64,000 nt of DNA from Hyphomicrobiales bacterium (GTDB lineage Bacteria > Pseudomonadota > Alphaproteobacteria > Rhizobiales > CAJQND01), in the NCBI GenBank assembly GCA_028285595.1, contig JANQOW010000066.1, positions 126,350 to 190,349 of the forward strand, given 5' to 3'. Made by a program: the position numbers and the translations under genes. The notes under the pieces were generated by a model. It had not been told where the DNA came from. It saw nothing but the letters and a program-made list of their open reading frames with translations, and did no database searches. Below are positions 1 through 64,000 of this stretch, one piece after another (position 1 is the first letter of the stretch; each line of letters begins with the position of its first letter).

Positions 1-148
1 CTACTCCTCGCGAGGCTGGTTGTAGCAGTCTCGCCTGAGTAAAGTTGGCGCGTATTGAATGGCTTTGACGTTCCCCAATTCCAACAACGCTTTCATCCAT
101 CAACACAACGAAGCTAGAGTCCGCTACCTGCCGAGTGGCCTGTTGCAA
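1..148 (-). CDS. possible 5' fragment of an unknown gene leaving the left edge
   Basis: One minus-strand frame stays open from a stop at 158-160 to the left edge, about 49 codons, with possible starts TTG at 148, GTG at 106 and ATG at 100. The predicted peptide has ordinary composition, with a run reading VVLMDESVVGIGERQ, and looks more protein-like than the other frames. No Shine-Dalgarno sequence precedes any candidate start. I do not recognise a family. It could be the start of a divergent gene, a decayed fragment or chance. The part outside the window would decide. Confidence 0.2.
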   Translation of the reverse strand, partial: MQQATRQVADSSFVVLMDESVVGIGERQSHSIRANFTQARLLQPASRGV

Positions 149-860
149 GTGCGAGCATCACGCAGAAACACATGCGCCTTAGGGAGCTAATTCGACACCT
201 TCGGTAGCGCTACAAACGTTTCATACAACGGCTGGGTGTCAAGCAATAGTTTACGACAACTTGTTGTAACAATTGACAATTCCAAGTCCCCTGCCTTCCA
301 GAATTAGCCGAAAAACATTGACGATGTGAGCTTGGCGGTCTAATCATGGGGCGTAGTTGTTTTATGCTTGCAGTGCACAATAGTAGAGTTTTGGCGTGAG
401 TCTGATCTGGGAAGCGAGTGACCTGGAGTGCGGTAGCCATTCTGCGCTTCCGTAGCTCGAAACCAGTTTGATGCGGATTACCAACAGTGCATTGCCCAGC
501 GCGCGGATGAACGGTCGCAAGACACTCTTTCACGTCCGCCGGATTTAGCGGGCTAACTCCTTTCCATTCATTACACATCGAACGCTGCCCCCACCGATTA
601 GGTTTGTGGATCAATGTGCAACACGCGCTGTTTGAGCATCTCCAACGCCGACACACGGCGGACCACTCTGCATACAAGTGAATAATGAAGACCGGAGCAT
701 AGATTCAATTAAAATGTAAAATTCAAATATTTTTGCGAGAAGCAATCATACTCACAGTCTTGCAATCCACATTCAGAGAAAAAGCTGAAATTAATACCTT
801 TAGATGAAGAGTAATATTTTAAAAGCTCACAGAAAATCGAGAAAGAAACGGGGATAAAAC
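149..860. other. gene-poor region upstream of the polysaccharide locus
   Basis: I see no convincing gene here. A 155-codon minus-strand frame at 210-677 has an unnatural composition rich in Cys, Arg and Gln, with no recognisable motif. The last 170 bases before sqdB are markedly AT-rich, including TAATATTTTAAAA around 812-824, and probably hold the promoter of the locus, though I cannot pick a confident -35/-10 pair. A GGGGAT ribosome binding site lies just before the sqdB start. Confidence 0.4.
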
Positions 861-2030
861 ATGAAAATCGTTGTACTTGGCGGAGACGGTTTCTGCGGGT
901 GGCCGACTTCGTTACATCTATCCAACCTTGGCCATGATGTCGTGATTGTCGACAATCTCTCTCGCCGTAACATTGATAACGAACTTGAGGTATCACCACT
1001 CACACCGATTTCGCCGATGAGTGTGAGGTTAGAAGCCTGGAAACGGGTATCGGGTCGCGATATTCGCTTCGTCAACATTGATATTGCGGAAAACTATCAC
1101 AGGTTGCTGACGCTAATAAAAGAGTTCAAGCCGGAATGTGTTGTGCATTTTGCAGAACAAAGGGCCGCTCCATACTCCATGAAATCGTCTTGGCATAAGC
1201 GTTACACTGTCAGCAACAATTTGAATGCCACGAACAACTTGCTCGCGGCCATCGTAGAAGCGGAACGCATCGAAACTCATGTGATCCATCTCGGTACGAT
1301 GGGCGTCTACGGATACAACGATTCAGGTGTTCAGATCCCAGAAGGCTACTTGGAAGTCTATGTTCGTACCGATGACGGTGACGAGCTAAAGCAAGAAATT
1401 CTTTATCCCGCTAATCCGGGAAGTATCTACCATATGACCAAAACTCAAGATCAGTTGATGTTTGGCTTCTACAACCGCAACGACAAGCTCAGGATCACTG
1501 ATCTGCACCAGGGTATTGTTTGGGGAACCCAAACCGCAGAAACTGCCATGGACGGGGACCTCATCAATCGTTTTGACTATGACGGTGACTACGGCACTGT
1601 TCTGAATCGGTTCCTAATGCAGGCAGCGATTGACTACCCCCTCACGGTGCATGGCACTGGAGGCCAGTCGCGGGCTTTCATACACATTCAAGACACCGTG
1701 CGTTGCATTCAACTTGCCGCAGAAAACCCACCCCAAACTGGAGAGCGCGTGCGAATTATCAACCAGATGACTGAAGTGTATCGGGTGCGGGACTTGGCCA
1801 AAGTCGTATCGGATCTGACGGGCGCGGAAGTTCATCATGTCGACAATCCACGCAACGAGGCACCAGAGAACGAATTGCGGGTGGCCAATGACAGCCTACT
1901 GAGGCTAGGCCTTGAGCCCATTACGTTGAAGAACGGTCTGCTTAGTGAGATAAGTGATATCGCTAAGCGTTACTCGGACCGCTGCAACCGGAGCAAAATT
2001 CCTTGCGTGTCCTATTGGTCGAAACGTTAA
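861..2030 (+). CDS. sqdB: UDP-sulfoquinovose synthase (SqdB/SQD1 family)
   Basis: This is a 389-residue short-chain epimerase-type enzyme expected to make UDP-sulfoquinovose from UDP-glucose and sulfite in the cytoplasm. The NAD-binding glycine motif GGDGFCG is at residues 7-13. The family signature HFAEQRAAPYSM is at 96-107, a catalytic Thr is at 146 in HLGTMGVYG, and the YxxxK pair is Tyr190/Lys194. INRFDYDGDYGT near 235-246 and the GGQSRAF segment also match SQD1/SqdB rather than generic epimerases. SqdB normally feeds the sulfolipid SQDG. Here it heads a flippase, polymerase and glycosyltransferase locus, so the sugar may enter a surface glycan, as Agl3 does for Sulfolobus N-glycans. The family call is firm; the glycan role is inference. 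The 3' end overlaps the next reading frame. Confidence 0.88.
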   Translation: MKIVVLGGDGFCGWPTSLHLSNLGHDVVIVDNLSRRNIDNELEVSPLTPISPMSVRLEAWKRVSGRDIRFVNIDIAENYHRLLTLIKEFKPECVVHFAEQRAAPYSMKSSWHKRYTVSNNLNATNNLLAAIVEAERIETHVIHLGTMGVYGYNDSGVQIPEGYLEVYVRTDDGDELKQEILYPANPGSIYHMTKTQDQLMFGFYNRNDKLRITDLHQGIVWGTQTAETAMDGDLINRFDYDGDYGTVLNRFLMQAAIDYPLTVHGTGGQSRAFIHIQDTVRCIQLAAENPPQTGERVRIINQMTEVYRVRDLAKVVSDLTGAEVHHVDNPRNEAPENELRVANDSLLRLGLEPITLKNGLLSEISDIAKRYSDRCNRSKIPCVSYWSKR

Positions 2031-3444
2031 CTGCCGTCGGCACGTCGAAATTGGAGTAAGACAGACGTCAAGCATTTCGAAGCGTATTCATCCGTGGATT
2101 GAGCGGAACCTTCGCGCTCGTGGTGGAAAGATCGCTTTGGCAAGCTTAGCGATTGCGCTATCTCGCACGGCGACGATGGTCTTGCCACTCTTTACCATTC
2201 CATGGTCAGTGAACTATCTGGGCAGCGAACGATTTGGCATGTGGATCGCCGCCACGTCCCTGATGCCGCTTTTGGCGTTTTTTGGCGGCGGCGTCGGTAA
2301 CTCACTTCTCAATGCAGTCTCGCGTGCTCACGCCCAAGCAGACAATCAGAAACTGAGAGTGGTCGTTGGCACTGCCCTAGCCATGACCATGTTTCTGGCG
2401 GCGCTTGTTCTTACCATCGGCCTCATCGCCGCTTATGCTCTGCCTTGGGGCAACTTGCTTGGCCTTAAATCACCCGTGGCGCTGGCCGAGGTAAGAGCGG
2501 TGATTGCGACTGTGATCGTAGCAATTGCCCTTGGGTTTCTGACCAATATCGGGACCAAGGTCCGCACGGGATTACAACAGATACCTGCAGTGGCCGCTCT
2601 CGAAATCTTAGGCACGATTGTAGTTCTGCCGGTCTTGCTACTGGCGATCCATCAGCAGATGTCCACAGCATGGTTGGTCGCAGCGGTTGTGCTCGTGCCA
2701 CTAATTGTAAAGGGAGCGGGCTATGCGATCTTCTTCATCAACAATCCCGGATTACGCCCAGGAAGCAGTGATATAGACCCACGAGTTGCCCGAGATTTGG
2801 CCGCAGGCAGCGGTATGTTTCTGGTCACGACGATTGCCCATGGAGTGGCCGTCGCCTCCGACAATCTCTTGATTGCTAATATCATCGGCGCGCACGCGGT
2901 TTCCGATTACTCCATTGTGTTACGCCTGTTCATGATCCCTCTTTTTGTTGCGAGTTTTGTCTATGGCGCACAGTGGCCGGTTTATGCCGAGGCTGCCGCG
3001 AAAAACGAACTGGCATGGATCAGAAAGACATTTTTTAGAACAATCTCTATCGCGGCTCTCTCAGCGGTCATCATGTCTGCAACGATGTTTTGGTTGGTTG
3101 ATGAGATTCTAGTGCTTTGGGTGGGAGACGCGGTCACGCCCAGTCCCCTTCTATGCGCGGCCGCAGCCTTTTATGCGGTCCTTGTCGTCGTCGTGCGTGG
3201 CTATCAGAATCTGTTTTTTGCCCTGGACGAAAGAAAAACTCAGATACGCCTCAGTGTATTAATGGCCACTGTGAATGTCGCACTGACAATCTATCTGTTG
3301 CATAGGGTGGGCGCGGAAGGCGCTCTCATTGCAACGAATATCTCTTATGTGGTGTGTCTAATACTTCCGTATTCTATACTGTGTTGGATGCGGCTCTCAG
3401 CAAAACGCCCATCCGGAGTTTCGCCATTGGCCCGGCGGCCTTAG
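1954..3444 (+). CDS. Wzx-type polysaccharide flippase (MATE/MOP-like)
   Basis: This integral membrane protein has about 12 predicted helices and the look of O-antigen/EPS flippases. An early helix carries positive residues and a conserved SERFGMW-like loop, followed by paired hydrophobic segments to the C-terminus. It would move lipid-linked repeat units across the inner membrane. The longest frame starts at GTG 1954 inside sqdB, giving 496 aa with a polar, atypical N-terminus. A TTG at 2137 behind GGAAAG gives 435 aa and starts at the first helix, close to usual family length. The real start is probably between these two. Downstream is the polymerase-like gene, 28 bases away. Confidence 0.8.
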   Translation: MISLSVTRTAATGAKFLACPIGRNVNCRRHVEIGVRQTSSISKRIHPWIERNLRARGGKIALASLAIALSRTATMVLPLFTIPWSVNYLGSERFGMWIAATSLMPLLAFFGGGVGNSLLNAVSRAHAQADNQKLRVVVGTALAMTMFLAALVLTIGLIAAYALPWGNLLGLKSPVALAEVRAVIATVIVAIALGFLTNIGTKVRTGLQQIPAVAALEILGTIVVLPVLLLAIHQQMSTAWLVAAVVLVPLIVKGAGYAIFFINNPGLRPGSSDIDPRVARDLAAGSGMFLVTTIAHGVAVASDNLLIANIIGAHAVSDYSIVLRLFMIPLFVASFVYGAQWPVYAEAAAKNELAWIRKTFFRTISIAALSAVIMSATMFWLVDEILVLWVGDAVTPSPLLCAAAAFYAVLVVVVRGYQNLFFALDERKTQIRLSVLMATVNVALTIYLLHRVGAEGALIATNISYVVCLILPYSILCWMRLSAKRPSGVSPLARRP

Positions 3445-3472
3445 GTGTCAAGATGTTGGCTAACCGGTTAGT

Positions 3473-4825
3473 ATGACGCGATCGACGTTCAGATCCTCTC
3501 GTTGGCAAGGGCCCCGTCAGGCTTGGCCCCAACATCGTGGCTTTCAAGCCTCGCCCAGGCTACCCGCCTCGACTTACGTGATCACAACCGCGTTCCTCTT
3601 GTCTGTTGCAGGCTACCTAACGTTCGCGCCGCTGTTTCAGTTGCTCACGCCGGGGAGCGCACTGTCTTCTATCCTGTTGCGGGCAGGAGTATTACTCCTG
3701 TGCGTCGCAATATTAATGTACAGGCATCCCAGCAACTCCCGCACCTTGCTCTTAATCACGCCATTACTTGTTTTCTTGGTGCTCTACACAATAAGGTTAA
3801 GCGACAATATCATACTGCTCGGTTTGGAATGGAAGGTTCAACCAACGATAGCCTACAGCATGCTAATTGGCGGCGGCCTGATTCCTGCCCTTGTTCTTTC
3901 CCAATCGGTGCATCTCATTGACGAGAGAGCGCTCGTTCGGCTCCAATGGTTGTTCTGCTGTGGCTTCTTGTTATTTTTGGCCTTGAATTGGGATGCAATC
4001 CAAGCTGCTGCAGAATTTCGCAGAGCATCTCTCGAAAAACTGAATGCAATTAGTTTCGCGTGGATCACCACCTACTATGCGATCTTTTTTGCAATTCTCA
4101 GAACGAGAACGCTTTCGGCGACAGCGGCCCGCTTTGCTCTGGTCTTGGTTCTGTTGGGACTAGCCGCTTATTCTCAAGGGCGTGGACCAGTTATCGGCAC
4201 GGGCTTCGCGCTCGTCGTCTATGGACTTTGCATCCGTGGAAAGCATCGCCGATACTTGGTTTACGCGCTGATTGCTTCTACCATTGGGTTCGCGGCCCTC
4301 CCCTCGGTGCTCGGCATCAACCTAATCGATATAGCGCTTGAGCGCTTCTTGTTCGACTCGATCGACCAAGACGCGTCGGCCCAGGGGCGCCTAATGGCTT
4401 GGCGAGCTTCCTGGGCCCAATTTCTGCAAAATCCGTTATTCGGCAACATCGTGTATGAACCGGTTCTTCAAAGGTATCCTCACAACCTCTTTCTCGAATC
4501 CCTCATCTCGCTTGGAATCCTGGGCACCACTGTTCTGGGTATACACCTTTTGATTTCAGTACGCTCAGTTCTGCAACTCTTGAGATCAGAACAAAACACA
4601 CTTTTGCATCGATTTGTGGGGATCTTATTCTTCAAAGAATTGATACAAGTACAATTAAGTGGTGCGATTTGGAGTAATACAGCTTTTTGGATCTTGTCAG
4701 CCAGTGCAATCGGGCTCGCGGTCCAGCACAGGTACGCTACGCGCCAAGGTTGGACTGCATCGAGAAGGACTGCAACAAGGCAACCCGGAAGTGCCGCAAG
4801 ACCTTTCTTGAAACCGAATGTGTAG
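3473..4825 (+). CDS. O-antigen ligase/polymerase family protein (Wzy-like)
   Basis: This 450-residue polytopic membrane protein has about 32 polar N-terminal residues, then 10-12 hydrophobic segments. The large periplasmic-loop region, near residues 300-350, has GRLMAWRASW, NPLFGN and YPHNLFLESLISLGILG. That pattern is typical of PF04932 (Wzy polymerases and WaaL ligases). It would polymerise or transfer the repeat unit delivered by the flippase upstream. Ligase and polymerase cannot be told apart from sequence alone, but its place between wzx-like and glycosyltransferase genes favours Wzy. Its stop overlaps the next start by eight bases, suggesting coupled translation. Confidence 0.8.
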   Translation: MTRSTFRSSRWQGPRQAWPQHRGFQASPRLPASTYVITTAFLLSVAGYLTFAPLFQLLTPGSALSSILLRAGVLLLCVAILMYRHPSNSRTLLLITPLLVFLVLYTIRLSDNIILLGLEWKVQPTIAYSMLIGGGLIPALVLSQSVHLIDERALVRLQWLFCCGFLLFLALNWDAIQAAAEFRRASLEKLNAISFAWITTYYAIFFAILRTRTLSATAARFALVLVLLGLAAYSQGRGPVIGTGFALVVYGLCIRGKHRRYLVYALIASTIGFAALPSVLGINLIDIALERFLFDSIDQDASAQGRLMAWRASWAQFLQNPLFGNIVYEPVLQRYPHNLFLESLISLGILGTTVLGIHLLISVRSVLQLLRSEQNTLLHRFVGILFFKELIQVQLSGAIWSNTAFWILSASAIGLAVQHRYATRQGWTASRRTATRQPGSAARPFLKPNV

Positions 4826-5975
4826 CGCCCAAAAGTCGCGAGTTATCGTGGTGCAGCCGACCGTACCCACGTACCGGGTTAGCTTCTTCGATCAAATCAG
4901 CGACAAGCTTGGACCACTGTTCAAAGTTTATGCCTCACGACAGAACATGGGCGTGCTGACAGCCAATCGTACGACCCAAGAATGGGAAGTGCCACTTGGT
5001 CAAGTCTTGCGACTGCTGCCCGGAGTGGAATGGCAATCTGGGGCACTCAGCATTCCGATCCGCCGAGGCGACATCCTGGTTGTTTGGGGGTCCGCGCGGG
5101 CACTCACCAACATTGCTCTCCTCATAAAATGCCGCCTTAAGGGCGCGAAGACGGTTTGGTGGGGGCACTATTGGTCATCCACGAGCAAGAAATGGACCGC
5201 CAACATCCGCCTCGGGATCATGCGACTGAGCGAGTACCTTTTGTTCTACACTGACTTGGAAGTGGCGGAGTACTTGGCCTCCCGTCGCGACGGCCGCGAG
5301 CCAAATGTGTTCGCTCTGAACAATGGTATCGACACAACCAACATCGTTCACCTGAGAGCTGCATATAAGGCGGAAACCCGGTTACGCCGAGTACTTTTCA
5401 TTGGACGACTGAGCAAAAAAGCAGACCTCAGCACCCTGATACGCTCACTGTCATTGCCGGAATGCAGTGATATCGAACTTGATATCATTGGGGAAGGTGT
5501 TGAGGAAACGCGGATGCGAGCCCTTGCGCAGGAGTTGGGTCTCGGCCAACGCATAACATGGCACGGAGGTCTGACCGACGAAGCAAGGATCGCTCCAATC
5601 GCCAATCAGTGCCAGGCCTTTGTCTATCCTGGTCCGGTTGGCTTAAGCCTCATTCACGGACTGAGTTATGGCCTTCCGGCAATTGTGCACAATGATCGCT
5701 GGAGTAATGGCCCAGAGATCGCGGCGCACGATGAAGGAACCAACGGGCTGACCTTCACTCGCGGCGATGCGGCGTCCTTGGCAGATTGTATGGCCTCACT
5801 GCTCTCCAATCCGGAAAGACTGAACGCAATGTCGCGGGCGGCGGTGGAAACTACCCGAGAGAATTTCAATACGGAAAAGATGGCCGAGCGCTTTTGCCAC
5901 GCAATCACCACGATCCAATTAAAGGACGCAGTGCTTGATGGAAAGGACGAACGTGCGTCGGGTGGATCATCATGA
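4818..5975 (+). CDS. glycosyltransferase family 4 protein
   Basis: This 385-residue cytoplasmic GT-B enzyme has the C-terminal GT4 nucleotide-sugar domain: FIGRLSKKADLSTLI near the middle, IIGEGVEE, then WHGGLTDEARIAPI and VGLSLIHGLSYGLPAIV. The usual EX7E element is modified, with a serine/isoleucine context in place of the first Glu. That departs from typical GT4 enzymes and may affect retention of the canonical mechanism. The N-terminal half is poorly conserved and probably binds acceptor. ATG at 4818 overlaps the end of the polymerase gene, and the 3' end overlaps the next GT4 gene through ATGA. Either this or the following enzyme could transfer sulfoquinovose, by analogy with the GT4 enzyme SqdX; that is speculative. 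Confidence 0.85.
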   Translation: MCSAQKSRVIVVQPTVPTYRVSFFDQISDKLGPLFKVYASRQNMGVLTANRTTQEWEVPLGQVLRLLPGVEWQSGALSIPIRRGDILVVWGSARALTNIALLIKCRLKGAKTVWWGHYWSSTSKKWTANIRLGIMRLSEYLLFYTDLEVAEYLASRRDGREPNVFALNNGIDTTNIVHLRAAYKAETRLRRVLFIGRLSKKADLSTLIRSLSLPECSDIELDIIGEGVEETRMRALAQELGLGQRITWHGGLTDEARIAPIANQCQAFVYPGPVGLSLIHGLSYGLPAIVHNDRWSNGPEIAAHDEGTNGLTFTRGDAASLADCMASLLSNPERLNAMSRAAVETTRENFNTEKMAERFCHAITTIQLKDAVLDGKDERASGGSS

Positions 5976-7114
5976 GAGTGGCGATGGTCACGGCCGCGCT
6001 TTCCCACGTGGGCGGAGGGGTGTCCGCCGTTGTGGAGCAACTGTCGCGCGCGGTCGCAGATACGGGCGTCGAAGTTGCTGTTTTTGGGCCTGAAGACGAA
6101 CAATGGACATCTGGCTGCAAGGACGCATGGAACGGTGCAAAAGCATACGCGCTGCCCCGCCTTGGGCCTGCAGCCATCGGCTACATGCCGAGTATGGTAA
6201 GCCGTCTCGTTGAGTGGGCACCTGACGTTGTGCATACGCATGGAATATGGATGCACACATCCCGGTCCGTAATGCAGTGGTCACAATTAGCCGGACGACC
6301 GTATCTGGTTTCGCCACACGGAATGCTATCGTCAACCGCGTTGAAATTCTCCCCGCTCAAGAAGCAGGTGGCAACTCTGTTGTATCAAGCGCAGAGTTTT
6401 AAGAGCGCCACGGCGCTGCATGCAACGTGCACGGCTGAGATTGAGGAAATTCGGGCTTATGGACTAAAACAGCCGATTGCCCTTTTTGCTAACGGCGTTG
6501 AAATCGCTGCATCAGCGACCAAAACGTCCTCGGAACCAACATTCCGTATCTTGTCTCTTGGTCGCATCCACCCGAAGAAGGGTCTAGATCGTCTCATCAG
6601 AGCTTGGGCTGCGTTAGAGAACGAGTTTCCCAGATGGAGCCTTGATCTCGTCGGTCCTGACGAGAATGGATATAGAGGTAAACTGGAAAACCTCGTGAGG
6701 TCCCTGGGTCTCCAGCGCGTTACAGTTCGTAATCCGGTTTTTGGCCAAGCCAAGCTGGATTGTCTTTCAGGCGCTGAGATATTCGCCCTACCGACCCTCA
6801 ATGAAAACTTCGCTCTGACCGTCGCCGAGAGCCTGATGTGCGGAACGCCGGTTATCTCCACCAAAGGCGCCCCGTGGCAGGGCCTCGAAACCAACAAATG
6901 TGGCTGGTGGATCGATCATGGAGAGGCGCCGCTCACGAATGCGTTGCGGAACGCAATGACCTTATCTCCCGAGGAGCGGGCAGACATGGGCCTTCGTGGC
7001 CGCAAATGGATTGAACAAGCGTACTCTTGGCCAACGATTGCCAGTGAGGCTTGCGCGGTATATCGCTGGCTCGCGTCACCTGGATCTATGCCAAAAAACG
7101 TCCAAATAGATTAA
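5972..7114 (+). CDS. glycosyltransferase family 4 protein
   Basis: This 380-residue GT-B enzyme has both halves recognisable. The N-terminal acceptor domain has GGGVSAVVEQLSRA and PDVVHTHGIWM. The C-terminal donor domain has LSLGRIHPKKGLDRLI, LDLVGPDENGY and NENFALTVAESLMCGTPVI, which carries the EX7E motif (E-NFALTVA-E). It is expected to add a sugar to the lipid-linked repeat unit at the inner face of the membrane. Its start overlaps the stop of the preceding GT4 gene by four bases (ATGA), a sign of translational coupling. The donor and acceptor sugars cannot be told from sequence. Confidence 0.88.
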   Translation: MRVAMVTAALSHVGGGVSAVVEQLSRAVADTGVEVAVFGPEDEQWTSGCKDAWNGAKAYALPRLGPAAIGYMPSMVSRLVEWAPDVVHTHGIWMHTSRSVMQWSQLAGRPYLVSPHGMLSSTALKFSPLKKQVATLLYQAQSFKSATALHATCTAEIEEIRAYGLKQPIALFANGVEIAASATKTSSEPTFRILSLGRIHPKKGLDRLIRAWAALENEFPRWSLDLVGPDENGYRGKLENLVRSLGLQRVTVRNPVFGQAKLDCLSGAEIFALPTLNENFALTVAESLMCGTPVISTKGAPWQGLETNKCGWWIDHGEAPLTNALRNAMTLSPEERADMGLRGRKWIEQAYSWPTIASEACAVYRWLASPGSMPKNVQID

Positions 7115-7238
7115 GCCAGGAGACCGGTCCCGCCACTATTGCTGGGAAGGCAATCAACAGCGGCCGAATTTAAAATGCAAGCTGCTGCGATCGCCGCGCA
7201 CAGCATCACACGTTGCGATTAGGTAGAGAGGGCACCCA

Positions 7239-8111
7239 ATGCTCAATAAAGTGCTCACAAAGATGCGTAAGGATGGGATTGGCGCGACCGTGCAGGCCGC
7301 TGTCCACAAGTCGCGCATGTGGTACAACAAGCCAAGCCTCCAAGTGACATCGACCAGCCTCCGCATCGTCAGACTGGGTAGCAGTTACGGTGGCTGGGAC
7401 ATATTAGATGTCCCCTCCAGGCTCAGCGGAGCGAGTGTCGTCACCTGTGGAGCCGGCGAAGACATTACATTCGATGTCGCACTCGCCCAAATCGGCTGCC
7501 GCGTTGTGATTGTCGATCCCACGCCGCGTGCTGTGAGACACGTAACGGAAGTGCTTTCGCGCGTAGGCGAGGCCTCTGAGGCTTCTCTGGTGAATGGCGG
7601 ACGCCAAGTTCCAGAGGCGTACAATCTTTCCGCAATTGAAAGCGGACAGATCACGTTGGTAATAAAAGCGCTGTGGACCGAGGCGGGCACCGTGAAATTC
7701 TTTGAGCCCTGCAATGCGGAAAACGTCTCTCATTCAATTGTGAACATACAGAACGATCAAGATCAAAATCAGATCGACGGTTACATCGAAGTGCCTGCAA
7801 CAACGCTGGAAACGTTATTGTCGGACCTAGGTATCGACAGCCTAGAATTGCTGAAGCTGGACATCGAGGGAGCTGAGATTGCGGTTTTGACAGACTTAGC
7901 GCGCGGCAAGCTTCGCCCAACGCAATTGCTCGTGGAGTTCGATGGACTGCTCTACCCGTCCAGCCAAACCACCAACGACGTTCGTCGCGTGGATGCTATT
8001 CTTCGCGGCATTGGCTATCGATGCTATCATACGGACGGACAGGCAAACTATCTGTACGCCTTGCAAGATCAGGTTGAACGCTTGGAGCAAGAGGCTTTAA
8101 CACTGTCGTAA
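7239..8111 (+). CDS. FkbM-family SAM-dependent methyltransferase
   Basis: This 290-residue protein has the FkbM pattern: a class I Rossmann start, CGAGEDITFDVALAQIG, with an acidic strand end at IVDPTPRA, and the signature LLKLDIEGAEIAVL near residues 205-218. FkbM enzymes O-methylate sugars in polysaccharides and natural products. Here it probably methylates a residue of the surface glycan. A GAGAGGG ribosome binding site precedes ATG 7239. The 124-base gap upstream holds no other gene I can see. The family call is firm; substrate and position are unknown. Confidence 0.82.
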   Translation: MLNKVLTKMRKDGIGATVQAAVHKSRMWYNKPSLQVTSTSLRIVRLGSSYGGWDILDVPSRLSGASVVTCGAGEDITFDVALAQIGCRVVIVDPTPRAVRHVTEVLSRVGEASEASLVNGGRQVPEAYNLSAIESGQITLVIKALWTEAGTVKFFEPCNAENVSHSIVNIQNDQDQNQIDGYIEVPATTLETLLSDLGIDSLELLKLDIEGAEIAVLTDLARGKLRPTQLLVEFDGLLYPSSQTTNDVRRVDAILRGIGYRCYHTDGQANYLYALQDQVERLEQEALTLS

Positions 8112-8180
8112 ACGGAGGACGTTCCTGGCACTCAATGACCTGCAAGCAGCGGCATTCTCAATTCACTTACAAAGACTCCC

Positions 8181-8750
8181 ATGCAACTTGACGTAACAGC
8201 CAATCGCGGAATGCAGAAGTGGACTGCAAGAGAGCAGTTGGGCAGGGTATTCTGGATAATCGGATACCTGGCATTTCGATGCAGCCCGCGTCAGCTATGG
8301 GGATGGCGAAACTCTATTTTGCGTATGTTCGGCGCGAGGATCGGAAAAGAGGTACACATCTATCCAAGCGTCAGGATCACAATTCCATGGAATCTCGACA
8401 TTGGCGATCAGGTCGGGATCGGCGACCGTGCCATTCTCTACGCACTGGGCCCCATCACGATAAAGTCGACAGCAACTGTGTCACAAGGTGCGCACCTATG
8501 TGCTGGGTCACATGATTACCGTGACCCGAGAATGCCGCTTTTAAAGCCGCCTATCGTGATTGGTGAAGGCGCGTGGGTGTGCGCGGACGCGTTTATTGGC
8601 CCGGGCGTCACGATCGGCTCAAGCGCCATTGTCGGTGCGCGCGCGGTTGCAGTCAAAGATGTGCGTGCCGGTGACATTGTCGGCGGCAACCCCGCCCGCA
8701 TCATTGGGACTCGCGCACCCTCCGATGCAAACCAAACAGAGTCGCGATAA
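8181..8750 (+). CDS. WcaF-like hexapeptide-repeat acetyltransferase
   Basis: This 189-residue left-handed beta-helix protein has imperfect hexapeptide repeats from about residue 60 to 170 (IGKEVHIYPSV, IGDQVGIGD, IGEGAWVCADAFIGPGVTIG). It has the acetyl-CoA/catalytic segment GSHDYRDP, with the active-site His of this family, and ends in the GNPARIIG motif typical of WcaF/NodL-like O-acetyltransferases. It probably O-acetylates the polysaccharide repeat unit using acetyl-CoA in the cytoplasm. It lies between a methyltransferase and a glycosyltransferase gene in the same direction. The acceptor sugar cannot be deduced. Confidence 0.85.
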   Translation: MQLDVTANRGMQKWTAREQLGRVFWIIGYLAFRCSPRQLWGWRNSILRMFGARIGKEVHIYPSVRITIPWNLDIGDQVGIGDRAILYALGPITIKSTATVSQGAHLCAGSHDYRDPRMPLLKPPIVIGEGAWVCADAFIGPGVTIGSSAIVGARAVAVKDVRAGDIVGGNPARIIGTRAPSDANQTESR

Positions 8751-8777
8751 GACATCTTCGCTGAGACGGTACCAGCT

Positions 8778-9752
8778 ATGTCAGCGGCCCATATTCACGC
8801 AATAATCTTGACCCTCAACGAAGAGCTACACATCCACCGATGCATCGAAAGCCTCCAGGGTGCATGCGCAACCATTACCGTCGTGGACAGCGGCTCTACC
8901 GACCGAACGGTGGAGATAGCGAAGGCGATGGGTGCAGAGATTCTACACAACAAATGGCTCAACTACGCGACACAGATGAATTTCGGCATTGACGCGTGCG
9001 CTGATCGCGGCGGTTGGCTGCTGAGGATCGACGCGGACGAGATCCTTGACGCCGACAGCCGGGAGACATTGGAGACTGCCGTAGAACGAGCAAGCAATGA
9101 GATCGATGGCCTGCTCGTCCAACGGCGCATCCACTTCCTCGGCCGTCGCATCAAATATGGCGGCATAGAACCAAGCTGGCAGTTGCGACTTTGGCGCAAT
9201 GGTTCGGGGCGATGCGAGATCCGTTGGATGGATGAGCACATCAGGGTGGAAGGACGTGTCGAGAAGTCGGCGTTAGTATTTTCCGATATCAATCTGAACT
9301 CCCTAACTTGGTGGACGGACAAGCACAACAGTTATGCCTCACGCGAAGCCATTGATGCCCTGAACAAGACCTTCAAGTTTTTACCTGATGATCGGCTCGA
9401 TCAGGGCGGCGCAAGCCCTCAAGCAAAGATAAGGCGTTTATTGAAGAATTCGGTGTACATGAAACTGCCAGGCGGAGTGCGCGCCATGGTGTACTTCCTC
9501 TATCGCTACTTTTTACGTCTTGGGCTTCTGGATGGGCGACCAGGCTTCTACTTTCATTTGATGCAAGGCCTGTGGTACCGCACGCTTGTCGACGCAAAGA
9601 TGATGGAGATCCTCCAGCATGCCGCAAAACACGACACATCAATCACAGACGCGATCGAGGCGCGGACCGGATTCAATCCGGTCTCTGAGAAGATGAGGTC
9701 GGCCGCTTCAAAGCAAGTTACCGATCAACAGTCTCTGCCGAACCCACAGTAA
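8778..9752 (+). CDS. glycosyltransferase family 2 protein (WaaE/KdtX-like)
   Basis: This 324-residue GT-A enzyme has the N-terminal nucleotide-binding segment AIILTLNEELHIHRCIESL, VVDSGSTDRTVEIA, and the metal-binding DxD-type motif LLRIDADEIL near residues 82-91. The C-terminal third has a hydrophobic, basic region (YFLYRYFLRLGLLDGRPGF) common in this WaaE-like subgroup, probably for membrane association. It should transfer one sugar onto the growing repeat unit. It is 27 bases downstream of the acetyltransferase and in the same apparent operon. Confidence 0.86.
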   Translation: MSAAHIHAIILTLNEELHIHRCIESLQGACATITVVDSGSTDRTVEIAKAMGAEILHNKWLNYATQMNFGIDACADRGGWLLRIDADEILDADSRETLETAVERASNEIDGLLVQRRIHFLGRRIKYGGIEPSWQLRLWRNGSGRCEIRWMDEHIRVEGRVEKSALVFSDINLNSLTWWTDKHNSYASREAIDALNKTFKFLPDDRLDQGGASPQAKIRRLLKNSVYMKLPGGVRAMVYFLYRYFLRLGLLDGRPGFYFHLMQGLWYRTLVDAKMMEILQHAAKHDTSITDAIEARTGFNPVSEKMRSAASKQVTDQQSLPNPQ

Positions 9753-9793
9753 TCAGACCGAACAACCATTAGCGAACACGTCCGCTAGATTCA

Positions 9794-10447
9794 ATGGACA
9801 AGTTCGCGTTCCCGAGAAATCTCAAAATGAGCGAAATACAAAACCTCGAGTACAATTACGATTCCGGTGAACTCAATCCATCGCATAGCTATCTATTGCC
9901 CGCGGTTGAACGAATTGTGGTTGAAAGAAACCCGTCTCGCATCTTTGATCTGGGGTGCGGCAACGGGAGCACTGCGAGCGTGCTGACCAAACATGCTCCG
10001 GTTGATGGGGTCGATATCTCGGTGTCTGCGATCGCCCACGCCAATAAGACCTATCCGGAACTAAAGCTCGATCAAAGATCAGTGTACGAGGATCTTTCAG
10101 GGGAATATGGACAGTACCCGATGGTCGTTAGTCTGGAAGTTGTCGAACATCTCTATGATCCGCGCACCTATGCCCACAACATGTTCAGTTTGGTGGCGCC
10201 GGGCGGAGTGGCCGTGGTCTCAACCCCTTACCACGGATACATAAAGAACGTCGCGCTGGCCGTCTCAGGCAAGCTCGATAATCATTTCACTGCTTTGTGG
10301 GACGGGGGCCACATCAAGTTCTGGTCCATGAAAACGCTGAGCACACTGCTCGAGGAAGCCGGCTTCAAAGATATCGAGTTTCTGAGGGTCGGCCGGATTC
10401 CAGCCCTAGCAAAATCAATGATTGCAATCGCCCACAGAAGTGTCTGA
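9794..10447 (+). CDS. class I SAM-dependent methyltransferase
   Basis: This 217-residue protein has SAM motif I, RIFDLGCGNGSTASVL, near residues 45-60, the acidic strand-2 end VDGVDIS, and motif LEVVEHLYDPRTYAHN. These match the UbiG/Methyltransf_11-23 group seen in glycan loci. It is followed by APGGVAVVSTPYHGY, a typical post-II segment. Target atom and substrate are unknown. The neighbours make a sugar O-methylation likely, alongside the FkbM enzyme, so the glycan may carry more than one methyl group. It lies 41 bases downstream of the GT2 gene. Confidence 0.8.
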   Translation: MDKFAFPRNLKMSEIQNLEYNYDSGELNPSHSYLLPAVERIVVERNPSRIFDLGCGNGSTASVLTKHAPVDGVDISVSAIAHANKTYPELKLDQRSVYEDLSGEYGQYPMVVSLEVVEHLYDPRTYAHNMFSLVAPGGVAVVSTPYHGYIKNVALAVSGKLDNHFTALWDGGHIKFWSMKTLSTLLEEAGFKDIEFLRVGRIPALAKSMIAIAHRSV

Positions 10448-10483
10448 AACACCTGTTCGGAAGTGTAAAATGGAACCTGAGCT

Positions 10484-11428
10484 TTGAACAAGATCACGCC
10501 CAAGCTGGTCTTTATCACGGGCCCTGGTCGGTCAGGGTCGACCATGTTGGATCTGATGTTGGGCGGGTCACCTTTTGTCACATCATTGGGCGAAGTTCAT
10601 CGCCTCAACAGCGACGCAATCCTGAACACAGCGCCCTGCACCTGCGGGCAGCCGATACTGTCCTGCCCATTCTGGAACGAGGTTGAAGAGCACGTTATCG
10701 CGAACCAAAGCGGCAGCGTTACCGGTCGTCCACTTGAAAATATGGACATGATGATCCGCAAGGACGACTGCAGAGGACTTTGCAACGCATTGGAGCGCAT
10801 TGTTCTACTCCTAGGAAGCCAGTGGATCTACGAACAGTGGCACAGACTGCTTGCACCCGCTGGACACAAGCAAGCTCTGGTCAACAGCTTCATTTGGTAT
10901 GACGCCGTTCGGGAGACTTCGGGTCGCCCGGTGGTCGTCGATTCCAGCAAGGACGCACGACGGCTCGGTTTGCTGTATCGCCATGCCCAGATGACGGGTG
11001 CGGATATCCGCCTTGTGTTTCTCGTCCGCGACGGACGGGGCGTCGCAGCGTCAGCTATGCGGCGCGAAGGCATTCCAATGGCTACCGCGGCGAAGCAATG
11101 GGCACAGGTGGTGCGCAAAACCCAGCTGACCCTTAAGTCAATCGGTACCGACAATTATCTGACGGTAAAATACGAAGACCTTTGCACCGACACCCAGAAT
11201 GAACTGGAGCGAATCTGTGCGCATCTTGGAATTCCTTACAATCCGCAAATGCAGGTTTTAGACAAATCGAATGCGCACATCATCGGCGGCAACCCAATGC
11301 GCTTTCGCAAAGCAGAAACAGTGATCAAACGCGATGAAGGGTGGCGGAAGCACCTCTCGGCGAACGAGCTTAGAGAGTTCAAGGATATCGCGGGGACTGA
11401 AGCTACCCTGCTCGGCTACACTGTCTGA
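10484..11428 (+). CDS. PAPS-dependent sulfotransferase
   Basis: This 314-residue protein starts at TTG 10484, the only start that keeps the 5'-phosphosulfate-binding loop. That loop, ITGPGRSGSTML, is at about residues 9-20. The 3'-phosphate-binding segment is LVFLVRDGRGVAASAMRREG near 178-197. A Cys-rich patch, CTCGQPILSCPFW, is common in bacterial polysaccharide-locus sulfotransferases. It would move sulfate from PAPS to a hydroxyl of the glycan. With SqdB in the same locus, it points to two distinct sulfur modifications on one polysaccharide. The family is clear; the acceptor is inferred from context. Confidence 0.85.
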   Translation: MNKITPKLVFITGPGRSGSTMLDLMLGGSPFVTSLGEVHRLNSDAILNTAPCTCGQPILSCPFWNEVEEHVIANQSGSVTGRPLENMDMMIRKDDCRGLCNALERIVLLLGSQWIYEQWHRLLAPAGHKQALVNSFIWYDAVRETSGRPVVVDSSKDARRLGLLYRHAQMTGADIRLVFLVRDGRGVAASAMRREGIPMATAAKQWAQVVRKTQLTLKSIGTDNYLTVKYEDLCTDTQNELERICAHLGIPYNPQMQVLDKSNAHIIGGNPMRFRKAETVIKRDEGWRKHLSANELREFKDIAGTEATLLGYTV

Positions 11429-11500
11429 GTTTTAGTGAATGAGCTTCGCACCAAAGCATATCAACGTCAGGGATTTGTATCCTTAGGGGAACCGTGCGCC

Positions 11501-12598
11501 ATGAAGAGAACGGAGTTCGCGATTACATATTCCATCAAGAACGAGGCTCAGCTTCTCCCACAAGTGATTGCAGTGGCTCGGGCGCTCGGCTGTGCACGGA
11601 TCTACATCTTCTTCGACGGCACGACGGACAGCTCCAGAGAAATCGCTTCAAGCTTTGAAGAAATCGTTTGCTTCGACAGCATCACACCGGAGCAGATTGA
11701 TAACCGGCCCGCTTGGATTGATCGGATCAGTCCTCGTTGGAACGAAAACATGGACGTGAGAAAACGCATCAGCACCTACTTCGCTGCGAACCATGCCGCC
11801 CGCGACGGTATTGAGTGGTTGCTGTGTATCGATCCTGACGAAGTTATGGTGCCGTCATTGACCGATCCGCTGACAAAAGAAAGCGTTCGCAATTTTCTGG
11901 ACCGCGTTCCGCACGATTGCAATCAGGTCCTCTTGAAAAATCACGAAGTTATCCCCCGCACACCACGCGTATCAAATCCGTTTGCCGAGTGTACCTCGTT
12001 CCATAATCGTTTCCCATTGACTGACCAAGTCTGGCGATACGCCAGAACTCTGTTCAATTCCGTTGTGAGTGATTCCAAATTGCGTGGTTGGTTGAGCTAT
12101 TACATCTACAATGCGAGGTTTGGGGGAGCGTATCCTCGCATGATGCACGATCCTCTGACCGGCCATTCAATTCCATCGGGATACTATCTGGGCTATTGGA
12201 ACCACAAATCGCTTGTGCGGACATCAGCAGCGCGCGATCTGATTTTTGACGTCCATCAGTGGCGCGCTAATCCAGGTGGGAGTCTGAAGTCGTGTACGGC
12301 GGGATCACTGTTGCACTACTTTCTATACGATGTTGATTCGGTGCGGGCGAAGTTCAAAGGCAAGCCCCGCCTCCACAGCTATACTGGTCATCACTACCAT
12401 CGCGCTGAACTCGCCCGCATAGCACGAGAGTATTCCGCTGAAGATTTTGAGACATTCTTCCGCAATTGCATCGCACTCGAGGACGATGCGCTGGCTAATG
12501 ATCTTAAAAGGCGTGGCATCATGCTGACTGTGGACAATGTTTCGCGTCTTTGCGCCGAAAGTTCGCAAGCGGACAATAAAGAAGCTATGCCGGTTTGA
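11501..12598 (+). CDS. glycosyltransferase, GT2/GT92-like
   Basis: I chose ATG 11501, behind an AGGGGA ribosome binding site, giving 365 aa. A GTG at 11435 in the same frame would add 22 residues without conserved sequence. The protein opens with FAITYSIKNEAQLLPQVI and an LGCARIYIFFDGTTD segment, then has a metal-binding WLLCIDPDEVMVP motif. This arrangement fits GT92/Glyco_tranf_2_4 proteins. It presumably adds a sugar to the repeat unit. A long, His-rich C-terminal part (HKSL, HHYHRAEL) is unassigned. Exact family and donor are uncertain. Confidence 0.72.
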   Translation: MKRTEFAITYSIKNEAQLLPQVIAVARALGCARIYIFFDGTTDSSREIASSFEEIVCFDSITPEQIDNRPAWIDRISPRWNENMDVRKRISTYFAANHAARDGIEWLLCIDPDEVMVPSLTDPLTKESVRNFLDRVPHDCNQVLLKNHEVIPRTPRVSNPFAECTSFHNRFPLTDQVWRYARTLFNSVVSDSKLRGWLSYYIYNARFGGAYPRMMHDPLTGHSIPSGYYLGYWNHKSLVRTSAARDLIFDVHQWRANPGGSLKSCTAGSLLHYFLYDVDSVRAKFKGKPRLHSYTGHHYHRAELARIAREYSAEDFETFFRNCIALEDDALANDLKRRGIMLTVDNVSRLCAESSQADNKEAMPV

Positions 12599-12675
12599 CC
12601 TTCCAGTAAGTTCTCGTCCAAAAGGAGTAGTCCATCCCCCACCCTAAGTTTGCTCCTCGCGTCGCCGCAAGTTGC

Positions 12676-13920
12676 TTGCTTGCGATCTTACTGATCCTGC
12701 CGCTCCAGCTCTATCTGACGCAGTCGCGCGGGGCTGACAGACCTGGTTGGAGCAACATTGAGCCGTTCAACATGCGCGGCGGCCTCAAAGTCTTCTGGAA
12801 CGTGAGCGATCGCTCCAACGGTGCGAACATGGCCCAAGCGCTCGCACGGGGCTTTGAACCAGTAACACTCCTAAACACATTCGCGGATTATCCAGGCGAC
12901 CAGAAACAAAACATTGCGCATTTCGTCGGGCGCAAAAACAAGAACCCATGGAAGAAGCCGCCCTATTTCAAGGACATTATCCAACGCAACATCGCGCAAC
13001 GCGAAAACAATGGTGGAATTTTCGTCAACGACATTGAGATCGGCTTTGAACAGGAAGCCGCGAGAGCCTGGGCGGATGAGACTGCTCGCAAATACTCAGG
13101 TCACGAGAGTTTCAGCACGTTCGAGGCAGCATATTATCAGGAATGGGCAACTTGGTTCTGGCAACCAGCGAAATGGACGAAGCAACAATATCCCAATCAG
13201 CCAACCGGTCTCTATGGACCACAAGCATTCCGTCGCGACTACTGGGGAATCAGCGGTAAGTCAGCGCAACAAATCGACGGAACGCACGCAAATGACCATC
13301 TGTTATGGCAACACATTGATCCGTATATCGACTTCTACGTCGCAAGCATCTACGTCTTTTATAATCAACCCGGGTCGGTCTACTACATGGCCGCGAACGT
13401 GGAAGAAAACTTCGCCCGCACCCGCCAATTCGGCAACAAGCCTGTCTACGCTTACGAGTGGCTGCGGTACCACAACTCAAACAAATGGGAAAACAACCGT
13501 GAGCTCGATCCCTATCTGGTCGAAGCGATGGCCATCATTCCGTTTTTCAGCGGTGCCAAGGGCATCGTCCTCTGGGGCCATGAAGTACAAATCAAGTCCG
13601 ACGAAACCTATCCCTTCGATAACTTGCCGCTCTTTGTCTCGCACGTGAAACGCGTGGCCCGACTGTCGGATAAGATCGGTCGCGCCCGGTTGGAAATAGA
13701 CACCCCTGCCCACGTTCTTTGGAAAAGCAAGCGACCACTGGTCCGGCAGATGATTGTGAAGGAGGGCGAATGCATAGTGATGGCCGTTAACCCTTGGCAA
13801 AGCGAACAATCTGAATCGCGACAAACGATCCAATGCGGTACAGAATCCGCGGAGGTTACAATGCGGGGCCAACGCGTAACATTACTCCATATCAATAGGC
13901 GCCAATTGACCGAGTACTAG
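12676..13920 (+). CDS. exported protein of unknown family, possible glycoside hydrolase
   Basis: This is a 414-residue product from TTG 12676. An in-frame ATC at 12634, six bases after a perfect AAAGGAG, would add a basic n-region and give a better signal-anchor ahead of the hydrophobic stretch LLAILLILPLQLYL, so the true start is unsettled. The mature part is rich in Trp, Tyr and Asn. Its order of motifs, KVFWNVS, GIFVNDIEIGF with a D-x-E pair (Asp119/Glu121), NDHLLWQ, KPVYAYEWLRYH and GAKGIVLWG, recalls GH56/GH18-like TIM barrels. I infer a periplasmic or secreted enzyme that trims or cuts the locus polysaccharide. The family is not established. It is the last gene of the locus. Confidence 0.6.
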   Translation: MLAILLILPLQLYLTQSRGADRPGWSNIEPFNMRGGLKVFWNVSDRSNGANMAQALARGFEPVTLLNTFADYPGDQKQNIAHFVGRKNKNPWKKPPYFKDIIQRNIAQRENNGGIFVNDIEIGFEQEAARAWADETARKYSGHESFSTFEAAYYQEWATWFWQPAKWTKQQYPNQPTGLYGPQAFRRDYWGISGKSAQQIDGTHANDHLLWQHIDPYIDFYVASIYVFYNQPGSVYYMAANVEENFARTRQFGNKPVYAYEWLRYHNSNKWENNRELDPYLVEAMAIIPFFSGAKGIVLWGHEVQIKSDETYPFDNLPLFVSHVKRVARLSDKIGRARLEIDTPAHVLWKSKRPLVRQMIVKEGECIVMAVNPWQSEQSESRQTIQCGTESAEVTMRGQRVTLLHINRRQLTEY

Positions 13921-13944
13921 AGCTAAAACCAACTTAGTTTTTTT
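13921..13944 (+). terminator. weak candidate terminator at the end of the polysaccharide locus
   Basis: A short stem (AGCTAA with TTAGTT, one G-T pair) around a seven-base loop is followed by a run of seven T, directly after the stop codon of the exported protein. The stem is weak, so confidence is modest. The position is right for ending the long + strand transcription unit. Confidence 0.4.
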
Positions 13945-14004
13945 CAACCGAACGTATGTAAGATCTGGATTGTACACTCTGCATTTTTGCAAAACCCTTT
14001 CCCC

Positions 14005-14556
14005 CTAAAGCCCTTTAAGCCGCGCCATAGACCAAGCAGCGGCATGATGCATGATCGCAACGCGGCCATCGAAAACCGCCGCATCAACCTCCTCCACAGC
14101 CATCTCAACCAACTTCATTTCCTCCAAATCCCCGGATGCCGGCTCGCAAAGCCGCCGACAGTCACGGTGGATGAAATAGTTCCCCAAACATCCGCCCTGG
14201 TTACCATTATCCACAAACTCTCCAAGATGCTCAGCCGAGCGCGCCTCAAGACCTGTTTCCTCTATCAATTCTCGTGAACACGCCGCTAGCGGCTCTTCTC
14301 CCTCCTCAACAAATCCCGCCGGAAACGTAAGGGATACCCGCCCGGGTCCATGCTTGTATTGGCGGATCATGAGAATGCTCCCGCCTTCCAGTTGAGGCAC
14401 CGTGATCACAAAAGGCGACAGCCGCACCTGATAGAAGTCCTCAACGACCCGCCCGTCCCCAATCTCAACGGCCTGCTTGGTGAGGCGTACATAGGGCTTG
14501 GCTTCAAATATCACCGTCTCAGAAACGGTCCGCCATTCTTTCAACTGCTCACTCAC
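14005..14556 (-). CDS. Nudix hydrolase, ADP-ribose pyrophosphatase-like
   Basis: I chose the GTG start at 14556 because GGAGGT stands five bases before it, giving 183 aa; the longest frame reaches 14607. The Nudix box is complete: GFVEEGEEPLAACSRELIEE followed by TGL matches GX5EX7REUXEEXGU. Upstream, ILMIRQYKHGPGR and TFPAGF are typical of the ADP-ribose/NDP-sugar pyrophosphatase branch. It probably hydrolyses a nucleoside diphosphate linked to a small moiety in the cytoplasm. It points toward the polysaccharide locus and may be convergent with it by chance. The substrate is not certain. Confidence 0.82.
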   Translation of the reverse strand: MSEQLKEWRTVSETVIFEAKPYVRLTKQAVEIGDGRVVEDFYQVRLSPFVITVPQLEGGSILMIRQYKHGPGRVSLTFPAGFVEEGEEPLAACSRELIEETGLEARSAEHLGEFVDNGNQGGCLGNYFIHRDCRRLCEPASGDLEEMKLVEMAVEEVDAAVFDGRVAIMHHAAAWSMARLKGL

Positions 14557-14669
14557 GTCAACCTCCCGTCCGGTTACAATTGAAACACAATGCCAAGGCC
14601 CCAGCAATCAGACTGAAACACCGCTCCGCCACTGTTCCGGCCTCAGCCAAAGGCCAAAAGGAGCCGTTG

Positions 14670-15656
14670 ATGCCGACCCTCGCCAGCACCAATCCCCTGC
14701 CTCAACTCACCGGCAAGCTCTGCCTCACAGAAGGTGGCATTGAAACCTACATGCAGTACAAAAAAGGGCACGCGTTCCGCCACTTCTGCCTGTTCGACCT
14801 CATGGACCGCCCAGAGGCGCGCGCTGATCTGCGCACCTATCACGAGGATCTCATCAAGGTCGCCCTCAAACACAAGGTGGGCGCAATTCTCGATGGTGTG
14901 CACTACCGCACCAGCCGCGACTGGGGCGAGTTGCTTGGGTACTCCAAGCAAGGGCTCAAAGAGGTCGTCATCCAAGGGATTGAATTCTACAAAGACCTCG
15001 CCCGCCAATACCAAACCGCCGACAGTCCCATGCCCGTCAGCGGTGTGGTGGGCCCGCGCGGCGATGCCTACAAGGTCGGGCGCATCATGTCAGCAGACGA
15101 AGCCGAAGACTATCACGCAGAGCAGTTGGAAACCATGAAACAGGCCGGCGCCGATTTCGCGACCGCCCTTACCTTCTCCCAAGTTGATGAAGCCATCGGC
15201 GTGGTGCGCGCGGCCCAAGCTATTGACCTGCCTGTGGTCGTCTCGTTCGCGCTCGGAGCAGGTGGCCGACTGAAAACCGGTGTGGACCTAAGCGACGCCA
15301 TCGAAACGGTTGACGAGGCGACCGGTAATGGCCCCGTCTATTTCATGATCAACTGCACACACCCCGTCGACTTTGCTCCGGCCTTTAAGGCCCCCGGCCC
15401 GTGGGTCAAACGCCTTTGCGGCTTGAGACCAAACGCTTCAAGTCTTGCCCATGGTGTGTTGTGCCAGTTGGGCCATTTGGAAGAAGGCAATCCGGTGGAG
15501 TTGGGTCAGCAAATGGCGGATATGGCCCGGCGCTTTTCCCACATCACCGTTTGGGGTGGTTGCTGCGGAACCGATGCTGTCCACGTCGACGAAATTGCAA
15601 AAGCTGTATTAAGCGCGCGCAAGACCGATCAGCCGGAGTTCGCGGCCACCGGCTAA
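14670..15656 (+). CDS. homocysteine S-methyltransferase family protein
   Basis: ATG 14670 follows AAAGGAG by six bases, giving 328 aa. The protein has the family TIM-barrel N-terminus LCLTEGGIETYM and the zinc-binding elements INCTHP and GGCCGTDAVHVDEI, with the paired C-terminal cysteines of the BHMT/MHT group. It would transfer a methyl group to homocysteine from a donor such as S-methylmethionine, SAM or a betaine. In place of the usual aspartate/glycine-rich opening (GAMGT-like) it has GGIET, seen in a sub-branch of uncertain donor. The sarcosine oxidase genes lie far away (53 kb), so any betaine link is speculative. It is divergent from the Nudix gene. Confidence 0.82.
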   Translation: MPTLASTNPLPQLTGKLCLTEGGIETYMQYKKGHAFRHFCLFDLMDRPEARADLRTYHEDLIKVALKHKVGAILDGVHYRTSRDWGELLGYSKQGLKEVVIQGIEFYKDLARQYQTADSPMPVSGVVGPRGDAYKVGRIMSADEAEDYHAEQLETMKQAGADFATALTFSQVDEAIGVVRAAQAIDLPVVVSFALGAGGRLKTGVDLSDAIETVDEATGNGPVYFMINCTHPVDFAPAFKAPGPWVKRLCGLRPNASSLAHGVLCQLGHLEEGNPVELGQQMADMARRFSHITVWGGCCGTDAVHVDEIAKAVLSARKTDQPEFAATG

Positions 15657-15800
15657 GCCCGTACTCCAAGTCCACTCCCAACGGAACCTGCGCGACCGAC
15701 CATAATGCCCAATTGAGACGATCAGTGGCGCAGGCTGGTCAGGGAGTGACAACCTTGAACTCAAATACCAGATCTACTTAGTGATCGAAGTTTAGCCTGC

Positions 15801-15868
15801 GATTGGGTCAAACGGTAGTAGTAAGCTACTACATCGGTCTAATAGCACTAGACCGACAGCGCCCAATC
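15801..15868. other. 68-base three-stem (three-way-junction-like) structure
   Basis: An outer perfect stem, GATTGGG at 15801-15807 with CCCAATC at 15862-15868, encloses two perfect hairpins. One is GTAGTAG (15815-15821) with CTACTAC (15826-15832) around a TAAG loop. The other is TCGGTCTA (15834-15841) with TAGACCGA (15849-15856). The structure overlaps the last codons and stop of the minus-strand aminotransferase gene. It does not fit a tRNA cloverleaf. It could be a 3' processing or termination structure, a mobile-element attachment site or a small RNA element. Confidence 0.45.
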
Positions 15869-16708
15869 CCAATAGGCCTCGCGGGCCTGCCGGGTCACTG
15901 GCCCAACCTGGTAATTGGTATCATCAAACGCCACAACAGGCGTAACCTTAGCCAGGTTGCCGGACATGAAGACTTCATCGGCTGCATGGAAATCGTCAAA
16001 CGACAACACAGTCTCATGCACTTTGCGACCTGCCTGGCGCAAAAGGCCGATATGGCGCTGGCGCGTGATCCCGTTGAGAAACGTTCCGTTCGGTATCGGT
16101 GTGAACACTTCACCGTCCTTCACCATGAAGATGTTGGAGGTGGCCGTCTCCGCCACATTGCCCATAGCATCGGCCACCAGCGCATTTGAGAAGCCCTTCT
16201 TCATGGCCTCACGCAACATCCGTCCGTTGTTGGGATAAAGACAGGCTGCTTTCGCCTCCACCGTGGCCATGCTTTGCAGCGGCCTGCAAAACCGGGTGGT
16301 GGTGAGCGTGGCGGTCGCGCTTTCCGGCGGCATGGGGACAAGCTCTAGACCAATCGCAAACCCAACCGAGTCTGGATCCACCGTTATGAAACCAGGTCCA
16401 GGTTCAATCGGCCAATACATCGGGCGAATATAGATCGCAGCATCCGGCGCGAACTTTTTCAATCCGTCGCGAATGATGCCTTCGATCTTTTCAGGCGTCA
16501 GGGTGGGGATCATATCGAGCGCTTCTGCGGAGCGATTGATCCGGGCGCAGTGCAAACTCAGATCCGGCACCACGCCGTTGGCCTGGCGCGCGCCATCAAA
16601 CACCAACGTACCGTTCCAAGTGGCCTGGTCGCAGGCCCTGAGCACCGGCACATTGCCTTCGTGCCAGTCACCTTCAAAGTAAGTCCAAACCACCTCGCCG
16701 TTCGGCAT
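15848..16708 (-). CDS. class IV aminotransferase, branched-chain amino acid type
   Basis: From ATG 16708 this gives 286 aa; a TTG two codons earlier is less likely. The PLP lysine lies in ATVEAKAACLYPNN, followed by the class IV signature stretch around VADAMGNVAETATSNIFMV and a C-terminal EVFMSGNLAKVTPV, all typical of IlvE/DAT-fold enzymes. It probably moves amino groups between glutamate and branched-chain keto acids. D-amino-acid or 4-amino-4-deoxychorismate activities in the same fold cannot be ruled out. Its 3' end carries the three-stem structure. The start faces the GNAT gene across about 165 bases that must hold both promoters. Confidence 0.82.
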   Translation of the reverse strand: MPNGEVVWTYFEGDWHEGNVPVLRACDQATWNGTLVFDGARQANGVVPDLSLHCARINRSAEALDMIPTLTPEKIEGIIRDGLKKFAPDAAIYIRPMYWPIEPGPGFITVDPDSVGFAIGLELVPMPPESATATLTTTRFCRPLQSMATVEAKAACLYPNNGRMLREAMKKGFSNALVADAMGNVAETATSNIFMVKDGEVFTPIPNGTFLNGITRQRHIGLLRQAGRKVHETVLSFDDFHAADEVFMSGNLAKVTPVVAFDDTNYQVGPVTRQAREAYWDWALSV

Positions 16709-16875
16709 GATCAAGCACCTAGTTTATGAAATCCCGCAAGAGAAGAGCCATGTAGCACGAACTCGCGCCATGACGAAAGCAGATGAAATCACCACCCTCA
16801 CAAATCGCGACACCCACCCCAAAAGTCTGTTAGTCAGACAGGCAGAAGACAGCGCAGTAGATTCACAGGCCACTC

Positions 16876-17322
16876 ATGGCACCAGACTTCTCAACACGAT
16901 TTGCCGAACCCAAAGATCACGTCACGATCAGCCGGTTCGTCGATGCCCTCGCCGATGCGCTCTCTGAGGACGGCATCCCGTTCCGGACCACAGGCGGACG
17001 CGCCACCATAGACAACTTTATTTCACAAGAGCGCGGCTGCGCCATCTTGGCAGAAGATGCCACCGGCCCGCTCGGTCTGGTCACGGCGTCCTTCAATCTT
17101 GCCCTCAGATATGGCGGCGAATATGCGCAGGTTGAGGAATTGATCGTGCTTGACGCCGCTCGTGGCAAAGGCGTCGGTGCGGCTCTTATAGAGGCAATCA
17201 TCGAAGCGGCCCGGCAGCGAGGATGCACAGAGATCGGTCTCTATGCCGTTCCGCGAAACCAAGCCTTCTATGAGAAGATGGGGTTCGTCTACGCCGGCCC
17301 GGACATGCGCATGACGCTCTAG
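16876..17322 (+). CDS. GNAT-family N-acetyltransferase
   Basis: This 148-residue protein has the GNAT core: VEELIVLDAARGKGVGAALIEAIIEAAR contains the acetyl-CoA pyrophosphate-binding R/QxxGxG/A motif (ARGKGVG). A C-terminal NQAFYEKMGFVYAG gives the motif with the catalytic Tyr. The substrate could be an amine, amino acid or protein N-terminus; nothing here decides. The gene ends four bases into the stop region of the convergent SucD-like gene, so the two messages overlap at their 3' ends. Confidence 0.82.
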   Translation: MAPDFSTRFAEPKDHVTISRFVDALADALSEDGIPFRTTGGRATIDNFISQERGCAILAEDATGPLGLVTASFNLALRYGGEYAQVEELIVLDAARGKGVGAALIEAIIEAARQRGCTEIGLYAVPRNQAFYEKMGFVYAGPDMRMTL

Positions 17323-18185
17323 ACAACCGCCCTGAGAGCCTCGGGGATTCCGGACGGTGTCGGGACAACCGCAACACCAGCCGCCTCCAGCGCCGCCTTC
17401 TTACCGGCGTAACTGCCCACGCTGCCCATAACGATTGCGCCCGCATGGCCCATCTTCTTGCCCGGCGGTGATGCGGCTCCGGCAATGAACGCGGCAATCG
17501 GCTTCGACATGGTCTTGGCGTACTCTGCGGCCTCTTCCTCCATACCGCCGCCGATTTCTCCCACAATGGCGACGGCTTCGGTGCGCTCATCTTGATCCAA
17601 GGCCACCAGGGCATCCTTCGTGGTGGTTCCGATGATCGGGTCGCCACCAATACCGATGAACGTGGAAATTCCAAGTCCACCCTGAACCAGATTCAGGCAG
17701 ACCATCGTGCCCAAGCTTCCCGAGCGCGAGATCACTCCGATCTTGCCGGGCTTAAAGATGCCCGGATTGAACGCCGGCATGAAGCCGACAAAACATTCGC
17801 CGACAGTCACCAGGCCCGCGGTATTGGGGCCGATCACCTGACAGCCTGCCTCCCGGGCAGCAGCAAGGAAATACATCACGTCCTGCACCGGCACGTGCTC
17901 GGTCATGACCACCATTTTCTTGATGCCGGCGGAGATCGCATCCAGCGCCGCCGCTTTCACGCCCAAAGGCGGAATGAAGAGAACTGTCGCATCAACTTGC
18001 GTCTCTGACGCTGCGTCTGCGGCCGATCCCCAGACCGGCCGGCCAATATGTTCTGTTCCGGCTTTCTTCGGGTTCACCCCGCCGATGATCTTTGTGCCAT
18101 ATTCGGCCATCCGTTCAGCCCAGAACGTGCCCTGGCGCCCGGTGATTCCTTGGACGATGACGGTTTCGTTGCCACGGACGATCAT
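17319..18185 (-). CDS. acyl-CoA synthetase (NDP-forming) alpha subunit, SucD-like
   Basis: This 288-residue protein resembles succinyl-CoA synthetase alpha. It has an N-terminal CoA-binding Rossmann motif (VIVQGITGRQGTFW), GPNTAGL, GVISRSGSLG, EIGGGMEEEAAEY, and the phosphohistidine loop GHAGAIVMGS with its active-site His. It pairs with the SucC-like gene immediately upstream (ATGA overlap). The complex should join a carboxylate to CoA using ATP or GTP and release ADP or GDP and phosphate. The sucCD genes of the TCA cycle normally lie with mdh or sucAB. Here the partner is an acylating aldehyde dehydrogenase with a TTT transporter beside it, so I infer a dedicated catabolic ligase, possibly for sulfoacetate. 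Confidence 0.85.
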   Translation of the reverse strand: MIVRGNETVIVQGITGRQGTFWAERMAEYGTKIIGGVNPKKAGTEHIGRPVWGSAADAASETQVDATVLFIPPLGVKAAALDAISAGIKKMVVMTEHVPVQDVMYFLAAAREAGCQVIGPNTAGLVTVGECFVGFMPAFNPGIFKPGKIGVISRSGSLGTMVCLNLVQGGLGISTFIGIGGDPIIGTTTKDALVALDQDERTEAVAIVGEIGGGMEEEAAEYAKTMSKPIAAFIAGAASPPGKKMGHAGAIVMGSVGSYAGKKAALEAAGVAVVPTPSGIPEALRAVV

Positions 18186-19303
18186 TGCGCAGCCTCCACG
18201 GCAGCCTTCACCGCATCATCCATGAATTCATAGGGCTCAAGCCCGAGGCCATCACGCACCATTTTGATGGCTTCTTTATCGCCCGTACCATGAATGGTGA
18301 AGAACACCGGAATGTCCGGCTCCAGCTCTTTCCAAGCGTTCACGACCCCTTCGGCCATGACATCGCATCTGGCAAAGGCCCCGCAGAAATTGACCATCAG
18401 CGACTTCACGTTCGGGTTGGCCAAAACGATCTCGAGGGCCTCTTTTGACAAACGATACGCTTCCCCACCAATCTCCAGGAAGTTGGCGGGCGCCCCGCCA
18501 TAGTGGCTGATGGCGTCCATTGTGGTCATTGTCACCCCTGCCCCATTCGCCAAGACGCCCACATTGCCATCAAGCTCAATGTATTTGAGGTTCACCGCAT
18601 GAGACCTGGCTTCAAGCTCAGTCGTCTTATCAGGCGTGCCATGCTCGGCCAGGTCTTCCTGGCGCTTCACGCCGGAATCATCCAGCGTGAATTTGCAATC
18701 GAGCGCAATTAGCTCACCGTCCTTCGTCTGCACCAACGGATTGATCTCAAGAAGTTCAGCATCATTGGCCGAATAAACGGCGTATAGCTTCGCCAGCAGA
18801 TCAACCAGAGCGCTCTCATCGATGTCGCCCAGATCGGGAAGATTTGCCGCCACAGCAGCGCGATCAAACCCATGGCGAATGTCGACGGCCAGCCGCATCA
18901 GCCTTTGCGGATGCTTCTCGGCGATCTCCTCAATGTCCATCCCGCCCTCAGGCGAAAACAGGACCAACGGACCTTTGGTCACCGGATCATTCAGCACGGC
19001 CGCATAGAGTTCTCTGGCAATGGGCACCTGGGCCTCCACCAGCACCTTCTCAACTTCATGCTCGCCGATATGCATACCCAGGATGCGCGCCGCTTCTGTG
19101 TTTGCCTCAGCAGGGCTGGATGCCAGTGCAATACCGCCCGCTTTGCCCCGCTTGCCTGTAGGCACTTGGGCCTTCACCACGCAAGGGCCGATCTTCTCTG
19201 CGATCGTGCCTGCTTCTGCCGCCGTGCGGGCAATCTCACTGGCCGGTACCGCAATGCCTGCCGCACTCAGCAGCGGTTTTGCAGCATACTCCTCGAAGTT
19301 CAT
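18182..19303 (-). CDS. acyl-CoA synthetase (NDP-forming) beta subunit, SucC-like
   Basis: This 373-residue protein has the SucC layout. An N-terminal ATP-grasp domain (CVVKAQVPTGKRGKAGGI, VLVEAQVPIARELYAAVL, ELLEINPLVQ with metal-binding Glu and Asn) is followed by the ligase domain (GNVGVLANGAGVTMTTMDAISHYGG as a split motif, ANFLEIGGEA, VNFCGAFARCDVMAEGV). It binds nucleotide and assembles with the SucD-like subunit. Both subunits look catalytically complete. Residues that set acid specificity in true succinyl-CoA synthetases cannot be judged by eye. It starts six bases after the stop of the aldehyde dehydrogenase gene, so these genes form one operon. Confidence 0.85.
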   Translation of the reverse strand: MNFEEYAAKPLLSAAGIAVPASEIARTAAEAGTIAEKIGPCVVKAQVPTGKRGKAGGIALASSPAEANTEAARILGMHIGEHEVEKVLVEAQVPIARELYAAVLNDPVTKGPLVLFSPEGGMDIEEIAEKHPQRLMRLAVDIRHGFDRAAVAANLPDLGDIDESALVDLLAKLYAVYSANDAELLEINPLVQTKDGELIALDCKFTLDDSGVKRQEDLAEHGTPDKTTELEARSHAVNLKYIELDGNVGVLANGAGVTMTTMDAISHYGGAPANFLEIGGEAYRLSKEALEIVLANPNVKSLMVNFCGAFARCDVMAEGVVNAWKELEPDIPVFFTIHGTGDKEAIKMVRDGLGLEPYEFMDDAVKAAVEAAQ

Positions 19304-19309
19304 AAGTGC

Positions 19310-20740
19310 CTATTTTCCGTATTTCGCCCAATAGTCGCCGAACAGCTCTTCTTCGCTCGGCTTGTCTTCGTCCACCGTGTTCACGAGATGGGTGATGTTG
19401 ATGAAGTGGGAATAGTTGAGATTGTCGGAGATCGAGTTGCCAGCCCAGGTGCCACACCCCATGGACAAGGTGAAGTTCAGCCCGTTGTTGAAACTGCCAC
19501 CATTGCCGAAAGTGTGGGCCTGGTTCACCAGAACACGCACAACCTTCAGGTCCTCGGCGAGCTCGGTCGCATGCTCAGGTGCATTGGTGTGGATGCCACA
19601 AGAATGCCCGACACCCTTTACATCCAGAATGCGTGCCACCTTATCTTTGGCGTCCGCAAAGTCTTTGGCACGGTAAACCGTAAGCACCAGAGCAAGTTTT
19701 TCGTCCGAAAGCGGTTCGTCTCGGCCGATGCCGTCATGCTCCACCATGAAGAACTTGGAGGACTTCGCCTCATCCGCAAGGCCGGCAACTTCAGCGAACA
19801 CGTCGGCGTCCTTGGCAATCACATGCCGGTTCAACTTGCCGTTCACCCAGAGCGTATCCACCACCTTCTGCTTCTCATCGCCAGAGGCACGATACCCCCC
19901 GGCCCGCTGAAGCGCGGCAATCGCATCCTCATAGACATCATCCACAATGATGACGGAGTTTTCCGAAGAACAAGACGTGGAGTTGTCAAAGATCTTTGAT
20001 GCACAAATCTTCTCCGCCGCATCGTCCAGGTCAGCGGAAGAATCGATGATCACCGGCACATTGCCTGCCCCAACGCCGATCGCCACGGTGCCGCTGGAGT
20101 AGGCCCGGTGCACATTGTTTTGCGACCCGGTGCAAACCACAAGATCGCAGCCTTCCATGAGGCCTTGGGTCAGCTCTTTGGAGACCGGTGACGGCAGGAT
20201 CTGCACCAAATCTTCAGGGTGCCCGCCTTTGCGCAGCTCAGAGCGCATAAGCTCAACGGTCTTGGCCGTGGTGTTATAGCCCGCCGGCGACGGCGCGATA
20301 ACAACAGCATTGCCGCCTTTAACCGCCATCATTGCTTTGTTCACCGGCGTGGCTGCCGGGTTGGTTGAAGGGCAAACGGCCGCAACGACACCCACCGGCT
20401 TGGCGTACTTCACCAGTCCCTTTTCCGGCAGCTCTTCAATGATCCCGGTGGTTTTGACGCGTGAGAGATCGCGTAAGGTGCCAAAAGTCTTGCGGGTGTT
20501 CTTGATGATTTTGGAGGGCACGTTGCCAAGCCCTGTGTCATCCACGGCCAAAACCGCCAAGGCTTCCGCATTTTCAGGTTTGTATATCGACCACGCCAGA
20601 GCGGTGACCGCCTCGTCGATACGCGCCTGATCGTGATTGTCGAACGCATCCATGGCGGCGCGGCCGCGCGCGATCAAGCCATTAATCACGCTGCGAACGT
20701 CATCTGCGTCGTTAAACCCCTTTTGTGCTGCAAGTGTCAT
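19310..20740 (-). CDS. sauS: acylating aldehyde dehydrogenase, probable sulfoacetaldehyde dehydrogenase
   Basis: This 476-residue CoA-acylating aldehyde dehydrogenase belongs to the EutE/AdhE-N/SauS branch. It has VGVVAAVCPSTNPAATPVNK, VVCTGSQNNVHRAYSSG, VGAGNVPVIID and the catalytic cysteine in FDNSTSCSSENSVIIVD. The C-terminal stretch with GNGGSFNNGLNF and GCGTWAGNSISDNLNY is the part I most associate with SauS. It would reduce an acyl-CoA to its aldehyde with NAD(P)H. With the CoA ligase downstream and the TTT transporter, sulfoacetyl-CoA to sulfoacetaldehyde is the best reading. Succinate semialdehyde and acetaldehyde are alternatives. Xsc and Pta, which would finish the pathway, are not in the window. 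Confidence 0.7.
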   Translation of the reverse strand: MTLAAQKGFNDADDVRSVINGLIARGRAAMDAFDNHDQARIDEAVTALAWSIYKPENAEALAVLAVDDTGLGNVPSKIIKNTRKTFGTLRDLSRVKTTGIIEELPEKGLVKYAKPVGVVAAVCPSTNPAATPVNKAMMAVKGGNAVVIAPSPAGYNTTAKTVELMRSELRKGGHPEDLVQILPSPVSKELTQGLMEGCDLVVCTGSQNNVHRAYSSGTVAIGVGAGNVPVIIDSSADLDDAAEKICASKIFDNSTSCSSENSVIIVDDVYEDAIAALQRAGGYRASGDEKQKVVDTLWVNGKLNRHVIAKDADVFAEVAGLADEAKSSKFFMVEHDGIGRDEPLSDEKLALVLTVYRAKDFADAKDKVARILDVKGVGHSCGIHTNAPEHATELAEDLKVVRVLVNQAHTFGNGGSFNNGLNFTLSMGCGTWAGNSISDNLNYSHFINITHLVNTVDEDKPSEEELFGDYWAKYGK

Positions 20741-20785
20741 TATACTGGCCTCTCAGCGATGGTCTCGGCGCCTCACTATACGGCG

Positions 20786-20808
20786 CCAATAATTTCGATA
20801 ATTGGAAT
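20786..20808. promoter_or_regulatory. candidate IclR operator upstream of the aldehyde dehydrogenase operon
   Basis: CCAAT at 20786-20790 and ATTGG at 20801-20805 form the arms of a 20-base dyad with further matching AT pairs inside. It overlaps ATAATTGGAAT (20798-20808), which recurs exactly, in inverted orientation, at 21701-21711. The site lies about 50-60 bases before the dehydrogenase start. A regulator-binding role is inferred from symmetry and recurrence. Confidence 0.45.
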
Positions 20809-20866
20809 ATAGCATTCAACTTTTCACAAAATCATACGGTCGTCAAGACTGAACGCAGCAGGTTTG

Positions 20867-21640
20867 CTACCGCAATGACCAAACTTCTGCGATCCGGTCA
20901 GCTTTTTCACGCATACTGGGCAAATAGCTCAAAGCCTTCTCCAGGGGCATGCGAATATGAAGCGCATGTACGGACAATCCCGCGACGGCTCTGCCCGTGT
21001 CATCCTTGATTGCAACCGCGAGGGCAGACAAGCCTTCCACAAACTCTTCATTGTTGAACGAGTAAGCCTCAGACCGGATCTTGGAAAACTCCGCCTCAAG
21101 CGCAGCTTCGTCAGCCAGCGTGTGCTCGGTAAACCGTTTCAGTTCAGTTGCCCGCAAAAGGCGCGAACGCACATTCTTATGCTGGTCGGCCGCGAGCATC
21201 TTGCCAATCGCCGTGCAATGAAATGGCACGCGGCTGCCGACCTGCAACTGCAACCGTAATGGCGAGATCCCCTCAACGCGTTCAATATAGACGACCTCAT
21301 CCTGATCCAGCACACCCACGTTGCAGGTTTCCTGAGTTTCCTCGACGAGTTCATTGAGAATAGCCCGCACGGGAGGCTGGGGCCCCAAGCTGCGCAGCGC
21401 ATGACCGGCAAGCAGCATCAGCGCCGGGCCAACCACATACCGCTCCTTCTGAGCGGACCTTAAGATGATCTTTTCGTCCGCCAATTGCTGGAGGACCCGG
21501 TGAAGCGTCGCCCTGGGCAAATCGAGCTTTTCAGCCAGTTCCGCCAAGCTCACCGCACGGTCACTCTCCGCCACCAGCTTCAGCACATCAAGCGCCTTGC
21601 TAAGAGCAGATCCACGTTCCCCTTGTGCTTGGCCAGCCAT
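20867..21640 (-). CDS. IclR-family transcriptional regulator
   Basis: From ATG 21640 this gives 257 aa; a TTG three codons earlier is possible. The N-terminal winged helix-turn-helix has LSKALDVLKLVAESDRAVSLAELAEKL and PRATLHRVLQQLADE. The C-terminal effector domain has the usual HCTAIGKMLAA, TEHTLADEAALEAEFSKIR and ALAVAIKDDTGRAVAGLSV. IclR proteins often control neighbouring catabolic genes in response to a small acid. Here the gene sits between the dehydrogenase/ligase operon (same strand, downstream) and the divergent TTT genes, and probably controls both. The likely effector is the transported acid or its CoA product, by inference. Confidence 0.87.
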   Translation of the reverse strand: MAGQAQGERGSALSKALDVLKLVAESDRAVSLAELAEKLDLPRATLHRVLQQLADEKIILRSAQKERYVVGPALMLLAGHALRSLGPQPPVRAILNELVEETQETCNVGVLDQDEVVYIERVEGISPLRLQLQVGSRVPFHCTAIGKMLAADQHKNVRSRLLRATELKRFTEHTLADEAALEAEFSKIRSEAYSFNNEEFVEGLSALAVAIKDDTGRAVAGLSVHALHIRMPLEKALSYLPSMREKADRIAEVWSLR

Positions 21641-21700
21641 AGACGTCAAATCCAGTTCTCAATTGACTCTCGTATAAATTTCTGAAAATCTGAACGAACC

Positions 21701-21711
21701 ATTCCAATTAT
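21701..21711. promoter_or_regulatory. second copy of the putative IclR site, iclR/tctC divergent region
   Basis: ATTCCAATTAT is the exact reverse complement of the 11-base core found at 20798-20808. It lies 61 bases upstream of the iclR start and about 160 bases upstream of tctC, in an AT-rich control region. Only one half of the CCAAT/ATTGG dyad is preserved here, so this may be a weaker site. Confidence 0.4.
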
Positions 21712-21869
21712 AACAAAACACTGATTACCTGACCAGCTAAACAAAGAACAGGAATCGCAGGAAGGCAAGGATACCACGAGAAGCATTGCTTCATTGGCCA
21801 AACATGGTCAATATCACAGAAGAGGAAAACCTCAACGACCCAACGGGGTTACCAAAAGGGAGAAAACGC

Positions 21870-22898
21870 ATGAAATTCAAGAACTACCTTGCAGGTGCAG
21901 CAACGGCCATTGCGGCTTTGGCAGTTGCCGGGGGCACGGCTTTGGCAGCGTGTGCAACCGACGACCTGCCGGCAACGCGCGACAAAGCTGGTGACTTTCC
22001 GGCCCGCGCCCTTACCATGATCGTACCGTACGGCCCTGCGGGTGGATCCGGCCAAGTGGCTCAAGCGATGGCCCAGGCCGTGTCGGAACTGACCGGAGTT
22101 TCCATCAACCGCGATCACAAGCCTGGCGGCTCAGGTACGGTCGGCATGACGGCCTACATGGCGACGCCGGCTGACGGCTACACAGTGCTGGAACACATCG
22201 ATGATGCCTCCAGTGCGCATGCCCTCGATTCCAGCCGCCCGAACCCGGCTGAAGACTTGATCCCGCTGGTGACCTCTCAGATCACGTTCTCGCAGATCTA
22301 TATCCGCACAAACGAGGACCGCTTCACCGACTGGAAGTCCTTCGTTGAGTGGGTCAAGGCCCAGGACGGCAAGGCAACCATCGCCAACGTGTCCAAAGAA
22401 GGCTCCATGGAACGTGTCACCATGAAGTTCATCACCGACGCAACGGGCATGAAGATCCAGCAAATCTCCTTCGACAAGGGTGCACCTCGCTATGGCGCTC
22501 TGGCTGGTGGTCAGGTGGATGCTTTGTTTGAGCAGCCAGGGGATGTGCGCAAGTTTCTGGACGCAGGACGCTTCAAGCCGATCCTTACAATCCTGAAAGA
22601 GCGCCCCGGTGCGTTTGCGGACGTGCCGAGCATCAAAGATGTGGGCCTCGACTTTGAGCCGCTGCTGCGCTTCCGTGGCTTCTATGTGAAAAAGGGCGCT
22701 CCGGCCGATCGCGTGGAATGGCTGCAATGGGCCTTCCAGAAAGCGTTCTGCACGGAAAGCTATCAGAAGTACAACGAAAGCAAGTTCATGAACCTGATCG
22801 ACAGCTATCGCGATACGGAAGGTTCTAAAGAGCTCATCACCTCCACGGTGGCCCAGTACCGCGAAGTGTACAAGGCCATGGGGCTGGAAGTGAAGTAA
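21870..22898 (+). CDS. tctC: tripartite tricarboxylate transporter substrate-binding protein (TctC/Bug family)
   Basis: ATG 21870 follows AAGGGAG, giving 342 aa. An n-h-c signal peptide runs to about residue 27 and ends LAAC, so signal peptidase I cleavage or a lipobox with Cys28 are both possible. The mature protein has the Bug/TctC features RALTMIVPYGPAGGSGQVAQ, KPGGSGTVGM, a P-A-D-G-Y-T-V segment and GQVDALFEQPGDVRKFL. It binds an organic acid in the periplasm and delivers it to TctBA downstream. Only the neighbours hint at the ligand (sulfoacetate or a dicarboxylate). Confidence 0.88.
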   Translation: MKFKNYLAGAATAIAALAVAGGTALAACATDDLPATRDKAGDFPARALTMIVPYGPAGGSGQVAQAMAQAVSELTGVSINRDHKPGGSGTVGMTAYMATPADGYTVLEHIDDASSAHALDSSRPNPAEDLIPLVTSQITFSQIYIRTNEDRFTDWKSFVEWVKAQDGKATIANVSKEGSMERVTMKFITDATGMKIQQISFDKGAPRYGALAGGQVDALFEQPGDVRKFLDAGRFKPILTILKERPGAFADVPSIKDVGLDFEPLLRFRGFYVKKGAPADRVEWLQWAFQKAFCTESYQKYNESKFMNLIDSYRDTEGSKELITSTVAQYREVYKAMGLEVK

Positions 22899-22973
22899 CA
22901 CCGTTAAGGCGCGTTTGCGCCAAGCCTGGCCCCGGCGCGCAGTTGCCGGGGCCACTTACTCTGCGGGTGTGGT

Positions 22974-23678
22974 ATGGGGAATCTGAAAACCGGCCATTTG
23001 GTCGAAGCGGGGCTTTGGCTGCTGCTGGCTCTGGTTTTGTTCATTTATTCTTTTGAATTCAACAACTCCATTGAGATCTACAAATTCGGCGCCAGCGGCT
23101 GGCCACGCGCAATCATTCTGCTGATCGTCTTGGCTGCACTCGGTCAGTTGTTCTGGCATTGGAAACGCGGAGAAGGCGGAGCCACCAGCAAATTGAACGC
23201 GGCCGCTGACGACAGTGTTGAAGCGCCGGACGATCACTCCAGTTTGGGATGGTACGCGCACACCTTCGTTCTTGTGGCCATTCCCTTTGTCTATATGAGG
23301 GTTCCCGACTTCATCGGCGGCATGATGGGACTTCCCCCGGACGGACTTGGCACCATCAAGATGCTCACGGCAGCACCGCTGATGGTCTTGTTCGCCTGGA
23401 TGGCTTACCGCAACCAGGTGGGCGGCATGTTGGCTTTGCCGATATTCTTTGCAGCCCTTCTGGAAGACATGGGGTTTTATGCCTTGGCGCCAGTGTTCGC
23501 CATGGGCGTGATGTATTTGATGGGAGAGCGGCGGATCAAATGGATGGCGGGCGTTGCGGCGGGCGTCTTCGGCATCCTGCTCCTGCTGTTCGTCAAGCTC
23601 CTCTATGTGGGACTGCCCACGGGCAACGTTCGTCCGTTTTATGATTTCGGCAATTGGGTTGTGACGGTTCTTCAGTAG
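22974..23678 (+). CDS. tctB: tripartite tricarboxylate transporter small membrane subunit (TctB)
   Basis: This 234-residue membrane protein has hydrophobic segments near residues 11-27, 42-60, 87-105, 124-140 and 195-215. The SGWPRAIILLIVLAALGQ stretch matches the A-x-x-F/W-P pattern of TctB proteins. It is the small membrane subunit of a secondary, gradient-driven carrier. It lies between tctC and tctA, 75 bases after the former and 18 before the latter, in the usual C-B-A order. It is longer than many TctB proteins (about 150 aa) because of a polar insert near residues 62-85. Confidence 0.85.
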   Translation: MGNLKTGHLVEAGLWLLLALVLFIYSFEFNNSIEIYKFGASGWPRAIILLIVLAALGQLFWHWKRGEGGATSKLNAAADDSVEAPDDHSSLGWYAHTFVLVAIPFVYMRVPDFIGGMMGLPPDGLGTIKMLTAAPLMVLFAWMAYRNQVGGMLALPIFFAALLEDMGFYALAPVFAMGVMYLMGERRIKWMAGVAAGVFGILLLLFVKLLYVGLPTGNVRPFYDFGNWVVTVLQ

Positions 23679-23696
23679 GCTGGCTGGGACGCTGAT

Positions 23697-25217
23697 ATGG
23701 ATGCATTTAACAACTTTGCAAATGGGACGGTTGCTCTCTTCAGCGACCCGTTAGGCATTGTTATCTTCTTGAGCGGGGTCGTCGGCGGCATGCTGTTCGG
23801 CGCCATCCCGGGCGTCAGTATGCTGACACTGGCCGCAATCCTTCTGCCGTTTACCGCACATCTTAGCGCGGAACACGGCATTATGCTGTTTTCGGTGATC
23901 TACTGTACCGGCGTTTATGGCGGCGCCATTACGGCCATCCTGTTCAATATTCCAGGATCGCCCGAAAACGCGCCAACCGCGTTCGACGGCTATCCCATGA
24001 CCCAAAAGGGCCAGGCGGGCCGCGCCGTCGGGGCCGCCGTCATGTGCTCGGCCATTGGGGGAACCGTCTCCGCCGTGCTGATGATGCTGGCCACCGCGCC
24101 GATCGCCGACTGGGCCATCTCCGCCTTTGGGCCACCGGAAATCTTCGCCCTGGTGTTCTTCGGCCTTGCGGTCGCCGCCTCTGTGGGCGCAAAGACGATC
24201 TGGAAAGGCTGGCTTTCTATTTTGGCCGGCTTGATGATTGCCGTAGTCGGCCTCGACCCCGTGGGTGGCATCGAGCGCTACGACTTCAACATGCCTTACC
24301 TCCTGGCCGGCATTCACTTCATTCCGACCATTCTTGGTTTCTTCGCCGTGTCGGAAATCATGGTCCAGGCCGAGAAGAAGGTGACCGGCGCATACTCCGC
24401 ACCCAAGCTGAGCGTGGATTTCCCATCGTTCTCAGAATTGTGGGCTCATAAGTTCGCTGTGGTGCGCTCCATCATCATCGGCTTTTTCTGCGGCATCCTT
24501 CCCGGCATCGGCGCAACCCTTGCGGCCTTTATGGGATATAACGAGGCGGTCCGCTGGTCGAAGGAGCGCTGGGAATTCGGCAAAGGTAAGCTGGAAGGGG
24601 TGATCTCTTCTGAAACCGCAAACAATGCGGCCACCGGCGCCGCCATGATCCCCCTGCTCGCGCTCGGCCTTCCGGGCGGCGCCTTGACGGCCATGATGGT
24701 GGGTGTGTTCCAAATGCACGATATGGAACCTGGCCCGCTTGTGTTCCTCAACAGTGCTGATCTGGTGTGGGTGGTGTTTGCGGCCATGTTCTTTGCGAAC
24801 CTCTCCATCCTGCTCATCGGCTTTCTGGAAACCAAAACCATCATCAATCTGCTGCGCATTCCGTTCCAGTTCCTGGCCCCATTGATCTTAATGCTGGCCA
24901 CCGTGGGCGCCTATGCGGTGCGCGGCCTGGTGATCGATGTTGTGGTGATGTTCGTGGCGGGCGTTCTCGGCTTTTTCCTCCGGCGCACCGGTTACTCGGT
25001 CGCCGGCATCGTGTTGGGCCTGATATTGGGCAAAATTGGCGAGCAGACGTTCGCTCAGGCCATGCAGATGTTGCACTATGAGTGGACCGGCTATTTCAGC
25101 CGCCCCATTGGCCTTGCTCTGCTCATTGCCGGTTTCCTCACCCTTGGCGCCAGTGCCTACCGGGCGTTCTATGCTGCGCCCGTGGAAGCGCCGCCGGAAG
25201 AAAGCAAATCTGCCTAG
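23697..25217 (+). CDS. tctA: tripartite tricarboxylate transporter large membrane subunit (TctA)
   Basis: This 506-residue permease has about 11-12 helices. It carries TctA signatures in both halves: GAIPGVSMLTLAAILLPFT and YGGAITAILFNIPGSPENA in the N-terminal half, CGILPGIGATLAAFMGYNEA and LALGLPGGALTAMMVGVF in the C-terminal half. It carries the substrate from TctC across the inner membrane with a cation. TctA, B and C are complete and in order, so the transporter should be functional. The adjacent SauS-like enzyme and CoA ligase, divergently transcribed, suggest uptake of the acid they consume. Confidence 0.92.
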   Translation: MDAFNNFANGTVALFSDPLGIVIFLSGVVGGMLFGAIPGVSMLTLAAILLPFTAHLSAEHGIMLFSVIYCTGVYGGAITAILFNIPGSPENAPTAFDGYPMTQKGQAGRAVGAAVMCSAIGGTVSAVLMMLATAPIADWAISAFGPPEIFALVFFGLAVAASVGAKTIWKGWLSILAGLMIAVVGLDPVGGIERYDFNMPYLLAGIHFIPTILGFFAVSEIMVQAEKKVTGAYSAPKLSVDFPSFSELWAHKFAVVRSIIIGFFCGILPGIGATLAAFMGYNEAVRWSKERWEFGKGKLEGVISSETANNAATGAAMIPLLALGLPGGALTAMMVGVFQMHDMEPGPLVFLNSADLVWVVFAAMFFANLSILLIGFLETKTIINLLRIPFQFLAPLILMLATVGAYAVRGLVIDVVVMFVAGVLGFFLRRTGYSVAGIVLGLILGKIGEQTFAQAMQMLHYEWTGYFSRPIGLALLIAGFLTLGASAYRAFYAAPVEAPPEESKSA

Positions 25218-25325
25218 AACACCGCTTTTTGCACACAGACTTTCTTAAGAGGTTCTTGCTACCCATAGAATCTCGGGGCCGGCTAGACTTTCCATCACGC
25301 GTACAGCCCCCGGCTAGGTGAGCTG

Positions 25326-26627
25326 ATGAAGCCTGGGACGAACATTCTTGTGGTTGACGATGACCCCAGCATGCGGGGCATTCTAGAGAGCTACTTTACC
25401 TGTGAGCACAACGCCAGCGTAACCGCCGCAGAGAACGGTATGCGGGCCCTCACAATTCTCATTGAGAACCCGGAAAAGTTTGAGCTTATCTTATGTGACC
25501 TTAACATGCCGGAAATGGATGGCGTGCAGTTTCTCCGTCATATCAATGAGTTGGACTATCATGGCCAGCTTGCCGTCATCAGCGGTGAGGACACAAGTGT
25601 CTTGAATGTCACGCGGGACATTGCCTCGTACTACAGCTTCGATTTGATCGGCATCCTGAGCAAACCACTGGACACTCAGAAACTGTCTCAGCTCGCGGCC
25701 GCCGCTCTGCCCAGCGCACCACGCGAAAAGACGGTAGACGGTCTTCAGGTCACGCCGCAGAAAATCCAAGACGCGATTGCCCAACAGCTCATCGTGCCCT
25801 TCTTCCAGCCGAAAATTGACATTCACACCGGTAAAGTCACCGGCGCTGAAGCGCTGGCACGGTGGATTGACCCGGATGTCGGACTGATCCAACCGTCCAA
25901 ATTCATAGACGCCGCACACGCCACAGGCCAAATGCGGGCCCTCTCCGCCAGTCTTTTGCGGCAGTCGATCACCAGCTGCGCCCAATGGCATGCAAGCGGG
26001 CTCGATCTGAAGGTTGCCATTAACCTGACCCCGGACATCTTTGAGTGGCTGGAATTTCCCGATGAACTGGCAGCCCGGGTGGATGCCGCAGGTGTTGAAC
26101 GCTCCGATGTCACCCTGGAAATCACCGAGAGCAGCTTCTTAAAGCAGAACACCACCGTCCTGGAGGTTCTGGCCCGGCTGCGTATCCAAGGATTTGACTT
26201 GGCCATTGATGATTTCGGGACCGGGTTCTCCAACATCGAGCAGTTGCGTAAGTTCCCGTTCTCTCAGCTTAAAATCGACCAATCCTTCGTCCGCAATGCG
26301 GCCAAGGACCGTTTTGCCCGCGCCAGTGTGGAGGCCAGCGTCCACCTGGGCCGTGAGCTCAATATGCGGATCGTTGCAGAAGGCGTGGAAGACCAGGACG
26401 ACTGGGAGTTTGTCGCCCAATGCGGCGTCGATGAGGTTCAAGGGTTTTATGTGGCCAAGCCCATGCCGGAAGAAGAGTTCTTTGAGTGGGTCCACCGCAC
26501 CACGGCCGCCAGATACAATGCCGAACAGCAGGTCGCACATGCCGCCCGCGAAGATGTGCAGACGTCCGACGCACCCGAGGCCTCACCCGCGGAGGGATGG
26601 AGTGACTCAAAGACAGCGTCTGCCTAG
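25326..26627 (+). CDS. REC-EAL response regulator, c-di-GMP phosphodiesterase
   Basis: This 433-residue cytoplasmic protein has an N-terminal receiver domain (DDD at 11-13, phospho-acceptor Asp58 in [10 protein letters not shown], Lys in LSKPL) and a C-terminal EAL domain from about residue 155. The EAL domain keeps the catalytic set: GAEALAR, Asn in INLTP, EITES, IDDFGTG, KIDQSFV, AEGVED and QGFY. It should hydrolyse c-di-GMP when phosphorylated. No GGDEF or DNA-binding domain is present. Its cognate kinase is not adjacent; the orphan PAS kinase at 36.2 kb is a distant possibility. It may influence attachment or polysaccharide output. An AGGTGAG ribosome binding site precedes ATG 25326. Confidence 0.9.
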
Positions 26628-27400
26628 CCGCTTGCGCTGACAATCATCAGAAAATCCCGGGCCTTCAGGCTCGCGCCGCCCACCAGCGCACCGTCTACAT
26701 TTTTAATGGCCAACAGTTCCTCGGCGTTGGCCGGCTTGACCGAGCCGCCATACAGCAGCCTGACCCGGTCGGGCGCTCCTTCGCTCATCAGAGCGCCCAG
26801 GCGCTTGCGGATATGGCTGTGAACGTCCGCCACGTCGTCAACGGTTGGGGTCAACCCGGTGCCGATGGCCCACACCGGCTCATAGGCTATAACGGTGTTC
26901 TTCTCGTTAGCCGTGACGGGCAGTGAGCCCTTTAGCTGGTGACCGACCACTCTGCGCGCCGCGCCGGCCTTGCGCTCTGCCAGGGTCTCCCCCACACAGA
27001 TAATGGCGACGAGCCCGGCGCGATGGGCCGCCGCAGCTTTTGACCGCACCTGCATGTTGGTTTCGCCATGATCTGCGCGGCGCTCAGAGTGACCGACGAT
27101 CACCGCGCCGGCGCCAGCATCTTTCAGCATTTCTGCAGAAACGTCGCCCGTATGCGCTCCTTGAGAAGAGGCGTGACAGTCTTGCCCGCCAAGTTTGAGC
27201 TTGCTGCCCTGAACCGCCTCCTTCATAGGCCGCAAAAGCGTTGCGGGTGGGCAAATCATTACGTCACACGAAAAGGCGCCTTTGGCGAGAGACGTCGCGA
27301 CGGCACGCGCCTCACGAAGCGAGGATTTCAGCCCGTGCATTTTCCAGTTGCCGGCCACCAGAGGCCGTGGCGTGCGCCGCATCCGCTCCATCTCCCACAT
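26624..27400 (-). CDS. tpiA: triosephosphate isomerase
   Basis: This protein has up to 258 residues and interconverts DHAP and glyceraldehyde 3-phosphate. Active-site elements are complete: Asn and Lys in AGNWKMHG, His in VGHSERR, Glu in [11 protein letters not shown], and the phosphate-binding GGSVKP and [14 protein letters not shown] codons at 27400, 27391 and 27382 are all possible; the last, giving [11 protein letters not shown], fits family length best. It ends overlapping the last four bases of the REC-EAL gene (convergent). It is not next to secG or pyrG as in many relatives, so it could be either the housekeeping copy or a second tpi. Confidence 0.93.
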
Positions 27401-27529
27401 CGATCAGCAAATGAATGGCATTTATAGACGAAGCTCTGCAAGTCTGACCGCCAGATTTCCACAAAGCTGCGGGGACGAAGCGTTGATGGTCGCTTTTCTC
27501 TGAATCAATAAGCGGTTAGGACACCTGCC

Positions 27530-28558
27530 ATGATCCTCGCACTGACAATCGCCGCCATTGGCGGCTGGCTGGCGTCTCTGGCAGGCATCCCGCTGCCCTG
27601 GATGCTTGGCGCCATCGGCGCGACACTGATTGCAGCCTTGGCCCGGGCGCCCGTCGCCTCTCCACGGCCCCTCACCATGCCCCTGCGGGCGGTGCTCGGG
27701 GTCTTGCTTGGAGCGTCGATTACCCCGGCACTCCTCGCTCAATTGAGCGCTCTGGGTTTCGCCTTGCTGGCGGTTCCCCTCTATGTGGTTTTGACGGCAG
27801 GTTTGGGCCTAATCTACTTCATCGCCGTGGCCAAAATGGACCGCTCGGAAGCCTTCTTTGCCGCCTTGCCGGGCGGGCTTTACACCATGGTGACCTTCGC
27901 AGAAGACCTGGGCATCTCCATCAGACGCCTCGGTCTCATCCACACCATGCGCGTAACACTCATTGTGCTCTGTCTGCCGTTCCTCATTGAGGGGCTCCTG
28001 GGCCAGGATCTGACTCACACCGTGGCCGGAGGCAAATCCATCTTGGAAATGGCATTCTCCACACTTTGCATCATGCTGCTCATCGCACTTGCAGGATGGT
28101 GGCTGGCGGAGCGGACCAAGCTGCCTGGCGGCATCATGATCATCCCAATGCTGATAACCGCGGCGCTGCAATTGGCCGGGGTCACATCGGCGGCAGTTCC
28201 CGCAGAGCTCGTGGTCGTCGCGCAAGTGGTGCTTGGCGCAGCCATCGGCGGGCGCTTCATAGACCTGGAAATGCGAGAGATTACCAACGCCCTCCTGCAC
28301 TCATGTGGCTATGTGGCCTTGGCCATGACCGTCACCACGCTGACGGCGCTGGTGTTGGCCGCCACAACCCCGGTCAACCTGTGGGCCGGCATTATCGCCT
28401 TTGCCCCTGGTGGGCTTGCGGAGATGAGCCTCGTGGCCCTTGGATTGGGTCTTAATGTCGGCTTTGTGGTGACCATCCACATCAGTCGCATCATGTTTGT
28501 GGTGCTGACCGGACCGCTCGTCTACCGATTGCTGCAAAGCAAGCTGCAGAAGCCTTAA
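27530..28558 (+). CDS. AbrB-family (PF05145) membrane protein
   Basis: This 342-residue polytopic protein has about 10 hydrophobic helices arranged as two similar halves. The family repeats include GGWLASLAGIPLPWMLGAIG and RAVLGVLLGASITPALL in the first half, with VLGAAIGGRF and WAGIIAFAPGGLAEMSLVALG in the second. This group is annotated as AbrB (regulator of aidB) or 'ammonia monooxygenase'-like. The latter name is misleading, and the real function is probably transport or an unknown membrane role. It is divergent from tpiA. Confidence 0.82.
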   Translation: MILALTIAAIGGWLASLAGIPLPWMLGAIGATLIAALARAPVASPRPLTMPLRAVLGVLLGASITPALLAQLSALGFALLAVPLYVVLTAGLGLIYFIAVAKMDRSEAFFAALPGGLYTMVTFAEDLGISIRRLGLIHTMRVTLIVLCLPFLIEGLLGQDLTHTVAGGKSILEMAFSTLCIMLLIALAGWWLAERTKLPGGIMIIPMLITAALQLAGVTSAAVPAELVVVAQVVLGAAIGGRFIDLEMREITNALLHSCGYVALAMTVTTLTALVLAATTPVNLWAGIIAFAPGGLAEMSLVALGLGLNVGFVVTIHISRIMFVVLTGPLVYRLLQSKLQKP

Positions 28559-28562
28559 GCGC

Positions 28563-28928
28563 CTAAGATCCGGCTTTCTCTATCAGCTGGCTAAGCTGCA
28601 CATAAAAATGCGCCTCGCCAGGATAACCGACGATCCGCCCAATCTCACGCCCGTCCTTCACCAACACGAAGGTGGGCGAATAGACGATGCCCGTGATAAA
28701 CGAAAGATCGCTGGGATAAGGCGGATGCATGCTCAAACGGCGCAAAGGCGCGCGTTCCCCCTCCCACGTCTTGTGATAAACGTTGCCCACCTCGCTGTCC
28801 CACTTGGCGCACCAGGGGCATCCCACGCGGTCGAACATCACAAGCTGCAACTTGCCCGCAGCCTGGGCGGGTGCAAGGCCAAGGGCCATTGCGCTCATAA
28901 TTAGCGATCTGCGGGACAGCAGTGTCAT
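28563..28928 (-). CDS. exported thioredoxin-fold protein, SoxS-like
   Basis: This 121-residue protein has an N-terminal RR-containing signal (SRRSLIMSAMALGLAPAQA, either Tat-like or Sec), then a short thioredoxin fold with CPWC at residues 37-40 and the cis-Pro segment SPTFVLV. The layout matches SoxS-type periplasmic thioredoxins that keep thiosulfate-oxidising proteins reduced. No sox thiosulfate genes are in the window, so it may serve another periplasmic thiol target, such as cytochrome c maturation encoded 20 kb away. It converges with the AbrB-family gene, four bases apart. The family assignment is probable; the partner is unknown. Confidence 0.7.
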   Translation of the reverse strand: MTLLSRRSLIMSAMALGLAPAQAAGKLQLVMFDRVGCPWCAKWDSEVGNVYHKTWEGERAPLRRLSMHPPYPSDLSFITGIVYSPTFVLVKDGREIGRIVGYPGEAHFYVQLSQLIEKAGS

Positions 28929-28956
28929 GGCCCCGTTTTACCTCAACAGAACGCCG

Positions 28957-29583
28957 CTAGAAACTCACCACGTTGTGACGTTGAGCCGCCGGCCGCGCAG
29001 AGACGCGGTCATACCAGGCCGCGACGGCGTTATTGCCGGACAAGTCGTGCCCAACGAACAACCAGCGCGAGACACTCACCGCGCAAACCAGGTCCGCCAG
29101 GGTGAAGCTGTCGCCAGCCAAATACTCCTGCCCGCTCAAAACGCCGTCCATAATGCCAAGACATCGACGCGCTTCGGCAACCAACCGGTCAAACTTTGCA
29201 TCCTTCGCCACCGCGAGATCGTCAGCTTCCCGCGCAGCCAGGAACATGGGGAACATGGAGGGCGCCAGATGGGCCACGTTCCAATCCATCCACTTCTCCA
29301 CTTCAAAAGCGGCCGCAGGATCTGCAGGGTAAAGAGCCTCTCCGCCCAACGTTCTGGCGAGATAGCGGCAGATCGGTTGGGATTCCCACATGATCAAGTC
29401 TCCGGCTTGCACTGTGGGCACGCGGCCATTCGGGTTGTTGGCCAGATATTCAGGTGTGTCCAGCCCGCCAAACTCGCGTCCACGGTCAATACGCTCGTAC
29501 TCAACCCCAAGTTCGTCCAGGGTCCAAATCACCTTCTGGACGTTGGATGACGAAGCCCGTCCCCAAACTGTAATCATATGCAC
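28957..29583 (-). CDS. glutathione S-transferase family protein
   Basis: This 208-residue protein has an N-terminal thioredoxin-like domain. The probable catalytic Ser lies in GRASSSNVQK, NGRVPTVQAGD carries the cis-Pro, and WESQPICRYLA carries the Glu-Ser glutathione-binding pair. The helical C-terminal domain has the structural motif LAGDSFTLADLV, with its N-capping Ser and Asp. It probably conjugates or reduces small electrophiles with glutathione. Two ATG codons at residues 1 and 3 are both possible starts. It lies between the thioredoxin-like gene and pgl, all on the same strand. Confidence 0.86.
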   Translation of the reverse strand: MHMITVWGRASSSNVQKVIWTLDELGVEYERIDRGREFGGLDTPEYLANNPNGRVPTVQAGDLIMWESQPICRYLARTLGGEALYPADPAAAFEVEKWMDWNVAHLAPSMFPMFLAAREADDLAVAKDAKFDRLVAEARRCLGIMDGVLSGQEYLAGDSFTLADLVCAVSVSRWLFVGHDLSGNNAVAAWYDRVSARPAAQRHNVVSF

Positions 29584-29611
29584 CGCTCCTGTTGGCCGTC
29601 TGGTCTAGGTT

Positions 29612-30301
29612 TTAAGGACACCAATAAACCTGCGTAGACTGAATGTCATTGCGCAAGATTGTCCGCACAGGCATTTCCACCTCCGGCCCCTCGCCCATCG
29701 CCGTCTCAAAGACCGCGCGCTTGTCGGCCCCTTCAATGTGGAGCACAAGAAGGTTGGTACGGATGAGCGCTGTGGGCGTAAGGGAGAGGCGCAGCTCGGG
29801 CTGTGAGCTTGGGGCCAGCACCATGACCGGATCCGCATCAGCAGACAGAGCGCGAACGATCTCGGGGGCATCTGGAAACAGGGAAGCGGTGTGCCCATCG
29901 TTGCCCATACCTAAGACAACCGCATCAAGGGGACGCTTCATCTCAGTCAATTGCTTGGCCAACGCTCCGGCCGCTTCCTGGGGCGAGCGATCTTCGCTGT
30001 AAAGCTCTGAAAACTCGGTCTCTGAATGAAGCAAATGCTGTTTGACGAATGCGGCATTGGAGCGTTCTGAAGAAACTGGCACCCAGCGCTCATCGGCCAG
30101 GAACACTGTAACCTGTGCCCACTCCACATCAGCACCGCGCAACGCTGCGAAAAACCGCAGTGGCGTGCGCCCGCCCGACACCACGAGGCTTGCAGACCCA
30201 TGGGCGGAAATCCCGGCACGAAGCTGTGCTGCGGTTTTGGCGGCGAGCGCAGTGGCCAGTTCGGCACTTGTGGCAAACGTGTTGAGCACAGGCCCGCTCA
30301 C
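29612..30301 (-). CDS. pgl: 6-phosphogluconolactonase
   Basis: This 229-residue NagB/Pgl-fold enzyme hydrolyses 6-phosphogluconolactone to 6-phosphogluconate. Signatures are LVVSGGRTPLRFF, the family motif FLADERWVP, ERSNAAFVKQHLL and LGMGNDGHTASLFPD. Its start overlaps the stop of zwf by four bases, so the two steps of the oxidative branch are translationally coupled. The pair can feed the Entner-Doudoroff or pentose phosphate route. The edd/eda and gnd genes are not here. Confidence 0.93.
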   Translation of the reverse strand: MSGPVLNTFATSAELATALAAKTAAQLRAGISAHGSASLVVSGGRTPLRFFAALRGADVEWAQVTVFLADERWVPVSSERSNAAFVKQHLLHSETEFSELYSEDRSPQEAAGALAKQLTEMKRPLDAVVLGMGNDGHTASLFPDAPEIVRALSADADPVMVLAPSSQPELRLSLTPTALIRTNLLVLHIEGADKRAVFETAMGEGPEVEMPVRTILRNDIQSTQVYWCP

Positions 30302-31779
30302 GCCATGTCATCCTCATGCCAAGTGCGGCCATCCCGCTCAATCAGAGCAATCGACGCGGTGGGCCCCCACGTGCCCGCTGCATAGCCATGGGGCTTCACC
30401 CCTTGCGCCTCCCAGCCGGCCCGTATCGGATCAATCCACCGCCAGGCAGCCTCCACTTCATCGCGGCGCATGAAGAGCGTAAGGTTGCCGCGGACCACAT
30501 CCATGATCAGCCGCTCATAAGCGTCGGGCTGACGCACGTCGAATGTTTCTGCAAAGGTCATGTCCAGCGGCACTTCCACCAGCCGCATGCCGCCGGGACC
30601 AGGCTCCTTAATCATCAGACTGAGCTTTACGCCCTCATCCGGCTGCAAGCGGATGATGAGGCGGTTGGCAGCGATCGATCCGGCGCTCTTGCCAAAGATG
30701 GAGTGGGGAACGTCCTTAAAGGCGATCACGATCTCCGATACCCGCGCCGGCAACCGTTTACCGGTTCGCAAATAGAACGGGACCCCTGCCCACCGCCAGT
30801 TATCGATCTCACACTTCAACGCCACGAAGGTTTCCGTACCACTCTCGTCGCCGCGTATCTCCTCAACATAGGCCGGCACCGCCTTGCCCTCCACGGCGCC
30901 TGATTTGTACTGACCGCGAACAGTGACCGCCTCCACATTGGCCTCATCGATCGGGCGCAACGCTCGCAGGATCTTCAGCTTCTCATCGCGCACCGCGTCT
31001 GCCTCGAATTCAGACGGCGGTTCCATTGCCGTCAGACAGACCAACTGGATCAGGTGATTCTGCACCATATCACGCAGCGCACCGGCATGGTCGTAATAGC
31101 CGCCGCGCGTCCCCACCCCAAGGCTCTCAGCCACGGTGATTTGCACATGGTCGATATGAGCGGAGTTCCACAACGGTTCAAACAGCGTATTGGCAAACCT
31201 CAAGGCCATCAGGTTCTGAACGGTCTCTTTGCCGAGATAGTGGTCGATCCGGAAGATCTGATCTTCAGAGAACACCTGCCCCACCGCAGTGTTGATCTCA
31301 TTGGCCGTCTTGAGGTCACTGCCCAGCGGTTTTTCCAGCACAACCCGGCACCCGTCACAGACCAGGCCATGGTCGCCCAGAGACTTGGCAATATCGCCAA
31401 ACAGACGCGGTGCGGTGGCCAGATAAAAGCTGCGGATGCGGGTTGGGGCAGCGTTAAGGGTCGCGGCAAACTCCGACCACCCTTCCGGTGTCAGCACATC
31501 CAGATGATGATAGTAGAGACGCTCCTGGAACCTGGCGCTGGTTTCAGCGCAAACGGCCTTCGAGGGGAGATGCGCCTTCAACGCGGAGGCCGCCTTTTCG
31601 CGGAACTGCTGGTGGCTCAAGGCTTCCCGCGACACCCCGATAATCCGGCTCTCCGCCGGGATTTGTCCGGCCCGGTCGCGCAGATAAAGCGAGGGCAGCA
31701 GCTTTCGGCTGGAAAGGTCGCCGGTTCCGCCAAAGATGACAAAATCGAACGGTTCAACCGGGATGGTTTGCGAGGTCAT
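30298..31779 (-). CDS. zwf: glucose-6-phosphate 1-dehydrogenase
   Basis: This 493-residue enzyme oxidises glucose 6-phosphate to 6-phosphogluconolactone with NADP or NAD. The coenzyme site is FGGTGDLSSRKLLPSLY (residues 16-32). The active-site signature RIDHYLGKETVQNL holds the catalytic His region. A conserved RWAGVPFYLRTGKRL lies in the C-terminal substrate domain. Length matches the family. It is followed by pgl with ATGA overlap and preceded, 39 bases away, by the polysaccharide phosphoglycosyltransferase gene on the same strand. Confidence 0.95.
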   Translation of the reverse strand: MTSQTIPVEPFDFVIFGGTGDLSSRKLLPSLYLRDRAGQIPAESRIIGVSREALSHQQFREKAASALKAHLPSKAVCAETSARFQERLYYHHLDVLTPEGWSEFAATLNAAPTRIRSFYLATAPRLFGDIAKSLGDHGLVCDGCRVVLEKPLGSDLKTANEINTAVGQVFSEDQIFRIDHYLGKETVQNLMALRFANTLFEPLWNSAHIDHVQITVAESLGVGTRGGYYDHAGALRDMVQNHLIQLVCLTAMEPPSEFEADAVRDEKLKILRALRPIDEANVEAVTVRGQYKSGAVEGKAVPAYVEEIRGDESGTETFVALKCEIDNWRWAGVPFYLRTGKRLPARVSEIVIAFKDVPHSIFGKSAGSIAANRLIIRLQPDEGVKLSLMIKEPGPGGMRLVEVPLDMTFAETFDVRQPDAYERLIMDVVRGNLTLFMRRDEVEAAWRWIDPIRAGWEAQGVKPHGYAAGTWGPTASIALIERDGRTWHEDDMA

Positions 31780-31818
31780 CGTGCGAGAAGCCCAATATGC
31801 GCGCGGTGGCGGGGTTGC

Positions 31819-33267
31819 CTAGTAGGCATTTTCAGAGTTCATCAGCAACGAAATAGGCGTTTTCAGCAAAATCTTCAAATCGAGCAGGACGGACCACCTG
31901 TCGATGTACTCAAGATCATACTTCACGCGGTTGGCAATTTTCTCAACGGTGTCGGTCTCGCCACGCCAACCGTTCACCTGAGCAAGGCCGGTAATGCCGG
32001 GTTTCACCTTGTGGCGGGCAAAATAGCCTTCCAGCACATCCTCGTAGAGATTGTCACCCGTTTTCGCTTGCGTCGCGTGGGGGCGCGGCCCCACCAGCGA
32101 CAAGCTGCCGGTGAGTACGTTAAAGAACTGAGGCAGCTCATCAAGACTGGTTTTGCGGATAAAACGGCCAACTTTGGTGACGCGCGCATCGTTCTTGGTC
32201 ACAAGCTTGACAGCGTTCTGATCGGTCATCTCGGCATACATCGAGCGAAACTTGTAGACCCAGATCAGCTCATTATTGAACCCGTAGCGTTTTTGCTTGA
32301 ACAACGCAGGCCCTTTGGATTCCAGCTTCACGGCCAGCGCCACCAGCGCCATGACGGGCGCGAGGACAAGAATGAAGAAGAACGCGAGGACCTTGTCGAA
32401 CACCGACTTTATGATCCACGACCACCCGAGCAAAGGCCGGTCAAACACCGTCAACAATGGCAGATCGCCAAGATAGTCGTAAGAGCGCGGAGAGAACCGC
32501 AAGCGTGAGGTCTGCCCGGAAATCCGGATGTCCACCGGCAACTCCCAGAGCACCTTCAAGACCTGCAGCAACCGCGTCTCTGCGGCCGTTGGAATGGTCA
32601 CTATGATCAGGTCCACCCGGCTGGAGCGCGCATATTCCGCCAGCTCGCTGATAAGGCCGATTTTCTCGTGTCTGCGGATGGATTCAGGAGACCGCTCGTC
32701 GTTGCGGTCATCGAAGATGCCCACAATATCAATCTGGCTGGCCACCGAACGCTCCAAAGTCTTGATGGCCTCTTCCGCGGGAGGCCCGCCCCCCACAATC
32801 GCGACGCGTTGGCGGAAACAGTCCGGTGCGGCAAACGAGGTGATCCACACAGCCAAGGTGACCCGCGTCACGGCAAAATGCACCAAGAGACACGCACTGA
32901 AGCCGATGACCCAACCGAAATGAAGTGGATAGCCGATCACTCCGGAAAAGTACCAGAAGGCCACGGCCACGATCGCCGCTCCGCCCGCAGCAGCAAGGCT
33001 GGCCCGCGCCGGCCGCACCCAACTGGCGATCTGATAGGCTCTGGTTTCGCGCAAAAACAGAAGAAGCGCAAAACTCAAAAGAACGCCGGAAAAGGCGGCA
33101 AAGTACAAAAACCCACTGGCATCAACTGGCCCGTGATCCAAGAAAAAGTACCAGGCAACCACCAAAACGACTGTAAAATCAGCGCCTTTCAGCACCCGCT
33201 CAAAAATATCAGGCTCCACATAGGTGGACCGCGGTCGGTCGCTCAGTGCGCCATCAATCGATGTCAT
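31819..33267 (-). CDS. undecaprenyl-phosphate hexose-1-phosphate transferase (WcaJ/HfsE-like)
   Basis: This 482-residue membrane protein has the polyisoprenyl-phosphate hexose-1-phosphotransferase layout. Several N-terminal helices lie between residues 28 and 135. A central CoA-binding-like Rossmann domain (VAIVGGGPPAEEAI) follows, then one helix near 280-300 and the PF02397 catalytic domain (VYKFRSMYAEM, TSLDELPQFFNVL, SLVGPRPHA, GITGLAQVNGWRGE). It starts polysaccharide synthesis by placing sugar-1-phosphate on undecaprenyl phosphate. No other glycan gene is nearby. It could supply the initiating step for the 0.9-13.9 kb locus, which lacks one, or a holdfast/EPS locus elsewhere. Confidence 0.88.
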   Translation of the reverse strand: MTSIDGALSDRPRSTYVEPDIFERVLKGADFTVVLVVAWYFFLDHGPVDASGFLYFAAFSGVLLSFALLLFLRETRAYQIASWVRPARASLAAAGGAAIVAVAFWYFSGVIGYPLHFGWVIGFSACLLVHFAVTRVTLAVWITSFAAPDCFRQRVAIVGGGPPAEEAIKTLERSVASQIDIVGIFDDRNDERSPESIRRHEKIGLISELAEYARSSRVDLIIVTIPTAAETRLLQVLKVLWELPVDIRISGQTSRLRFSPRSYDYLGDLPLLTVFDRPLLGWSWIIKSVFDKVLAFFFILVLAPVMALVALAVKLESKGPALFKQKRYGFNNELIWVYKFRSMYAEMTDQNAVKLVTKNDARVTKVGRFIRKTSLDELPQFFNVLTGSLSLVGPRPHATQAKTGDNLYEDVLEGYFARHKVKPGITGLAQVNGWRGETDTVEKIANRVKYDLEYIDRWSVLLDLKILLKTPISLLMNSENAY

Positions 33268-33382
33268 ATCCCATCCTCAAACGCAAAACATGATCCGCCG
33301 CGAAATTTCCCGCGACCAATATGCCGGAAAGAGCTAAAAGGCAGGTTAAACTCACAATCGATAACAACCGCTCCGACCCTCC

Positions 33383-36019
33383 ATGAAGACCGACACAGCC
33401 CCCACGATCCACCTGAAAGACTACCGTCCCAGCTCCTACCTCATCGACCATCTGGACTTGGACGTGCGCCTGGCTCAGCAACGCACCCGGGTGCGGGCCA
33501 AACTGCAGCTCAGACCGAACCCCGACGCTGAAGCCGGCGAGCGCACTTTACGTCTAGATGGAGAAGAGTTGGAGTTAACCGGGTTGACCCTGGATGACGA
33601 GGTGCTGCCCGCCGGCGCCTACCAAGTGGATGACAAAAGCCTCACCATTCACGAGCCCCCGGCAAGAGCGTTCACCCTCACGATCGATACCATCTGCGAT
33701 CCAAGCGCGAACACATCGCTCTCCGGGCTTTACCGGTCCAACAGCATTTACTGCACCCAGTGCGAGGCCGAAGGGTTCCGCCGCATCACCTACTATCTGG
33801 ACCGCCCCGATGTTCTGGCCAAATACACCACCCGCATCGAAGCGCGGCGCTCCGAAGCCCCGGTTCTGTTATCCAACGGCAATCTGATTGAGGCAGGCGA
33901 CATCGAGGGCACCGAACGCCACTATGCAGTCTGGCAGGACCCCTTCCCCAAGCCGTCCTACCTGTTCGCGCTGGTGGGCGGTGATCTGGCCTGCGTCACC
34001 GACAGCTTCACCACCAAATCGGGACGCGAGGTCAAGCTCGACATCTATGTGGAACCCGGCAAAGAGGACCGCTGCGATTGGGCCATGACGTCTCTGAAAG
34101 CCTCCATGCGCTGGGACGAGGAGCGCTTCGGCTGTGAGTATGACCTGGACATCTTCATGATTGTGGCCGTGAGCGACTTCAACATGGGCGCCATGGAGAA
34201 CAAGGGGCTCAACATCTTCAACGACAAATACATTCTGGCCCGGCCCGACACGGCAACCGATCAGGACTATGCCAATATCGAGGCCATCATCGCCCATGAG
34301 TACTTCCACAACTGGACCGGCAACCGGATCACCTGCCGGGACTGGTTCCAGCTCTGCCTGAAGGAGGGCTTAACGGTGTTCCGCGACCAGGAGTTTTCTT
34401 CTGATTTAAGATCGCGGCCGGTGAAGCGCATCTCAGATGTGCAGCAGCTGAGAGCCCATCAGTTCCCAGAGGATGCAGGGCCCCTCTCCCATCCCGTGCG
34501 TCCGAATTCTTACATTGAGATCAACAACTTCTACACCGCCACGGTTTACGAAAAGGGCGCAGAGGTGTGCCGCATGCTGCAAACCCTCTTGGGAGAAGAG
34601 GGCTTCAGGGCGGCCATGGACCTCTATTTGGAGCGCCATGATGGGGACGCGGCCACAGTGGACGATTTCGTCACGTGCATGGAGGAGGCGAGCGGACGCG
34701 ATCTCAGCCAGTTCTTCTTATGGTACGAACAGGCCGGCACCCCTGAGTTGGCGGTCACAGGCGCCTATGATGCTGCCAACCAGCGTTATGAGCTCAAGGT
34801 TTCCCAAGCCACCGGCCCGAGCCCCGGTCAACCGACGAAGAAACCGTTCCATATCCCCATAAAGCTTGGTCTGGTGAGCCAGTCCGGCACGGACCTCGTG
34901 CTGCCCAATAGCGAGACAGGTTTGGTGGAGCTGACGCAGGCCGAACAGACCTTCACCTTTGAAGGCATATCGGAAGAGCCCGTCCTTTCCATAAACCGCG
35001 GGTTTTCCGCGCCGGTGAAAATCACCAGCAACACCAGTACCGAAGACCTTCTGTTCCTGCTGGCCAACGACAGCGATCCCTTCAACCGCTGGGAGGCGGG
35101 TCAAATCTGCATGAAGAGCTGGATGACAGGCCTCGTGGACCAAGCCCGCGCGGGAGAGGAGCTGACACAGAACGCGGACCTGACAGAGGCCCTGCGCAAA
35201 GTTATCACCGACGACAGCCTGGAAGATGCCTTCAAGGTCAAACTCATGTCCCTGCCGGGAGAATCCGGCATTGCAAACCATATCGGCCAAAACATAGATC
35301 CCGGCGCGATCCACACCGCCCACAGGCACGCAAAGCACAGTCTGGGCGAAAGTCTCAAAGCAGAACTGGAAGCGGTGTACGAGGCCTGCAGCGACAACGG
35401 CCCCTATTCCCCGGACGCTGAAAGCGCCGGACGCCGGGCACTGCGCAATGGCGCCCTGGATTACTTGGTGCATGGTGCCCCTTCACAAGGCATAGTCCTG
35501 GCAAGCCGACAGGCCGCGGAAAGCACAAGCTTGAACGACACGATGGCTGCTCTCTTGACGCTTGCGCCCATCGGCGGAGAGGCCTGCAGCCAGGCTCTGG
35601 AGACGTTCTACGAGCAGCACAAGAACGACCACCTGCTGGTGGACAAATGGCTCATGCTGAACGCGCTCTCAACTCAGGAGAACGCGCTGGACGACGTTCG
35701 CGCCCTCACCAAGCACGCAGCCTTTTCGCTCACCCGGCCCAATAAGGTGCGCGCCCTTATCGGCACCTTCGCCATGATGAACCCGGTCAAGTTCAACGAC
35801 CCGTCCGGTGCCGGCTATGGCTTGGTGGCCGACATCATCGTTAAGATCGACGAGATCAATCCTCAAGTCTCTGCCAGACTGTCCTCTTGCTTTAAAAGTT
35901 GGCGCATGTTGGAGGCCGGGCGGCGCGAAAAGGCTAAAGCGGAACTTGAGCGCATCGCCGCTCATGACCCCTTATCTCGTGACCTTGGTGAGATGATTGC
36001 GCGAACTTTAAAAGGTTAA
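33383..36019 (+). CDS. pepN: aminopeptidase N (M1 family)
   Basis: This 878-residue zinc metallopeptidase removes N-terminal residues from peptides in the cytoplasm. The exopeptidase motif GAMEN (in NMGAMENKGLNIF) and the zinc site HEYFH at 305-309 with the third ligand Glu328 (LKEGLT) are intact. The C-terminal half is the long helical DUF3458-type region of E. coli-like PepN, and total length matches that group. It is transcribed divergently from the phosphoglycosyltransferase gene. A candidate terminator sits at its 3' end. Confidence 0.95.
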   Translation: MKTDTAPTIHLKDYRPSSYLIDHLDLDVRLAQQRTRVRAKLQLRPNPDAEAGERTLRLDGEELELTGLTLDDEVLPAGAYQVDDKSLTIHEPPARAFTLTIDTICDPSANTSLSGLYRSNSIYCTQCEAEGFRRITYYLDRPDVLAKYTTRIEARRSEAPVLLSNGNLIEAGDIEGTERHYAVWQDPFPKPSYLFALVGGDLACVTDSFTTKSGREVKLDIYVEPGKEDRCDWAMTSLKASMRWDEERFGCEYDLDIFMIVAVSDFNMGAMENKGLNIFNDKYILARPDTATDQDYANIEAIIAHEYFHNWTGNRITCRDWFQLCLKEGLTVFRDQEFSSDLRSRPVKRISDVQQLRAHQFPEDAGPLSHPVRPNSYIEINNFYTATVYEKGAEVCRMLQTLLGEEGFRAAMDLYLERHDGDAATVDDFVTCMEEASGRDLSQFFLWYEQAGTPELAVTGAYDAANQRYELKVSQATGPSPGQPTKKPFHIPIKLGLVSQSGTDLVLPNSETGLVELTQAEQTFTFEGISEEPVLSINRGFSAPVKITSNTSTEDLLFLLANDSDPFNRWEAGQICMKSWMTGLVDQARAGEELTQNADLTEALRKVITDDSLEDAFKVKLMSLPGESGIANHIGQNIDPGAIHTAHRHAKHSLGESLKAELEAVYEACSDNGPYSPDAESAGRRALRNGALDYLVHGAPSQGIVLASRQAAESTSLNDTMAALLTLAPIGGEACSQALETFYEQHKNDHLLVDKWLMLNALSTQENALDDVRALTKHAAFSLTRPNKVRALIGTFAMMNPVKFNDPSGAGYGLVADIIVKIDEINPQVSARLSSCFKSWRMLEAGRREKAKAELERIAAHDPLSRDLGEMIARTLKG

Positions 36020-36039
36020 CGTGTGTTAACTACGTTTTT
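36015..36039 (+). terminator. candidate terminator after pepN
   Basis: Two copies of GTTAAC (36015-36020 and 36025-36030) can fold on each other. Alternatively AACGT (36018-36022) can pair with ACGTT (36032-36036), leading into a T run at 36035-36039. The structure overlaps the pepN stop codon. The stems are short, so efficiency is uncertain. Confidence 0.45.
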
Positions 36040-36167
36040 CCATAAAATCGCCACCAAATACTAGCTTTGTACCTAGACAAATCACCTTGACTTTGAATCT
36101 ATGGACCCAGCGATTCGCAGAGCAACTCGGGGAACAGGGATTTGGGCTCTGCTGAAGGGGTGAGGCA

Positions 36168-38507
36168 GTGGCAAAGGCGCAGCTAGGAGAACTGTTTTCG
36201 ACGGACAGGTCGTTGAAGCTGCAGTTTGCCGGCCAGTTTCTCAGCAAATTCAACCTCAAAGAGCGCACGCTGAGACGCCTCATTACGGTCCTCATTTGTG
36301 TCTTTATCATCTTCCTGGCCGGCGCGCTTTTGCTCAGGAGCGTCTCAAACTATTCAGAGAGCCTGGAAGAAGGCAAGCGGATCTCGGCGGTTCATGCGGA
36401 CCTCATCGCGGCCAATTTGAGACAACAGCTGGCGTTGGACCTGCAACGCAACAGCACACCGCGTATCCTGCTTACCGATGATCTGGAACGGGCCATGGGG
36501 ATCGATGCGGACGGCGCCGGCCGGGTCTTTCTGGCGGTCAGCGCCCAGGGCTACGTGAATGCCACCGCGCCCAACACGCCGGCCCTGAACGGAAAGAGGC
36601 TGACCTCCATCCTGGCTGCCGGTTCAGCAAACGCTGAGGCCAAATCCTGGCGCGAGCTGGTGGCGACGCCTCTGGTGGATGGCACGTTGGTGTTCGTGAC
36701 GCGGCGCCAGCTTTCCCCGCACCCCGGCACCCTAATCTTGATCCAGCAGAAAGATGACGTGCTCGCCGCCTGGTGGTTCCGGGCCAACGGCTATGGCTCC
36801 TTGTTCATCACCACCAGTTTTGTGCTCTTGCTCATTGGCGCGGCCTTTCACTGGCAGTCCTCGCGCGCGGACGACGCGGACCGCACTTTGGAGATTGCCA
36901 CCCGGCGCTTGGACAAGGCATTGGATCGGGGCAAGTGCGGCCTGTGGGACTGGGACATCGCCCGGGGCCATATCTTCTGGTCAAAGTCCATGTACGACAT
37001 GCTGGGTCTTGAACCTGCCGGCGAACTGCTGTCTTACGGCGAAGTGTCCGAGCTGCTCCATCCCGACGATGCGAGCATGGACAAACTGGTCGACCGCATG
37101 CTGCGCTTTGGCGACAAGCAGGTGGACCAGGAGTTCCGCATGCGCCACAAGGATGGCCATTGGGTGTGGCTGCGCGCCCGCGCCGAGCTGGCTCAGGAAG
37201 ATGGCGAAGAAACCCCGCACTTTGTGGGCATCGCCATCGACATCACCGAGCAGAAGCATGCCGCCAAACTGAACCAGGAAGCCGAGCTGCGCCTGCGCGA
37301 TGCCATTGAGAACATCTCGGAGGCCTTCGTTCTGTGGGATGCGGACAACCACCTGGTCATGTGCAACAGCATCTACCAGCAGTTCCACAACCTTCCCGCC
37401 AGCGTATGTGTGCCGGGCACCGCGTATGAGGAGGTGCAAAAGGCGTCGAAAGAGCCGATCGTCCGCGAGCGCATCCCCAAAGATCCCAACGATTCCCACA
37501 CCGGCAGCACATTCGAAGCCCAGTTGGACGATGGTCGCTGGCTCCATATCTCCGAGCGCCGCACCAAGGATGGCGGCTTCGTTTCGGTGGGCACCGACGT
37601 TACGCCGATCAAACGGCATGAAGAGCAGTTGCTGGATTCAGAGCGTGAACTCATGGACACCGTGCGCGATCTGGAAAAGACACGCATGGAGCAGGAAGCG
37701 CAAAAGCAGCGCTTGGCCGAGCTGGCGGACAATTATCAAGAACAGAAGACCCGGGCGGAAGCCGCCAACCGGTCAAAGTCAGAGTTCCTGGCCAATATGA
37801 GCCACGAACTGCGCACCCCGCTCAACGCCATCATCGGCTTTTCAGAGGTCATGGTTTCAGAACTTTTGGGGCCTATCGGTACCAAGAAGTACATGGAGTA
37901 CGCCAACGACATTCACGGCTCCGGCCAATATCTGCTGGAAGTGATCTCCGACATTCTGGACATGTCGAAGATCGAAGCCGGCCGCATCCAACTGGAGCCC
38001 AAGCCGTGCAGCTTCGACACCGTGATCGATCATGCTCTGCGCATTGTTGACCCCAAGGCAAACGATCAGAAGATCAAGATCATCCGCCAGGTAGAACCCG
38101 ATATCTCCCTCATCGCCGACGAACGGGCGCTGAAGCAGGTGCTGATCAATATTCTGACCAACGCCGTGAAATTCACCCCTGAAGGCGGAGACGTCCGTGT
38201 GGTGGCTTCAAACACCGGCGGGCGGTTGGACATTAAGATTGTCGACACCGGGATCGGCATCCCCGCCCGCGACATCGAAAAACTGGGACGGCCTTTTGAG
38301 CAGGTGGAAAACCAGTTCACCAAGTCTCACAGCGGTTCGGGCCTGGGGCTTGCCATATCGCGCTCTCTCGTGGAGCTCCATGGCGGTCACCTGAAGATCT
38401 TCAGCATGGAAAACCATGGCACAACAGTGCACATCAACATGCCGCTCAGCACCCAGGAGGTGCATATGCCGCCGGCTCCGCACCAGATCAACGAGATCGC
38501 CGTTTGA
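36168..38507 (+). CDS. membrane PAS-domain sensor histidine kinase (PleC-like)
   Basis: This 779-residue kinase starts at GTG 36168 behind AAGGGG. A helix at about 39-58 and another near 213-232 bracket a periplasmic region of some 150 residues. Then come two PAS domains (GLWDWDIARGHIFW and HKDGHWVWLRA; NISEAFVLWDADNHLVMCN), a coiled coil (about 490-535), the HisKA box with His546 in NMSHELRTPLNAIIGF, and a HATPase domain (DERALKQVLINILTNAVKF, GSGLGLAISRSLV). The kinase part resembles PleC/DivJ-type cell-cycle and surface-polarity kinases. No response regulator is adjacent, so it is an orphan. Its target could be a DivK/PleD-like protein elsewhere. Confidence 0.9.
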   Translation: MAKAQLGELFSTDRSLKLQFAGQFLSKFNLKERTLRRLITVLICVFIIFLAGALLLRSVSNYSESLEEGKRISAVHADLIAANLRQQLALDLQRNSTPRILLTDDLERAMGIDADGAGRVFLAVSAQGYVNATAPNTPALNGKRLTSILAAGSANAEAKSWRELVATPLVDGTLVFVTRRQLSPHPGTLILIQQKDDVLAAWWFRANGYGSLFITTSFVLLLIGAAFHWQSSRADDADRTLEIATRRLDKALDRGKCGLWDWDIARGHIFWSKSMYDMLGLEPAGELLSYGEVSELLHPDDASMDKLVDRMLRFGDKQVDQEFRMRHKDGHWVWLRARAELAQEDGEETPHFVGIAIDITEQKHAAKLNQEAELRLRDAIENISEAFVLWDADNHLVMCNSIYQQFHNLPASVCVPGTAYEEVQKASKEPIVRERIPKDPNDSHTGSTFEAQLDDGRWLHISERRTKDGGFVSVGTDVTPIKRHEEQLLDSERELMDTVRDLEKTRMEQEAQKQRLAELADNYQEQKTRAEAANRSKSEFLANMSHELRTPLNAIIGFSEVMVSELLGPIGTKKYMEYANDIHGSGQYLLEVISDILDMSKIEAGRIQLEPKPCSFDTVIDHALRIVDPKANDQKIKIIRQVEPDISLIADERALKQVLINILTNAVKFTPEGGDVRVVASNTGGRLDIKIVDTGIGIPARDIEKLGRPFEQVENQFTKSHSGSGLGLAISRSLVELHGGHLKIFSMENHGTTVHINMPLSTQEVHMPPAPHQINEIAV

Positions 38508-38515
38508 CCGCGCCG

Positions 38516-39034
38516 TCAGTCGCTGATGCGCTTGCGCCACTTCTCCATCTTCTCCACCCGCCTCAGTATTTTCGAGCCGAGGATCTTGCGCTCATCCGGC
38601 GTAAGGGCATCAACGAATTTGAGCAGCAGGTCCTGCCGGCTGGCACCATGACTGTCGTGCGCCAGGCGCAAAGCCATGACGGCAGCGTTAAGCCGATTCT
38701 GGTCAAATGTGGGGGCTGAGAGCGTATTGGCCAGCTCTTTGAGCGGCGCCACAAACTCCTCACGCTGACCGCGCAGCGCCTTACGGGCCTCTCTGAACTG
38801 AGTGTCTAGCTTGTCGCGCCGTTCCGAGGACAACTGGCGCATGAAGGAATGGATCCCAAGGGCGTGCATGGCAAAACCGCCATGGCCGTGCTTATGGATC
38901 ATCCAGGCCCGGGCCCCAACTGCACCTATGCCGACCACATTGAGCATCAAGGACAGCACCAGAACGATCTTCATCCATCTGGGCGCTTTGCGGCGCGGCT
39001 CCATGGCGGGATGCTCGGGGGTTTCAACGCTCAT
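38516..39034 (-). CDS. membrane-anchored periplasmic metal-sensor-like protein (CnrX/Metal_resist family)
   Basis: This 172-residue protein has a short cytoplasmic N-terminus, one helix near residues 22-42, then a helical periplasmic domain. The domain begins with a His-rich stretch (HKHGHGGFAMHALGIHSF) and continues as an amphipathic coiled pair (SSERRDKLDTQFREARKALR, LTPDERKILGSKIL). This is the CnrX/Spy-like 'heavy-metal resistance' layout. It overlaps the anti-sigma gene by ATGA, and that gene overlaps the sigma gene in the same way. The trio parallels CnrH-CnrY-CnrX of Cupriavidus. I infer that it senses a periplasmic metal or envelope signal. Confidence 0.72.
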   Translation of the reverse strand: MSVETPEHPAMEPRRKAPRWMKIVLVLSLMLNVVGIGAVGARAWMIHKHGHGGFAMHALGIHSFMRQLSSERRDKLDTQFREARKALRGQREEFVAPLKELANTLSAPTFDQNRLNAAVMALRLAHDSHGASRQDLLLKFVDALTPDERKILGSKILRRVEKMEKWRKRISD

Positions 39035-39537
39035 TGCAGGTCTCCTTCCGCCAGCGTGAAGGACTCAAACCCGATCAGGTTATCACCAACAGCACCCTGG
39101 CCGGCATTCGCCAACACGATCGTGCCAGTGTTCGGAATATAACTCGCCGTCAGATCACTCAGACCGGCCAACACACCAACCATCAGCGAGGCCGCCATGG
39201 CAATGCCCACCGGAACCGCTTGGCGCAGATCAAACCCGCCGCGCGGCCTGGCATGTTTCGACCGGGCAGCCTGAAGATCCACAACCGGCGCGCTGGGTGG
39301 TTTCGTCACCTTAGCCAGCATTCGGTCCACCGCCCCGTCGGGCACATTGGCCTCCGGCACAAGGTTCAGCACGGCATCCAATTGCCGGGCTTCCTCGACC
39401 CAAGCGGTAACCTCAGTCTCGTGATCTGAAGCAATGGCTTCAAGCTGCTCTCGTTCATCTTCGGGCCAGTTGTCCGGGTTTGCTCCATACGCATCCAGCA
39501 CATCCTTCAGCCGGCCAAGTTCAGTTGCCTTAGTCAT
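39031..39537 (-). CDS. single-helix anti-sigma-factor-like protein
   Basis: From ATG 39537 this gives 168 aa. The start overlaps the sigma gene stop (ATGA); the open frame extends further upstream but would read inside the sigma gene. The cytoplasmic part has an acidic helical opening (LGRLKDVLDAYGANPDNWPEDEREQLEAI) and a basic linker. A helix at about 124-142 (PVGIAMAASLMVGVLAGL) and a short periplasmic tail follow. Topology and position fit an ECF anti-sigma factor like CnrY, though I see no HXXXCXXC zinc motif. It would hold the sigma factor at the membrane until the downstream periplasmic protein detects its signal. Function is inferred from operon order. Confidence 0.65.
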   Translation of the reverse strand: MTKATELGRLKDVLDAYGANPDNWPEDEREQLEAIASDHETEVTAWVEEARQLDAVLNLVPEANVPDGAVDRMLAKVTKPPSAPVVDLQAARSKHARPRGGFDLRQAVPVGIAMAASLMVGVLAGLSDLTASYIPNTGTIVLANAGQGAVGDNLIGFESFTLAEGDLQ

Positions 39538-40184
39538 ATTGTTTTCCAGCTCCCCTCTCCGTTTTGCCCGCCCTGAGCAAAGTCTTCCAGCAATCCCTGC
39601 CACTGCTCGCTTAAAGCGGCCTTGAGCGCTCGGCGCGCCCGGGCCAGCAGAGATTCAAGTGCATCCACGCTCACCTCCAGAAGATCCGCCGCTTCCTTAT
39701 TGGGAAGTCCTTCATAATAGGTGAGCACCAGCGCCAAGCGTTGCCGTTCAGGCAACCCGTCTATGGCCTGCTGCACGGCATCGGCTGCTTCATCCGCCTG
39801 CAGTGCGCCATCCGCCGCCACGGCCGGATCCACCTGATCAGGCAGATCATCGGATATGTCCGGCTTCTTCTTGCGCAACCGGTCAATAGCTCCGTTGGTG
39901 GCCACGCGCGCACTCCACGCTTTCAAATTCGCCTCAGCTCTAAGCTCCGGGGGATCGCCCCAGATCTTCATGAACACATCCTGCGCCACGTCTTCTGCTT
40001 CCTGTTCTTGACGCAGGACGCGAAGTGCGGCGCGATAAACCGTCGGAAACAGTTCGCTCACGAGCACGCCAAAGGCCTGCTGGTCCCCGGCCCTCACCTG
40101 CTGAAGCAGAGTGAGGTGGGAGACCTGGCTTGACGATGCGGCGGCGGGTGAGAGCGCCGCCGCGCTCTTCAGCGGTTGTTCCAT
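39534..40184 (-). CDS. ECF-type RNA polymerase sigma factor
   Basis: This 216-residue protein has sigma region 2 (DQQAFGVLVSELFPTVYRAALRVL, EAEDVAQDVFMKIW) and region 4 (DGLPERQRLALVLTYYEGLPNKEAADLLEVS with the helix-turn-helix, then ESLLARARRALKAAL). Region 1.1 and most of region 3 are missing, as in all ECF factors. It is the first gene of the sigma/anti-sigma/sensor cassette, with ATGA overlap to the next gene. It probably recruits RNA polymerase to an envelope or metal stress regulon. The EF-hand protein gene just upstream, on the same strand, could belong to that regulon. Confidence 0.9.
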   Translation of the reverse strand: MEQPLKSAAALSPAAASSSQVSHLTLLQQVRAGDQQAFGVLVSELFPTVYRAALRVLRQEQEAEDVAQDVFMKIWGDPPELRAEANLKAWSARVATNGAIDRLRKKKPDISDDLPDQVDPAVAADGALQADEAADAVQQAIDGLPERQRLALVLTYYEGLPNKEAADLLEVSVDALESLLARARRALKAALSEQWQGLLEDFAQGGQNGEGSWKTI

Positions 40185-40219
40185 TCTGCCTCGCGGCTCG
40201 TGCCGTAACGCCTGGCCGC

Positions 40220-40681
40220 CTAGTTTTCCTGATCAAAGAACTTGCGCATATGCGCGCGCATTGCATCGCGGAAAGCGCCCATTTCTTCACGGCTCACTTC
40301 GCCGTTCTTGTCAGTATCCATGCGGGTGAAGAACTTGTCCACCTGGCTGCCGATCTCAGCTTTGGTCATGATACCGTCAGAATTGCCATCGAACCGGTCG
40401 AACATGAAGCCCACGCGCTTGGCCACGCGTTTGCGCACATGCTCGCTGACTTCCTCCTTGGTCACCTGGCCATCGTTGTTGGCATCCACCCGGTCGAACC
40501 GTTTGGTGATGCGGGGCATGATTTCCGCCCTGGTGACCTTGCCGTCGCCATTGGCATCCATGTGGCGCATCATCATCCCGCCACCCCATTGTTTGAAAGC
40601 GGCATTGGCGCTCAGCGCCACACCGGACACCGCAGCAATGGCCGCGGCCGCGATAACAAGTGTCTTGGTTTTCTTCTGCAT
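40220..40681 (-). CDS. exported EF-hand calcium-binding protein
   Basis: From ATG 40681 this gives 153 aa; a longer frame to 40717 adds residues before the signal peptide. The signal peptide MQKKTKTLVIAAAAIAAVSG, ending near ANA, directs export. Four EF-hand loops follow, each with spaced acidic ligands: DANGDGKVTRAE, DANNDGQVTKEE, DGNSDGIMTKAE and DTDKNGEVSREE. It should bind calcium, or another divalent metal, in the periplasm. It lies 36 bases upstream of the ECF sigma gene on the same strand and may be cotranscribed. Confidence 0.85.
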   Translation of the reverse strand: MQKKTKTLVIAAAAIAAVSGVALSANAAFKQWGGGMMMRHMDANGDGKVTRAEIMPRITKRFDRVDANNDGQVTKEEVSEHVRKRVAKRVGFMFDRFDGNSDGIMTKAEIGSQVDKFFTRMDTDKNGEVSREEMGAFRDAMRAHMRKFFDQEN

Positions 40682-40778
40682 GATTTCACCCGTTGTTTGG
40701 TGTTGTGAACCGTGCACAGCCTGTCTGTGCTCTCATGCACTAAGGACGGAAGGGAGGCGCAAAATCCGTCGCGCCGGT

Positions 40779-43721
40779 TCAATCTTTTTGGCCAGCGGCG
40801 TCCACGGAACCAATCACACGATCGAAAATTGCGCGCACACCACCGGCCACATCCGCCAGCTTAGCGTCCAGCCGCGCCATGTCAGGCTCTCCCGCCGCAG
40901 AAACCAGAAGGCCATGCAGATCATCGGCCGGGGTTTCAACGTTGAAAGTTCCGGTCACACAAAGACGTAAGATCTGGGTCAAGGTCTGGTAGAGCTCATA
41001 CGCCCCTTCAAGCTCGCTTTGATCTGCCGGCGAGAGGAGGCCGTGGTCCCGCAGGGCCAACAACGCCTCACCGGCATTCTGACGCAAGATATCCGGATGC
41101 TCCCAGCCATGCTTGAGCTGGAGATATTGTGCGGTGAACTCCACATCCACCAGACCGCCCGGCTTCAGCTTCAAGTCCCACGCATCTCCCTTGTGGAGCT
41201 CATCGATCATGCGCTGGCGCATGGAGAGCACATCATTGGCGAGCTCTGCCTGCTCCGGCTTTTTGGTCAAAACGCGGATCATCTCTTCTGAACAGGCCGC
41301 AGCGAGGCGGTCATCCCCCGCCACCACGCGCGCCCGGCTGAGCGCCATGCGCTCCCAGGTCCAGGCCGAGCTTTCATGATAGGTCTTGAACGCCTCAAGA
41401 CTGACCGAGATGGGGCCCTTGTTCCCCGAAGGGCGAAGACGCATGTCCACCTCATAGAGCAGGCCTTCGGATGTGGGCACGGACAGCGCGGCAATCAGCC
41501 TTTGGGTCATGCGCCCATAATATTGCGCCGCGCCCAACTGCTTGGGCCCTGGCGACATGGCGCTGGGGTCTTCCACGTCGTAGACCGTCATCAGATCGAG
41601 ATCGGAGGTGGCGGTCATCTCGGCACCCCCCAATTTCCCCATGGCAATGACCACAAATCGGCCACCCGGCATCTCGCCGTATTTCTCAGCCGCTTCCGCG
41701 CGCACCGCGTCCAACAGCCGCCCGATCAGAGTGTCGGCCAGATCGGAGTAAGCTTTGCCCACCTGGCTTCGGTTCGCCGTCGCGCTGATGAAGCGGACGC
41801 CGATACGGAACATCTGCTCCTGACCGATGGCGCGGGCCCGGTCCAGCACATCTTCCAGGATTTCCGCCGGCGCCAGGGCCTCCTCCACCAGGGCCTCCAA
41901 TTCTGCCCGGTCCGGGAGATCTTCAAAAAAGCCGGGATCCAGCATGGCATCCAAGGTGCGCGGTCGCTTGGCCAACGTCTCCGCCAATCTCGGGGCCGTC
42001 CCCATGATGAGGGACAGCAAGTCCAACAGCTTCCTGTTGGCCTTCAGAAGGGAGAAGAGCTGAACCCCCGTAGGCAGCCCTTTGAGGAAACTGTCAAACG
42101 TAATGAAAGCCGCATCCGGGTCGGACGATTTTGACAGAGCCTGCAGAATGTGAGGCATAAGCTCGGTGAGCAGTTCGCGCGCCCGCTCTGAGCGAGTGGC
42201 CGGGAAGCGCCCATGGTGCCAGCCGCGAATGATGGTGGAGACCTCCCCCGGCTGCCGGAACCCCAATCGAGCGAGCGTCTCCAAGGTGTCCGGATCATCG
42301 GCCACGCCGGTAAACGATAAGCTGCCCTCATCGGCGGACAGTTCTTCAGCCCCTTCAAACAACCCCTCATAGTAGGTCTGCACGCGCCGCATATGCGCCA
42401 GGAGCGCTTCGGAGAGCGCAGAGAACGCCGCATACCCGCAAAAGCGCGCGAACGCCTCCAGGCTCACCTCACTGTCGGGCAAGGTGTGGGTCTGGGCATC
42501 CTCCTGCATTTGCAAGCGGTGCTCTATGCCACGCAAGAACCAGTAGGAGGACGTCAGATCTGACGCGGCGTCCGCGCTGATCCATCCGCTCTCGTTCAGA
42601 GCCTGGAGCATCTCCACCGTGCGCCTCGCCCGCAAGGTGGGTGCGCGGCCGCCGGCAATGAGCTGTTGGGTCTGCACGAAGAACTCAATCTCTCTGATCC
42701 CGCCCCGGCCAAGCTTGATGTTGTGGCCCGCAACGGCAATCTCACCGTGACCTTTATGGGCGTGGATCTGTCGTTTCAGGGACTGCACATCTGCAATGGC
42801 CGCAAAATCCAAATGGCGCCGGAAGATGAAGGGCTGAAGCTCCTTCAACAACGCCTCGCCGCAGGCAATGTCTCCAGCCACCGGGCGCGCTTTGATGAGA
42901 GCCGCGCGCTCCCAGTTCTGCCCCATGGATTCATAATAGCTGGCTGCCGCCCCCACAGAGATGGCAAGCGGCGTAGAGCGGGGGTCCGGCCGCAGTCTAA
43001 GGTCCATGCGAAACACATAGCCATCGCCCGTCATATCCTGCATGATCGCCACCAATTGGCGCGTCATGCGGGTAAAGAAGACAGAGGGCTCCACCCCTTC
43101 GGAACACTGGCACACCATGGTGTCGTAAAACACGATGAGATCGATGTCGGAGGAGTAATTGAGCTCATGCGCCCCATACTTGCCCATTCCGAAAATGAAG
43201 TAGCCCGAACCTTCCCCTGGGGTTGATTGGCCGCTGAGCGTCAGCTTGCCCTGGGTCTCAGCGGCAGCCAGCAGATAATCCACCGAGGCACACAACGCAG
43301 CATCGGCGAACTCGGTCAGCCAATAGGTAACGGTCTCCCCCGACCAGAACCCCGCCAGATCGCACAAGCCGGTGACCAGCGCCGCACGCGCCTTGCCGAT
43401 GCGTAAGCGCTGCATCAAATCGTCCTGGCTTTCAGCGTCAGCCCAGGCGGCGCGGGCCGTGTCCCTCACCTCCTTCATCACATCTGCCGGTGGCTCGCTG
43501 AAGCATCTCACAGCAAACGCGCGGTCCCGCTCCATCAGCCGCTTGAGATATCCCGAATTGCAGGCCACGGCCTCTGCGAAATCACGCAACCCGTGACGGC
43601 TGGAGAACAGCTCAGAGAGCGGTTCAAAATCCCCAATCAGATCGGACACAAGATCCGGTGCAGGATCCGCGCTCATCAAGGGCGGTGAGCTAAGCTCGAA
43701 TGTGGCAAGGGTGTCAGCCAT
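40779..43721 (-). CDS. glnE: bifunctional glutamine synthetase adenylyltransferase/deadenylase
   Basis: This 980-residue enzyme adenylylates and deadenylylates glutamine synthetase in response to nitrogen state through PII. Both nucleotidyltransferase domains keep their motifs: the N-terminal one GKYGAHELNYSSDIDLIVFYD, split across the strand, and the C-terminal one MGKLGGAEMTATSDLDLMTVYD, both with the paired Asp metal ligands. Linker and C-terminal PII_UTase-type helical regions (RLRPSGNKGPISVS, VDVEFTAQYLQLKHGW) are also present. Length fits the alphaproteobacterial enzyme. It starts 18 bases after the histidine kinase stop, so it is probably cotranscribed with the degP/two-component genes. 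Confidence 0.95.
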   Translation of the reverse strand: MADTLATFELSSPPLMSADPAPDLVSDLIGDFEPLSELFSSRHGLRDFAEAVACNSGYLKRLMERDRAFAVRCFSEPPADVMKEVRDTARAAWADAESQDDLMQRLRIGKARAALVTGLCDLAGFWSGETVTYWLTEFADAALCASVDYLLAAAETQGKLTLSGQSTPGEGSGYFIFGMGKYGAHELNYSSDIDLIVFYDTMVCQCSEGVEPSVFFTRMTRQLVAIMQDMTGDGYVFRMDLRLRPDPRSTPLAISVGAAASYYESMGQNWERAALIKARPVAGDIACGEALLKELQPFIFRRHLDFAAIADVQSLKRQIHAHKGHGEIAVAGHNIKLGRGGIREIEFFVQTQQLIAGGRAPTLRARRTVEMLQALNESGWISADAASDLTSSYWFLRGIEHRLQMQEDAQTHTLPDSEVSLEAFARFCGYAAFSALSEALLAHMRRVQTYYEGLFEGAEELSADEGSLSFTGVADDPDTLETLARLGFRQPGEVSTIIRGWHHGRFPATRSERARELLTELMPHILQALSKSSDPDAAFITFDSFLKGLPTGVQLFSLLKANRKLLDLLSLIMGTAPRLAETLAKRPRTLDAMLDPGFFEDLPDRAELEALVEEALAPAEILEDVLDRARAIGQEQMFRIGVRFISATANRSQVGKAYSDLADTLIGRLLDAVRAEAAEKYGEMPGGRFVVIAMGKLGGAEMTATSDLDLMTVYDVEDPSAMSPGPKQLGAAQYYGRMTQRLIAALSVPTSEGLLYEVDMRLRPSGNKGPISVSLEAFKTYHESSAWTWERMALSRARVVAGDDRLAAACSEEMIRVLTKKPEQAELANDVLSMRQRMIDELHKGDAWDLKLKPGGLVDVEFTAQYLQLKHGWEHPDILRQNAGEALLALRDHGLLSPADQSELEGAYELYQTLTQILRLCVTGTFNVETPADDLHGLLVSAAGEPDMARLDAKLADVAGGVRAIFDRVIGSVDAAGQKD

Positions 43722-43739
43722 TCCCCAGATGTAACCCGA

Positions 43740-45131
43740 CTAAGCGGCAGCGGGAAGCTCCAGGCAGGCCTCAAAGCCAACTTTTCCATCCCTGAACACC
43801 AGCGCACCCCCATGCAGCCGCGCCACGCCCGCCACCAGCGACAGTCCCAAGCCGCTGCCCGGCTGCGAGCGGCTGGTGTCGAGACGCACAAAACGCTGCA
43901 GAACATGCTCGCGCTCGGTTTCCGGAATGCCGGGCCCATTGTCAGCGACGGTGACCTCAATCTTGTCCTTAACCCGTTGCACCAGAAGCGCGATCTCCAG
44001 GGCCCGGTTCTCCCCCTCCTGAGGCGGAGCGTATTTCAGGGCATTGTCGATGAGGTTCGATATGGCCTGAGCCAGAAGCTGACGGCTCGCGGTGACCTTG
44101 AGATCGGGCGTGCCGGAAAACTCAAAGGTGCCGCCGGCATCTTCCACCAGGGGCTGGTAGAGCTCGGCCATCTCTTCAGCCACTTCCGACACATCAAGCG
44201 GCTCCATTTGCTCGCTGGTTTGTCCAGCTTCCGTCCGGGCAATGCTGAGCAGAGCATTGAAGGTGGCCAAAAGCTGATCTGCCTCCTCGATGGTCTCCAC
44301 CAGCGCTTCTTTGTAGGAGGCCTTGGTGTCTTGGCGCAGCGCCGCCTCCACCCGGGCTTTCAGGCGGGTGAGAGGGGTCTTGAGATCGTGAGCCACATTG
44401 TCCGATACCTCGCGCATGCCGGTCATCAGGCGCTCGATCTGATCGAGCATGTTGTTAAGATTGCCCGACAATCGGTCGATCTCATCATTGGTGCCACGCA
44501 CGGGCATGCGCTCCGACAGGCCGCCGGCCATAATGGCCTTTGAGGTATCGGAAATCACATCGATCCGTCTGAGGAAGTTCCGGCTCATCAAGAGCCCGCC
44601 GCCGAGGCCGAACACAAGGGCCATGCCGATGGCGATAAAGGTGGACTGCCGGATGAGAGTTGCAAATTGGCGGCGTTCTTCCACATCGCGCCCAACCACT
44701 AGCAGATAGCCGCCCCTGAGACGGGTAAAGAAGGCCCGCCCGCTATGCTGCTTGATCGAGTTGCCGTTGAACACCTCGTAGGGAAACTCCAACCATCCCG
44801 AGGTGCCCGTCACGCCGGATGGCACGCCTTGCAGGTTTCCGGCAAGCCTTCGGCCTTGCTGATCGAAAATACTGTAGATGCCGCGCTCTGAGTTCCGCAC
44901 CGAGCGCTGCTCCACCACGTTGGCCAGCGCGGTGATGCTGCCGAAGCGGTACTGCTCGTTCAGACCCCTGATTTCAGCGCGGATGGTTTCATCGGTCTGC
45001 CGCTCCAGAAGGACGGCAGTGTTCCAATAGATGTAGGCAAGAATTGCACCCACTGACAAAACGAACACCAGCAGGTAAGCCGCGGCCAACCGGAAGGTGG
45101 ACGTACGCCAGAGATTTGCATTACGGCTCAC
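43740..45131 (-). CDS. HAMP-containing sensor histidine kinase
   Basis: I chose GTG 45131, which overlaps the response regulator stop, giving 463 aa; the open frame reaches 45221 inside that gene. Helix 1 (FRLAAAYLLVFVLSVGAILAY) and helix 2 (FIAIGMALVFGLGGGLLM) flank a periplasmic domain of about 135 residues. HAMP, the HisKA box with the phospho-His in DNVAHDLKTPLTRLKA, and HATPase motifs (LIDNALKYAP, DNGPGIP, GSGLGLSLV) follow. It should phosphorylate the OmpR-type regulator encoded just upstream. Position behind degP suggests envelope-stress sensing. GlnE is immediately downstream. Confidence 0.9.
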   Translation of the reverse strand: MSRNANLWRTSTFRLAAAYLLVFVLSVGAILAYIYWNTAVLLERQTDETIRAEIRGLNEQYRFGSITALANVVEQRSVRNSERGIYSIFDQQGRRLAGNLQGVPSGVTGTSGWLEFPYEVFNGNSIKQHSGRAFFTRLRGGYLLVVGRDVEERRQFATLIRQSTFIAIGMALVFGLGGGLLMSRNFLRRIDVISDTSKAIMAGGLSERMPVRGTNDEIDRLSGNLNNMLDQIERLMTGMREVSDNVAHDLKTPLTRLKARVEAALRQDTKASYKEALVETIEEADQLLATFNALLSIARTEAGQTSEQMEPLDVSEVAEEMAELYQPLVEDAGGTFEFSGTPDLKVTASRQLLAQAISNLIDNALKYAPPQEGENRALEIALLVQRVKDKIEVTVADNGPGIPETEREHVLQRFVRLDTSRSQPGSGLGLSLVAGVARLHGGALVFRDGKVGFEACLELPAAA

Positions 45132-45795
45132 GGATTGAATACCCGGCCCCGCGGACCGTCTGCAAAAGGGTGCCGTCGAAGTCTTTGTCGATCTTCGAGC
45201 GCAACCTTGAAATGTGGACATCTATGACATTTGTTTGAGGATCAAAATGATAATCCCAAACGTTTTCCAATAACATAGTGCGGGTGACCACCTGGCCCGC
45301 ATGCTTCATGAGATATTCCAGAAGGCGGAATTCGCGGGCCTGAAGAACGATGTCCTGGCCGGCCCGGGTGCAGGTCCGGGCAAGCAGATCGAGTTCAAGA
45401 TCGCCCACCACCAGCTTGGTCTGTGCTGCCTCCGGCTTGTTGCGCCGGGCGAGCACATCGATGCGGGCCACCAACTCTGAAAACGCATAAGGCTTGGCCA
45501 GGTAATCGTCTCCGCCGGCCCTCAAACCGGTGACCCGGTCATCAACCTCACCCAGGGCAGACAGAATGAGCACAGGTGTCGCCACATCCTCAGCTCTCAA
45601 AGCTTCGATAACGCTGAGGCCGTCGCGCTTGGGCAACATCCGGTCCACAACCATGACATCATGCACGCCCTCGCGGGCCAATGCCAAACCGTCTTCGCCG
45701 TCAGCGGCGTGGTCGACAATATGACCTTCCTCGCGCAGGCCCTTGATAAGGAACCCGGCAGCTTGTTGGTCGTCTTCAATCACCAGAATGCGCAT
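45121..45795 (-). CDS. OmpR-family response regulator
   Basis: From ATG 45795 this gives 224 aa; an ATG at 45843 would add 16 residues before the conserved MRILVIEDD. The receiver has DD at 8-9, phospho-acceptor Asp51 in VVDRMLPKRDG, a Thr/Ser switch in LILSALGE and Lys in AKPYAF. The C-terminal winged helix has the OmpR pattern LQAREFRLLEYLMKHAGQVV and NVIDVHISRLRSKID. Translation of the kinase probably starts within its last codons. It lies 239 bases downstream of degP, behind two strong hairpins, which suggests partial uncoupling from degP. Confidence 0.91.
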   Translation of the reverse strand: MRILVIEDDQQAAGFLIKGLREEGHIVDHAADGEDGLALAREGVHDVMVVDRMLPKRDGLSVIEALRAEDVATPVLILSALGEVDDRVTGLRAGGDDYLAKPYAFSELVARIDVLARRNKPEAAQTKLVVGDLELDLLARTCTRAGQDIVLQAREFRLLEYLMKHAGQVVTRTMLLENVWDYHFDPQTNVIDVHISRLRSKIDKDFDGTLLQTVRGAGYSIREP

Positions 45796-45909
45796 GGAGC
45801 CGTTGAGCTTAAAAGTTTTGGACGCCAAGAATTGCTCAGTCATAGGTCAATCACCATGAATATCAAGCCACAAGGCGCTTGGGTTGAAGGGAAGAAGGGA
45901 AAGGGGCCG

Positions 45910-45998
45910 GCCGGACAGGTAACCTTGGGGGAACCACAACAAAGGTACTCTGTCCGGCGCGGCGGACGGTTCCTGGTTAGCGGGGGACAGGAACCGTC
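45910..45998 (-). promoter_or_regulatory. two strong hairpins between degP and the response regulator gene
   Basis: Read on the minus strand, transcripts leaving degP first meet an 11-base-pair perfect stem (arms 45988-45998 and 45965-45975, loop of 12). A 9-base-pair stem follows (arms 45950-45958 and 45910-45918). No long T run follows either, so simple intrinsic termination is not evident. Attenuation or 3'-end protection of degP mRNA is possible. Confidence 0.45.
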
Positions 45999-46034
45999 TC
46001 TGACGTGAGCATCGCGTGAGGGGGGACGCGAGCT

Positions 46035-47519
46035 CTACACGCGCTTCAGCGGGATGGCGATGAAGCGCTGATTCTCACCGGAACGAACCAGCAGCAGAAC
46101 CGATTTGCGGCCCTTGCGGTCGGCCCGTTCAATGGCGCTGGCCACACTTTCGGGGTCCTGCACCTCAATGCCGGCCACTTCCAGAATGTGATCGCCCGGG
46201 CGCAGACCCTTCTCGGCGGCAGGACCGTCGGGGTCTACATCCACCACAGCCACGCCGTCGCCACCGCTGGGTGTTAGTTCAAGACCCAGCGTTGCCAGGG
46301 AAACCTTGGGCTCATCGGCCATGGTGTCGGCCTTGGCGAGTTTCTTCTGACCGGGAAGCTCGGCAATGGTCACGGTCTTGGTGATACGTTCTCCATTGCG
46401 GATAAGTTCCAAGGTCGGCTTGGCGCCCGGCTTGATGGCAGCCACCTTGCGGGCCAGATCGCGCGGGCTTTCCACCGTCTTGCCGTCCAGCGTCAAGATT
46501 GTGTCACCATTGCGCAGGCCTGCCTTGCTGGCCGGCGAGCCACCTTGCACATCGGCAATAATGACGCCCTTGGCTTCATCCAGGCCAATGCCTTCGGCAA
46601 TGTCCTTGGTGACCGGCTGAATGACCACACCGAGCCAACCGCGGGTGACGTTGCCGTCATCTTTCAGATCGGCCACAACGTCGCCGGCGAGGTGTGCCGG
46701 GATCGCAAAGCCGATCCCGACACTACCGCCTGAAGGAGAGAAAATGGCGGTATTCACGCCTACGACTTCGCCTTTGAGATTGAAGGCCGGGCCGCCGGAG
46801 TTTCCTTTGTTAATGGCTGCATCGATCTGCAGAAAATCATCATACGGGCCAGTGCCGATGTTGCGGCCGCGCGCGGAGATGATGCCGGTGGTCACGGTGC
46901 CACCCAGACCGAAGGGGTTGCCCACAGCCACCACCCAATCGCCCACACGGGCCGGGGTCTTGGCAAACCGTACGAAGGAGAATTTCTTGCCGTTGGCTTT
47001 GATTTTTAAGAGAGCCAGGTCGGTTTTGGGGTCCGAACCGATCAGTTCGGCCTCATGCTCGTCACCATTGGCAAACTTGACCTTAATGGTAGCGCCATTG
47101 TTCACCACGTGATTGTTGGTGACCACGAAACCGTCTTCGCTGATCACGAAACCTGAGCCGCTTGAGTTGGAGTGGCGGCGCGGCGCTCTGAACTGCTGCC
47201 CGCCAAAGCGGTCTTCGAACTGCTTGAAGAAGTCTTCCATGCCATAGCCGCGCGGCATGCGCTGACGCTGGCGCTGAGAGCGTTGGACCGCGCCTCTCAC
47301 CTGCACGGAGACCACGGCGGGCTGAACGCGCTCGACCAGATCGGCAAAACCAGCGGCAGGGGCTCCATTGTCGAAGGTTTTGCTGAGGTCGGTGGCGGCG
47401 TTTGCCGGCTGCTCCAAGAGGCCCGGCACGGTGTAGGCCGTGGTGCCCAGAAGGGCGGCGATGGCCAGTGCGATCGGCAGTTTGCCGAGCCGGATCTTGG
47501 GTTTTCTTGTCTGCATCAT
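46035..47519 (-). CDS. degP: periplasmic serine protease/chaperone DegP (HtrA/MucD)
   Basis: ATG 47519 follows GGGAGAAAG, giving 494 aa. An N-terminal signal/anchor (LPIALAIAALLGTTAYTVPG) exports the protein. The trypsin-like domain has the full triad: His in VTNNHVV, Asp in DPKTDLALLK, and Ser in KGNSGGPAF. Two PDZ domains follow (GWLGVVIQPVT, GLRNGDTILTLDGKTV; GVAVVDVDPDGPAAEKGLRPG). It degrades or refolds misfolded envelope proteins. It stands upstream of a two-component pair and glnE, an order I know from rhizobia, with the ccm genes on the far side. Confidence 0.94.
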   Translation of the reverse strand: MMQTRKPKIRLGKLPIALAIAALLGTTAYTVPGLLEQPANAATDLSKTFDNGAPAAGFADLVERVQPAVVSVQVRGAVQRSQRQRQRMPRGYGMEDFFKQFEDRFGGQQFRAPRRHSNSSGSGFVISEDGFVVTNNHVVNNGATIKVKFANGDEHEAELIGSDPKTDLALLKIKANGKKFSFVRFAKTPARVGDWVVAVGNPFGLGGTVTTGIISARGRNIGTGPYDDFLQIDAAINKGNSGGPAFNLKGEVVGVNTAIFSPSGGSVGIGFAIPAHLAGDVVADLKDDGNVTRGWLGVVIQPVTKDIAEGIGLDEAKGVIIADVQGGSPASKAGLRNGDTILTLDGKTVESPRDLARKVAAIKPGAKPTLELIRNGERITKTVTIAELPGQKKLAKADTMADEPKVSLATLGLELTPSGGDGVAVVDVDPDGPAAEKGLRPGDHILEVAGIEVQDPESVASAIERADRKGRKSVLLLVRSGENQRFIAIPLKRV

Positions 47520-47627
47520 GTTTCTTTCTCCCGACAGGGTGGTGAATTTCATGATGCGGATATAGAGATCTGCTCCTTACAGGCACCTTTCAGGCAGATT
47601 AATTCTTTGTAAGGTGATGATTCCGCA

Positions 47628-47699
47628 CCCCTGCGAAGGCAGGGGCCCATATCTCTCCCTTTTCCTCTTGCTGAGAAGGTCCCTGCTTTCGCAGGGACG
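47628..47699. repeat. pair of short palindromic repeats (REP-like)
   Basis: Two hairpins lie between degP and the OsmC-fusion gene: CCCCTGCGAAGGCAGGGG at 47628-47645 and GTCCCTGCTTTCGCAGGGAC at 47680-47699. They are inverted relative to one another, with TGATT-type flanks outside. They resemble the dispersed family seen at 58.6 and 63 kb but carry CCCTGC arms in place of CCCCGC arms. Confidence 0.7.
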
Positions 47700-47706
47700 C
47701 GGGTGA

Positions 47707-48927
47707 TTACACCACCACCTTCGTCGCCACCACAGACGATTTCTCCAACGTCCGGTGCACCGGGCACTTCCCGGCGATCTCTTCCAGCTTGTCCGCCCAT
47801 TCGGCCGGCACATCGCCTTCAACAGAGATCTCGCGCACAAACCGGTCCACCCGGCCCTCGCGCTCTCCGCACTCGGCGCAATCGTCCGCATGGACCTTGT
47901 CATGGTCCACCACCACCGATACGCGGCCCAGATCCCAGCCCTTCCGATCCGCATACATGCGCAAGGTCATCGACGTGCACGTGCCAAGTGCAATAGAGAG
48001 AAAATCATAAGGGCTTGGCCCACTGTCGAGCCCGCCCACGGCTTTGGGCTCGTCCGCCAAAAGATGATGGTCCCCGGACACAACCTCGTTCTGGAACTTG
48101 CCCAGGCGGGTCTCGCGCACCAGAACGCCTTTGTCCGGCGCCTTGGGCTTTTCCTCAGCGCTCTCATCCAGGTACCGCGACGACCAGGCGGCCAGAACAT
48201 TGGCCACATAGATTGCATCGGCCCGGCGGGAGAGCAGGTGATCTGCATCGTCCAGCGAGATGAAGCTTTTGGGATGTTTTGCAGCGCTGTAGATCATGCC
48301 GGCATTCTCAATCCCCACCGTGCCGTCCAATGGGGCATGAAACACCAAAAGAGCCCGTTTCAACTTGGCCAGCCGGTCCGTGAGCGAGGAGCCCCGCACG
48401 TCGTCCAGAAACTGCTTGTGAATGGTGAAATCGCGCCCGGCCAGTTTTACGGACGCTGATCCGGTCTCATCGATCTCATCAATGGCCGCCCCAAAATTAT
48501 GGATCACATGCTCCGCATCCGCCGGTGCCCCGATTGTGGAGACGGCTCTCACCTCGGGAATATCGCCCGCGGCAGCCAGCACGGCCGCACCGCCCAATGA
48601 GTGCCCCACCAAAAGAGACGGTGCTGCATGGTTCTCCCGCAGAAATTTGGCCGCTTCCAACAAGTCCTGCACATTGGAGGAGAAATTGGTGTTGGCAAAC
48701 TCGCCGTCGCTCGCCCCAAGGCCTGTGAAATCAAAGCGCAGAACCGCAAACCCGTTCTCCGCCAGGGCTGTGGCGATGCGGGCGGCGGCAAAAATGTCCT
48801 TTGAGCAGGTGAAACAGTGGGCAAACAGCGCATACGCCCTGGGCGGGCCGGCGGGCAGGTCCAGCCGCGCGGCGAGCATTTCGCCGGTGTGGCCGGGAAA
48901 GGTGACTTTTTCAGATGATGCGGCCAT
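47707..48927 (-). CDS. alpha/beta hydrolase-OsmC fusion protein
   Basis: From ATG 48927 this gives 406 aa. Residues 1-255 form an alpha/beta hydrolase with the nucleophile elbow VGHSLGGAAV, LRFDFTGLGASDGEF and a late Asp/His (DDADHLLS). Residues 270-406 form an OsmC-type peroxidase domain with both redox cysteines, one in LGTCTSMTLRMYADRK and one in KCPVHRTLE. The domain fusion occurs in several proteobacterial lineages. The OsmC part would reduce organic hydroperoxides; the hydrolase part may release an acyl substrate. It lies between ccmH and degP on the same strand. Confidence 0.88.
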   Translation of the reverse strand: MAASSEKVTFPGHTGEMLAARLDLPAGPPRAYALFAHCFTCSKDIFAAARIATALAENGFAVLRFDFTGLGASDGEFANTNFSSNVQDLLEAAKFLRENHAAPSLLVGHSLGGAAVLAAAGDIPEVRAVSTIGAPADAEHVIHNFGAAIDEIDETGSASVKLAGRDFTIHKQFLDDVRGSSLTDRLAKLKRALLVFHAPLDGTVGIENAGMIYSAAKHPKSFISLDDADHLLSRRADAIYVANVLAAWSSRYLDESAEEKPKAPDKGVLVRETRLGKFQNEVVSGDHHLLADEPKAVGGLDSGPSPYDFLSIALGTCTSMTLRMYADRKGWDLGRVSVVVDHDKVHADDCAECGEREGRVDRFVREISVEGDVPAEWADKLEEIAGKCPVHRTLEKSSVVATKVVV

Positions 48928-49016
48928 GGCGGCGTGTCCTCTTTTGCTTATCGTTTGCGCGAGGATGGGCTTTCCTCCGTGTGAGGACAAGATGGCGGCA
49001 CGTGATTGTGATCAAA

Positions 49017-49466
49017 TCAATCGAGAAGTGTTTTCAAACGCTCGTTTTCTTCCGCGCTCAGGCCCTCTTGGGCGGCGGCCTGGCGGGTCTTGCGCCTATT
49101 CATCACCACGATCACGGCGCCCGCAGCCAGCAAGACGAACGGCAATAGCCAAAGCAGCAAAGTGTGGGGACCGAATGTCGGCCGGAGAAGAATGAACTCC
49201 CCGTAGCGGCCCACCAGATAGTCCATCACCTGTTTATCGCTATCGCCGGCCTTCAACCGCTCGCGCAGCAGAACCCGCAGATCCTTGGCCAAGGGCGCGT
49301 CGGAATCATCGATCGACTGATTCTGACACACCAGACAGCGCAGCTCTAAGGACAACGTCCTGGCCCGCTTCTCCAAAGCCGGATCATCCAGCACCTCGTC
49401 CGGATTGACCGCATGGGCCGGAAGAGCCAGCGAAACGCACAACAGGAGAGCGACCAGGAACCGCAT
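49017..49466 (-). CDS. ccmH: cytochrome c maturation protein CcmH (CycL)
   Basis: From ATG 49466 this gives 149 aa. A signal peptide (RFLVALLLCVSLALPAHA) is followed by a periplasmic domain with the redox motif LRCLVCQNQSI (CXXC) and a C-terminal helix (LLLWLLPFVLLAAGAVIVV). CcmH reduces or binds apocytochrome c cysteines and hands the protein to CcmF for haem attachment. It follows ccmF by four bases. It is the short, single-domain form; the TPR part is encoded separately by ccmI, as usual in rhizobia. Confidence 0.93.
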   Translation of the reverse strand: MRFLVALLLCVSLALPAHAVNPDEVLDDPALEKRARTLSLELRCLVCQNQSIDDSDAPLAKDLRVLLRERLKAGDSDKQVMDYLVGRYGEFILLRPTFGPHTLLLWLLPFVLLAAGAVIVVMNRRKTRQAAAQEGLSAEENERLKTLLD

Positions 49467-49470
49467 GGCT

Positions 49471-51444
49471 TTAGGCCTCTGCCGGCTTGGGAGCGGCACG
49501 CTTGGGTGCGCCGACCCGGTAGCGCCGATCGGAAAGAGAGACCAGGCCGCCAATGAACATGATGAACGTGCCAAGCCAAATGAACGGGATCAGCGGGTTG
49601 AAATAGACCCTGACCGTGCGCCCGTCCCCGACCTCATCGCCCATCACCACGTATAGGTCCCCGCTCCAATAGGTACGGATCGCCACCTCTGACGTGGGCT
49701 GGCGGGAGGGGAAGTACACCCGTTTGGTGGCTTCCACCGTGTTGGTCACGGGCCCGCCGGTGCGCGAGATTTCAAATCTGCCCACAATATCGCGATAGTT
49801 CGGCCCCGTGCGCGGAGCCTCGCCCAGATACTTCACCGTCCGTCCAGCCACCTGCTGGGTATCACCCGGTTTCATCACCGCCACCACTTCAGCCTTCCAG
49901 GCCGTAACGCCCACAATCCCCAAAACGGCGATCCCGAGCCCGGCATGGGCCAGCGTGGTGCCGAAGGCGGAGCGCGGCAGGCCCTTAAAGCGCTGCCAGG
50001 CCAGCTTGAAGTTCCGGTCCTGAACCTTGGCCCGCCAGGCCAGTTCGGAGAGCGCGCCGGCAATCAGCCAGACCCCGACGCCAATGCCGAACGCCGCCAG
50101 CACCGGCCCGCCATACATAACGTACCAGGTGACCAGCACGGCCAAAAACCCAAGGATTGCCGCCACAAACAGCCGTTGCGACGCGGCGTAAGCATCGCCG
50201 CGCTTCCACGACAGCATGGGCCCAAACGGCACCAGCAAAAGCAGAGGCATCATGATGATGCCGAAGGTCAGGTTGAAATAGGGAGGCCCAACGGAGATCT
50301 TCGCGCCCGTGATCGCTTCCAGCACCAGGGGATAAAGCGTGCCCGTGAGGACGGCGATACAGGAGGTGGAGAGCAGCAGATTGTTCACCACAAGCGAGGT
50401 TTCCCGGCTGATCGGGGCAAACAGCCCACCCGCCTTCAAACTCGGCGCCCGCCAGGCAAAGAGCGTCAGCGCCCCGCCGATGGTGAGACACAAGATCAAC
50501 AGAATAAACACGCCGCGTTCCGGGTCGGAGGCAAAGGAATGGACCGAGGTCAGGACCCCTGAGCGCACCAGGAAGGTGCCCAACAGACTGAGCGAGAAAG
50601 CGATGATGGACAAAAGCACGGTCCAGATCTTCAAGGCCCCGCGCCGTTCCACAACAATCGCCGAATGCAACAGCGCGGTGGCCACGAGCCAGGGCATGAA
50701 GGAGGCATTCTCCACCGGATCCCAGAACCACCAGCCGCCCCAGCCCAGTTCGTAATAGGCCCACCAGGACCCCATGGCGATACCGGCGGTCAGGAACATC
50801 CAGGCCGCGAGGGTCCAAGGCCGAACCCAGCGCGCCCAGGCCGCATCGACCCGCCCGGACAAAAGCGCAGCCACGGCAAAGGAGAAGGCCACAGAAAGCC
50901 CCACATAACCGATATAGAGCAGAGGCGGATGGAGCGCCAAAGCCGGGTCCTGCAGAATGGGGTTCAACCCCCTGCCCTCAAACGGGGCCGGATCGAGCCG
51001 TTCAAACGGATTGCTGGTCAAAATGATGAAGAGCAGGAATGCCACCCCGATCAGGCCCTGCACGCCGATCACCCGGGCCCTCAGATCGCGGGGCAGATTG
51101 GCACCGAACGCGGCCACGCAGGCGCCGAACAGGGCCAACGTCATGATCCACAACAGCATGGACCCCTCATGGTTCCCCCAAACGCCGGAGATCTTGTAGA
51201 TCATCGGCTTGGCGGAATGGGAATTGGCGTAAACCAGCTTTATGGAGAAATCTGAGACGATGAACGCATGGGTCAGGGCGGCGAAGGCCAAACCCGTCAT
51301 GGCAAACTGCATAACGGCGGCAGGTTCAGCCACGCGCATATAGGCACCATCATTACGGTAGGCCCCGTAGAGCGGCAGAACAGTTTGCAATATGGCGCAG
51401 GTCAGCGCCAGAATCAGTGCGAAGTGTCCAAACTCAGAGATCAT
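49471..51444 (-). CDS. ccmF: cytochrome c haem lyase subunit CcmF (CycK)
   Basis: From ATG 51444 this gives 657 aa. The start overlaps the ccmE stop (ATGA). This polytopic membrane protein of about 15 helices has the WWD domain ([22 protein letters not shown]) as a tryptophan-rich periplasmic segment, and conserved histidines including [12 protein letters not shown]. It takes haem from holo-CcmE and attaches it to the CXXCH motif of apocytochromes c with CcmH and CcmI. Length and motif order match the family throughout. Confidence 0.95.
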
Positions 51445-51893
51445 TCCTTCTTCTCTCCGTGTTGCCAAACGCCTTTCTTCTTCAGTGCATCAGCCACTTC
51501 ACGCGGCATGTAGTTTTCATCGTGCTTGGCCAGAACGGTATCGGCTTCAAAGGTGCCCGCTGCCGTCATTTTGCCTTCAGCCACAACGCCTTGGCCCTCC
51601 CGGAAGAGGTCCGGCAGGATACCATCAAATCTAACGGGGAGCGATTTGTCTTTGTCGGTCACCGTAAAGCTTACGACCGTGCCCGAACCCCGGTCCACCG
51701 ATCCATCCGCCACAAGGCCGCCCAGTCTGAAGCGCTGGCCGACCTGAACCTTCTTCTCCGCCACTTCGCTGGGGGTGTAGAAAAACACGATGGTGTCTTC
51801 CAGAGCGTAGAGCACAAGCCCGACCGCTGCGCCCAGCACCGCAAGGGCACTGACGATCAGAGTTGTGCGCCGCTGTTTCCGGGTCATGGCCAT
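51441..51893 (-). CDS. ccmE: cytochrome c-type biogenesis haem chaperone CcmE (CycJ)
   Basis: The start ATG at 51893 overlaps the ccmI stop as TGATG, giving 150 aa; an ATG two codons later is also possible. A single N-terminal helix ([20 protein letters not shown]) anchors a beta-barrel OB-fold domain ([32 protein letters not shown]). The haem-binding His lies in [11 protein letters not shown], the family signature. The protein carries haem covalently and passes it to CcmF. It is tightly coupled to neighbours on both sides. Confidence 0.95.
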
Positions 51894-53071
51894 CAATTGG
51901 TCTCCAGTCCCAGTTCTGTTGCAAACGTATTCAAGCGTTCAAGCGAGACCGTGTCACCCTTGAAATTCGCCCGCGCATCAATCAACGCCTTTGTGGCCAG
52001 ATCCTTTTGGCCCAGAACCATGCGCGCCCGCATGAGGCGCAGCCATCCGCCCAGATCATTGCCGTTCTCGGCAAGCCGGTCAGCCAAGCGGTTGACCATG
52101 CCTTTAATCATCTCCTGGCGGTCAGCTTCCGACATCTGCTCTGCATTGGAGATGGTTTCCTTGTCCAAAGCGGGCGGGCGGACCTCATTGGCCTCGGCCG
52201 TCTTAACCCCTTGAGACGTTTGCCCGCCCTCGGCCGGCTTGACACCTTCCGCCGCCTCTGCCCGCCGGATATGGGACGCCACCGTTGCACGCCAGGGTGC
52301 ATTGGGCGGGGCATCGGCCAGAAGTTCTTTCCAGAGGCTGATGGCTTCCGTTTTGCGTCCGTCCTGGTAGGCGGCAACAGCCAGATAGAACCTGGCTTTG
52401 GCCTGCTTGGGATTGATGCTGAGCGCCGCCGTAAACGCCTTGTGGGCATCGGCCGTAACAAGCCCGGCCTCCGACAGGGTCAAAGCTTCGCCATAGGATG
52501 TCTGCAGATCGGCATTGCTGGGCGCCAAGGCGACCGCCTTGCCAAAGGCGTTGGCCGCATCGTGAAAGCGGCGCAGGCGCATCAGAGCCGGGCCAAGCAC
52601 GGACCAGCCGCGCACATCGTTGGGTGTCTTCTCCAGTTGCTGTTCCACCTGAAGAACCAGTTTGCTCAGGTCAGGATTGGGGTCGTTCTGGGCTGCGCGC
52701 TGCGCAAGTGGCTGGCCGGGCAGGCTGGGCGAGCCCACAAAGGCGTAAGAGCCCAGTGTGAGGGCCAAAGCCCCCAGTCCGATAACGGCCGCGCCTATAT
52801 GTGCTGTGGAGCCGCTTTGCGCCTCCGCCTTGTCCTGCGCATCGGCGGCGGCGAGCAGGCGGCGGGCAATCTCGGTCTTTGCTGCCTGCGCTTCTGCCTC
52901 GGAGATGACGCCGCGAGCAATATCCTGCTCAACTTCAGCCAGTTGATCCTTATAGATGTCGACCTCAGGCGTGTGTTCGCCCGGCGCCTCTGCCCCCCCG
53001 CGCAGGAGAGGCCGAAGCACCAGAAAAATCACGACAATTGTGGCTCCGGCAACTGCAGACCAAAAGATCAT
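51893..53071 (-). CDS. ccmI: cytochrome c maturation TPR protein CcmI (CycH)
   Basis: This 392-residue membrane protein has one helix at residues 2-20 ([20 protein letters not shown]), a coiled basic/acidic region with [26 protein letters not shown] typical of CcmI in its split parts, a second helix near 95-112, and a periplasmic TPR domain ([42 protein letters not shown]). It chaperones apocytochrome c to CcmF/CcmH. It is the first gene of the ccm operon and diverges from soxB over 211 bases. Confidence 0.92.
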
Positions 53072-53282
53072 AGGCGCTATGTAGTGCTGATCACCCGTCT
53101 AGTGCAATTCACGCACACTCTATCATGAGCGTAATGGTGTCGCACTTCCGATCTTACACGTCGCTAATCCGTAGTCCGAAAGGGATGAAATTGATAATGT
53201 CCGCCCGTTCCGGAAAACCGGCCTCGTTCTCATGGCCCTGCGCAGCCCATGGCGTGCGCACCCGTCCTTGGATTGTGCAACG

Positions 53283-54533
53283 ATGAAGAAATACTCCATA
53301 TTTTCCCTGGCCCGCAACGCTGGGAACTATCACAAAGACTGGGAACGCGCCTGGCGCAGCCCCGATCCGAAGAAAGAATATGACGTGGTCATCATCGGTG
53401 CCGGCGGCCACGGCCTCGCCACCGCCTATCATCTGGCGTCCAAGCACAATGTGACCAATGTGGCGGTGATTGAGAAAGGCTGGCTCGGCGGTGGCAATAC
53501 GGGCCGCAACACGACCATCATCCGCTCCAACTACCTGCAAGACCCCTCCATGGCCATGTACGAGCTCTCCCGCTCGCTCTATGAGGATCTGAGCCAGGAG
53601 CTCAACTACAACATCATGTTCTCCCCGCGCGGCCTCCTGATGCTGTGCCAGACCGAGCATGAACTGCGCGCCATGAAGCGCACCAGCCATGCCAACCGCC
53701 TTGCCGGCATTGAGGCGGAGATGATCGACCCGGCCAGGGTGAAAGAGCTGGTGCCGATCATCAACGATTCTGATGATTGCCGCTATCCGATCCTCGGGGC
53801 CTATTACCAGCCCCGCGGCGGCACGGCCCGCCACGACGCGGTGGCCTGGGGCTACGCCCGGGCATCAGACGCACGCGGTGTGGACATTATCCAGCAATGC
53901 GAGGTGACCGGCATCACCCGCGAGGGCAGCAAGGTGACCGGCCTCGACACCACCAAGGGCCACATCAAAGCCAAGAAAATCGCCGTTGTGACCGCCGGCA
54001 ACACCTCGCTTGTCATGCAAATGGCGGGCGTTTCCATGCCCATTGAGAGCGTCTGCCTGCAGGCTCTGGTGTCTGAACCCATCAAACCGGTCATCGACGT
54101 GGTGGTGATGGCCAACACGGTGCACGGCTATATGAGCCAGTCCGACAAAGGCGAGCTGGTGATCGGTGGCGGTGCCGACAGCTACAACAACTACTCCCAG
54201 CGCGGCAGTTTCCCCGCCCTTGAGCACACGGTGACCGCGCTTGTGGAGACCTTCCCCATCATCTCGCGCCTGCGCATGCTGCGCATGTGGGGCGGCATTG
54301 TGGATATGACCGGGGACCGTTCGCCCATCATCTCCAAAACGGATGTGGACGGGCTTTATGTCAACTGCGGGTGGGGCACGGGCGGCTTTAAGGCCATTCC
54401 GGGGTCCGGCTATGTGTTCGCCGACCTGATTGCCCGGGACCAGCCCGGCGATATAGCCGGCGCCTTTGGTCTGGACCGCTTCAAACAAGGCCGCACGATC
54501 GATGAGAGCGTGGCTGCGGCCGTCGCCCACTAA
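53283..54533 (+). CDS. soxB: sarcosine oxidase beta subunit
   Basis: From ATG 53283 this gives 416 aa; the open frame upstream (53232) lacks conserved sequence. The FAD/NAD-binding dinucleotide fold DVVIIGAGGHGLATAYHLA starts near residue 34. His184 in TARHDAVAWG is in the position expected for the covalent FMN link of heterotetrameric sarcosine oxidases. It oxidises sarcosine to glycine, passing electrons to oxygen and the methylene group to the alpha subunit. The operon order is soxB-soxD-soxA-soxG, all + strand. Confidence 0.95.
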   Translation: MKKYSIFSLARNAGNYHKDWERAWRSPDPKKEYDVVIIGAGGHGLATAYHLASKHNVTNVAVIEKGWLGGGNTGRNTTIIRSNYLQDPSMAMYELSRSLYEDLSQELNYNIMFSPRGLLMLCQTEHELRAMKRTSHANRLAGIEAEMIDPARVKELVPIINDSDDCRYPILGAYYQPRGGTARHDAVAWGYARASDARGVDIIQQCEVTGITREGSKVTGLDTTKGHIKAKKIAVVTAGNTSLVMQMAGVSMPIESVCLQALVSEPIKPVIDVVVMANTVHGYMSQSDKGELVIGGGADSYNNYSQRGSFPALEHTVTALVETFPIISRLRMLRMWGGIVDMTGDRSPIISKTDVDGLYVNCGWGTGGFKAIPGSGYVFADLIARDQPGDIAGAFGLDRFKQGRTIDESVAAAVAH

Positions 54534-54548
54534 GGGAGAACTGAAACT

Positions 54549-54899
54549 ATGTTGGTGATCACCTGCCCTGTGTGCGGCGTTGAAGGCGAAGAGGCCGATT
54601 TCCATTGCGGCGGCGAGGCGCACATTACGCGCCCGGCCACGGAAAACCCCGAAGGCATCTCAGATGAGGCCCAGCGGGACTATATCTACATGCGCAAGAA
54701 CCCCAAGGGCGTTCATTTCGAGCGCTGGCGCTGCGACCGGGGTTGCGGAAAGTGGTTCCATGCCTGCCGCGATACGGTGAGCATGGAGATCCTCGGCTAT
54801 TACGGCATCACTCAGAAGCCCCCGGCCACCCTGCTGAAGAAGGCAGACCCCTTGTGGCAGGCCCACTTTGAGGCCCAGCTCAAAAAGGCGAAATCATAA
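54549..54899 (+). CDS. soxD: sarcosine oxidase delta subunit
   Basis: This 116-residue small subunit has Cys6 and Cys9 (ITCPVCG) and a later pair, Cys62 and Cys66 (RCDRGCGKWFHACRD), likely to hold the structural zinc. In the subunits I remember, one of these positions is His. It stabilises the complex and has no known catalytic role. The C-terminal part is somewhat longer than usual (LKKADPLWQAHFEAQLKKAK). Its stop overlaps the soxA start by one base (TAATG). Confidence 0.92.
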   Translation: MLVITCPVCGVEGEEADFHCGGEAHITRPATENPEGISDEAQRDYIYMRKNPKGVHFERWRCDRGCGKWFHACRDTVSMEILGYYGITQKPPATLLKKADPLWQAHFEAQLKKAKS

Positions 54900-57800
54900 T
54901 GAGCAATAAGCCCTACCGCGTCCCAACAGCGGGCACCGGCGGCACTGTGGGCCGCCTGATCGACCGCTCCCAGACCGTCGATTTCACCTGGAACGGCCAG
55001 AAATATTCAGGCTATGCGGGCGACACCCTGGCGTCTGCCCTGTTTGCCAACGGCATCCGTGTGGTCGGCCGCAGCTTCAAGTATCACCGCCCCCGCGGGG
55101 TGATCGGGCTGGGCTCCAACGAGCCCAACGCGCTTGTGGGCGTGGGCACCGGATCGCGCATGGAGCCGAACATCCGCGCCACCCAGGTTGAGTTGTTCCC
55201 GGGCCTTGCCGCAACAGCGCAGAACGCCTGGCCCAGCGTGGAGTACGATATCGGCCAGATCAATTCCCTGGCCTCGCGCCTGTTCCCGGCAGGCTTCTAC
55301 TACAAGACCTTCATGTGGCCTCAAGCCTTCTGGAAGTCGGTCTATGAACCCATTATCCGCCGCGCGGCGGGGCTTGGCGTTGCGCCGGACGGTCCTGATC
55401 CGGACACTTATGAGCAGTTCAACTGTCATTGTGATGTGCTCGTTGTGGGCGGCGGCGTGGCCGGTCTTGCAGCAGCCGAGGCCGCCTCCGCGGGCGGCGC
55501 GCGCGTGATCATCGCCGATGAGAACCCGCAGTTCGGGGGCATCAGTGACATTGCAGGCGGCACGCTGGATGGCGAAGCCCAATCCAAATGGACCGCCGAA
55601 ACGGCCCAACGTCTGGCAGGGTCAGGCAATGTGCATGTGATGAGCCGCACCACGGTGGTCGGCCACTTCCACCATAACTACGTGATGATGTTTGAGCGCG
55701 TCGCCGATCATGACCCGCGCATTATGAACGAAGGCGCTCCGCGCCACAGGCTCTGGAAGGTGCGCGCCAAGCGCGTGATCATTGCCTCAGGCGCCATTGA
55801 GCGGCCCATTCCGTTCGCCAACAACGACCGGCCGGGCGTCATGCTCTCAACGGCCGTGCGCGCCCATCTGGCCCGCTATGGCGTAGCACCGGGCTATCGC
55901 GGCGTGATCTTCACCAACAATGATGATGCTTACCGCACGGCCACAGATCTTCTGGCCGCAGGTGTCCCCGTGGCGCGCATCATCGATGTGCGCCCGGAGC
56001 CGGCAGGGCCTTTGGTGGATGCGGCCAAGGCGGCCGGCCTTGAGATCTCCGCCGGCAGCGCGATTTGCGGCCTTATGGCCAAATCCGGCGGCAAACACAT
56101 TACCGCCGTGAAGGTGGCGCCCTACTCCACCACCGGCCGGGTCCCCGGCGCAGAAGAGCAGGTGAATTGCGATTTCGTCGCCGTGTCCGGCGGCTGGAAC
56201 CCGGTGGTGCACCTGCACTGCCACAATGGCGGGAAGCTGGACTTCAACGATAAGATCCAGAGCTTTGTGCCACGCAAGCATGAAGACCCCGTGGTCACCA
56301 TAGGCTCGGCCAATGGCACTTTCGACCTGGCCGCCCTGATGGACGAGGCGTATGCCGCCGGCGAGGCCGCTGCGGGCACCAGAGCCGCCAAAGCCAAGGC
56401 ACCGAAGGCAACCTCGGAGCCCGAGGGCGCCCTGGAACCGCTCTGGTACGCGCCGGCCACGGGCAAGTACAATGAGGGCAACAAGCATTTCATCGACTTC
56501 CAGAACGACGTGACGGCGGCCGACTTGGAGCTGGCGCAGCGCGAAGGCTACGAATCGGTGGAGCACACCAAGCGCTACACCACCCTCGGCATGGCCACCG
56601 ACCAGGGCAAGACCTCCAACATTATCGGTCTGGGGGTCCTGTCGGGGTCCACGGGCAAGCCCATCCCGGAGATCGGCACCACCACCTTCCGTCCGCCCTA
56701 CACGCCCTTCTCATTCGGCGCGATCGCGGGCACGCAAGTGGGCAAGCTGTTCCACGTGGTGCGCCGCACCGCCCAGTTTGACTGGCACAAAGAGGCAGGC
56801 GCCACCTGGGAGCCGATTGGCGACTGGCGCCGGGCCTATTGCTATCCCAAAGGCGATGAAGACAAGCACGCGGCCATTAACCGGGAAATCCTCACCGTTC
56901 GGGGCAAGGTGGGCATCTTGGATGCCTCCACCCTGGGCAAGATCGAGATCAAGGGTCCCGACGCCGGCGCTCTTCTCGACCGGGTCTACACCAACACCTT
57001 CTCCACGTTGAAGCCGGGCCGCGGCCGCTACGGCCTGATGATGAACGAGATGGGGTTCCTCTTCGACGATGGGGTCACCGTCTGTCTCGGCAAGGACCAC
57101 TACCTGATGCACACCACGTCAGGCGGGGCAGAGCGCGTTGTGCAGTGGTTGGAAGAATGGCTGCAGACCGAATGGACCGACATGAAAGTGTTCGTCACGG
57201 CGGTGACCGAGCAGTGGTCCCAGTTCGCGGTGGCCGGCCCCAAGGCCCGCGCCCTCCTGGAGAAACTTGAGGGCGATGTGGACTTCAGCGCCGACGGGCT
57301 GGCGTTCATGAGCATGAGCGAAGGCATGCTTGAAGGCACCCGCGCCCGGGTGTTCCGCATCTCGTTCTCCGGTGAACTCTCCTATGAGATTGCCGTGCCG
57401 GCAAACGCCGGCCGCGTGTTCTGGGAGAAGCTGCTGGAGGCCGGTGAGGAGTTCGGCGTTGAGCCATATGGCACCGAAGCGCTCCACGTATTGCGCGCCG
57501 AGAAGGGCTTCATCGCCATTGGCGATGAGACCGACGGCACGGTCACCCCGCTGGATCTGGGGATGAACTGGGCGGTCTCCAAGAAGAAGGCCGACTACCT
57601 GGGCAAACGAGCTCTGGAGCTGCCTCATCTGGCCGATGAGAACCGCAAAGAGCTGGTGGGCCTTCTCACCGAAGACCCCAACGAGGTGCTGCCCGACGGC
57701 GCCTATGCAGTCTCCTCCGTCACTGAAAAGCTGCCCATGGACATGATCGGTCAGGTGACCTCCACCTATTGGAGCCCCACGCTCAACCGCTCCATCGCCA

Positions 57801-57934
57801 TGGCGCTCATCAAGAAGGGCCGGGCCAAGATGGGCGAGAAGGTCACCTTCCCGGTGGCCGAAGGCAAAGTGATCCGGGCGGAGATTGTGGATCCGGTGTT
57901 CTATGACAAGGAAGGGGCAAAGCAGAATGTCTGA
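54899..57934 (+). CDS. soxA: sarcosine oxidase alpha subunit
   Basis: This 1011-residue subunit has, in order: an N-terminal 2Fe-2S-type domain region (FTWNGQKYSGYAGDTLASAL, GRSFKYHRPRG), a nucleotide-binding fold (DVLVVGGGVAGLAAAEAA near 179), a pyridine-nucleotide oxidoreductase core, and a C-terminal GcvT-like folate domain (GKVGILDASTLGKIEIKG, ALHVLRAEKGFIAIGDETDG). The last part converts the sarcosine methyl group to 5,10-methylene-tetrahydrofolate. The soxG frame begins within its last codons. Length matches the heterotetrameric type. Confidence 0.95.
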   Translation: MSNKPYRVPTAGTGGTVGRLIDRSQTVDFTWNGQKYSGYAGDTLASALFANGIRVVGRSFKYHRPRGVIGLGSNEPNALVGVGTGSRMEPNIRATQVELFPGLAATAQNAWPSVEYDIGQINSLASRLFPAGFYYKTFMWPQAFWKSVYEPIIRRAAGLGVAPDGPDPDTYEQFNCHCDVLVVGGGVAGLAAAEAASAGGARVIIADENPQFGGISDIAGGTLDGEAQSKWTAETAQRLAGSGNVHVMSRTTVVGHFHHNYVMMFERVADHDPRIMNEGAPRHRLWKVRAKRVIIASGAIERPIPFANNDRPGVMLSTAVRAHLARYGVAPGYRGVIFTNNDDAYRTATDLLAAGVPVARIIDVRPEPAGPLVDAAKAAGLEISAGSAICGLMAKSGGKHITAVKVAPYSTTGRVPGAEEQVNCDFVAVSGGWNPVVHLHCHNGGKLDFNDKIQSFVPRKHEDPVVTIGSANGTFDLAALMDEAYAAGEAAAGTRAAKAKAPKATSEPEGALEPLWYAPATGKYNEGNKHFIDFQNDVTAADLELAQREGYESVEHTKRYTTLGMATDQGKTSNIIGLGVLSGSTGKPIPEIGTTTFRPPYTPFSFGAIAGTQVGKLFHVVRRTAQFDWHKEAGATWEPIGDWRRAYCYPKGDEDKHAAINREILTVRGKVGILDASTLGKIEIKGPDAGALLDRVYTNTFSTLKPGRGRYGLMMNEMGFLFDDGVTVCLGKDHYLMHTTSGGAERVVQWLEEWLQTEWTDMKVFVTAVTEQWSQFAVAGPKARALLEKLEGDVDFSADGLAFMSMSEGMLEGTRARVFRISFSGELSYEIAVPANAGRVFWEKLLEAGEEFGVEPYGTEALHVLRAEKGFIAIGDETDGTVTPLDLGMNWAVSKKKADYLGKRALELPHLADENRKELVGLLTEDPNEVLPDGAYAVSSVTEKLPMDMIGQVTSTYWSPTLNRSIAMALIKKGRAKMGEKVTFPVAEGKVIRAEIVDPVFYDKEGAKQNV

Positions 57935-58541
57935 GGCTCTCATCATCACCCCGCTTTGTGACCGCGAGGTCCCGGCGAACCTGGCCATTTCCATGACCGA
58001 GATCGTGGACCGCGGCATGATCGATCTGCGCGGTCTGCCCAAGGACAAGAAGTTCATGGACGCCGCGAAGGCCGCGCTTGGCGTCGCCTTGCCGACCGAG
58101 CCGCGCACGTCAGCTCAGAACGGCGAGAGTCTGTGTCTTTGGATGTCGGTGGATCAATGGCTGATCGTGTGCCCGCGCAAAGAGACCGCCGCCCTATTGG
58201 ACAAACTCAACAAGGCGCTGGAGGGGATCTTCTCCCTGGCGGTCGATATGTCCGATGCCCGCTCCATCATTCGCCTTAAGGGCGACCGGGTGCGCGAGAC
58301 CCTCATGAAGGGCTCATCGATCGACTTCACGCAAGGTGGCTTTGAGCCGGGAACCGTGCGCCGCATGCTCTTCGGCGAGATCGCGGCCATGGTGCATGTT
58401 GTGTCTGAGGAACCGGACGTGTTCGACCTGATGGTCTTCCGCTCCTATGCCCACCACGCCTGGGATTGGGTGGAGGCGACGGCGACCAAGGGCAGCGAGG
58501 TCGGGTTCCTGAAGCCCGCCGAGGCGCCGGCGGTGGTTTGA
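57927..58541 (+). CDS. soxG: sarcosine oxidase gamma subunit
   Basis: ATG 57927 overlaps the soxA end by eight bases, giving 204 aa. It belongs to the SoxG/GcvT-like family, with LWMSVDQWLIVCP, VDMSDARSIIRLKGDRVRETLMKG and MVFRSYAHHAWDWVEA, all typical. It completes the alpha-beta-gamma-delta enzyme. A palindromic repeat array begins about 45 bases after its stop. No separate terminator is clear, though the repeats could act as mRNA 3' barriers. Confidence 0.93.
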   Translation: MSEALIITPLCDREVPANLAISMTEIVDRGMIDLRGLPKDKKFMDAAKAALGVALPTEPRTSAQNGESLCLWMSVDQWLIVCPRKETAALLDKLNKALEGIFSLAVDMSDARSIIRLKGDRVRETLMKGSSIDFTQGGFEPGTVRRMLFGEIAAMVHVVSEEPDVFDLMVFRSYAHHAWDWVEATATKGSEVGFLKPAEAPAVV

Positions 58542-58586
58542 TCCTCCGCGTCCCCCCGGAACAGCACGCTTAAAGCCTTGCCGCCC

Positions 58587-58998
58587 CTGGGTCCCCGCTT
58601 TCGCGGGGATGACGAAACTTGAAGCTGTTCCCCCAACCGTCATCCCGGAATTTTGCATAAGCAAAATATCCGGGACCCAGAGCAGCACACTCAAAGGCTT
58701 GCCGCCCCTGGGTCCCCGCGGTCGCGGGGATGACGACATTTGAAGCTGCCCCGCCACTCCGTCATCCCGGAATTTTGCGCAAGCAAAATATCCGGGACCC
58801 AGAGCAGCACACTCAAAGCCTTGCCGCCCCTGGGTCCCCGCTTTCGCGGGGATGACGATGTAGAGAGCCGGGGATGACGACATTTGAAGCTGTTCCCCCA
58901 ACCGTCATCCCGGAATTTTGCGCAAGCAAAATATCCGGGACCCAGAACAGCGCGCTCAAAGCCTTGCTGCCCTGGGTCCCCGCGGTCGCGGGGATGAC
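58587..58998. repeat. array of alternating palindromic repeats (four short, three long hairpins)
   Basis: The gap from soxG to about 59,048 is filled by seven hairpins. The short form reads CTGGGTCC-CCGC-nnn-GCGG-GGATGAC and occurs at 58587-58613, 58708-58734, 58830-58856 and 58972-58998. The long form, with arms GTCATCC-CGG and CCG-GGACCCAG around an ATTTTGC/GCAAAAT stem, occurs at 58639-58680, 58761-58802 and 58904-58945. The two forms share outer arms in opposite orientation, so each is an inverted version of the other. A CRISPR is excluded because spacers repeat. No gene lies here; predicted frames merely translate the repeats. Confidence 0.9.
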
Positions 58999-59048
58999 GT
59001 AATAGAGCGCCGGGGAGAGCGCTTGCTCAAGCAGAGGAAGGAACGAGC

Positions 59049-59168
59049 CTACTTGAAAACCTTCCGCCATGCCGTCTCCACAGTGTTGACCAGGCGATAA
59101 ACGCCCTCAGAGATCATCATGGAGACGGTGAGCGAGGAACTGGGCATGGGGTTGATCGGTTGGGACAT
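59049..59168 (-). CDS. small hypothetical protein, 39 residues
   Basis: ATG 59168 is preceded by CGGAG nine bases upstream and followed by 39 codons: an N-terminal Pro/Ser-rich part and an amphipathic helix ending MISEGVYRLVNTVETAWRKV. A longer frame to 59411 would run into the opposite LysR gene and is not credible. It is divergent from that LysR gene and close to the sarcosine oxidase operon. I do not recognise the family. It may be a small regulatory or membrane-associated peptide, or not expressed. Confidence 0.4.
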   Translation of the reverse strand: MSQPINPMPSSSLTVSMMISEGVYRLVNTVETAWRKVFK

Positions 59169-59221
59169 GGGGCAAATCTCCGTTGCAAGGTGTGGCCCAA
59201 AGATGCCCATCAGCGCGCACT

Positions 59222-59251
59222 TTGACAAACGATGCTTTCTGATGCGATAAT
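59222..59251 (+). promoter_or_regulatory. sigma-70-type promoter for the LysR gene
   Basis: TTGACA at 59222-59227 and GATAAT at 59246-59251 are separated by 18 bases. Transcription would start near 59258, about 30 bases before the ATG at 59290. The -35 is a consensus match and the -10 differs at one position. Confidence 0.6.
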
Positions 59252-59264
59252 TTAGATTATCTAA
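59252..59264. promoter_or_regulatory. LysR-type operator (T-N11-A dyad)
   Basis: TTAGATTATCTAA is a perfect 6-1-6 inverted repeat fitting the T-N11-A rule for LysR-type sites. It directly follows the -10 box and covers the predicted start of transcription. Binding of the adjacent regulator there would repress its own gene and could affect the divergent small frame. Confidence 0.55.
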
Positions 59265-59289
59265 TATATAATCAATCAAGCACAGCCAA

Positions 59290-60234
59290 ATGCGCCGTCT
59301 TCCTCCACTAAACGCGTTGCGCGCGTTCGAATCAGCCGCCAGATGGCTCAGCTTTTCTAAGGCTGCAGAGGAGTTGTTCGTCACCCCGGCAGCCATCAGC
59401 CAGCAAATCAAGCAACTGGAAACCTATCTGGGCGTCCCCCTCTTCCATCGCATGACTCGGGCGGTCCGCCTCACCGATGAGGCAAGGACCGTGCTCCCCC
59501 TCGTCTCGGAGGGTTTCGATAAGCTCGCCGACGCGGTAGAGCATCTCACCCAGGACCAGGAGGCCGGTCTCCTCACCGTCTCCAGCGCACCAACATTCGC
59601 GCAAAAATGGCTCCTGCCCCGCCTGCCGGAGTTCACCGACAAACATCCCGATATCGACCTGCGTCTCGACGCCTCCCTCCTGAGTCGCGATTTTGAGAGG
59701 GACGGGATCGACATCGGCATCCGCCTTGGCCTCGGCGACTATCCGGGGCTCCATGCGGAGCGGGTGTTCGGTGAACAGGTCTCCGTTGTCTGCAGCCCCA
59801 AGCTGCTTTCGGGGAAAACGCCGCTCAAAACCCCGGCCGATCTTAAGCACGTGCGCCTGTTGCATGTGGATTGGGGTCAATTCTCGGTCCCCTTGCCCGA
59901 CTGGCAAATGTGGTTGAAAGCGGCCGGACTTGAAGACATGCAGGTTAAACACGGGCCTACGTTCACGGTGGAAAACATGGCCATTGAGGCTGCCGCCGCC
60001 GGCAATGGGGTGGCGCTCGTCAGCAATTACGCGGTGACCGAGGAACTCGCCGCCGGCCGCCTGGTGCGCCCCTTTGATTTGGCCTTAAGGGCCGGGTTTT
60101 CCTACTGGCTGGTGTGTCCCCACGCCCACATGCGCCGGGCCAAGGTGAAGGCCTTTTGTGCCTGGCTGCTGGACCAGGCCGCTCAGGACAGCACCTCCAG
60201 GGCTCTGGAATCGGGCCTCGAAACCCCCGTCTAG
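59290..60234 (+). CDS. LysR-family regulator, GcvA-like
   Basis: This 314-residue protein has the N-terminal winged helix RRLPPLNALRAFESAARWLSF, with SKAAEELFVTPAAISQQIKQLE as helix-turn-helix, in the pattern of GcvA-group LysR proteins. The C-terminal effector domain has LLTVSSAPTFAQKWLLPRL and the DIGIRLGLGDYPGL turn. GcvA-type regulators often control glycine cleavage or nearby amino-acid genes. The sarcosine oxidase operon, which yields glycine, ends 750 bases away, so control of C1/glycine genes is plausible but unproven. A promoter and operator-like dyad precede it. Confidence 0.88.
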   Translation: MRRLPPLNALRAFESAARWLSFSKAAEELFVTPAAISQQIKQLETYLGVPLFHRMTRAVRLTDEARTVLPLVSEGFDKLADAVEHLTQDQEAGLLTVSSAPTFAQKWLLPRLPEFTDKHPDIDLRLDASLLSRDFERDGIDIGIRLGLGDYPGLHAERVFGEQVSVVCSPKLLSGKTPLKTPADLKHVRLLHVDWGQFSVPLPDWQMWLKAAGLEDMQVKHGPTFTVENMAIEAAAAGNGVALVSNYAVTEELAAGRLVRPFDLALRAGFSYWLVCPHAHMRRAKVKAFCAWLLDQAAQDSTSRALESGLETPV

Positions 60235-60375
60235 CGCGCGCTGCCGAATGCGTCCGACCCTTGACAAACCACCCCGACTCCATTGCATCATCACCCATTG
60301 AGGGGAAAATTTGCAAAACCTGCGCACCATGGCCGTTCATCCAAGGTTCAGGCTGATTCTCGTAGTGTGGCATCC

Positions 60376-60714
60376 ATGAATTGGAGTGGAGCTGGAACTG
60401 TGCTGAGACTTATCTATTTCATAGCAGCCATGGCGCTTGCCGCCACGAGTGCGCACGCCGTGCCCTCGATGGCTTTGAAAGGCTCAGGCCCCAGCGTTAC
60501 TGCCGATTTTGAGCTGGCCCAGACCAACGGCCACAAGCTGATTGCCCCCTCTGCGGCCGCCCGCATCGCCCGCCGGGTGGCACCCACCAGCAAGCTCCTC
60601 AACGTCCGACTTTCCGGTGGCGGATCCCCGCGTTATGTTATTAAAGCACGCAACAAGGGCAAGCTGCACATTATCGTGATTGATGCTAAGACAGGATCCG
60701 TGATGCGCCGCTAG
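60376..60714 (+). CDS. small exported PepSY-like protein (possible FeuN counterpart)
   Basis: From ATG 60376 this gives 112 aa; an in-frame GTG at 60400 with GGAG before it would give a shorter signal peptide (LRLIYFIAAMALAATSAHA) and is equally likely. The mature part ends in a PepSY-like half (SAAARIARRVAPTSKLLNVRL, YVIKARNKGKLHIIVIDAKTG). It stands 36 bases before a FeuP/FeuQ-like pair. In Sinorhizobium a small periplasmic protein, FeuN, encoded at this place restrains the FeuQ kinase. I infer the same negative role here. Sequence similarity to FeuN itself cannot be checked by eye. Confidence 0.7.
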   Translation: MNWSGAGTVLRLIYFIAAMALAATSAHAVPSMALKGSGPSVTADFELAQTNGHKLIAPSAAARIARRVAPTSKLLNVRLSGGGSPRYVIKARNKGKLHIIVIDAKTGSVMRR

Positions 60715-60750
60715 CTCGGTGTTGGGCTGCCCCGCAAAAAGGAACCTCTT

Positions 60751-61422
60751 ATGCGCATACTCGTCGTTGAAGATGATCCCGATATAAACAGGCAACTGGT
60801 CAACGCCCTGACCGATTCCGGCTATGTGGTCGACAATGCCACTGACGGCGAAGAGGGCCACTTCCTCGGCGATACCGAACCTTATGATTGCGTGATCCTG
60901 GATCTCGGCCTTCCCGTCATGGACGGGGTGAGCGTTTTGGAAGCCTGGCGCCGGGAAGGCCACAAGATGCCGGTGCTGATCCTCACCGCCCGCGACCGCT
61001 GGTCCGACAAGGTGTCGGGCTTTGATGCGGGCGCCGATGATTACGTCTCCAAGCCCTTCCACATGGAAGAAGTGCTGGCCCGGGTGCGCGCGCTGTTGCG
61101 GCGCAGCGCCGGGCACGCCACAAGCGAGCTCACCTGCGGACCCATGATGCTGGACACCAAGTCGGCCAAGGTCACCGTGGACGGCCGGGCCATCAAGCTC
61201 ACCTCTCTGGAGTACCGGCTTCTGGCCTACATGATGCACCACCAGGACCGGGTGGTGAACCGCACCGAACTGGTGGAACACCTCTACGACCAGGACTTTG
61301 ACCGCGATTCCAACACCATCGAAGTGTTCGTCGGCCGGGTGCGCAAAAAGATCGGGCTCGACATGATCAAGACGGCCCGCGGTCTCGGCTACAGGCTCAC
61401 GGCGCCAGATGAAGGGGCATAA
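60751..61422 (+). CDS. OmpR-family response regulator, FeuP/PhoP-like
   Basis: This 223-residue regulator has a receiver (DD at 8-9, Asp51 in ILDLGLPVMDG, Lys101 in VSKPF, switch Thr in LILTARD) and an OmpR-type winged helix (LTSLEYRLLAYMMHHQDRVVNRTELVEHL, split across the recognition helix, and TIEVFVGRVRKKIG). The close pairing with a PhoQ-like kinase (14-base overlap) and the small exported protein upstream indicate the FeuP/FeuQ system. In rhizobia this controls osmoadaptation and cyclic-glucan export (ndvA). The target genes are not in this window. Confidence 0.9.
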   Translation: MRILVVEDDPDINRQLVNALTDSGYVVDNATDGEEGHFLGDTEPYDCVILDLGLPVMDGVSVLEAWRREGHKMPVLILTARDRWSDKVSGFDAGADDYVSKPFHMEEVLARVRALLRRSAGHATSELTCGPMMLDTKSAKVTVDGRAIKLTSLEYRLLAYMMHHQDRVVNRTELVEHLYDQDFDRDSNTIEVFVGRVRKKIGLDMIKTARGLGYRLTAPDEGA

Positions 61423-62797
61423 GTCCCTCGCCTTCCGCCTGGTGGCCTCCTCGGCCATCTGGAGCCTCGTGGTTTTGGCGGTGGCCGGCGTCCTGCTGGC
61501 CCAGTTGTTTCAGACCTCCGTTGAACGCAACTTCGATGCGCGCCTGCAATCGCTCATGGATGGCCTACTGGCCAGCGTGGAGCTGGGCACGGACGGCAAG
61601 CTGGTCAACACCCGCCCCCTGCCGGATGCTCAGTTCACCCTGCCCTTGTCCGGCTGGTACTGGCAGGTGTCCACGCAAGCGGGCAGCGGGCAAGAACAAT
61701 CCATCGCCTCTGAATCGCTTTTAGAGCAGCGCCTGCCGGTGAAGCAAAGCCTTACGGCCTCACGCGCCGAAGGCGGGGTTGCCAGCTATTATCTGACCGG
61801 CCCGGACGGCAAGCGCCTGCGTGTGGTGGACCGGCCTATTCAGATCGCAAATGCGGGCCAGGTGTTCACCTTCCTCGTGGCGGGTGATGAGAAGGTGGTG
61901 GCCAACGATATCTCCGAGTTCAACCGCACCCTGGTGATTGCCCTCTCAATCCTGGCGTTCGGCCTGGCCCTGGCCGCATTCGTTCAGGTGCGTTACGGCC
62001 TTGGCCCCTTGCGGACGCTGAGCGACGGGCTGATTGCCGTGCGCGCCGGCAAGGCCAAGAGCCTGGAGGGAGAATATCCAGGCGAGATCCAACCGGTGGC
62101 TGATGAGCTCAATCTCCTGTTGGAAAACAATGACGAAGTGGTGGAGCGCGCCCGCACGCAAGTGGGCAACCTTGCCCATGCGTTGAAGACGCCGCTCAGC
62201 GTTCTCGCCAACGAGGCTGATCTTTATCCTGGCGAGCTGGCTGAAAAAGTGACCCAGCAAGCCCGTCTGATGCGCGATCAGGTGAACATGTATCTTGACC
62301 GCGCCCGCCGCGCGGCCCGGGCAAGAACCCTCACCTCCTCCACCCAGGTTGAGCCGGTGCTCGACAGCCTGGCGCGCACCCTGCAGCGCATCAATCAGGA
62401 TAAGAACATCCAGGTGAATGTGTCCTGCTCGGACAATGCGCGCTTCCGGGGCGAGAAGCAGGATCTGGAGGAGATGATTGGCAACCTGTTGGAGAATGCC
62501 TTCAAGTTTGCCGAGAAGCGGATCGACCTTAAGGCCATCTGGAGGGCCTCGGAAATGGACGAGGGTCGGGTGTGGCTCGACATCTTCGTGAGCGACGACG
62601 GCCCGGGCCTGACGCCTCAACAGCGCCATGAGGCCCTGAAGCGCGGTCATCGGATCGACGAATCCAAGCCTGGATCCGGGCTGGGCCTGTCGATTGTGTC
62701 GGAAACCGCCGGTATGTATGGCGGGAAAATCAAGCTGGGCGCCGCTGACATTGGCGGGCTGGAGGTAAAGTTGAAGATTCCGGCCGTGGCGGATTAA
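61409..62797 (+). CDS. sensor histidine kinase, FeuQ/PhoQ-like
   Basis: This 462-residue kinase has helix 1 (WSLVVLAVAGVLLAQLF) and helix 2 (TLVIALSILAFGLALAAFVQV) flanking a periplasmic domain of about 130 residues. That domain carries FTLPLSGWYWQVST, a segment common to FeuQ-like kinases. A short HAMP-like region, HisKA with the phospho-His in NLAHALKTPLSVLANEA, and HATPase motifs (NLLENAFKFA, VSDDGPGLT, GSGLGLSIVSE) follow. It phosphorylates the regulator encoded in overlap upstream and is probably restrained by the small exported protein. Transcription ends at the strong terminator about 130 bases beyond its stop. Confidence 0.9.
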   Translation: MKGHKSLAFRLVASSAIWSLVVLAVAGVLLAQLFQTSVERNFDARLQSLMDGLLASVELGTDGKLVNTRPLPDAQFTLPLSGWYWQVSTQAGSGQEQSIASESLLEQRLPVKQSLTASRAEGGVASYYLTGPDGKRLRVVDRPIQIANAGQVFTFLVAGDEKVVANDISEFNRTLVIALSILAFGLALAAFVQVRYGLGPLRTLSDGLIAVRAGKAKSLEGEYPGEIQPVADELNLLLENNDEVVERARTQVGNLAHALKTPLSVLANEADLYPGELAEKVTQQARLMRDQVNMYLDRARRAARARTLTSSTQVEPVLDSLARTLQRINQDKNIQVNVSCSDNARFRGEKQDLEEMIGNLLENAFKFAEKRIDLKAIWRASEMDEGRVWLDIFVSDDGPGLTPQQRHEALKRGHRIDESKPGSGLGLSIVSETAGMYGGKIKLGAADIGGLEVKLKIPAVAD

Positions 62798-62923
62798 GTT
62801 CCGTGGATTTTGGCCACCGATTGGTTGGCAAGAAGAGAATCGGACGTTAGCTTACCGGCTTACGCGTTTGATAGAGTGCCGTCCGCAGGTTTGCCCCCGG
62901 TCGTGGGCGTTACTTTATCGGGA

Positions 62924-62960
62924 GGGCGGGTTTCCGAAAGGAAGCCCGCCCTTTGTGTTT
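62924..62960 (+). terminator. strong intrinsic terminator after the FeuPQ-like operon
   Basis: GGGCGGGTTTCC at 62924-62935 pairs with GGAAGCCCGCCC at 62940-62951 (one G-T pair) around a GAAA tetraloop, followed by TTTGTGTTT. This stable 12-pair stem with a T-rich tail lies about 130 bases after the kinase gene. Confidence 0.75.
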
Positions 62961-62991
62961 GCGGGGCCACACCGTTCAGAGCCAACCGCCC

Positions 62992-63114
62992 CTGGGTCCC
63001 CGCATTCGCGGGGATGACGGAAGATGAAGCTGCATCACCCGTAATCCCGGAATTTTGCGCCAGCAAAATATCCGGGACCCAGTGCCGCTTGATCCCCGCG
63101 GTCGCGGGGGTGAT
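62992..63114. repeat. second copy of the palindromic repeat array (three hairpins)
   Basis: The same short-long-short alternation as at 58.6-59.0 kb appears here: short form 62992-63018, long form 63041-63082 (GTAATCC in place of GTCATCC), and a degenerate short form near 63089-63114. With the terminator it fills the 339-base gap between the kinase and the AraC-type gene. I see no gene in this stretch. Confidence 0.85.
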
Positions 63115-63136
63115 GGTGGTTAAAGCGCGAACGCTC

Positions 63137-64000
63137 TTACGCCGATGCTCCCGTCGCCAGCGTCGGGATGCCCCGTTCGCGGTATGGCGTGCGCCCGTAA
63201 TAGGCCCGGTAGCATTTCGAAAAATGGGAAGGGGATGAAAATCCGCAGGCCAAAGCCACATTGATCACCGACATGTTGGTCTGCAGCAGCAAGGACCGCG
63301 CCTTCTTCAAGCGCAGTTCCAGGTAGTACCGCTTCGGCGAGCGGTCCAGATAGCGCCGGAACAGGCGTTCGAGCTGGCGCGTGGAGAGCCCGGCCTCCTT
63401 GGCCAGAATGCTGGGCGACAAGGGCTCTTCCAGGTTCTGCTCCATCTGCTCGATAATGCCCACCAGCTTGGGGTGGCGCGCCCCGATGCGGGCCGGCAGG
63501 GACATGCGCTGATGCTCAGAATGATGGCGGATCGGCGAGTGCAGCACCTGTTCGGCCGTATCAGCCGCCAAATCGGCCCCATGCTGGCTCGCGATCATCG
63601 CCAGCATCATGTCGATCGGCGACGTGCCGCCGGCTGACGTGAACCGGTCCCGGTCAAATTCAAACAGGCCGCCCGTCACCTCAATATCGGGGAACGCTTC
63701 GGCAAAGCCCGGCAGGTTCTCCCAGTGGATGGTGCAGCGGTGGCCGTTCAAGAGGCCCGCCTCGGCCAAAAGATGGCTGGCGGTGCACAAGCCCCCGATG
63801 TCGGCGCCGCGCCGGTCTGCCTTGCGCAGCCAGTTCACCAGGCGCTTATCCACGTGCTGGTGCACATCGATGCCGGAACACACCACGATTGTGGCGTGCT
63901 CGCTGATGTCGTTGAGGGAGCCGTCCACCATGACTGGCATGCCGTTGGACCCCACCACAGGCTCGCCATCCACCGAATGGCTGGTCCACTTATAAAGGTC
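63137..64000 (-). CDS. GlxA/GbdR-like AraC-family regulator, N-terminus outside the window
   Basis: At least 287 residues are present. The frame stays open to the right edge beyond an internal GTG at 63973, so the first 40-60 residues are missing. The N-terminal DJ-1/GATase1-like ligand domain has HATIVVCSGIDVHQH, IGGLCTASHLLAEAGLL with the Cys at the nucleophile position, and FTSAGGTSPIDMMLAMI. The C-terminal AraC domain has two helix-turn-helix motifs (SILAKEAGLSTRQLERLFR; VINVALACGFSSPSHFSKCYR). This layout is that of GbdR, which controls glycine betaine and sarcosine catabolism in Pseudomonas. The nearby soxBDAG operon supports that, by inference. Confidence 0.85.
   Translation of the reverse strand, partial: DLYKWTSHSVDGEPVVGSNGMPVMVDGSLNDISEHATIVVCSGIDVHQHVDKRLVNWLRKADRRGADIGGLCTASHLLAEAGLLNGHRCTIHWENLPGFAEAFPDIEVTGGLFEFDRDRFTSAGGTSPIDMMLAMIASQHGADLAADTAEQVLHSPIRHHSEHQRMSLPARIGARHPKLVGIIEQMEQNLEEPLSPSILAKEAGLSTRQLERLFRRYLDRSPKRYYLELRLKKARSLLLQTNMSVINVALACGFSSPSHFSKCYRAYYGRTPYRERGIPTLATGASA

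Follow-up and report, generated by a model that had tools for sequence, protein, structure and literature searches.

In Caulobacter vibrioides, cabp and sigV form a circuit in which, in the part of its description available to us, both genes are induced by calcium limitation (EGTA) and by acid (PMC13171946). CaBP is presented there as a periplasmic EF-hand protein that undergoes a Ca-dependent mobility shift, and a sigV mutant shows low activity of the cabp promoter (PMC13171946). The same account, again as far as the available part goes, describes a RACE-based cabp promoter consisting of GGAAA, a spacer of 13 nt and CGTTCA; it has cabp and sigV separately transcribed, with the sigV promoter inside cabp, and it gives SigT an input to both genes, whose promoters are likened to the SigU/SigT consensus (PMC13171946). 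The membrane component of the circuit appears as a question mark in the authors' model (PMC13171946).

Here we compare this circuit with a four-gene cassette located in the window, by which we mean the whole 64-kb stretch of DNA that was analysed. Our main reading, to which we assign a probability of roughly 0.73, is that the four genes make up an autoregulated switch for envelope/ion stress, alike in kind to the cabp-sigV circuit of Caulobacter. The cassette belongs to a known general class of ECF sigma systems; it is widespread and probably autoregulated, and an EF-hand calcium-binding protein appears to be its conserved output in many lineages; what is new are the candidate membrane parts, a promoter signature, a link to DUF1800 genes and a charge pattern.

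Composition of the cassette

Table 1. Features of the cassette and of its surroundings (window coordinates)
Feature	Coordinates	Strand	Details
PAS histidine kinase, convergent to cassette	36168..38507	+	
MR, membrane-anchored periplasmic PF13801 protein, candidate sensor	38516..39034	-	172 aa; PF13801 E 5e-22
AS, putative membrane anti-sigma factor	39031..39537	-	168 aa; one hydrophobic helix
ECF sigma factor (SigV counterpart)	39534..40184	-	216 aa; Sigma70_r2 E 3.6e-15, r4_2 E 7.8e-16
Exported EF-hand protein (CaBP counterpart)	40220..40681	-	153 aa; PF00036 E 4.1e-20
Putative autoregulatory promoter	40746..40772	-	-35 GCGACGGA 40772-40765; 16-nt spacer; -10 CGT 40748-40746
glnE, upstream neighbour	40779..43721	-	PF03710 E 5.2e-122

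The sequence-only reading of this locus had described genes for an ECF sigma factor, a single-helix anti-sigma-like protein and a CnrX-type periplasmic protein, with an EF-hand gene close by. We confirm this arrangement of genes, all of them on the minus strand, the periplasmic protein being a member of PF13801 (Table 1), as well as the 4-nt ATGA overlaps reported at both inner junctions, sigma-AS and AS-MR. What had been said of the EF-hand gene also stands in that it lies upstream on the same strand and encodes an exported protein with four EF-hands; its distance from the sigma gene, given as 36 nt, measures 35 nt. The four loops are canonical, 12 residues each, and start at residues 42, 66, 98 and 122, and a signal peptide is present as judged by eye. 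The best NCBIfam model for the sigma factor is PRK05602, at 185 bits, which is under the cut-off of 208.

Lanmodulin has proline at position 2 of its EF loops. We rejected an identification of the window's EF-hand protein as lanmodulin, since it scores 45.3 bits with the LanM model against a cut-off of 135; the residues at position 2 of its four loops (A, A, G and T, with no proline) also contradict it.

With regard to the surroundings, glnE adjoins the cassette at several further loci too, and several other cassette loci have a kinase placed and oriented like the PAS histidine kinase of the window. The minus strand upstream of glnE (43740-47552) encodes a Do-family (DegP/HtrA) protease, a response regulator and a histidine kinase; for the latter two the nearest models are those of heavy-metal two-component systems, with scores under the cut-offs.

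AS has a cytoplasmic domain with a YGAxxxxWP motif (YGAD..RWP; alignment A1), one transmembrane helix and an acidic periplasmic tail, which is 17-48 residues long if one misframed row is disregarded. No Pfam anti-sigma family is among the matches of 20 AS members at E 0.01, the weak matches found among them being single ones to DUF3379, T2SSG and ABATE, and no NCBIfam anti-sigma model is over its cut-off (the antisigma model gives 22.6 bits, cut-off 100). The AS profile likewise finds no match to CnrY at E 10, although the two may be distantly related. We infer that AS binds the sigma factor.

The window MR scores 78.8 bits with PF13801 (Metal_resist), for which the cut-off is 29.2, and all 19 members of the MR alignment (A2) match this family at E 0.01. 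A structure predicted from the single sequence is all helical, with a mean pLDDT of 49, too poor for a fold search. MR had been called His-rich, and this fits the window protein, which has eight histidines, five of which closely follow the membrane anchor; it does not describe the family, in which the periplasmic part has no histidine in 7 of 95 sequences and at most one in 21 of the 95.

The earlier suggestion of a CnrX-type nickel/cobalt sensor finds no support here, the ligands being mostly unmatched and the gene order different. At the positions that we take to be the Ni/Co ligands of CnrX (H42, H46, E63, H119 and M123), the window MR has H, a gap, F, L and F, so that only H42 is matched. 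Across 20 MR members, counting that of the window, no sequence keeps H119 or H46, one keeps E63, and H42 and M123 are each kept by two, in an alignment that is uncertain at the N-terminus.

The tail of AS and the periplasmic part of MR tend to differ in charge. Net charge is negative for the AS tail in 93 of 95 sequences (mean -6.2) and positive for the periplasmic part of MR in 67 of the 95 (mean +5.1), and an acidic AS tail is often paired with a basic MR. These counts leave out loci without an MR or with an MR match of E >1e-9 and retain four MR rows that are truncated at the end of a contig; one of the two rows with a non-acidic AS tail, L058, looks misframed.

Recurrence in Alphaproteobacteria and in relatives of Caulobacter

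In a simple phmmer search of 61 genomes from the same order and nearer, the window's own included, all four genes occur in order at 16 of the 25 best sigma loci. The AS profile matches at least 130 of 387 Alphaproteobacteria genomes, a count that is a lower bound because at most nine candidates per genome were scored. We examined wide flanks class-wide at 60 loci, one each from 60 hand-picked genomes among the 130 that are AS-positive, and found sigma-AS-MR at 57 of them, AS being present by construction. The EF-hand gene is directly upstream on the same strand at 28 of the 60 and downstream at one; upstream EF-like matches at L063-L065 were excluded because their frames read through other genes.

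The four-gene order, whose conservation had been named as a check, recurs across the class beyond chance. A second test set for the earlier proposal, whether the EF-hand gene is co-conserved with the cassette, gives a divided answer that does not refute it: the gene is directly upstream at those 28 loci and is not at the other 32. Since 32 of the 60 loci have no upstream EF-hand, the EF-hand gene is not obligatory.

Primer letters for cabp and sigV from the Caulobacter study (PMC13171946) were searched in 249 genomes of one family, taken as Caulobacteraceae on the basis of the best DivJ matches of 376 genomes, none of which was over the curated cut-off. Ten matching regions were examined. The order glnE-EF-sigma-AS-MR is present in four of them (L162-L165), where the EF-hand gene has the same position as in the window, and the cassette is absent from the six others (L166-L171). 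Profile matches to the open reading frames of the four have E-values of 5e-14 to 2e-13 for AS, 1e-16 to 7e-15 for MR and about 1e-67 for sigma. At L164 the EF protein has 133 aa, as in the available part of the Caulobacter study, and the gap between the EF and sigma genes is 29 nt if the first GTG is the sigma start, which agrees with the start-site figures given there (PMC13171946). Primer Procabp5 matches exactly in three of the four. Most of the remaining primers show at least three mismatches in these genomes, which are therefore relatives and not NA1000; the primer matches, the CaBP length and the gap together suggest that they are Caulobacter. In control searches C. vibrioides matches the PF13801, EF-hand_7 and DUF1800 models, and a 20-mer from a cabp primer, scanned against named genomes, gave one chance match only, in Actinomadura. 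We note that in each of the four loci MR is followed, on its own strand, by msrP and msrQ, genes for the repair of methionine sulfoxide in the periplasm.

AS and MR are natural candidates, judged by these gene neighbourhoods, for the membrane link that is missing from the cabp-sigV circuit. Our literature search, which covered open-licence papers, found no paper naming AS and MR genes within this circuit.

Promoter signature and candidate targets

The putative promoter of the window sits just past the end of glnE, ahead of the EF-hand gene, and no other site in the 64 kb combines an exact core with CGT at 14-16 nt. The signature GCGACGGA-N15/16-CGT lies 5' of the EF-hand gene at 49 of 58 loci, where first-order resampling gives an expectation of 0.68; up to one mismatch to the core was allowed overall, and the core is exact at 30 of the 49. 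This count left out L026, L028 and L030, whose sigma matches are weaker, and upstream stretches of less than 100 nt, and it used EF start codons chosen by rule of thumb. By its letters, as given in the available part of the study, the RACE-based cabp promoter and GCGACGGA-N15/16-CGT are the same signature (PMC13171946). Set against the GGAA and CGTT elements described for cabp, the window promoter matches in the core and has CGTCC, not CGTTC, at the -10.

At loci without an upstream EF-hand gene the signature precedes the sigma gene in 6 of 32 cases (0.6 expected), a low share that ties the signature above all to the EF-hand gene. It is found immediately before the sigma gene at only one of 28 EF loci, and this, together with the separate cabp and sigV promoters and the SigT input described in what is available of the Caulobacter study (PMC13171946), counts against a simple operon.

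Other occurrences were seen at single loci. At L204, on a Burkholderia megaplasmid, the signature (position 3144) precedes the gene for a small exported protein with VPGHW-like repeats, which lies upstream of sigma in the slot held by the EF-hand gene at other loci; it also stands before a DUF1800 gene there (position 5615). At L173, in one Caulobacter-type genome, it is located 67 nt before the gene for a small exported protein that is presumably RcnB-like, to go by its appearance.

DUF1800 genes may be further targets. Across 60 genomes with the cassette, the signature precedes 12 of 27 DUF1800 loci, in 10 of 21 genomes, where 0.93 loci would be expected, whereas in 80 genomes without an AS match it precedes none of 27 loci (none of 20 genomes). 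With ancestry ignored, Fisher's test gives p = 1.0e-4 by locus and 4.8e-4 by genome. Six of the 12 signature-bearing loci come from four related Caulobacter-type genomes, and without these four p by genome is 0.005, ancestry again being ignored. In the control set 'without cassette' means no AS profile match and is thus assigned by elimination; of the 29 matches listed, 27 were scanned, the exceptions being the weak L260 and L256, which lies at a contig end. The cassette also adjoins a DUF1501-DUF1800 pair on an Ensifer plasmid and on a Burkholderia megaplasmid. The window's own genome has no DUF1800 gene, and a strict promoter pattern matches four times in it, against five for the reversed control, with only the operon's own site credible; we therefore found no regulon beyond the operon in this genome.

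Candidate mechanism and comparison with known systems

We propose that at rest the cytoplasmic domain of AS would hold the sigma factor at the inner membrane while the anchored, helical MR holds the acidic periplasmic tail of AS. Acid, a loss of calcium or some other disturbance of the envelope might then alter the contact between MR and the tail, upon which AS would free the sigma factor, and the freed sigma factor would drive transcription at GCGACGGA-N15/16-CGT promoters, that of the EF-hand gene first. The exported EF-hand protein would bind periplasmic calcium and so feed back on the signal, and in some lineages DUF1800 genes would be further targets of the sigma factor. In this scheme the contact of the AS tail with MR and the role of calcium as a direct ligand are both suppositions of ours. 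The scheme draws on the gene order, the protein families, the promoter signature and its link to cassette genomes, and the charge pattern, all of which are properties of the sequences. Sigma-dependent expression and induction by calcium limitation and acid would carry over from Caulobacter by analogy, as far as that circuit is described in the available part of its study (PMC13171946). Calcium or envelope stress, which the sequence-only reading had put forward among the signals, gain plausibility from the response of the matching circuit to calcium limitation and acid reported there (PMC13171946).

It is possible, if unlikely, that the cassette instead senses misfolding in the manner of Spy or CpxP, with unfolded envelope proteins titrating MR off AS, calcium and acid acting solely by making such proteins less stable, and the EF-hand protein serving as a calcium-dependent chaperone. 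The solved sequences nearest to the MR profile are indeed those of Spy (E 2.8e-7) and CpxP (E 2.9e-5), the repair genes msrP-msrQ follow the cassette at L162-L165, and a Do-family protease is encoded upstream in the window; however, msrPQ is absent from the window and from the examined flanks of the other cassette loci scanned, and a calcium-binding output is hard to account for by misfolding alone.

Under a third reading, which seems to us quite improbable, SigT/EcfG heads a general stress cascade of which the EF-hand protein is a mere output, a calcium buffer, and in which the local sigma factor and AS play a minor part. The SigT input to sigV and cabp and the likening of their promoters to the SigU/SigT consensus speak for it, but the same study, in its available part, finds low cabp promoter activity in a sigV mutant (PMC13171946), and the signature is tied to the cassette, as its absence from all 27 DUF1800 loci in genomes without the cassette indicates. 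Very improbable, finally, is a CnrX-type transition-metal sensor, in which MR histidines bind nickel, cobalt, zinc or copper to release AS and sigma with the EF-hand gene as a bystander: although MR belongs to PF13801, carries the histidines described above and, as a profile, reaches the CnrX-family chain 3zg1 (E 0.0018), the window MR keeps one of five ligands and the family few, the MR proteins of L162-L165 have no histidine in their periplasmic parts, no efflux genes adjoin the cassette in the window, and the conserved promoter sits on the EF-hand gene.

Within the preferred reading, an autoregulated switch of the cabp-sigV kind, we entertain one specific version that we hold to be rather doubtful: the AS tail, lying on a basic face of MR, may make up with MR an electrostatic latch that senses ions and pH by itself, calcium and protons tuning the contact directly and the EF-hand protein resetting the latch by buffering or presenting calcium. 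If this were true, the cassette would represent an ECF sigma system devoted to calcium responses and carrying its own calcium-binding feedback protein, present across much of the Alphaproteobacteria. Few routes by which a periplasmic calcium-binding protein affects transcription in bacteria have been worked out. The Caulobacter study, in its available part, gives one end of such a route and leaves the membrane step blank (PMC13171946), and the window locus and its relatives supply two candidate proteins for that step, along with a promoter signature and a candidate target gene, which can be tested.

Spy and CpxP are soluble. MR differs from these two in having a membrane anchor and in being encoded together with a sigma factor and AS.

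The layout of the locus had been equated with that of cnr, and here the comparison fails, for on pMOL28 the order is cnrY-cnrX-cnrH, with the sigma gene last and the efflux genes following, and in the window the sigma gene comes first. CnrYXH of Cupriavidus metallidurans does resemble the cassette in comprising a sigma factor, a one-helix anti-sigma factor and an anchored periplasmic protein related to MR. It differs in gene order, in its adjacent efflux genes, in its metal ligands, in a CnrY that the AS profile does not match and in its charges, which are the reverse of those of AS and MR (CnrY tail +2, CnrX periplasmic part -4; the sole comparison pair for the charge pattern); going by these sequence features, the window cassette is not a Cnr system.

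A tricistronic operon of Azospirillum brasilense, rpoE8, is self-activating and encodes a sigma factor, a hypothetical protein and a periplasmic heavy metal sensor, a likeness by description; the available part of its account mentions no EF-hand gene, and the function was unknown to its authors (PMC12826043).

The cabp-sigV circuit, as described in the available part of its study, differs from the window locus in that CaBP has three EF-hands and not four, in that separate cabp and sigV promoters are described, and in that neither an anti-sigma factor nor a PF13801 protein is named (PMC13171946). It nevertheless shares with the window locus an ECF sigma gene immediately preceded by an EF-hand gene, the promoter signature and, as seen in the four primer-matched relatives, the neighbouring genes.
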